The notes under the pieces were generated by a model. The model did not search any database. It was not told where the DNA came from and was given only the letters and a program-made list of their open reading frames with translations. A DNA stretch of 33,267 bases from assembly GCA_009692605.1 (NCBI GenBank), contig SHYV01000021.1, positions 1 to 33,267 on the forward strand, read 5' to 3'. The stretch comes from Myxococcales bacterium. Its GTDB lineage: Bacteria > Myxococcota_A > UBA796 > SXON01. Position numbers and translations under genes: made by a program. This document shows, piece after piece, positions 1-33,267 of this stretch. The stretch's first letter is position 1. Each line of letters starts with the position of its first letter.

Positions 1-357
1 GCGGGCTTTCCGATGATGCCGAACGTCGTTGGAGATGTCGCCACGCGCCGGCAGTCGATGGTCTACACCCTACTTACGGTCATCACCACGCTGGCTCCGG
101 TGCCCCTCGGCCTCCTGAGCCCACTCTACGGGGTGGCCGCTCTCGCGCTGGGTGGCTGGTTCCTCGGGGCGGTCGCGCGGTCGATGGTCGCCGACGACCC
201 CAGGCTGGACTGGCGGGTCTTCAAGGTCTCCATCGGGTACCTCACACTGCTCTTCGTGGCGATGCTGCTGGACCTTTTGACGGGCGCCATCGCCGGCCCG
301 TTCGCCGAGCCCTATTCCCTGCTGATCTACGGGCTGAACTGGTCACCCGTGTTATGA
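1..357 (+). CDS. ctaB: Protoheme IX farnesyltransferase (heme O synthase), C-terminal part, truncated by window start
   Basis: Frame is open from base 1: AGFPMMPNVVGDVATRRQSMVYTLLTV resembles the conserved CyoE/CtaB segment (G.PM.P...G...TR.Q), followed by TM helices. Located directly upstream of cox genes. Confidence 0.85.
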   Translation, partial: AGFPMMPNVVGDVATRRQSMVYTLLTVITTLAPVPLGLLSPLYGVAALALGGWFLGAVARSMVADDPRLDWRVFKVSIGYLTLLFVAMLLDLLTGAIAGPFAEPYSLLIYGLNWSPVL

Positions 358-1433
358 ACCGGCCCGGTTTTCAGCCGTCCGTCGTTTGGCTGACCCTCTC
401 TACCGTCCCTGCCTTGCCGAGGTTCCTGAGAATGCTCGTCCCCCGTTTCTTCTTCGCCAGGCTGGTCCCGTTGATCGGGCTCTGCCTGTTAGCCGGCTGC
501 GGCGGCAGCACCATGAGCACCTTCGAGGGTCACTCCGACCTTACGAAGGAGATTCTGGACATCTACGGTGTCATCTTCTGGATTGACCTCGCGCTGTTCC
601 TTCTGGTGCAGGGAATCCTGATCGTGGCAGTGGTGAAGTTCCGTGCGACCGGAAAGGAGACGACGCTGCCCGAACAGGTCCACGGCAACCTGCCCATGGA
701 GATTGGGTGGACCGTGGCCCCCGTCGTCTTGCTGGTGATCATCACCGTCCCGACCGTGAGCTTGATCTTCGAGTCGCAGGCGCAGGCCAAGGACGATGCC
801 CTGGTCGTGAACGCCGTGGGCAAGCAGTGGTGGTTCCAGTTCGGGTACCCCGAGTACGACTTCGAGACCGCCAACGAGATGCACGTCCCGCTCGGCCGGC
901 AGGTGGACGTTCGGCTGCAGAGCGACAACGTCATCCACGCATTCTGGGCCCCGCAGATCGCCGCGAAGCGCGACATGATGCCCGGGCGCGTGAACCACAT
1001 CACGTTCACGGCCGACAAGGTCGGGGAATACATGGGGCAATGCGCGGAATACTGCGCAGATAGCCACGCGTTGATGAAGTTCCGCATCTTTGTGGACACG
1101 GCGGAAGACTTCGACAAGTGGGCGAAGCATCAGGCGTCGGCGCAAGCCGAACCTGTGGCCGCGTCCGCTGGCTTCCAGGCGTTTCAGGGGGCGACTTGCG
1201 TTGCCTGCCACGCTATCGAGGGCACCAGCTCCCAGTCTCGGATCGGTCCTGATTTGACTCACGTCGGCTCCCGGGGCCTGATCGCCTCGGGCATCCTTGA
1301 GAACAATGAGGCGAACCTTCGCCTCTGGCTCAAGGATCCGGCGGCGATCAAGCCGGGGTCCAAGATGCCGAACCTGAACCTCACGGACGAGCAGATCAAC
1401 ACGATCGTGCCCTTCCTCTCCTCTCTTAAGTAG
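354..1433 (+). CDS. ctaC: Cytochrome c oxidase subunit II with C-terminal cytochrome c domain (caa3 type); lipoprotein start at ATG 432 is possible
   Basis: CuA site GQCAEYCADSHALMKF; heme c motif CVACH; lipobox LLAGC best placed if translation starts at 432 (MLVPRFFFARLVPLIGLCLLAGC); ATGA overlap with upstream gene. Confidence 0.93.
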   Translation: MNRPGFQPSVVWLTLSTVPALPRFLRMLVPRFFFARLVPLIGLCLLAGCGGSTMSTFEGHSDLTKEILDIYGVIFWIDLALFLLVQGILIVAVVKFRATGKETTLPEQVHGNLPMEIGWTVAPVVLLVIITVPTVSLIFESQAQAKDDALVVNAVGKQWWFQFGYPEYDFETANEMHVPLGRQVDVRLQSDNVIHAFWAPQIAAKRDMMPGRVNHITFTADKVGEYMGQCAEYCADSHALMKFRIFVDTAEDFDKWAKHQASAQAEPVAASAGFQAFQGATCVACHAIEGTSSQSRIGPDLTHVGSRGLIASGILENNEANLRLWLKDPAAIKPGSKMPNLNLTDEQINTIVPFLSSLK

Positions 1434-1459
1434 TCCCACCTAGTAGCGAGCGAGCGCAC

Positions 1460-3343
1460 ATGGCCACCCCCGCACACGCCGACCCCGCCGTCCACCCCGC
1501 CAGCACCGCCGCGGGCTCCGAGAACCAGAGCTACGGCGCATGGTTGCTCTCGTGGATCATGACGTCCGACCACAAGCGCATCGGCATTCTTTACGGGCTC
1601 TCCGCGCTCTTCTTCTTCGTCCTTGGGGGCATTGAGGCGCTGATCATTCGTACGCAGCTGGCCCGCCCAGGCCTGCACGTGGTGGACCCCGCGACGTACA
1701 ACGCGCTGTTCACGATGCATGGCACCACCATGATCTTCCTTGGGGTGATGCCTTTCTCAGCGGCGTTCTTCAATTACCTAGTGCCCCTGCAGATCGGCGC
1801 GCGCGACGTCATCTTTCCGCGCCTGAACGCGTTCAGCTTCTGGCTGTTCCTGTGTGGCGGGATCATCCTGAACGTGCCCTTCGTGCTCACGCCGTTCGTG
1901 GACATGCGGGTCATTCCCGATGGTGGGTGGTTCGGCTACGCCACGCTGACCGAGAAGGAGTACAGTCCTGGCGCGTCGATTGACTTCTGGGTCTGCGGCC
2001 TGCAGATCCTCGGTATCGCCTCGATGGCGGCCGGTTTCAACTTCATCGTCACGATTTTCAACCTGCGCGCCCCCGGAATGACGCTCCTGCGCATGCCGGT
2101 GTTCACGTGGATGACCCTGGTCGTCCAGTTTCTGGTCGTGTTGTCTTTCCCGTGCATCACGATCGCGTTGGTCCTGCTTCTGTTCGACCGGCAGTTCGGC
2201 ACGCATTTCTACATCCCCGAGGGCGGCGGCGACCCGTTGCTGTGGCAGCACCTTTTCTGGCTGTTCGGGCACCCCGAGGTGTACATCCTGATCCTGCCGG
2301 CGATGGGGATCGTCTCGGAGGTTCTTCCGACCTTCTCCCGGAAGCCGCTCTTCGGCGCGCCGTTCGTCATCTTCTCGGGGATCACGATCGGGCTGCTCGG
2401 GTTCGGCGTGTGGTCGCACCACATGTTCACCACCGGCCTCGGGGCAGCGGCTGACGCGTCGTTCGCGGTCACGACCATGCTGATCGCCATCCCCACCGGC
2501 GTGAAGATCTTCAACTGGCTCGCGACGATCTGGGGTGGACAGCTTCGGCTGACGACCGCGATGTTGTTCGCGCTCGGCTTCGTCTGCATGTTCACCATGG
2601 GCGGGCTCTCGGGCATCATGCATGCCTCCCCTCCGGTCGACTTGCAGCAGCAGGACAGCTACTTCGTTGTAGCTCACTTCCACTACGTACTGTTCGGCGG
2701 GGCGGTCTTCGGGTTGCTTGCCGGCATTTACTACTGGTTCCCCAAGATGAGCGGGCGGTTCTTGTCCGAGTCCTGGGGCCGGGTGATCTTCGGTCTGGTG
2801 TTCGTCGGCTTCAATACGACGTTCTTCCCGATGCACATCGTCGGAGCCGCCGGTATGCCTCGCCGGATCTTCACCTACGAGGCCGGGCTTGGTTGGGAGA
2901 TCCCCAACATGATTGAGACGGCGGGCGCCTTCATCATCGCGTTCGGCGTGCTGTTCTTCATCATCGATTTGATCCGGTGCATGATGGCGAAAGAGATGAC
3001 CGCCGGCCCGAACCCCTGGGACGCGTCGAGCCTCGAGTGGGTGTGCGATTCCCCGCCCAAGGTGCACAACTTTGACATCACGCCGGTGGTGTACAGCGAT
3101 CGACCGGTCTTCGACAAGACCCACGGGCTGGGTCCCGGGTACTCGCTCCCGGTTGGCCATGAGCACATCCACATTCCGCCGCCGTCCCTCCGACCGCTGT
3201 TTCTGGCCATCGCGGTGGCGTGGTTTTTGGCCTCTTGGCTGATCGCCGGACAGGCGATGATGTTGGGCGTTGTCTCTGCGCTGCTCGCTACTGCGTTCAT
3301 GCTCTACTCCTGCTTCTCCTGGTTCCTCGAGCCCGGGCACTAG
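1460..3343 (+). CDS. ctaD: Cytochrome c oxidase subunit I with C-terminal extra TM helices
   Basis: HHMFTTG, WLFGHPEVYILILPAMGIVSE and VVAHFHYVLFGG heme-copper oxidase signatures; 627 aa. Confidence 0.97.
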   Translation: MATPAHADPAVHPASTAAGSENQSYGAWLLSWIMTSDHKRIGILYGLSALFFFVLGGIEALIIRTQLARPGLHVVDPATYNALFTMHGTTMIFLGVMPFSAAFFNYLVPLQIGARDVIFPRLNAFSFWLFLCGGIILNVPFVLTPFVDMRVIPDGGWFGYATLTEKEYSPGASIDFWVCGLQILGIASMAAGFNFIVTIFNLRAPGMTLLRMPVFTWMTLVVQFLVVLSFPCITIALVLLLFDRQFGTHFYIPEGGGDPLLWQHLFWLFGHPEVYILILPAMGIVSEVLPTFSRKPLFGAPFVIFSGITIGLLGFGVWSHHMFTTGLGAAADASFAVTTMLIAIPTGVKIFNWLATIWGGQLRLTTAMLFALGFVCMFTMGGLSGIMHASPPVDLQQQDSYFVVAHFHYVLFGGAVFGLLAGIYYWFPKMSGRFLSESWGRVIFGLVFVGFNTTFFPMHIVGAAGMPRRIFTYEAGLGWEIPNMIETAGAFIIAFGVLFFIIDLIRCMMAKEMTAGPNPWDASSLEWVCDSPPKVHNFDITPVVYSDRPVFDKTHGLGPGYSLPVGHEHIHIPPPSLRPLFLAIAVAWFLASWLIAGQAMMLGVVSALLATAFMLYSCFSWFLEPGH

Positions 3344-3360
3344 GCCCTTCGGCTTTCGTC

Positions 3361-3448
3361 TCTGGCTGCGGCCCCGCCCCCCGGCCCCCCGTTCCCGGCC
3401 CCCGTTCCCGCCCCCCGGCCCCCCGTTCCCGCCCCCCGCCCCCTGGAG
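3361..3448. repeat. C-rich low-complexity repeat between ctaD and ctaE (G-rich on - strand)
   Basis: Exact 21-bp repeat GCCCCCCGGCCCCCCGTTCCC at 3376-3396 and 3410-3430, within a continuous series of C-runs. Confidence 0.85.
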
Positions 3449-3454
3449 CGCCGC

Positions 3455-4078
3455 GTGTCTACTGCCACCGCTGACCTCACGTCCCCACACGGACATGAGC
3501 CCGCCCCCGAGTACTCCGTCACCGGTGTGCCGGCCTACAAGCTCGCGATGTGGACCTTTCTCGGGTCTGACTGTTTCTTCTTCGGGTCGCTGATTGGCAC
3601 CTACATGTCGTGTCGCGGGAAGAGCCTGAACGGCCCTTACCCTCTCGATGTGTTCGAGGCAGCGGTCACCTCGTTGTCCACCTTCGACTTGTTGTTGTCG
3701 TCGTTGTTCATGGTGCTCGCGGTACACTACGCGAAGCTTCGGGACATCCCGAAGTTCACGTTCTGGACGGTCCTCACCATGATCGGTGGCGCGATTTTTC
3801 TTAGCTTCCAAGCCTATGAGTTCACAAGCTTCGTGCACGAGGGCCTGACCCTCCAGTCGAACCTGTTCGGGGCCACGTTTTTTGTGCTGACTGGGTTCCA
3901 CGGCGCGCACGTCGCGATCGGGGTGTTGCTGCTCGGCTCCCTGCTGTGGTCCGTCCGTGGCGGCCACGTGGTGGACGCCGGCATCACGACAGAGGTGATC
4001 GGGCTGTACTGGCACTTCGTCGACATTGTGTGGATCCTCATCTTCACCCTCGTCTACCTGCTTGAGTTCACGTCATGA
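3455..4078 (+). CDS. ctaE: Cytochrome c oxidase subunit III (5-TM form)
   Basis: WTFLGSDCFFFGSLIGTY, FVLTGFHGAHVAIG and YWHFVDIVWI motifs; GTG start preceded by GGAG. Confidence 0.95.
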   Translation: MSTATADLTSPHGHEPAPEYSVTGVPAYKLAMWTFLGSDCFFFGSLIGTYMSCRGKSLNGPYPLDVFEAAVTSLSTFDLLLSSLFMVLAVHYAKLRDIPKFTFWTVLTMIGGAIFLSFQAYEFTSFVHEGLTLQSNLFGATFFVLTGFHGAHVAIGVLLLGSLLWSVRGGHVVDAGITTEVIGLYWHFVDIVWILIFTLVYLLEFTS

Positions 4079-4962
4079 GCGAGCCAACGGCCCCCGGCCA
4101 TGCCCATCACAACCCCATCCCCGGCTATCTGGCGGTGTTCGCCTTTCTGGTCGCGGTTACCGCCTTCGAGCTGCTGCCTTTGTTCGGGTTGCTGGACATC
4201 CCGGCGCCGTTGCTGCTGTTCTTGTCGGCGGTGAAGTTCACCGTGGTCGTGTTGTTCTTCATGCACCTCCATGGCGACAAGGCGATCAACAACCGGTTGT
4301 TCTTCGTCCCATTGTTCATGGCCACCGGCAGCGTCGGCGTCTTGATGGCGCTGTTCGGTACATGGTCGCTCCAATGGCCGGTCCGGTCACACCACGATGA
4401 AGTCACCGGCGTGAGGACGGAGGTCCGCGACAGCGACGAGATCGTCGCGCGCTACCGCGGGCGCTGGACGGACGCTTGCAACTCGTGGGTCAAGAGCGCC
4501 GCCACGGGCAACGTCTACTGCTCTTCGCCTTGGGTTGGCTATTCCAATCAGCCCGCCTACGACGCATTGAAGGTCGTGGCTGCGCCGCCGGACCCCGCGT
4601 TCGACGGGTGGGACGCCAAGTCGGCCGAGGACAAGAAGGCCGTGATGATGGTCAAGGGCAAGGAAGTCTACGACAGCAAGTGCGCCGCGTGCCATCAGGC
4701 CACGGGGTTGGGACTCGCCGGTACCTTCCCGCCCCTTGCGGGTGACCCGGTCGCCAACGGCGATGTCACCGAGCACATCACGATCATCCTGAAGGGGCTC
4801 AGCGGCAAGGAGATCAACGGGGTCAGCTACGCCGTTCCGATGCAGGCCTGGGCTTCGTTGCTGAACGATCAGGAGGTCGCGTCTGTCGTTACCTACGAGC
4901 GTGCCAGTTGGGGCAACTCTGGGGGGCCCGCCGAGCCCGCTCAGGTGGCCGCGCTGCGTTAG
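4075..4962 (+). CDS. Cytochrome c oxidase subunit IV (CtaF/COX4-pro like) fused to a C-terminal mono-heme cytochrome c domain
   Basis: N-terminal 3-TM region with VKFTVVVLFFMHLHGDK typical of bacterial subunit IV; C-terminal KGKEVYDSKCAACHQATGLGLAGTFPPLAGDP...VPMQAWASLLNDQEVASVVTY; ATGA overlap with ctaE. Confidence 0.88.
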   Translation: MSEPTAPGHAHHNPIPGYLAVFAFLVAVTAFELLPLFGLLDIPAPLLLFLSAVKFTVVVLFFMHLHGDKAINNRLFFVPLFMATGSVGVLMALFGTWSLQWPVRSHHDEVTGVRTEVRDSDEIVARYRGRWTDACNSWVKSAATGNVYCSSPWVGYSNQPAYDALKVVAAPPDPAFDGWDAKSAEDKKAVMMVKGKEVYDSKCAACHQATGLGLAGTFPPLAGDPVANGDVTEHITIILKGLSGKEINGVSYAVPMQAWASLLNDQEVASVVTYERASWGNSGGPAEPAQVAALR

Positions 4963-4971
4963 GCGACGGCG

Positions 4972-5925
4972 GTGCTCCTCAAGGGTGCTCTCCTGCTGCT
5001 GCTCGCCGTCTCATCGGCCTACGCCCACACCGGCGTGGTCATGCCGTGGGACAGCTCTGAGTTCGACTACTCGACGGCGCCGCCGGAGGCGTGGAAGGTG
5101 CTTGACCTTCACGTGACGGTGCTGCTCGGGGTGCTGCTCTTCTGCCTGCTCTACCATCAGGCGGTCACCACCTGGCGGGTGCGACACGGTTGGTCGGATG
5201 TACCCATTTCGCGTTGGCGGCAGGGGGCGTTCTACCTCGGCCAGATCGTCCTGCTGCTCAGCTTGAACGGGCCGGTTCACCACCTGTCGGACAATTACCT
5301 GTTCACAGCCCACATGGTGCAGCACCTGATGATGAACCTCATCTGGGCACCGTTGACCGTGCTCGGGTTGCCTGAATGGCTGGTAGAGGCCGCGCTGAGC
5401 GTGGGGTGGCTGCGAAAGGTGTCTGATTTTCTGGGCCGGCTACCTGTCAAGTTTCTGGTTTACAACGGGGCGTTGTTCTTCTGGCACGTCCCGTACATGT
5501 ACGATCTGGCGATCCGGAACCACAACATGCACATCGTCGAGCACATCATGTTCATGGTGACGTCGGTGATCGCCTGGTTCGGGCTGCTGTGCACAGCGCC
5601 TAGCGTACCCAAGCCGCACCGCTTCGCGCAGCTGCTTTACCTGTTCGCGATGACGCTCCCGATGAAGCTGCTCGGCGCGATCATCACCCTCTCTACGACG
5701 CTCATTTACCAAGGCTATGTAGGCGCTCCTCGCATCTGGGGCATCACGCCGTTGTTCGATCAGCGCTACGGTGGTTTGTTGATGTGGGTTCCGGGCGGGT
5801 TTGTGCTTTGGAGCTGCATGATCTACGTCTTCTCACAGTGGCTGAAGGAGGAGCGGGCCGCCCAGGCCGTGGAGGCCGCTGCTCACGCCTTGGCTCAGGG
5901 AGCCGGGGGGTCGGTGCGCGGGTGA
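4972..5925 (+). CDS. ctaG: CtaG (caa3-type) cytochrome c oxidase assembly factor
   Basis: Multi-TM protein with HMVQHLMMNLIWAPLTVLGLP, LFFWHVPYMYDLAIRNHNMHIVEH and MWVPGG motifs; GTG start. Confidence 0.88.
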   Translation: MLLKGALLLLLAVSSAYAHTGVVMPWDSSEFDYSTAPPEAWKVLDLHVTVLLGVLLFCLLYHQAVTTWRVRHGWSDVPISRWRQGAFYLGQIVLLLSLNGPVHHLSDNYLFTAHMVQHLMMNLIWAPLTVLGLPEWLVEAALSVGWLRKVSDFLGRLPVKFLVYNGALFFWHVPYMYDLAIRNHNMHIVEHIMFMVTSVIAWFGLLCTAPSVPKPHRFAQLLYLFAMTLPMKLLGAIITLSTTLIYQGYVGAPRIWGITPLFDQRYGGLLMWVPGGFVLWSCMIYVFSQWLKEERAAQAVEAAAHALAQGAGGSVRG

Positions 5926-6401
5926 GCTGGCTCCTGTATTTCGCGTGCGCCGGTCCGCCCGTCGCGCCCGGTGCTGTCGCGCCCGGTGCTGTCGCGCCCG
6001 GTGCTGTCGCGCCTGCTCCGGAGGTCTCAACGTTGGGCGACCGATACAGGTTGACCTGGTCCACCGACGTTTCGCCCATCCCGTTCAACGCCCTGTTCGC
6101 GGTGCGGACGGTGCTGCGAGATCGGTCGGGCGCCCCGATCCCGGACGGATCGGTGGTGGTGGATGCCTCGATGCCGCAGCATGGGCACGGCATGCCGACC
6201 CGCCCTATCGCCAGGCCCGGGGTGTGCTCCCCCAAGTTGGAGCCGGGGGCAGCGGCCAGCTCGACCCTGGACTGCACCCATCCTGACGGCGTCTACGTCA
6301 GCGAGGGGATGAAGTTCCACATGGCCGGTGAGTGGGTCCTTCACTTCGTAGTGTCCGGGCCGCTCGGCCCCGACACCGCAGATGCGCACTACACGCTTTG
6401 A
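5922..6401 (+). CDS. FixH/YtkA-like secreted protein with AVAPG repeat
   Basis: GTG start overlapping the ctaG stop (GTGA); signal-like N-terminus; YTKA-like segment VVVDASMPQHGHGMP...GMKFHMAGEWVLHFVV. Confidence 0.65.
   Translation: MSWLLYFACAGPPVAPGAVAPGAVAPGAVAPAPEVSTLGDRYRLTWSTDVSPIPFNALFAVRTVLRDRSGAPIPDGSVVVDASMPQHGHGMPTRPIARPGVCSPKLEPGAAASSTLDCTHPDGVYVSEGMKFHMAGEWVLHFVVSGPLGPDTADAHYTL
5961..6014 (+). repeat. 15-bp tandem repeat (GTCGCGCCCGGTGCT), about 3.6 copies, in frame
   Basis: Three exact copies at 5961-5975, 5976-5990 and 5991-6005 plus a partial copy; encodes VAPGA repeats. Confidence 0.95.
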
Positions 6402-7557
6402 GCCGCTGGCTCTCTCGCTCCTGCTTGGTTGTGGCGACAGCACGCTCTCCCAGAAGGAGCTGGCCGTCGTGCTCTCGATGTCACCCATTCCGCCTCCGCC
6501 CGGCTCGCCCACCAACCGGTACGCCGAGGCCCCCGCTGCTGCGGCGCTGGGGAAAGACCTGTTCTTTGACAAGGGCCTGTCGGGCGATGGGTCCACCGCC
6601 TGTTCGACGTGCCATGACCCTGCGCGCCACTTCACGGACGGCGAGAGGGTGCACACCGGGCTGGGTGTGGGGAGCCGGAATGTCCCGACGATCGAGACGG
6701 CGGCTTGGCAGACCTGGTTCTTCTGGGATGGCCGCGCCGACTCGGCCTGGGCGCAAGCCACTGGACCGATCCGGAACCCGCTTGAGATGGGGGGCAGCGC
6801 GGAGGGCGTTCGCGCGCGGGTGATTGACGCGCACGGTGTGGCATGGGCGTCGGCCTTTGGGCCCGTGCCCGACGACCCCATGGTCACCCTCGCGCTCGCC
6901 GGTAAGGCGATTGAGGCGTTCGAGCGCACGATCTCTCCGGGGCGATCCCGGTTCGATGTGTTCGTAGAGGAGCTGCGGACGCAGGGCGGCTCGTCCGTCC
7001 TGACCGAGGCTGAGCAGCATGGCCTGGAGGTCTTTCTGGACAGCGGATGCACGAATTGCCACAGCGGCCCTCTGTTCTCGGACATGGGCTTCCACAACAT
7101 CGGGGTGCCTCAAGTCCCCAAGGGCGGCATGGACATCGGCAGGGCGCTCGGCGCGACGCGCGTCCAAGAAGACCCGTACAACTGCCTAGGCACGTACTCC
7201 GACGTTGCGGTCACGCCCCCGAACGCCCTGACCGCGACCGATGCCCCGGGCCCGAAGCCTTGCCCCGAGCTGCGGTTCCTCGACGCCTCGTTCGATGACT
7301 GGCCGCTCGCGTTCAAGACGCCGACCTTGAGAAATGTCGCCCTGACCGCGCCGTATATGCACGACGGGTCGATCGCGACCCTACGCGGGGTGGTAGAGCT
7401 CTACAACGAGCTCCCCGGCACGCCGCTCATTGGCCACCGCGAGTTGACGTTGGTGCCGTTGCACCTGACCGGCAGGGAGAGCGACGCTCTTGTCGCCTTT
7501 CTTGCCACGCTTACCGAGGAGGACGGGTTAGACAGCTCAGCCGGAGCTGCTCCATGA
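6382..7557 (+). CDS. Di-heme cytochrome c peroxidase / MauG family lipoprotein
   Basis: Two CxxCH motifs (CSTCH, CTNCH); NVPTIETAAWQTWFFWDGRADS; FKTPTLRNVALTAPYMHDGSIATL; lipobox SLLLGC. Confidence 0.93.
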   Translation: MRTTRFEPLALSLLLGCGDSTLSQKELAVVLSMSPIPPPPGSPTNRYAEAPAAAALGKDLFFDKGLSGDGSTACSTCHDPARHFTDGERVHTGLGVGSRNVPTIETAAWQTWFFWDGRADSAWAQATGPIRNPLEMGGSAEGVRARVIDAHGVAWASAFGPVPDDPMVTLALAGKAIEAFERTISPGRSRFDVFVEELRTQGGSSVLTEAEQHGLEVFLDSGCTNCHSGPLFSDMGFHNIGVPQVPKGGMDIGRALGATRVQEDPYNCLGTYSDVAVTPPNALTATDAPGPKPCPELRFLDASFDDWPLAFKTPTLRNVALTAPYMHDGSIATLRGVVELYNELPGTPLIGHRELTLVPLHLTGRESDALVAFLATLTEEDGLDSSAGAAP

Positions 7558-7904
7558 TCCTGTTTGCCCTGCTGGGCTGCGTAACTGCCCAGAATTTCTC
7601 GGATAAGTCGGTAGCCGTCATTTGCGCCCGCCTTGAGGAGTGCGATAAGGGCAGCTTTGAGGCCTTCTACAGCGATGCGAACGACTGTCGGAACTCCACT
7701 CTGGAAGACTCTCGCGAATTGTTGGATTGTTATGCCGAAAATTGCGATTTCGACGCCGGCGCGGCCAGCGAGTGCCTCGCGATCACCCGGGCGGCGAGCT
7801 GCGAGGACTACAGCAGCGGGGCATACGTTCAGGATTGTGAGGAGATCTACACCGACTGCGACGAGTCCTCGTTGACCGAGTGTCTGCTAAGCTCGGTGTT
7901 CTGA
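7554..7904 (+). CDS. Small cysteine-rich putative exported/lipoprotein, family member A
   Basis: MILFALLGC short lipoprotein-like signal; 10 downstream cysteines; ATGA overlap with the peroxidase gene; shares exact Cys spacing with the next ORF. Confidence 0.8.
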   Translation: MILFALLGCVTAQNFSDKSVAVICARLEECDKGSFEAFYSDANDCRNSTLEDSRELLDCYAENCDFDAGAASECLAITRAASCEDYSSGAYVQDCEEIYTDCDESSLTECLLSSVF

Positions 7905-7909
7905 CCTCG

Positions 7910-8317
7910 ATGCCGCGAGCCCAATGTCATGTGCCTCCGGGCCTGAACACGCTGGGTTCCCTGGTCGGCGCGGTGCTCGCGTTGGCCAACGAGGGCTGCG
8001 GCTCGGCCGCTACCTTTGGCGTCGACTTGAACCGGTACACCTGCGAGCGGCAGTACGAGTGCGCTCAGGGAGCGTTTGACAAAGTGTACGGCGACGTCGG
8101 CGAGTGCAGGGCCGAGCTCGACGAGATCAACGGGCCGATTTTCGCCTGCGAGGTGCGGAGCTGTGAGTACGACGCATCGCGGGCCCGGGAGTGCCTCCAC
8201 GACGTTCAGTCGGCGGATTGCGAGGAGGTCGTCGATGGCTCGGCCTGGGCGCACTGTGGTGACGTGTTCGTGGCGTGCGACGAGACTGCGTTGCGTGCGT
8301 GCATCGGGGCGTATTGA
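7910..8317 (+). CDS. Small cysteine-rich putative exported protein, family member B (paralog of 7554-7904)
   Basis: All 10 cysteines at spacing identical to the preceding protein; start taken as ATG 7910, 5 bp after the upstream stop (ORF track starts at 7880). Confidence 0.78.
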   Translation: MPRAQCHVPPGLNTLGSLVGAVLALANEGCGSAATFGVDLNRYTCERQYECAQGAFDKVYGDVGECRAELDEINGPIFACEVRSCEYDASRARECLHDVQSADCEEVVDGSAWAHCGDVFVACDETALRACIGAY

Positions 8318-9375
8318 TGCCAGATCCACGCGCTGGCGCACCCGTACCGATCGGTGTCCGCAAGGCCGACCACATCGCGCTCTGTCTGGACGGCGACGTC
8401 GGCTTCCGGACCAAGACCAACCTGTTCGACGACGTCGAACTGGTGCACGACGCGCTCCCGGATCTGGCGCTCGACGACATCGATCTATCCACAGTGTTCG
8501 CCGGAAAGACGCTCCGCGCGCCCTTGATCATCGCTGCCATGACGGGCGGCACGGCCGCCGCAGTAAAGATCAACCGGGATCTTGCCCGCTGTGCCCAACG
8601 GTTCGGGATCGGCTTTGCCTTTGGCAGCCAGCGGCCGCTCCTGGTCGGGGGCGTTCAGGATGGCTACCACGTCCGGGACGTCGCCCCTGACGTTTTGGTG
8701 CTCGGAAATATTGGCGTGGTTCAGGCCCGGGAGACCAGCTCGCATCGGCTCCGCAGCCTGGTGGACGAGACCGGCTGCGACGCGCTCTGCGTGCACCTGA
8801 ACCCCGCAATGGAGGTCGTTCAGCCGGGCGGGGATCGCGACTTCCGTGGGGGCATGCATACCATCCGGCGCCTTGTGGAGGAGCTTGGGGTGCCGATCGT
8901 GGTGAAGGAGACCGGGTGCGGGTTGTCCCGGAGCGTGGGGACCCGGCTACGCGCGCTGGGGGTGACCCACGTGGATACGTCCGGGGCGGGGGGCACGTCC
9001 TGGGTGGCCGTCGAGACCGCCCGGGTCCAAGACCCCGCTGCCCGCGCTGTTGGCGAGCGCTTTCGGGACTGGGGCATCCCGACAGCCGCCAGCGTATTGC
9101 AGCTGGCGGGGCTCGGACTGACGGTGTGCGCGACGGGTGGCGTCTCCAACGGGCTGGAAATTGCGAAGGCCCTGGCGCTCGGGGCAACGTGCGGCGGAGT
9201 CGCTCGGCCGTTCCTGCAGGCTCAAGCGCGGGGAGACCTCGATGACGCTGTCCAGATCGTGATCGAAGAGCTGCGCGTCGCCTGCTTGCTGACTGGTGCA
9301 CGGTCCGCGCGTGCGTTGGCGGATGTGCCCTGCGTGATCGGCGGACGGCTGCGCGCGTGGGCCCCGGCGCGGTGA
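8317..9375 (+). CDS. fni: Isopentenyl-diphosphate delta-isomerase, type 2 (FMN-dependent)
   Basis: RKADHIALCL, PLIIAAMTGG, FAFGSQRPLL, CVHLNPAMEVVQPGGDRDFRGG, VKETGCGLSR and VDTSGAGGTSW are type 2 IDI motifs; ATG 8317 overlaps the previous stop. Confidence 0.95.
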   Translation: MPDPRAGAPVPIGVRKADHIALCLDGDVGFRTKTNLFDDVELVHDALPDLALDDIDLSTVFAGKTLRAPLIIAAMTGGTAAAVKINRDLARCAQRFGIGFAFGSQRPLLVGGVQDGYHVRDVAPDVLVLGNIGVVQARETSSHRLRSLVDETGCDALCVHLNPAMEVVQPGGDRDFRGGMHTIRRLVEELGVPIVVKETGCGLSRSVGTRLRALGVTHVDTSGAGGTSWVAVETARVQDPAARAVGERFRDWGIPTAASVLQLAGLGLTVCATGGVSNGLEIAKALALGATCGGVARPFLQAQARGDLDDAVQIVIEELRVACLLTGARSARALADVPCVIGGRLRAWAPAR

Positions 9376-9425
9376 TCGGTTGAGCCCGCCGCGCACCAAC
9401 GTCTGATTCGGGCTACTGCTCAGGC

Positions 9426-9770
9426 ATGCGCTGGTCCCCCATCCTCCGCCTGTCCATCCTCCTCGTCGCGCTGTTGGCCGCGGGGATGTTCACCGTGCAA
9501 AACCTCTCGCGTACGACGCTGCTCTCCTTCGATGTGTACCTTTACGCATGGCGCCTCGCTTCACCGGTGGCGGTCCCGGCGTTGATTTGGGGGAGCTTCC
9601 TGTCCGGCTTTGCGGTAGCTGGTTTGATGGGGTGGATGCGCCGGAGCGGGCTGGCCCGCACGGTGAGCCGGCTCGAGCAGGAGGCGCTCCTCCGCTCTGC
9701 AGGGCGACCCGCTGGTGCGGCCCCGCCTGCGGACGCGACCGCGTCCCCCGGGGACGACTGGGGCCGATAG
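9426..9770 (+). CDS. LapA/DUF1049-like small membrane protein
   Basis: Two TM helices with F.VQN in the first loop, a polar tail and coiled-coil-like segment. Confidence 0.55.
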   Translation: MRWSPILRLSILLVALLAAGMFTVQNLSRTTLLSFDVYLYAWRLASPVAVPALIWGSFLSGFAVAGLMGWMRRSGLARTVSRLEQEALLRSAGRPAGAAPPADATASPGDDWGR

Positions 9771-9774
9771 CGTC

Positions 9775-10713
9775 CTACGGTCTGGCGAACCCGTTGACGC
9801 GCTGGTTCAGGAAGCGTTGGACCCGGTGATGGATGTTCTCGGGTTGCTCGATGAGCGCAGCGTGGCTGGCATCGGCTAGGACGAGCAGCTCCGCGCCGGG
9901 GATGGTCTTGACGATCTTCCGGGACAACCACATCGGCGTGAACGCGTCGCGCTCCGCGGCCACGATCAGGGCCGGAACTGCGATCCGGGGCAACACATCC
10001 CAGGCGTCGTGCTTCTGCACCTCGAGCACGTTGTGAAGGAATACGCGAAGGTCGAGCCGGGAGATGTGGCCGAGGTACTTCACCATGTCTTCCCGCCGGG
10101 CGTAGACGGGGTCGACGAGATCGAACCGCCACGTGACGAACCACGCGAGCGGGCTCCTCAGCAGCGGCCGCATGATGGAATGGGCACCCGCGCCCCGGCG
10201 ATCCACCAGGCGCGAGGCGATCTCGAAGATGCGGGGTGAACCGGAATAGTCGAAGAAGGTCTCGAGCGTCCTGCCGGCGCTCCCCAGCATCGGGACGATG
10301 GCGCTCACCCGGTCGGCGTGCGTTCGGTAGTATTCGAACAGCACCTGACATCCCATGGAATGGCCGACGAGCACGATCGGCGCCTCTCCGGCGACATCTC
10401 CCACCACCGCGTCCAGATCGGCGGCAAAGCGCTCGATGGACATGTCGGCCGTCTGCCAATCATCGACCCGATCGCTGCGGCCGTGGGCCCGGTAGTCCCA
10501 AACCACGACCGTGTAGTCGCGGGCGAAGAACTCGACGAAATAGCGCCAGAAGTAGGTGCTGACGCCGACGCCGTTGTTGCAGATGAGGATCGGGCCTTGT
10601 CCCACGGCGCGCCAGTACAGCCGCACGCCGTCATCGGCGCGGGCGAATCCGGATCGAATGCAGGGCTCAGCCACGGCGGGTGGCGTACCAGCATCGGAGG
10701 GGGAGGCGTTCAT
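9775..10713 (-). CDS. Alpha/beta hydrolase
   Basis: Nucleophile elbow GHSMG, VVVWDYRAHGRSD, and IAVPALIVAAERDAFTP near the catalytic acid, with a late His (ASHAALIEQP). Confidence 0.92.
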   Translation of the reverse strand: MNASPSDAGTPPAVAEPCIRSGFARADDGVRLYWRAVGQGPILICNNGVGVSTYFWRYFVEFFARDYTVVVWDYRAHGRSDRVDDWQTADMSIERFAADLDAVVGDVAGEAPIVLVGHSMGCQVLFEYYRTHADRVSAIVPMLGSAGRTLETFFDYSGSPRIFEIASRLVDRRGAGAHSIMRPLLRSPLAWFVTWRFDLVDPVYARREDMVKYLGHISRLDLRVFLHNVLEVQKHDAWDVLPRIAVPALIVAAERDAFTPMWLSRKIVKTIPGAELLVLADASHAALIEQPENIHHRVQRFLNQRVNGFARP

Positions 10714-10723
10714 CGTTAGGGGG

Positions 10724-10796
10724 TGGAGAAGACCGGAATCGAACCGGCGACCTCCGCATTGCGAACGCGGCGCTCTACCAATTGAGCTACTTCCCC
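10724..10796 (-). tRNA. tRNA-Ala (anticodon CGC)
   Basis: GGGGAAG TA GCTC AATTGGTA GAGC G CCGCG TTCGCAA TGCGG AGGTC GCCGG TTCGATT CCGGT CTTCTCC A folds as a 73-nt cloverleaf; G3:U70 alanine identity pair present; CCA not encoded. Confidence 0.95.
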
Positions 10797-10808
10797 AGCG
10801 GCGGGCAC

Positions 10809-10837
10809 CATGTAGCTGAGCTGGCCGGGCGTGTCAA
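10809..10837 (-). promoter_or_regulatory. Putative sigma70-type promoter for tRNA-Ala
   Basis: Perfect TTGACA (10837-10832), 17-nt spacer, TACATG (10814-10809, imperfect -10), 12 nt before the tRNA 5' end; lies just after the upstream CDS stop. Confidence 0.5.
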
Positions 10838-10840
10838 GGC

Positions 10841-12748
10841 TTAGGGGCTGCCGCCAGTGAGCCGGAGCAAGGTGTCGACCTCCCCATAGTCGCCCGCTAC
10901 GGCGCCGAACCGCATCGTCCGGAAGACTCGCCGGATGCATCTCCGATCGTCGGGACTGGCGTCCGCGGGCTCCAGCAGCTCTACGTTTCGGGCGATGCCG
11001 GTCGGGTCGACCATCGCCTTGAAATGGGCGTCAACCGCTCCGCGAATCGGGAGGCACGCAGCGAGCGCGGTGGCGTGGGTCTGGACGACTTTTGCGGCCG
11101 TACGGTCGAGCGCTACGGCTGTCGCACCGGCCGGCGGCGTCCAGTCCATCGCATCGGTCAGCTCCAGCTGGATTCGGCGCTCGATGCTCCTGCCACCCTC
11201 CAGTTGGACGAGCTCGTCGTGGGCTCCGAAGCCGTCGGCCTCGACCCGGATGCGGATCGGAGCATCGGGGTTGGTTGCGCGGTACTCCACCGTGCCGCCG
11301 TTGCCGACCACCAAGCCGTTGACGAAGACTTGGTCGGCAGGGGGGTCGAGCAGAAGCGTGAGCACGGCGTCGTTGGTGTGCGGGCCGTGGATCACCCCCG
11401 ATGCGACGAGCGCTGCGAACCCGAGCAGCAGGAGCGCGCCCGCTGCGAGGGCCTTCGGCACGGCGGACCGCCTCGACACCTTGAAGGTGATGGTCCTCCG
11501 CTCGCCGTGCTCGGTGATCAGGGTCAGGGCTGCGGAAGCGGTTCGCCTCGGCATGCGATCTGCGTGGACCAACACCTCGACCACCTGGGTAAGCAGGTTC
11601 GGGTCAAGCTGTGGCTTCACGATTTCCAGCCAGTCGTGGTCGGCGACGACGCGCCCGGGCATTCTGCCGTCTCCCTGATTTCGCACGATGAGCCGATGCC
11701 GGACCTTGGGCTCGCCTGTCCGGAGGACGACGGTGTCGGCGACATCCATGGCGAGCTTTGGGCCGCGGAGCCGGACAGGTTCCAGATCGGAGAGATCTAA
11801 GGGTTTTGGCTCCGATCTGGGTGGTGGTGGCGGCCGAGGAGGGGCTGCGCTCTGTGGCGGCACGGGCGCCGGCAGCACGGGCATGGGCAGCACGGGCATC
11901 GGCGGCACGGGCATGGGCAGCACGGGCATCGGCGGCAAGTGCGCCAGGCTCGGCGGCGGCATGTCGAGGAAGGGGCCGCTCGCGACCGATTCGGCAGTCT
12001 GGCCCTGGGGCGTCGGCCCAGGCGTGTACCCCGGCGACCCGTCTGGGCGGCGCCCGCCGGACTGGGACCATCGCTCGCGCTGAGCATCGTAGCGGGCGCG
12101 GCGGGCAGGATCCCGGAGCACCGTCCACGCCTGATCCAGGCCGTTCAGCATCTCGGCGGACAGCGCCAAGTCGTTGAGGTTCCTGGCCCAGCGGTACCGG
12201 ACACGGTACGCCTGCTCCAGCTGCTCCAAGGTGCTGGTTGGCTCCGCCTGAAGTGCTTCGTAGAAGTCGATCATGCTGGGCGGCGGCGTCGTTTCGTCGT
12301 CTGTGGTCCGACTCAACCCCGCTGCAGCCAGCGCTTCTCCGATCTGCTGGCTGACGAGCGCCTCAGCGAGCCCGAGCTCCCGGCCTTGGTTGCGAACAGC
12401 CTTCTCTACCGTCGGGCTGAACTCGCCTTCGCTAAGGATCCCGCGGATGTACACGCGGAAGCTCTCCACGTTCCGATGGGCGTGGGATGACGCCGTGTGG
12501 GCGCGATAGTCTTCTGGCTCTTCGGTGAGGGCCTTTCGGATCAGCGCGTTTTGCTTGATCAGAAATAGTGCTTCTACCTTAAATTTTGGGTTTGACTGCT
12601 GTCCCTGAGCCCAGCTCCGGCGCTTCTTGATGACGGCTTCGACATCAGATGTGTCCGACTCCTCAGGCACCCCGTAGTACGCATAGAGCGACGTCTGGCC
12701 CACGGTGGCCAGGAAGCGATCAAGCTCTTCTAGCTCTCGACGATCCAT
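10841..12748 (-). CDS. Membrane-anchored protein with two J-like (HPD-less) regions, Pro-rich repeats, Ig/BACON-like region, one TM, PEGA-like and AgmX-like C-terminal regions
   Basis: FYEALQAEPTSTLEQLEQAYR...MLNGLDQAWTVLRDPARRARYDAQ resembles a J domain without HPD; earlier SLYAYYGVPEESDTSDVEAVIKKRR; TM ALAAGALLLLGFAALVASGVI; DPPADQVFVNGLVVGNGG PEGA-like; last gene of the - strand Hsp70 operon. Confidence 0.75.
   Translation of the reverse strand: MDRRELEELDRFLATVGQTSLYAYYGVPEESDTSDVEAVIKKRRSWAQGQQSNPKFKVEALFLIKQNALIRKALTEEPEDYRAHTASSHAHRNVESFRVYIRGILSEGEFSPTVEKAVRNQGRELGLAEALVSQQIGEALAAAGLSRTTDDETTPPPSMIDFYEALQAEPTSTLEQLEQAYRVRYRWARNLNDLALSAEMLNGLDQAWTVLRDPARRARYDAQRERWSQSGGRRPDGSPGYTPGPTPQGQTAESVASGPFLDMPPPSLAHLPPMPVLPMPVPPMPVLPMPVLPAPVPPQSAAPPRPPPPPRSEPKPLDLSDLEPVRLRGPKLAMDVADTVVLRTGEPKVRHRLIVRNQGDGRMPGRVVADHDWLEIVKPQLDPNLLTQVVEVLVHADRMPRRTASAALTLITEHGERRTITFKVSRRSAVPKALAAGALLLLGFAALVASGVIHGPHTNDAVLTLLLDPPADQVFVNGLVVGNGGTVEYRATNPDAPIRIRVEADGFGAHDELVQLEGGRSIERRIQLELTDAMDWTPPAGATAVALDRTAAKVVQTHATALAACLPIRGAVDAHFKAMVDPTGIARNVELLEPADASPDDRRCIRRVFRTMRFGAVAGDYGEVDTLLRLTGGSP
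11881..11937 (-). repeat. 30-bp direct repeat in the coding sequence (PPMPVLPMPV repeats)
   Basis: 27-bp exact copies GCATGGGCAGCACGGGCATCGGCGGCA at 11881-11907 and 11911-11937 (+ strand orientation). Confidence 0.9.
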
Positions 12749-12787
12749 CTATCGTAGCCTCTATCAGGTAATGGCCCCGCTAACGGG

Positions 12788-14395
12788 TCAGTGGACCGTC
12801 GCTGCGGCCACTCTCGTCCTTGCGGCGTCGAACCCTTCGGAAGAGAGTGCCCCTTTCAGTACGATGCGGGCGCGGCGTGAGAGCCGCGTCTCGATGTCGG
12901 TGACGTCGACCTCAAGCAACTGGTTCATGGTGTACCGGTACACCACTTCGATTGGCGTGCCCCGAGGGCGTGGCGGCAGGTTGTCGAGGATGACCTCGCC
13001 GATGACAGTGACCTCGTCTGGGTGGGTCCCGACCCCCTCGGTCACCTCCACGCGCACGGCGGTCATTCCGTCGTACGCGTAGGCAAACCGGCCGCGGCGT
13101 TCGCAGGGCAGGGGGGTGAACTCAGGGATCAACGTGACGACACGCTGGTTGAGTTGGACGTCGAGGGCGACCATGCCGAGCGTGTGGCTGGCGACATCGG
13201 CGATGCGTAGCCCGGGCAGCGTACCGGCACCCGGGTTGGGCTCGGCCGGTGCCGACGTCTCTGGGGGCCCGGGCTCATTTGTCTCATTGAGCATGTTCGA
13301 ACGCCAGTTATGGAAAGCGAGGTGCTGTGGTCGGTGGCGGAGTACGGCGGCGAGGGCTGCTCCAAGCGCCACGCACTCGTCCGGGTTGATGCCGACCACT
13401 GGGGCCTTGCCCGAGAGTCTGCCCATCATCTCTGCGACTGCTGGCATTCGGGTCGATCCGCCTGTGAGCAGGATGTCGTCGATTTCAGCCCAGCTCATCT
13501 TGGCCTTCTCGAGGACCAGTCCGCAGGTATCCGCACACTGTCCAAGCAGATCCTTCGTGATGTCTTCGAACTCTTCACGCATGACGGGTACAATCGTCCG
13601 GTGACCCCGAAAGTTCACGGGGATCACCGCTCGCGGCTTCGTGGACAGCGAGATCTTCGCGTGGAGGCACCGCTCGTACAGCTCCTGATGGGTCTGCGCC
13701 TCGTCGCGGGGGTCGACGCCGAATTTCTGGACGAACTGATCGGCGACGTGGTTCAGCAGCCTGTCGTCCCAGTCCTTTCCACCTAGCTCGGCGTTACCGT
13801 CGGTGGCGATGGTACGGAGCGTGGTCCCCCGGAGCTCCATCACGGTGACGTCGAACGTCCCACCGCCAAGGTCGAAGACCAGGAGGTGCCGGTCGCCACC
13901 TTTGCGCTCCACGCCGTACGCGATGGCCGCTGCGGTGGGCTCGTTGATGATCGACAGGCCGCTGAAACCTGCGAGAGCGCCGGCCTCGGCGGTGGCTCCG
14001 CGCTGCGCGCTGTTGAAGTAGGCCGGCACGGTGATCACCGCGTTCTTCACGGGGTGACCCAGCGCCTCCTCAGCGTCGTCCTTGAGCTTACGTAGGATGA
14101 ACGAGGAGAGCTCCTGCGGGCCGTACCTTCGGCCGAACAGTTCGGTGGTGTGGCCCTCCTCCCCCATGTGCCGTTTGATGAAGCGCACAACATTGGATGC
14201 GTCCACCAGGACCATCTTGACCGCTTCGTCGCCGACTACGCACTCATCCCGCTCGTAGAAGTGGATGACCGAAGCGGTGGTCCGCTGCCCTTCGCCGTTG
14301 GGAATGACGACGGGCTTGCCGAACGCATCCACGTAGGCGACCGCTGAAAAGGTTGTCCCGAGGTCGATGCCCAGAATGATCCCGTCGTCAGGCAC
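12788..14395 (-). CDS. Short Hsp70/DnaK-family protein without recognisable C-terminal helical lid
   Basis: GIDLGTTFSAVAYV, INEPTAAAIAYG, VFDLGGGTFDVTVME and LLTGGSTRMPAV; ends soon after a beta-SBD-like region (535 aa). Confidence 0.93.
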   Translation of the reverse strand: MPDDGIILGIDLGTTFSAVAYVDAFGKPVVIPNGEGQRTTASVIHFYERDECVVGDEAVKMVLVDASNVVRFIKRHMGEEGHTTELFGRRYGPQELSSFILRKLKDDAEEALGHPVKNAVITVPAYFNSAQRGATAEAGALAGFSGLSIINEPTAAAIAYGVERKGGDRHLLVFDLGGGTFDVTVMELRGTTLRTIATDGNAELGGKDWDDRLLNHVADQFVQKFGVDPRDEAQTHQELYERCLHAKISLSTKPRAVIPVNFRGHRTIVPVMREEFEDITKDLLGQCADTCGLVLEKAKMSWAEIDDILLTGGSTRMPAVAEMMGRLSGKAPVVGINPDECVALGAALAAVLRHRPQHLAFHNWRSNMLNETNEPGPPETSAPAEPNPGAGTLPGLRIADVASHTLGMVALDVQLNQRVVTLIPEFTPLPCERRGRFAYAYDGMTAVRVEVTEGVGTHPDEVTVIGEVILDNLPPRPRGTPIEVVYRYTMNQLLEVDVTDIETRLSRRARIVLKGALSSEGFDAARTRVAAATVH

Positions 14396-14401
14396 GCGGG
14401 G

Positions 14402-14998
14402 CTACTCTCGTGAGTTGGTGCGGGGCTCACCGCTGCCACCCGGTACGCCGCTCTCCCGGCCACCTACGCCGACCGCGGTCTCGCCCTCCGCCTCGATCCC
14501 GAACCGCGCGACAGCTACTTCTTCTGCTCTGAGCTGTTTTTCACCTCGCACGAACCCGCGCTTCAGCACGGCCTGAACCTTCCAGTCGTCGTCGGCTGTG
14601 GGCGCGGCGACCACTCGGACGGCCTTGTGAAGCTTACGGTCGAAGCGCTCTATGCTCTCGCAGGGCACGACATCCCGGCGGTAGAGCATCTCCAAAAACT
14701 CGTCGAGCAGGTACTGGAAGCTGTCGGCGATCACGTCGCTGCTCATCTCCTGCCGGGCCAGAGACTGCTGGAACCAGTTCAGGCTGTCGTAGAACAGGAG
14801 CAGGTCAAGGAGGAAGGGCTTCTCTTGCTGGAAGACGAAGTCGTCCTTGTACTGACGGAGCTCCTCATAGAGGTGATCGAACGCCTTCTGCTGGGTGTCG
14901 TCCTGCTTCATCCGGGCTTCGATCAAGTCGTGGAGGGCCTGAAGCCGCGCCCCGATGGCTGCGGCGCCTGGCCCGTCGATCGACGGATCACCCGCCAT
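14402..14998 (-). CDS. GrpE-like nucleotide exchange factor homolog (divergent)
   Basis: Helical N-terminal region then SIERFDRKLHKAVRVVAAPTADDDWKVQAVLKRGFVRGEKQLRAEEVAVARF, matching GrpE C-terminal pattern; sits between two hsp70-like genes. Confidence 0.72.
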   Translation of the reverse strand: MAGDPSIDGPGAAAIGARLQALHDLIEARMKQDDTQQKAFDHLYEELRQYKDDFVFQQEKPFLLDLLLFYDSLNWFQQSLARQEMSSDVIADSFQYLLDEFLEMLYRRDVVPCESIERFDRKLHKAVRVVAAPTADDDWKVQAVLKRGFVRGEKQLRAEEVAVARFGIEAEGETAVGVGGRESGVPGGSGEPRTNSRE

Positions 14999-16997
14999 TT
15001 TGGCCCCCCGCGAGCTCGGTCGCGAGGTTGATGAACGTGCCCTGCAGCTCGACTGACTCGTTGCAGAAGTGGTAGTCCTCGGCCCGCGACGCGAGGCTGC
15101 GCAGGAAGTCAGGCCGAACCTGATTGCCGACTCCGATGGTGATGACGCGGCCTCCGGACGTGCGGATCCGGTTGACCTCGGCCACAGCGGCCTCCGGATC
15201 GTCCGGATGACCGTCGGTCAGCACCATGGTGATGCGCTGCACTCCAGCGCGATTCTTCGTCATGTCCCGCGCCGCGAGCAGGCCCTCCGCCAGCGGCGTA
15301 GAGCCTATGGGGGTGAGCCCTCGGACCGCGCTCTCCAGCTTCGCACCGTCGCTCGTAAGCGGGCAGATGACCCCGCCGGGGAAGGCCACGACGGCGATCT
15401 GCCGGTTCGGACCGAGCGAGCGTTCGATGAAGGACAGCGCTGCCTTGCGCGCCTCCTCGATGTTCGCGCCGTACATCGACCCGGAGCAGTCCATCAGGAG
15501 CACGATGCTCATCGGTGCGCGATTCCGGGCCAGGTCGTCGAGAGTGACGGACCCCGCCGCGAGCCGATGCGCCAAGGTCTGCCCGCTGTCGAGGTCCATC
15601 GACTCGACCTCGACGATGCCGTTCGCGTTGTACCGGAACGTGACTGACAGGCGCGACTTTCCTGCCGCGCGGGCGGGGATGCCGTAGAACTCGAAGTGCC
15701 CGAGCACGGCGCACTCCAACGGGTCCACGTTCTCACCCTGAACCAGCCACAGGTCCATCGTGCTCTGGCCGTCGTGGGTTGTGACGTAGTCATCCCGGGT
15801 GCGCTCGCATGGAATACGCGAGTTTCTTTCGACGATCTTGGAGTTGTATAGCTTGCCGTCACGGTAGACGACCATGCCGAGCGAATGCGATGTGACGTCG
15901 TGCGTGCGGATGTCCACCGGCGGGGCTTCGCCGCTGACCCGGCTGGCCTCGATCGCGGCGGTGAGCGCTGCCCCGAGGGCGACGCACTCGTCTGGGTTGA
16001 TGTCGGTGGCGGCGTCGCGGCCGAACACCTTCTTGACCATGTCGCGCACCATCGGCATGCGCGTCGATCCGCCTGCGAGCACGACGGTGTCGATTTCGTC
16101 GGGCCTGAGCTTCGCGTCGTCGAGCACGTCCTTGGTCAGCGCCTCGCATCGCGCCAGCAGCCCGGCGGTGAGATCCTCGAACTTCTCCCGCGTGAGGTCC
16201 AGCCGGAGGATCTTCCCCTTGAAGTCGTAGAACAGGTTGACCTTCGGCCGCTTGGAGAGCGAGAGCTTGGCGCTCGTCGCTTTCGCCCGAAGGTCATGGT
16301 AGGCGGCCAGATCGTCCAGCGGGTCGATGGTGTGGCGGGCCTTGAACTGGTCGGCGGCGAACTCAATCAGCGCGTCGTCCCAGTCCTTGCCGCCCAGCAT
16401 GTGGTCGCCTGTGGTGGCGATCACGCTGATGTCGCGCCCGGCGATCTCCACGATGGAGACGTCGAACGTGCCGCCGCCGAGGTCATAGACCAGCACCTTC
16501 TTGGGCTCGCCCATGTTGGACAGGCCGTAGGCGAACGCCGCGGCCGTCGGCTCGTTGAGCAGCGCGAGCACCTTGAGGCCTGCGTATTCGCCGGCACGGA
16601 TGGTCGCCCGGCGCTGCTTGTCGCCGAAATAAGCAGGGACGGTGATCACGGCCTGATCGATGCGGTGGCCCAGCCGCAGCTCGGCGTCGTGCTTCAGCTT
16701 GGCCAGGATGAACCCGGACAGTCGCTCGGGGCTGTAGGCCTCGCCGCGGTACTCGAAGGTGTAGTCCTCCTCGCCCATGTGGCGCTTGATGAACTCAATC
16801 ACCTGTTCCGGGTACGCTACAGCTGACTGCTTGGCGTAGGTCCCGATGATCACCTCATCGCCCTCGAAGAGGATGACCGATGGGGTGATGCGCTCGCCTT
16901 CCGCGTTGTGCAGGATCTCGGGGACCCCGTACTTGTTCACGTGGGCGATGGCGGAGAATGTGGTGCCGAGGTCGATACCAACGGCGCGGGTGGACAT
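14988..16997 (-). CDS. Hsp70/DnaK-family protein with C-terminal von Willebrand factor A domain
   Basis: VGIDLGTTFSAIAHV, LNEPTAAAFAYG, VYDLGGGTFDVSIVE, VLAGGSTRMPMV; then APMSIVLLMDCSGSMYG (MIDAS DxSxS) and TMVLTDGHPDDP. Overlaps the grpE-like start by 11 bp. Confidence 0.95.
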   Translation of the reverse strand: MSTRAVGIDLGTTFSAIAHVNKYGVPEILHNAEGERITPSVILFEGDEVIIGTYAKQSAVAYPEQVIEFIKRHMGEEDYTFEYRGEAYSPERLSGFILAKLKHDAELRLGHRIDQAVITVPAYFGDKQRRATIRAGEYAGLKVLALLNEPTAAAFAYGLSNMGEPKKVLVYDLGGGTFDVSIVEIAGRDISVIATTGDHMLGGKDWDDALIEFAADQFKARHTIDPLDDLAAYHDLRAKATSAKLSLSKRPKVNLFYDFKGKILRLDLTREKFEDLTAGLLARCEALTKDVLDDAKLRPDEIDTVVLAGGSTRMPMVRDMVKKVFGRDAATDINPDECVALGAALTAAIEASRVSGEAPPVDIRTHDVTSHSLGMVVYRDGKLYNSKIVERNSRIPCERTRDDYVTTHDGQSTMDLWLVQGENVDPLECAVLGHFEFYGIPARAAGKSRLSVTFRYNANGIVEVESMDLDSGQTLAHRLAAGSVTLDDLARNRAPMSIVLLMDCSGSMYGANIEEARKAALSFIERSLGPNRQIAVVAFPGGVICPLTSDGAKLESAVRGLTPIGSTPLAEGLLAARDMTKNRAGVQRITMVLTDGHPDDPEAAVAEVNRIRTSGGRVITIGVGNQVRPDFLRSLASRAEDYHFCNESVELQGTFINLATELAGGQNGG

Positions 16998-17118
16998 GCG
17001 TGCGCTCCAGCTGACAGGTGCGGCAATCCCGGGTGGACTACCGGGGCCGTCTTATCGTGTTCCTGGCGGGGTGTCGTCGCGAATGGGGTTTCTTTGGGAT
17101 ATTGAGGCTCCGCTCTGG

Positions 17119-17772
17119 ATGCTTTACGCCGTGCCCGACGCTCGTGTCATCCTCGCCACAGCGTCCCGGTGGCGCGCGAAGTTGCTGGAGGACACCGGGC
17201 TGACGGTGGTGCTCGTGCCGGCGCCCATTGACGAGGATGCGGTGCGCGCCGCAGATGCCGTCTCACTCGCCGCCGCCCGCGCCGCAGCGAAGGCGGACGC
17301 TGTCTGGAGGCTGATCTGCGGGCAGGGGCCATCCTCCGGCGGTGAGGAAGCGGGGCTACCGGAGCTCGGCGTGATCGTCATCGGCGCGGATCAGGTCGCT
17401 CACATCGACGGGGAGCCGTTCGGCAAGCCCCTCAACCCCGACGATCACCGGGCTCGGCTGCGGTCGCTTCGGGGTCGGACGCACGTGCTGTCCACAGGGG
17501 TCGCCTTCCGTGGATCGGGTGTCGTGTCGCTTGGGCAGGCTGCTGACTTCGTGGAACACACGGGCATCCGGTTTCGCGCTGACGTGACCGACGCCGAGAT
17601 CGACGCCTACGTGGCTTCCGGGGATGGGAGCGGCTGCGCGGGCGGGTACCGCGCCGAGGGGCCGGGCGCCTGGCTCATCGCCGGGGTCGAGGGGGATTGG
17701 TCGAACGTGATCGGGCTTCCGGTGTTTGGGGTCCTGGACCGGCTTCGGCGCTGCGGGGTCAGGGTTTCCTGA
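17119..17772 (+). CDS. maf: Maf-family nucleotide pyrophosphatase
   Basis: VILATASRWRAKLLEDTGL, VIGADQVAHIDGEPFGKP, RGRTHVLSTGVAF, CAGGYRAEGPGAWLIAGVEGDWSNVIGLPVF; start inferred (ORF track start 16846 overlaps the opposite-strand gene). Confidence 0.9.
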   Translation: MLYAVPDARVILATASRWRAKLLEDTGLTVVLVPAPIDEDAVRAADAVSLAAARAAAKADAVWRLICGQGPSSGGEEAGLPELGVIVIGADQVAHIDGEPFGKPLNPDDHRARLRSLRGRTHVLSTGVAFRGSGVVSLGQAADFVEHTGIRFRADVTDAEIDAYVASGDGSGCAGGYRAEGPGAWLIAGVEGDWSNVIGLPVFGVLDRLRRCGVRVS

Positions 17773-17810
17773 ACCCGATCGGACGCGGAAGAGTCATGCC
17801 CGCGGGCACC

Positions 17811-18650
17811 CTACAGCTGTCCGATCTCGCCGACCGCGGAGCCCAGTCCGCGCTCTACGTACAGGTTCACGATGGTGCCGGCGGTCTCTTCAAGCGCCTT
17901 CTGCGTGACGTTGATGACCGGCCAGGTCCGGTTCTTACGGAAAAGCTCCTCCGAATACTCGAGCTCGGCGTGGATGTACTCCAATTGCCCATAGTTGGTG
18001 GCGCCACCGGCGCGCATCGTCCGGAGGCGCTGCTTGCGGATGCCCTCGAGCGACTCCGGGTCGATGGTGAGCGCGAACACGCGGTGCTGGTTCACCTCCC
18101 AAAGCTCCTTCGGCGGGTCGCGGTCAAGCACCAGAGGGACGTTCGCGACCTTGTATCCCTTGTACGCCAGAAAAACTGACAGGGGGGTCTTCGAGGTGCG
18201 CGACACGCCGACGAGCACGATGTCGGCCTGCTTGAGCATGCGCGGCTCCTTGCCATCGTCGACCTTGACCGTGAACTCAACGGCCTCGATCCGGCGGAAG
18301 TAGGCCTCGTCCGCCCGATGCAGGAGCCCGGGGAGGTTCTGCGGAGTAGCGTCGAGCCAACCCGACAGTCCGGTGATGACGTTCCCGATCACGTCGACCT
18401 GCAGGATGCGGAAGGCCTTGGAGAGCTCGTTCGCGAAGGTCCGCTGCTCGGCGGAGACGAGCGAGGTCACCACGAACGCCTGTTGAAGCGCCGCCTGCTT
18501 CAGGATGCGCTCCAATGTGGGGCGCTCGACCACGTTGGGGAACAGGTGGACCTGCACTTTGGTCCCCTCGAATTGGCTTAGGGCCGCGCGGGTGACGCGG
18601 TCGGCGGTCTCTCCGGTGCCGTCCGAGATGACGAAGATGGGTCGGGACAT
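17811..18650 (-). CDS. ppsR: PEP synthetase regulatory protein (bifunctional kinase/pyrophosphorylase, DUF299)
   Basis: IFVISDGTGETADRVTRAALSQF, GVSRTSKTPLSVFLAYKGYKVANVPLV, KRTWPVINVT-like C-terminus. Confidence 0.93.
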   Translation of the reverse strand: MSRPIFVISDGTGETADRVTRAALSQFEGTKVQVHLFPNVVERPTLERILKQAALQQAFVVTSLVSAEQRTFANELSKAFRILQVDVIGNVITGLSGWLDATPQNLPGLLHRADEAYFRRIEAVEFTVKVDDGKEPRMLKQADIVLVGVSRTSKTPLSVFLAYKGYKVANVPLVLDRDPPKELWEVNQHRVFALTIDPESLEGIRKQRLRTMRAGGATNYGQLEYIHAELEYSEELFRKNRTWPVINVTQKALEETAGTIVNLYVERGLGSAVGEIGQL

Positions 18651-18683
18651 GCCCGCAAGGTAGCCCGTGCTTACGGTTTCGCG

Positions 18684-19166
18684 ATGCTCGCGCTCGCCCT
18701 CTTTCTCGCCTTCACCGTGATCCCCGCGCTTGAGACCTACTTGCTGATCGAGGTGGGACGGCAGATCGGGGGGTGGTCGACGGTGGGTTGGTTAGTCGCG
18801 ATGGGGCTTCTGGGCTCGGTCCTCGGCAAGCGGGCCGGCTCGGGGGTCCTACGGCAGATCTCGGACGACCTCCGGAGCGGGCGCAGCCCGGCCGACAGCG
18901 TGGTCGAGGGCGCGCTGGTGCTGGTCGGCAGCGTCCTGTTGGTCACGCCGGGGATCCTCTCGGACGTCGTCGGCGTGCTGCTCTTCATCCAACCTCTGCG
19001 GCGTTCGCTGGCGCCGCGGCTGAAGGCTGTGGCGTTGGGGTGGCTGTCCGGCCGCTCCGGCGGGCTGTCTTGGAAGGTCGGCTCGATGGGGCCCGGGCCG
19101 GGCGCTGCGCCGCCCGCTGCCAATCCGGAGCGGCTCGCCAGAGGCTTCGACCACCCGAGCTCCTGA
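18684..19166 (+). CDS. fxsA: FxsA family membrane protein
   Basis: PALETYLLIEVGRQIGGWSTVGWLVAMGLLGSVLGKRAG...LLVTPGILSDVVGVLLFIQPLR pattern. Confidence 0.85.
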   Translation: MLALALFLAFTVIPALETYLLIEVGRQIGGWSTVGWLVAMGLLGSVLGKRAGSGVLRQISDDLRSGRSPADSVVEGALVLVGSVLLVTPGILSDVVGVLLFIQPLRRSLAPRLKAVALGWLSGRSGGLSWKVGSMGPGPGAAPPAANPERLARGFDHPSS

Positions 19167-19202
19167 TCCGGCTACGTTGATGGCCATGACCTGTTTGGCT
19201 CC

Positions 19203-20171
19203 ATGATTCGCTGCCATCTCTTCAACGGCCACAGCCCCATCCAGTGCGATGTGCCGCTCGCCGAGGCGCTTGCTGCCCCGTCGAACATGAGCCTTTGGGT
19301 CGACATCGAGGACCTGCAGGGAGCGGAGCTCGACGCGCTGCTCTCAAAATTCCATTTCCATCCGCTTGCGATCGAAGACTGCCAGCACTCCCAGCGACGG
19401 TCCAAGTACGAGCGCTACTCATCCCACGCCTTTTTGGTGATGAACGCGCTCGACCGCACCACCGTCGACCGGCTCGACCTCGTCGCGATCTGCATGTTCG
19501 TTCGGCCCGGTCTGATCGTGACCACCCACCCCAAGACCGTGCGCGCCCTCGATCAGGTCCTCAAGCGCGCGCAGCTGGATCCTGAGCGCGGCGTCGGCAC
19601 CACCGAGCGCCTTCTGCACGCGATCATCGACGTCGTCGTCGATGAATTCCTCCCCTTGCTCGATGAATACGAGGAGGAACTCTCGGTGCTGCAACGGCGG
19701 ATCGGCGAGCCCGGTACGTTCGTGCCGGACCGACTCGTGGCGATCCGACAGGAGCTGCTCGTGGTGCGCCGCATCATCCTCCCGCACATCGAAGTCGTCC
19801 GGCGCCTCACCGACCCCGACACGCCCGACGTCTCGGCAGACATCCGCCTGTATTTTCGGGACGTCCTCGATCACGCGATGATCGTGAGCGACACCGACAC
19901 GCTGCTGCTGGAGGTCGTGAACGGGGCGCTTCAACTCCACGCCAGCGTGGTGAATGAGCGCCTGAACGAGGTGATGAAGTTCCTGACCATCGCCAGCGTG
20001 CTGATGCTGCCGTGGACGGTGATCTCCGGGATCTTCGGCATGAATTTCGATGTCATACCGTTCGCCCACCACCCGTACGGCTTTCATGCGGCGGTGCTCG
20101 CGATGGCAGGCACCGCTGCCGGCCTCTTGTGGTACTTCGGGCGCAGCGGTTGGCTGGGCGGCCGGCGGTGA
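19203..20171 (+). CDS. corA: CorA-type magnesium/divalent cation transporter
   Basis: LAIEDCQHSQRRSKYERY, C-terminal TM pair with GMN motif (GIFGMNFDVIP). Confidence 0.93.
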   Translation: MIRCHLFNGHSPIQCDVPLAEALAAPSNMSLWVDIEDLQGAELDALLSKFHFHPLAIEDCQHSQRRSKYERYSSHAFLVMNALDRTTVDRLDLVAICMFVRPGLIVTTHPKTVRALDQVLKRAQLDPERGVGTTERLLHAIIDVVVDEFLPLLDEYEEELSVLQRRIGEPGTFVPDRLVAIRQELLVVRRIILPHIEVVRRLTDPDTPDVSADIRLYFRDVLDHAMIVSDTDTLLLEVVNGALQLHASVVNERLNEVMKFLTIASVLMLPWTVISGIFGMNFDVIPFAHHPYGFHAAVLAMAGTAAGLLWYFGRSGWLGGRR

Positions 20172-20220
20172 GGGCAGTCCGGCCGTCTGCCGCGGCCCGT
20201 ATTTCTGGATAGGTCAGGTC

Positions 20221-21144
20221 GTGCATACGCCAAGAGCATCCCCCGCCGCTGCCGAGCTGCTGACTGTGCTGGCCTCCGCCCGCGCTGCGCTCGTCGCCGC
20301 GGAGATCGCGAACGTCGACCGGTTCGGAGCGGCGCTCGACGTCCTCGCGCCCGCTTCGGTCGTTTGGTGTGCCGGCCTGGGAAAGAGCGGCCTCGTCGCA
20401 CGAAAGATCGCCGGGACCCTGACCTCGCTCGGGCGGCGGGCCGTCTTCCTTCATCCGGTGGAAGCGCTCCATGGAGATGCGGGCGCCGTGCGTTCCGAAG
20501 ATGTCCTGGTCGCCGTCTCGCAGAGCGGTCACACCTCAGAGCTTTTACGGTTGGTACACGAACTTTCGGTCCCCACCGTCGCGTTGACGGCCGCCGGATC
20601 ACCGCTCGCCGCGGTCGCACGCGCCACGATGGACACCTCGGTGCGCGACGAGGCCGGCGGGCGATTGCCGGTCACCTCATTTCTGGTGGCTTGCGCGCTC
20701 GGGGACGCGCTCGCGCTCGCGCTTGGCGGAGAGGTCCAGCACCCGGGAGGGAACATCGGCGCGATGGCGCTTCCGGTGCGGCGCTTCATGCTCCCGCCCC
20801 CGATGGTGCCCGGTAGCCTGAAGCTGGTGGATGTCATTCCCAGACTTGCGCTGGGCGCTGTCCTCGTCGAAGGCGGTGGCATTTTCACCGACGGGGATCT
20901 TCGTCGCGCGGTGGGGGCGACCCCCGATGCGTTGTCCCGATCGGTGGGCGATCTCTGCACGCGGTCTCCCGTGACGGTCGGCGCTGACGAACCCGCACGG
21001 GTAGCGCTGGAGCGCATGGAGCGGCGCGCCTCGCAGATCGCCGTGCTCCCCGTCGTGGGATTCGCAGCGGAGTCGGGGGACACCTCAGGCTACGTCGGCA
21101 TCGTTCGCCTGCACGATCTCGTCAGGGCCGGCTTCGGCGTGTGA
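20221..21144 (+). CDS. KpsF/GutQ-like D-arabinose-5-phosphate isomerase (SIS plus CBS)
   Basis: GLGKSGLVARKIAGTLTSLGRRAVFLHPVEALHGDAGAV, VAVSQSGHTSELL, IFTDGDLRRAV; GTG start inferred. Confidence 0.88.
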   Translation: MHTPRASPAAAELLTVLASARAALVAAEIANVDRFGAALDVLAPASVVWCAGLGKSGLVARKIAGTLTSLGRRAVFLHPVEALHGDAGAVRSEDVLVAVSQSGHTSELLRLVHELSVPTVALTAAGSPLAAVARATMDTSVRDEAGGRLPVTSFLVACALGDALALALGGEVQHPGGNIGAMALPVRRFMLPPPMVPGSLKLVDVIPRLALGAVLVEGGGIFTDGDLRRAVGATPDALSRSVGDLCTRSPVTVGADEPARVALERMERRASQIAVLPVVGFAAESGDTSGYVGIVRLHDLVRAGFGV

Positions 21145-21177
21145 TCAGCGCGACTGTACGCCCGAGACGGGCCGGGC

Positions 21178-23004
21178 GTGAGGCTCGATGCTAAGTCCGC
21201 GTCACCCATGAACTACGGCTTCGTCATCGACACGCGCTCTTGCATCGGCTGCCATGCCTGCTCGACCGCCTGCAAGAGCGAGAACGAGGTGCCGCTCGGT
21301 GTGAATCGGACCTGGGTGAAGTACACCGAGACCGGCCGGTTTCCCGACACCCGGCGGGCGTTTCAGGTCACGCGCTGCAATCACTGCGCGAACCCGCCCT
21401 GCGTGCGCATCTGTCCGGTCACGGCGATGTACCAGCGCAAAGACGGCATCGTCGAGTTCGACTCCTCGGTGTGCATCGGCTGCAAGGCGTGCCTGCAGGC
21501 CTGCCCCTATGACGCGATCTACATCGATCCCGACAGCGGAACGGCCGCCAAGTGCCACTTCTGCGGTCACCGGGTGGAAAACGGGCTGGAGCCCGCCTGC
21601 GTCGTGGTGTGTCCGACGCACTCGATCATCGCTGGCGACATGGACGACCCCAAGAGTGAGATCGCCCGCGTGCTCGCGCGGAACGCCACCACGGTGCGCA
21701 AGCCCGAGCAGGGGACCGCACCGAAGCTGTTTTACATCGACGGGACTGACGTCGCGATGCACCCCACCGCGACGGATCGCGAGCCCGCCGGTCTCATGTA
21801 CACCGATGTGCTCGATGCGCACGGCCGGCACCGGGGTCCGGAGGACGGATACGCGGACGCGACCTTCTACCAGGTGCGGCTCAAGCTGGATGACGGGTAC
21901 GACGGGGGTGGGCCCGGAGAACGGGGAGAGGCGGGCTCGCACGCGAGGATCGAGACCGGGGCGCGCACCTCGGCCTCGGGAGCCCCGATCCGCGACCCCG
22001 GGGAGCAGGGTGTCCCCTCCGGCGGACCGATCCAGATCCAGCCTGGCCGGATGGCCGGGCACATGGTGTCGCAGGTGGCCAACACGGTGTTCCACAAGGT
22101 GCCCTGGCACTGGCAGGTCCCGGCGTACACGGTGTCGAAGTCGGTCGGGACCGGGGCCTTCCTGCTGGTCGCCGCGCTCGGGCCGACCGGGGCTGGCTTC
22201 CGCGCGCCGGAGGAGGCGACGCTGGTCATCGGGCTGGTGGGCATACTAGCCACGCTGCTGACCACGGCGTTGCTGGTCGGCGATCTGGAGCGGCCTGAGC
22301 GGTTCCTGCGCATCCTGACCCGGCCGCAGTGGCGGAGCTGGTTGACGCGGGGGGCGTTCCTGCTGGTGGGTTTCTCCATCGTCTCCACGTTGCTCTGGGT
22401 CGCGCAGTCCTGCCTTTGGCTTGGCTGGTGCTGGCCCGGCGGTGAGGAGACCCTGGCGCTGGCCGGGCTGGGTCTCGCGGTGCTCACGATCCCGCTGGCC
22501 ATCGGTGCGGCCGTCTACACCGCCTTCCTGTTTGCCCAGTGCGAGGGCCGGGACCTCTGGCAGAGCCCGCTGCTCCCCGCCCACATGTTGGTCCACTCCG
22601 TGATGATGGGTGGGGCGGTGGTGGGCGTGGTGACCGTCGTCGTGCCCAACGCGGGGTTGGCCGCGGTCGCGCCCCCGCTGCTAGGCGCGATGCTGGTCGT
22701 GGACCTCTTCTTCATCCTCGCCGGAGAGTTCGGCGTCGCCCACGCCAGCGAAGCGGCCGCCCGTGCCGCGCGCGAAATCTCGCATGGGAAATACTCGCGA
22801 CAGTTTTGGGTGGGGGCCATCGGCATCGGACATGTCGCGCCCCTGCTGCTGCTCGCCGCGTCGGCGGGTTGGGCTTCCATGGTTGGGTCGGGAGCGGAGG
22901 GTCCGCGGCTCCTGGTCGCCCTCGCAGGCCTGCTCGCCTGCGTCGGGCTCTATCTTTACGAGCACGCGTTTGTGATGGCCCCGCAGGAGATCCCGAACTC
23001 ATGA
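21178..23004 (+). CDS. Fe-S electron transfer subunit fused to NrfD/PsrC-type membrane subunit
   Basis: Ferredoxin-like clusters CIGCHACSTAC, CNHCANPPCVRICP, CIGCKACLQACPYDAI, CHFCGH...CVVVCP; then about 8 hydrophobic helices. Start may be ATG 21208. Confidence 0.9.
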   Translation: MRLDAKSASPMNYGFVIDTRSCIGCHACSTACKSENEVPLGVNRTWVKYTETGRFPDTRRAFQVTRCNHCANPPCVRICPVTAMYQRKDGIVEFDSSVCIGCKACLQACPYDAIYIDPDSGTAAKCHFCGHRVENGLEPACVVVCPTHSIIAGDMDDPKSEIARVLARNATTVRKPEQGTAPKLFYIDGTDVAMHPTATDREPAGLMYTDVLDAHGRHRGPEDGYADATFYQVRLKLDDGYDGGGPGERGEAGSHARIETGARTSASGAPIRDPGEQGVPSGGPIQIQPGRMAGHMVSQVANTVFHKVPWHWQVPAYTVSKSVGTGAFLLVAALGPTGAGFRAPEEATLVIGLVGILATLLTTALLVGDLERPERFLRILTRPQWRSWLTRGAFLLVGFSIVSTLLWVAQSCLWLGWCWPGGEETLALAGLGLAVLTIPLAIGAAVYTAFLFAQCEGRDLWQSPLLPAHMLVHSVMMGGAVVGVVTVVVPNAGLAAVAPPLLGAMLVVDLFFILAGEFGVAHASEAAARAAREISHGKYSRQFWVGAIGIGHVAPLLLLAASAGWASMVGSGAEGPRLLVALAGLLACVGLYLYEHAFVMAPQEIPNS

Positions 23005-23029
23005 ACCCAGTTCCCACCAGCGGCACCCC

Positions 23030-26058
<3,029 letters not shown>

Positions 26059-26062
<4 letters not shown>

Positions 26063-27117
26063 TCCCGGACCGGTTGGCCGCCGCACCGTTGGCTCCCGCA
26101 CCGTTGGTCCCCCCCCCCGGCCTGCAGGCCCTCGCCCGGAGTCGCGCCTACGCGCTGCTTGGCGACCTGTTCGGACGGGGGCTCCGGGCGGAGACCCTGG
26201 TCGCCTGGCGTCAGGTCGACGGGGGCATCCTCGGCGACGACCCCGCCCCAGCCGACGTTTGTGTGGACCTTGAGGCCGCGGCCGAGGCACACACTCGGTT
26301 TTTTGTACTCGAACTGCCTGCGTTTGAGGGGGCTTTTCTCGCGCCTGACGGGCTCCTTGGCGGGGCCATCACCCAATCCGTGCGCGCCGCGCGGACCCTA
26401 GCTGGCCTAGGCGACCCGGTGGACGTCGAGCCCGACCATCTCGCGGCGGAGCTCGCCTGGTTGGGGTTTCTGTGTGGGGCGGAGGCCGACGCGCTTCGGG
26501 ACGGCGTGGACGCTGGGCCGATCATCGGGCTGCAGCGGGCAGCGCTGAACACCCACCTGCTTCGCTGGGTGCCCGCCTTCGTCGCCGCGCTCGACTCGAT
26601 CATCGGCGGGGAGCCCGCGGGGGCCGCCGATCGCGTCTACCAGCGCGGCGCAAACATCGCCCTTCAGGTGCTCATCGAGCACGCCGCCGTCGTGGGCGCA
26701 GGTGGGGATGGCCCCGAGGCGGGGAGCGCGTGGGCGCTCCCGGTCGCCACGGACGTCCTGGAAGACCCGAAAGCGGGTCTACGAGCCATCGCCGAGCACC
26801 TCGTCCTCCCCTGTCAGGCAGGCGGCTACCTCACCCGCGGTGTGATCCTGCGGGCGGCGCGCCGCCTTGAGCTGCCGACCACGTTCGGTACCCGCGCCGA
26901 TCTGCTTGAGGGGCTGCTGTGCGCGGCGGCGCAATACTCGATGGTGGCGGACGTGTGCCGGGAGCTCGGGATCGTCGTCGCGGGGTGGGCCCGAACCCTT
27001 GAGTCGGCCCCGACCATCGCGGCGACTCCATGGCTTGATCGCGGCCGTCGTACGCAGGCGCTGCTGGCGCGGGTGGCTGCGGCCGGGCGGGCTGACGACT
27101 CCGACAGGCTGGGCTGA
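26059..27117 (+). CDS. TorD/DmsD-like redox enzyme maturation chaperone
   Basis: GTG start overlapping the previous stop (GTGA); RSRAYALLGDLFGRG..., DHLAAELAWLGFLCGAEADA; helical protein at end of a Mo-enzyme operon. Confidence 0.78.
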
Positions 27118-27138
27118 GGGGTCCTTTAGGCCTTCTCC

Positions 27139-28191
27139 CTACGCCGGGCACGCCGCGTACTGGATCAGAAATTCGTACATCGCCGGCCCGCCGGTCGCGT
27201 CGTCGTCGAGCAGGACCCGGCCCGTCCACCCGTTTGTCGAGGTCGGCTGCTCGGTCACCGTGACGCTCCCGCGCGCCTCGATGATCGTGATCTGGAGCGT
27301 CGTATCGTAGCCGGGCAGCGTTTTCGGGAGCGGATCGTACCGATCACTGACCGTCGCGGACGCCCAGGTAGGGATCCACGCCACGCCGTCGAGCAGGGTC
27401 TCTGCGCTGGGGCAGCCGCTGTGCTCTCCCACCCTGTCGAAGTTTCGATGCTCCCACCAGCCGGCGCTCCCTTGGATGACGAACCAGTCCGAGCCGTCGA
27501 TGCATGCGCGCACGTTCAGGAGGTCGACGATGGCGCCGGGGTACTGGGCGGGGTCAGTGTCGTCACAGTCGTCGGGGTTGTCGGCCCAGTTGTCATCAGG
27601 GAAGCAGGCCGCGAGAGGCGAGTTGGGGTCGCCGTAGCCGTCCCCATCGACGTCTGCCCAGCCGGTGGCCTCTCCGGAGCTGTCGAGATCCGGGTCGGCG
27701 TCATCCACGAGACCGTCGCAGTCGTTGTCCAGCCCGTCGCAGATTTCCACTGCGCCTGGATGGATGGCGGCGGCCGCGTCGTCGCAGTCTTCGTTGTCGG
27801 CCACCCAGCCGGCGGGCTGCGTGCAGGCGATCGTGGTGGTCTCGGGGTCGCCGTACGTGTCGGAGTCGCTGTCCTGGTACCAGACGGTGCCGAGGTCTTC
27901 GTCGGTGCGGCCGTCGCAGTTGTCGTCGATCTCGTTGCAGATCTCGAGGGCCGCGGGGTTTACGGCCGCGTCTGTGTCATCGCAGTCGGTCCCATCAGCG
28001 ACGTAGCCCTCCGGTTGGTCACACGCCTCCACCATGGCGCCGGGGCTGCCCGCATTGTCGCCGTCCGCGTCGGCGTACCAGGTGTCCGTGAAACAGGCGA
28101 TGGGGTCGCTGTCGGCTTCGATCAGCTTGTTGTCGCTGCGGCAGCCGACAAGGACCATGAGCGGGATGGCCAGCAAGGGGGAGGGACGCAT
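27139..28191 (-). CDS. Lipoprotein with MopE-type putative metal-binding repeats
   Basis: MRPSPLLAIPLMVLVGC signal; repeats WYADADGDNAGSP..DCDDTDAAVNPAALEICNEIDDNCDGRTDED, WYQDSDSDTYGDP..., WADVDGDGYGDP...; start inferred at 28191. Confidence 0.9.
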   Translation of the reverse strand: MRPSPLLAIPLMVLVGCRSDNKLIEADSDPIACFTDTWYADADGDNAGSPGAMVEACDQPEGYVADGTDCDDTDAAVNPAALEICNEIDDNCDGRTDEDLGTVWYQDSDSDTYGDPETTTIACTQPAGWVADNEDCDDAAAAIHPGAVEICDGLDNDCDGLVDDADPDLDSSGEATGWADVDGDGYGDPNSPLAACFPDDNWADNPDDCDDTDPAQYPGAIVDLLNVRACIDGSDWFVIQGSAGWWEHRNFDRVGEHSGCPSAETLLDGVAWIPTWASATVSDRYDPLPKTLPGYDTTLQITIIEARGSVTVTEQPTSTNGWTGRVLLDDDATGGPAMYEFLIQYAACPA

Positions 28192-28346
28192 GCGGGGTCC
28201 GGATCGCGGGAGCGTACCACCGATCCGCCCTGTGTTGCGGCGCTCCTGACACGGGTGCGTGGCCGCGCCGGTCGAATTTCGGGCGGCGCGACGAGGCGGA
28301 TGACCGTAGGCCGCTCCGGGCACGCCATGGGACGTTAAAGGGCCCC

Positions 28347-29495
28347 ATGTCGAACGTCGCCACCTACCTCGCCTCCACGAACGTCCTGTCTCGCGTGCCG
28401 CGGAGCGCGGTCGTCGGCAGCGTACCGCTCTGGTCACTCCAGAACCTCGAGGATGGGCAGGTCTTCTGCAAGGAGGGGGACCCGGGCGACAGCATCGCTG
28501 TCCTCGTGGAAGGCGAGTGCACGGCGCAGGTCGATGGCGTGGAGGTGGGCCGCATCAAGCGGGGGGATCTGATCGGCGAGTCCTCTGTCTTTTTCATCGG
28601 AGGGACACGGTCGGCCACGGTGGTGTCTCGGGCCCGGTCCTCGTTCCTCCTGCTTCGAGGGGAAGACCTGCGCAGGCTGCGCGCCGAGCAGAACCCGGTG
28701 TACATGGCGCTGGTCGACCACGGTTTGCAGGAGCTGGCCCGCCGCGTACAACGAGCCAACGATCGGCTCTCCCGGCTGGTGGAGGGCACCCATGAGCGCC
28801 CGGCTCGCAAGGACCCGTCCGCGCTCGTCCGGCTCTGGAAGTCGCTGGTTCCGGGCAAGCCAGCGGCGCCCTGCCCGTCGCTTGAGCCGCTGCTGCGTCG
28901 GTTGCCGGGCCTCGCCAAGGCGCCTCCGGGGGCGCTGGCGCCGCTTCGGGACGCGTTCGAATCCCGGGCGTTTGCGGAGGGTGAGGTGCTTTTTCTGGAG
29001 CAGGACTCGGCCGACGCGGCGTGGGTGGTCGCGCTTGGCAAGGTGGACGTGCTTCGGCAGGTTCGCGGTACACGGGCCGAGCGGCTGACCACCCTGTCGG
29101 CGGGTGATCTGTTCGCGGTGAACGCCCTGATCGCCAAGGGGCCTCGGACTGCGTCCTGCGTCGCTACGACCCCGGTTTGGGCGTTTCGGATCAGCGCCGA
29201 GGCCAGCCGCGGGCTCACGGGCGAGGCGCTGCTGTGGTGGAGCGAGTGTGTGCTCGCGGTGATGCAGGAGCAGCTCCGGCGGGCGAATGGCAATCTGGGG
29301 CGCGCGGCGGGGTCACAAGCGGACTCCCTTCTGCCGCCGGCACCCACGGCGAGCGAACCTCAGCCCGACGCCGTCCTGCAAGGCCTCCTCACGCAGTCCG
29401 GCTTCCTCGAGGGGCTGCCGTTGGACTTCAACCTCGATGACGTCGAGGTCGTCATCGATGAGGATACGCTCCGGAACTCGAAGCGACGCCACTGA
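28347..29495 (+). CDS. Protein with two cyclic nucleotide-binding-like domains and no recognised output domain
   Basis: VFCKEGDPGDSIAVLVEGECTAQVDGVEVGRIKRGDLIGESSVFFIGGTRSATVVS and VLFLEQDSADAAWVVALGKVDVLRQ...LTTLSAGDLFAVNALIAKGPRTASCVA. Confidence 0.88.
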   Translation: MSNVATYLASTNVLSRVPRSAVVGSVPLWSLQNLEDGQVFCKEGDPGDSIAVLVEGECTAQVDGVEVGRIKRGDLIGESSVFFIGGTRSATVVSRARSSFLLLRGEDLRRLRAEQNPVYMALVDHGLQELARRVQRANDRLSRLVEGTHERPARKDPSALVRLWKSLVPGKPAAPCPSLEPLLRRLPGLAKAPPGALAPLRDAFESRAFAEGEVLFLEQDSADAAWVVALGKVDVLRQVRGTRAERLTTLSAGDLFAVNALIAKGPRTASCVATTPVWAFRISAEASRGLTGEALLWWSECVLAVMQEQLRRANGNLGRAAGSQADSLLPPAPTASEPQPDAVLQGLLTQSGFLEGLPLDFNLDDVEVVIDEDTLRNSKRRH

Positions 29496-29581
29496 CCGCG
29501 GAGATCCTTGCGGATGGACGGGCCCCGGGGACGAAGAGGCGATAGCCGCCGCTGCCCGTCCCCTTCGTCTTTGGAGCCGCC

Positions 29582-30478
29582 GTGAATCGCATCCTCCCAC
29601 TGCTTGACGCTGCCGCTTACATCCGGCTCTTCCACGCCAAGACCATCGTCATCAAGGTCTCCGGCAGCATCCTCGCCGATGAGCGTGCCCGGACGGCGCT
29701 CGCCGAGGATGTCTCGTTGCTCCACCACGTGGGGATCCGTCTGGTGCTCGTGCACGGCGGCGGTCCGCAGTTGGACGCGCTGTCCAACAAGCTCGACGTG
29801 CCCCGCGAGGTGGTCGCCGGGCGACGGGTCACTGATGCGAAGACGCTTGACCTCGCGAAGATGGTGTTTCGCGGCCAGCTGAACAGCGACCTCGTCGCCG
29901 CGCTGACCGCGGTCGGGGTGAAGGCTGTCGGTCTCTCCGGCGCCGATGGAAAGTGCATTCAGGCGACCCGGCGTCCGCCACGTACGATGCGGGATCCATC
30001 CACCGGCGTCGAGCAGCTGGTCGACTTTGGCTTCGTCGGGGATGTCGATGCGGTCGATGTCACGCTCCCAAAGCTGCTGATCGACGCCAAGATGGTCCCG
30101 GTGTTCTGCTCGCTGGCGTGCTCGGATGGCGGGCAGCTGCTCAACGTGAACGCAGACACCATCGCCGCGCGGGTCGCCATCGCGCTCGGCGCCGAGAAGC
30201 TGATCCTCTGTACGAGCGTGGCTGGGCTGCTCGAGGACGTCAAGGACCCACGGCGGTTGGTCTCCTACGGGGACCTCGGCACCGTCGACGAGCTTGTACG
30301 TCAGGGGGCGGTCTCGGGCGGCATGCTGCCGAAGCTCTCGGCGTGCACCGACGCGCTGAAGGGCGGTGTCCCGAGGGTGCACTTGATCGATGGAACGCGC
30401 GTACACAGCCTGCTCCTTGAGTTGTTCACCAACGAAGGCTGCGGGACGATGCTCGTCGCGAGACGCGAAGGGGGCTGA
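29582..30478 (+). CDS. argB: Acetylglutamate kinase
   Basis: TIVIKVSGSIL, LVLVHGGGPQLDALSNKL, GRRVTDAKTLDLAKMVFRGQLNSDLVAALTAVGVKAVGLSGADG, NVNADTIAARVAIALGAEKLILCTSVAGLL; GTG start. Confidence 0.95.
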   Translation: MNRILPLLDAAAYIRLFHAKTIVIKVSGSILADERARTALAEDVSLLHHVGIRLVLVHGGGPQLDALSNKLDVPREVVAGRRVTDAKTLDLAKMVFRGQLNSDLVAALTAVGVKAVGLSGADGKCIQATRRPPRTMRDPSTGVEQLVDFGFVGDVDAVDVTLPKLLIDAKMVPVFCSLACSDGGQLLNVNADTIAARVAIALGAEKLILCTSVAGLLEDVKDPRRLVSYGDLGTVDELVRQGAVSGGMLPKLSACTDALKGGVPRVHLIDGTRVHSLLLELFTNEGCGTMLVARREGG

Positions 30479-30484
30479 AGCATC

Positions 30485-31309
30485 ATGAGCTGGACGATCG
30501 GGTTCGTGGGTGCAGGCGTGATGGCCGAGACGATGATCTCGGGGCTGCTGGCCGAGGGCTTCGAGCCGGGTCGCATCCTCGCGAGTCACCGTCGCGCGGA
30601 TCGTGTCGCCGAGCTTTCTGCTCTGGGGGTATCCGCCACGCTGGACAACCGTGTGGCGGCCGCCGCCGACGTGGTGGTGATCTCGGTGAAGCCACAGACG
30701 CTGCTCGGTGTGCTCGCCGAGGTGAAGGGCGCTGTGCGGCCGGATGCGCTCGTGGTCAGCATCGTGGCTGGGGCTCGGCTGCGCGTTCTGCAGGTGGTGC
30801 TCGGCCACCACAAGGTCGTCCGGTGCATGCCCAACCTTCCTTGCCGTATCCGGCGGGGGATGACGGTCTGGTGTGCGGCCGGAGAGCTTGGGGATGGCGA
30901 CCGCGCGCGCGTCGCCGCTGTGCTGGGAGTGATGGGGAAGCACATCGAGGTACAGGACGAGGGCCATGTGGACAGGGCCACCGCGGTGAACGGCACCGGC
31001 CCCGCCATCGTGGCGCATTTCGTGAAGGCGTTCATCGAAGCGGCCGGGTACATCGGTGAGCCTCGCGGCGTGGCTCGGGAGACCGTGCTGGAGACCATGC
31101 TCGGCACCGCCGAGATGATCCTGCAGAACGAAGGTCACATCGCTGAGCTCATCGACGAGGTGACCAGCCCCGGCGGCACGACCTCCCGCGCGTTGCAGGT
31201 CTTGAAGAACGGCCGGTTCTCTGCCGTGCTCACCGAGAGCGTGGACGCCGCGTACCAGCGAACCCGAGAGCTTGGGGACGCCCTCGAAGCGGCCCTGCCG
31301 CCAGCCTGA
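30485..31309 (+). CDS. proC: Pyrroline-5-carboxylate reductase
   Basis: IGFVGAGVMAETMISGLL, VVISVKPQTLLGVL, RCMPNLPCRIRRGMTVW, NGTGPAIVAHFVKAF, EVTSPGGTTSRALQVL. Confidence 0.95.
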   Translation: MSWTIGFVGAGVMAETMISGLLAEGFEPGRILASHRRADRVAELSALGVSATLDNRVAAAADVVVISVKPQTLLGVLAEVKGAVRPDALVVSIVAGARLRVLQVVLGHHKVVRCMPNLPCRIRRGMTVWCAAGELGDGDRARVAAVLGVMGKHIEVQDEGHVDRATAVNGTGPAIVAHFVKAFIEAAGYIGEPRGVARETVLETMLGTAEMILQNEGHIAELIDEVTSPGGTTSRALQVLKNGRFSAVLTESVDAAYQRTRELGDALEAALPPA

Positions 31310-31313
31310 TCGG

Positions 31314-32732
31314 GTGGTCGTCGTCGCCGGCCTGTTGGCGCTGTCGTGCTCCGGCTCACAGCCATCCACAGTGGCGGTGCCTCTGGTCACCCCGGCGGGG
31401 CCTACGCTGCGTGATCGCTACGGTGACCTCCCATTCCTGACCCCGATCGACGCCCCCGCCACGGTGGCCTTGTCCGGGGGCCCGGGTCTGGGGGGGCCGG
31501 GCCTGTCAGCCGCCGCCGGTGCGTGCGCCTCTTGCCACACCGAGAACCACGCCGAATGGGCCGCTGCGACCCACGCCTCGGCGGTTCGCGACCTGCAATT
31601 CATCGCCGAGCTTGCCAAGCCAGGACAGCCGCGGTGGCTTTGTCTCAATTGCCACCTGCCCACGCTCCCCCAGCGCGCACAAGCGTTCACCCTGGACTCT
31701 CGGCTGATCGGGGGTGTCTCCCAAGTGGAGTCCACTCCCAATCCGGAGTTCGACCCGGCACGCGTGGCAGAGGGCATCGGGTGCGCTACGTGTCACGTAC
31801 GCCGGGATGCAGACGGTGAAGGCATCGTCATCGGGCCGCGCGGCACGGGTCGCGCCCCGCATCGTGTGCGCGCCGATCCCGAGGCGCTCGCGGGCATCTG
31901 TGTAAACTGTCACAGCCCGACCGCTGCGGATGGCTCTCCGATCGCCATCTCCCCGGAGCTTGTGTGTTGGTTCGAAACGGCGCAAGAGATCCCGGATGCG
32001 GCCGGATCGGGGTCCGCGGATGTCGCGAGTTGTGTCGCCTGCCACATGCCGGTGGTCGCGCGGCCCGCCGCCGACGGGGCGCCCGACGTGGAGCTTCGTC
32101 GTCACGTTTGGATGGGGGGGGGGATTCCAAAATACTACGATGGTTATTTGACGTTGCGGTCACGCGGCTGGGAGTCGGGGCTCGATGTTCGTGTGAGGGA
32201 CGGGCAGGTGACCCTCACCAACGTGCGGGCCGGCCACAGTTTGCCGACCGCGGACCCCGAGCGGTTCCTTCGCGTGGAGGCCCGCTTGGAGGTGAACGGC
32301 GCGGTGGTGTCCCGCGATGTCTTGCGCATCGGGCAGATTTGGGATTGGGGGGATGCCGTGTCCGGGCGGGCCGCGCATCGACTGGCCGATACCCGGCTGC
32401 GCGGAGGTGAGACGCGGGTCTGGACGCCGGCGCTCTCGGGGGCCGGGGATCTCGTGGTCGAGGTGGCGCACGTGAGGCTGACTCCGGAGCACGCGGCGAG
32501 CATGAAGGCCGCGGTCCTGGACGCTGAGCTGATCGCGCTGTGGCCCGAAGCCCAGACGCTGCTCCCGGCGATTGACGAGCACTATCCTCTCGCTACCTGG
32601 ATATTCAGGGAGCGCCACGAACGGGCGACCGGGTCTGTCCGCACGTGGACGCAATCCGAGCTGCTGGAAGAGTCCAGGAGGTTCGGGGCCCTGCCGCTGG
32701 GTGCGAAGCGACTGAGCCTGGAGGTGGAGTGA
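31314..32732 (+). CDS. Pentaheme c-type cytochrome lipoprotein (cytochrome c554-like)
   Basis: Five CxxCH motifs: CASCH, CLNCH, CATCH, CVNCH, CVACH; lipobox-like LALSC; GTG start inferred. Confidence 0.88.
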   Translation: MVVVAGLLALSCSGSQPSTVAVPLVTPAGPTLRDRYGDLPFLTPIDAPATVALSGGPGLGGPGLSAAAGACASCHTENHAEWAAATHASAVRDLQFIAELAKPGQPRWLCLNCHLPTLPQRAQAFTLDSRLIGGVSQVESTPNPEFDPARVAEGIGCATCHVRRDADGEGIVIGPRGTGRAPHRVRADPEALAGICVNCHSPTAADGSPIAISPELVCWFETAQEIPDAAGSGSADVASCVACHMPVVARPAADGAPDVELRRHVWMGGGIPKYYDGYLTLRSRGWESGLDVRVRDGQVTLTNVRAGHSLPTADPERFLRVEARLEVNGAVVSRDVLRIGQIWDWGDAVSGRAAHRLADTRLRGGETRVWTPALSGAGDLVVEVAHVRLTPEHAASMKAAVLDAELIALWPEAQTLLPAIDEHYPLATWIFRERHERATGSVRTWTQSELLEESRRFGALPLGAKRLSLEVE

Positions 32733-33020
32733 GGGGGGAGTGCGCGTGGCTCGCGGTGTCGGGTGGGCCAGCGTTGGTGAGTGGCACCCCCTGCCGGTAA
32801 GAAGGTCGATGTGGACCCGAACCACGGGGCACAGATGATCGTCACCCTGTCCTTGAGCACCCTCTTCTCGCACGACAAGGGCGCCTGCCCGGTCGCATCA
32901 CGTGGCGTCGGGGTCGACCCGGCTGTGCGCAGTCGCTCGCGGGGCTGGGCCTCGCGGACCAGCGCCTGCTCCTCCTTGGCGACCGCCTGCTCGCCGGATG
33001 ATCGCCGCGGCCTCACAGCT

Positions 33021-33267
33021 TCAAGCGGGCTCCACGACCTCGATGAACGGGAAGCAACGGAAGTCGCCGCCATTGAGGGGCGCCAGGCGCCGCACGCCCG
33101 CTCGCTCAAGCGTTACGGCCAGGGTGGTGTCGAGGATCCGGTTCCGCCCAAGCTGGTGCTTCGCCATCAACTCGAGGACGCGAGGTAGGACCTCGGGTGT
33201 TGGCCCCACCCTGCTCGTCTCGACCGCTTGCCACACGGGCAGTAGCAGGGTTCGAGCGGCGTCCATC
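33021..33267 (-). CDS. PIN-domain (VapC-like) protein, C-terminal part, truncated by window end
   Basis: NRILDTTLAVTLERAGVRRLAPLNGGDFRCFPFIEVVEPA matches the PIN C-terminal pattern (D...A.....G...L.T.N..DF..F). Confidence 0.7.
   Translation of the reverse strand, partial: MDAARTLLLPVWQAVETSRVGPTPEVLPRVLELMAKHQLGRNRILDTTLAVTLERAGVRRLAPLNGGDFRCFPFIEVVEPA

Follow-up and report, generated by a model that had tools for sequence, protein, structure and literature searches.

Gene content and organization of the locus

The window, that is, the whole stretch of 33,267 nucleotides analysed here, contains four adjacent genes, designated K1, E, K2 and J. These genes, the vWA domain of K1 and the two flanking genes are as follows.

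14988-16997, - strand: K1, Hsp70-vWA gene, 669 aa (ORF call and Pfam)
15060-15506, - strand: vWA domain of K1, residues 498-646 (Pfam PF00092), occupying the Hsp70 lid position
14402-14998, - strand: E, GrpE-like gene, 198 aa (ORF call and Pfam)
12788-14395, - strand: K2, short Hsp70 gene, 535 aa (ORF call and Pfam)
10841-12748, - strand: J, membrane-protein gene, 635 aa (ORF call and domain evidence)
9775-10713, - strand: alpha/beta hydrolase gene, 127 bp downstream of J
16846-17772, + strand: Maf-like gene, upstream of K1

The ORF coordinates give an 11-bp overlap between K1 and E, a 6-bp gap between E and K2, and a 39-bp gap between K2 and J, exactly reproducing the tight packing of four - strand genes described in an earlier, sequence-only reading of this DNA. 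The alpha/beta hydrolase gene lies close to K1-E-K2-J in 23 of the 39 four-gene loci and is a possible member of the operon. The Maf-like gene, found at 38 of the 39, serves here as a context marker and has no proposed part in the system. In relatives, the neighbours of the locus are housekeeping genes (TGT, QueA, S1, UDG and Maf). A scan of the locus for sigma-70 promoters and terminators gave nothing above chance.

The two Hsp70 proteins

K1 matches the Pfam families HSP70 (1.3e-136) and VWA (4.9e-17). It consists of an Hsp70 NBD and SBD-beta, without the SBD-alpha lid, followed by the vWA domain at the C-terminus, and its AF2 model matches DnaK structures. The 19 aligned K1 orthologues are 54-94% identical, with values of 65-94% over most of the order of uncultured Myxococcota in which they occur. 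The MIDAS motif (DxSxS...T...D) of the vWA domain is complete across these 19 sequences (D503/S505/S507 in 19/19, T567 in 18/19 and D595 in 19/19), in agreement with the metal-ion dependence proposed for it. Since this domain is fused behind an Hsp70 core, and K1 has no evident signal peptide or TM segment, it is most likely cytosolic. Inside cells, vWA domains function in protein binding instead of adhesion, and thus the adhesion role suggested in the sequence-only reading finds no support. No Hsp70-vWA fusion was seen among the vWA matches outside the order, because their alignments cover the vWA domain alone and not its junction with SBD-beta.

K2 (Pfam HSP70, 6.3e-113) is made up of an NBD, a variable Pro-rich linker and SBD-beta. 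The family alignment shows no lid; only 19 residues follow the end of SBD-beta in K2, compared with 132 in DnaK. The ATPase residues D8, T11, K70, E171, D194, T199 and D201 are invariant in all 18 K1 and all 18 K2 sequences. Neither protein reaches the cut-off of the DnaK equivalog TIGR02350 (822.55 bits; K1 438.8, K2 386.4) or that of the NCBIfam HscA model. In the tree, K1 and K2 form a separate clade (100/99) with an accessory Hsp70 encoded on a Rhodococcus plasmid, apart from HscA and HscC of Escherichia coli; K1 and K2 are ancient sister Hsp70s.

In the DnaK system, D35 of the HPD motif contacts R167 and Q378 (PMC8215388; PMC7289447). These two Hsp70 residues, retained in DnaK, HscA, HscC and the Rhodococcus accessory Hsp70, are mostly lost in K1 and K2. 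Position 167 is K in 11 of 18 K1 proteins, a conservative change with which pairing to an acidic residue might still be possible.

The GrpE-like protein and the housekeeping chaperones

E matches Pfam GrpE (3.4e-12) with 46.8 bits, above the cut-off of 25.8, and a PDB profile search with E also matches GrpE. Against the canonical GrpE equivalog of NCBIfam, however, the best score is 34.9 bits, under the cut-off of 176, and of all profiles compared, E matches best the accessory GrpE encoded on the Rhodococcus plasmid, not canonical GrpE.

Canonical chaperone genes are present elsewhere in the same genome: dnaK is followed by dnaJ on one contig (C83), and another dnaK adjoins grpE on a second (C36). 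The locus is therefore not the only source of dnaK and grpE, which rules out that it is the housekeeping set, and the view that it encodes a distinct, altered DnaK/DnaJ/GrpE set holds. K1-E-K2-J shares the three functional classes and the ATPase residues with canonical DnaK-DnaJ-GrpE, but is altered in the lid, the linker hydrophobics, the HPD/R167 pair and the GrpE loop.

The membrane protein J

Five regions were recognized in J.

12494-12709, - strand: J-like domain 1 (residues 14-85), with QQ/MQ-[SAN]-NPK at the HPD site
12086-12268, - strand: J-like domain 2 (residues 161-221), J fold lacking HPD
11474-11746, - strand: beta-sandwich (BACON/Ig-like) region, preceding the membrane span
11390-11446, - strand: predicted TM helix (residues 435-453), N-side cytosolic
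10853-11365, - strand: predicted periplasmic part, PEGA-like and myxo_SS_tail, from matches in relatives

The J protein of the window scores 21.1 bits against Pfam DnaJ, below the cut-off of 27.8; among 18 relatives, DnaJ is matched in 16, PEGA in nine and myxo_SS_tail (NF033768) in five. The QQ/MQ-[SAN]-NPK motif of domain 1 is present in 21/21 members. By hhalign this domain gives 71% to the Rhodococcus accessory J domain and 14.5% to canonical J, and it shows a helical pattern in the AF2 model; its identification as a J domain is moderately supported. Domain 2 gives 97.8% to canonical J domains by hhalign, and Foldseek matches it to J domains with a probability of 1.00 and a target TM of up to 0.85. 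The HPD motif is missing between helices II and III in 20 of the 21 members, the sole J protein with HPD at the canonical place being that of locus L059. Thus, of the J-like regions noticed earlier, domain 2 does have the J fold, but both domains lack HPD. Because the Hsp70 contact residues R167 and Q378 are altered as well, ordinary J-stimulated ATP hydrolysis in K1 and K2 would be unlikely, as judged from these sequences.

The helical segment between the two J-like domains is suspected to be TerB/DjlA-like. The beta-sandwich region has weak BACON matches, in relatives only, and forms a conserved block in the J family alignment. A TM segment with a K/R-rich N flank is predicted in 18/18 members, and L046 and L053 have an additional, weaker hydropathy peak; the single predicted segment bears out the membrane tethering that had been ascribed to J. 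The family myxo_SS_tail corresponds to the TonB-like C-terminal part of AgmX/PglI. A conserved Cys pair (C565 and C604) lies in the C-terminal part of J, its two residues being around 40 residues apart in most members. Some members (L048 and L056) lack the periplasmic part, so the core does not depend on it.

Distribution and inheritance

K1-E-K2-J is a single-copy, vertically inherited locus across one order of uncultured Myxococcota. E was found in 46 and K1 in 47 of the 49 sampled genomes of the order, and both were absent from the 235 genomes sampled outside it. The gene order is unbroken in nearly all loci that are not cut by a contig end and is kept by the intact loci of six families, which rules out a chance gene cluster, and the trees of the locus proteins follow the families. 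Confinement of the neighbourhood to the closest relatives, named beforehand as a possible refutation, is contradicted by this order-wide conservation. Because the genes stay together in one order, K1-E-K2-J is a real, conserved system.

Distribution beyond the phylum was assessed by a pattern scan of 84,980 species and by plasmid searches. The scan yielded 51 loci, some of them in records with implausible species labels, and the same gene set was present wherever the contig was long enough. The plasmid searches gave no match to E or J; further plasmid Hsp70 regions either consisted of canonical dnaK-grpE-dnaJ sets or lacked annotation. For lid-less or K2-like Hsp70s at other places in the phylum and in the window's own genome (L187-L194), the ORF lists showed no comparable set among the neighbouring genes.

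Relationship to known Hsp70 modules

Kaur et al. 2020 (PMC7159879) already described accessory neighbourhoods of Hsp70, GrpE, a second Hsp70 and DnaJ. As K1, K2 and E are also phylogenetically closest to an accessory module, the locus is a variant of accessory Hsp70 modules already known, and the sequence-only reading went too far in calling it undescribed. As described there, the GAP1-N2 HSP70 theme is a neighbourhood that brings together HSP70, GrpE and a DnaJ-domain protein, with a second, reduced HSP70 in a subset, as K2 here; the DnaJ-domain protein has an FNIII (beta-sandwich) or TPR part and is often membrane-linked. However, the second HSP70 of that theme lacks the peptide-binding domain, whereas K2 retains SBD-beta and lacks only the lid, and here the vWA domain is carried by an Hsp70. 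The theme is mainly found in Actinobacteria and Firmicutes, according to the same paper, whereas K1-E-K2-J is housekeeping-like and near-universal in one Myxococcota order. No GAP1-N2/TRAFAC GTPase occurs among the annotated conserved neighbours, two neighbour clusters being unannotated and the annotation containing no GAP1 model.

By tree and profile, K1/K2 and E are closest to the module of Rhodococcus pseudokoreensis plasmid NZ_CP070617 (Hsp70 family - J/TPR/TM - GrpE - FtsK), not to DnaK/GrpE. Its Hsp70 is likewise lid-less and has two NBD deletions identical to those of K1/K2, and its J protein combines a QN-NP-type J domain with a hydrophobic segment at the C-terminus. In contrast to K1-E-K2-J, the module has a single Hsp70, without vWA and with R167/Q378 kept, and is linked with transposition genes and an FtsK-type ATPase.

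E. coli HscC with DjlC/DjlB provides a precedent for a dedicated Hsp70 at the membrane (PMC8215388). This specialised Hsp70 has membrane-anchored J partners and, like K1/K2, an NBD lobe-I deletion and no DnaK GrpE loop, but it falls outside their clade, retains a shortened lid and R167, lacks a vWA domain, and is thought to work without GrpE. Another membrane Hsp70 precedent is DnaK1-DnaJ3-GrpE at the type IV pilus motors of cyanobacteria (PMC9239167). The PilZ-DnaK proteins CsdK1/CsdK2 of Myxococcus xanthus (PMC10313047) are myxobacterial Hsp70s that carry an extra regulatory domain and serve a dedicated client; however, this domain is PilZ instead of vWA, and the accessible text reports no dedicated GrpE and J operon. 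The main text of a published study on the 15 M. xanthus Hsp70s does not mention vWA.

Proposed mechanism and alternatives

We consider K1-E-K2-J to be, with a probability of roughly 0.55, a dedicated, membrane-anchored accessory Hsp70 machine for envelope-associated remodelling. J would lie in the inner membrane, its two J-like domains facing the cytosol and, in most members, its PEGA/TonB-like part the periplasm. It would serve as the docking scaffold for K1 and K2, which are predicted to bind and hydrolyse ATP there, with E as the exchange factor dedicated to them. The putative metal-binding vWA domain, which in K1 replaces the substrate-clamping lid, would most likely select and hold a specific client or partner; K2, without any lid, probably partners K1. 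As J lacks HPD and K1/K2 have changes at R167/Q378, the trigger of hydrolysis is probably client or vWA engagement or another J contact, instead of the classical J-domain mechanism. The machine would probably use ATP to remodel or turn over some envelope-associated protein, the client and the process being guesses; directly after J, most members have a TPR-zincin peptidase gene. More tentatively, the HPD/R167 trigger may have been given up on both sides at once and a metal-dependent vWA grip may have taken the place of the helical lid; the Hsp70 cycle of this order-wide machine, anchored across the inner membrane, would then still work, but with another on-switch and another clamp.

To our knowledge, characterised Hsp70 systems are held to need the HPD-R167 contact, and also a lid if clients are to be bound tightly. 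Here both are altered in a strongly conserved, near order-universal locus, which, if the machine is active, makes it a natural experiment on what the Hsp70 cycle can and cannot do without.

General envelope quality control, with K1/K2 and E extracting or holding misfolded inner-membrane proteins for delivery to a TPR-zincin peptidase, would suit a single-copy, near-universal locus in which the peptidase gene directly follows J (3' side) in 30 of the 39 four-gene loci. This reading is unlikely, for the TPR-zincin gene is missing from the window's genus; the window's own genome (79% complete) has no Zincin_1 match. We know of no settled role for Zincin_1 proteins. A regulatory system for surface polysaccharide, pili or motility is also improbable, with no pilus, gliding or polysaccharide genes conserved beside the locus, although accessory Hsp70s of myxobacteria such as SglK/StkA in M. 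xanthus perform such control (PMC4319316; PMC8265645), the cyanobacterial DnaK1-DnaJ3-GrpE system acts at pilus motors, and the J tail family NF033768 takes its name from AgmX/PglI.

As a rule, defence genes are patchily distributed and mobile. In contrast, nearly every genome of the order has K1-E-K2-J, in single copy, among housekeeping genes and with trees that track the families; no variable effector or conserved GTPase neighbour was seen at the loci, and none of the four proteins has a PADLOC match. It is therefore very unlikely that the locus encodes an immunity or self-killing system, a thresholding switch that would assemble when an invader enters and then release its effector, even though the plasmid module that contains its closest relatives has transposition genes and an FtsK-type ATPase nearby, and its gene set fits in outline the theme for which Kaur et al. 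(PMC7159879) predicted a role in biological conflict. A mobile or phage-defence island was rejected as the main reading on the neighbourhood and PADLOC evidence. Accessory Hsp70-GrpE-J modules have so far been read mainly as conflict systems; the envelope-associated machine proposed here adds a representative that is stable and inherited vertically, and this speaks for housekeeping work at the envelope by some of these modules.

The four-gene locus

The window corresponds to contig C143 in a draft genome of 186 contigs (3.89 Mb, 79% complete). The sequence-only reading had described four minus-strand genes separated by an 11-bp overlap and then by gaps of 6 and 39 bp, and the ORF coordinates and Pfam searches bear out their domains and spacing:

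14988-16997, - strand: K1, ORF, Pfam HSP70 and VWA (Hsp70-vWA)
14402-14998, - strand: E, ORF, Pfam GrpE (GrpE-like)
12788-14395, - strand: K2, ORF, Pfam HSP70 (short Hsp70)
10841-12748, - strand: J, ORF, sub-threshold match to the Pfam DnaJ domain (predicted single-pass membrane protein)

In the same genome one canonical dnaK adjoins dnaJ on contig C83 and another adjoins grpE on contig C36. These copies rule out the four genes as the housekeeping chaperone set; the earlier claim of separateness therefore stands, and the four-gene set is an addition. Several more Hsp70s and J proteins are encoded in this genome. One of them, on contig C87 (L193, 9115-10692, 526 aa), is another lid-less Hsp70 and is adjoined by a small HPD-type J protein (J-domain match at 10771-10977), the two forming a separate accessory pair.

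Distribution and conservation

An even sample of the phylum comprised 284 genomes, 49 from the order containing the window's genome and 235 others. At an E limit of 1e-10, the E protein was matched in 46 of the 49 and in none of the 235. A query made of the SBD-beta-plus-vWA part of K1 was matched over its full length in 47 of the 49, and outside the order through its vWA part alone; matches to the N-terminal domain of J were confined to the order. Among 58 relatives, 56 had an E match (E <= 0.001), genome G042 only by a weak match elsewhere in its genome, and true orthologues are 40-81% identical.

The order K1-E-K2-J is invariant in the window and in 20 fetched loci from five families of the order (in L060, J lies past the contig end), and thus extends beyond the closest relatives, as the proposal of a distinct system had called for. 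A scan of 84,980 species by peptide pattern yielded 51 loci, 37 with the complete ordered set and 14 mostly truncated at contig ends. All come from MAGs of uncultured bacteria. Several carry the title Myxococcota or Deltaproteobacteria, and from these titles together with the myxo_SS_tail family the phylum is read as Myxococcota; records L063, L066, L074, L091 and L105 are titled Bifidobacterium breve or Klebsiella pneumoniae, labels that look wrong for a locus of a Myxococcota order. Outside the phylum, where the peptide-pattern scan and plasmids were searched, a single close module was found. In G042, which has no E match at 1e-10, K1 and K2 remain neighbours with a degenerate J next to them (L167:7973-11584), and the E gene is missing between K1 and K2, leaving a gap of about 30 bp; the gene has been lost, so the machine may run there without a GrpE of its own.

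The K1 and K2 trees each mostly track family groupings, the pattern expected under vertical inheritance. Of 39 four-gene loci, 38 have a Maf-like gene upstream of K1 and 23 have an alpha/beta hydrolase gene downstream; TGT, QueA, S1 and UDG are conserved neighbours at a greater distance. The setting is stable and chromosomal.

Anatomy of K1 and K2

All 18 K1 and all 18 K2 sequences retain the ATPase residues D8, T11, K70, E171, D194, T199 and D201 (DnaK numbering). Both proteins have SBD-beta and lack the SBD-alpha lid: K2 ends 19 residues past SBD-beta (132 in DnaK), and K1 runs on into a vWA domain with a complete, almost invariant MIDAS. No Hsp70-vWA fusion was found in a literature search of open-access papers. 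The best structural matches of the K1 AF2 model (mean pLDDT 79.9) are DnaK structures, including ATP-bound docked forms. The DnaK linker VLLLD is replaced by IRTHD in K1; that of K2 is a long, variable, Pro-rich insert followed by V-x-I-x-D. In both, the loop matching part of the DnaK GrpE signature is 6-7 residues shorter, and about 23 residues of lobe I are deleted, a loss shared with HscC (PMC8215388).

In DnaK, R167 and Q378 are the residues contacted by D35 in the HPD motif of J domains (PMC8215388, PMC7289447), and both residues are intact in DnaK, HscA, HscC and the accessory Hsp70 of a Rhodococcus plasmid. Position 167 is K, A or S in 17 of 18 K1 sequences and S in all 18 of K2; position 378 is T, A or another residue in K1 (Q in one) and A or T in K2.

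Anatomy of J

Residues 1-235 of J are modelled confidently (AF2, pLDDT 90.3). The J-like regions proposed from the sequence proved partly right: residues 161-221 have the J fold (profile 97.8%; Foldseek probability 1.00, with E-values no better than 0.02), but 20 of 21 members lack HPD at its canonical place. The motif is there in L059, and L055 has the letters at a different place. Residues 14-85 show the same helix pattern in the model, and a near-invariant QQ/MQ-[SAN]-NPK lies in the loop after their long helix (21/21). Because their profile match is weak to canonical J domains (14.5%) and moderate to the Rhodococcus accessory J domain (71%), we regard them as a probable J-like domain.

Beyond these domains follow a Pro-rich linker, a BACON/Ig-like block and a single predicted TM helix preceded by K/R-rich sequence; most members end in two further domains, one PEGA-like and one of the myxo_SS_tail family with two conserved Cys residues. 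The positive-inside rule would place the J-like part in the cytosol and the tail in the periplasm.

One family of the order (f3; approximate starts L157:8619, L159:7767, L160:9052, L161:9034 and L162:8411) has the QxNPK-bearing domain in another protein too, about 430-466 aa long, where it is followed by a helical segment and, as judged by eye, a methyltransferase-like C-terminus.

Origin

In a tree of DnaK, HscA, HscC, same-genome Hsp70s, the Rhodococcus plasmid Hsp70, K1 and K2, the K1 sequences and the K2 sequences each form a monophyletic group, and the two share one clade with the lid-less Hsp70 of the Rhodococcus pseudokoreensis plasmid (ultrafast bootstrap 100, SH-aLRT 99). A smaller tree agrees; branches are long, so the case for the grouping is made by its support values together with shared deletions. 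Against the GrpE of this plasmid the E profile scores 78.5, far above its scores against GrpE of E. coli (33.1), the same genome (34.3) and a Streptomyces plasmid (36.8). The plasmid genes are ordered Hsp70 - J/TPR/TM - GrpE - FtsK and resemble the HSP70/GrpE/second HSP70/DnaJ theme of GAP1-N2 neighbourhoods (Kaur et al. 2020, PMC7159879, section 29). Thus, as judged from these comparisons, the operon most likely belongs, as a derived form, to a broader class of accessory Hsp70 modules, its own features within the class most likely being the vWA domain, the duplicated Hsp70 and the altered J-Hsp70 contact. On the plasmid (L180, NZ_CP070617, 543-13977), TniB/TniQ transposition genes and a recombinase gene precede the set, which ends in FtsK/SpoIIIE; it is possibly a mobile accessory chaperone module.

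Possible function

From the anatomy we infer that J probably recruits both Hsp70s to the inner membrane, E would drive nucleotide exchange, the K1 vWA domain would assume some of the client holding for which the lost lid once served, and something else would replace the classical HPD trigger. Membrane-bound specialised Hsp70s are known in HscC with DjlC (PMC8215388) and in DnaK1-DnaJ3-GrpE at pilus motors (PMC9239167).

A role in quality control is hinted at by a gene for a TPR and Zincin_1 metallopeptidase directly after J in 30 of 39 four-gene loci (e.g. L056:9798-10616). However, this neighbour is not constant: it is absent from the loci of the window's genus, and Zincin_1 has no match in the window's genome at its 79% completeness. 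A role in conflict, suggested by the published relatives, is a poor fit for a near-universal, single-copy, vertically inherited operon.

The window also carries cytochrome oxidase genes (1460-5925) and genes for a molybdopterin oxidoreductase and Fe-S/NrfD proteins (21178-26062), the latter probably part of a respiratory complex.
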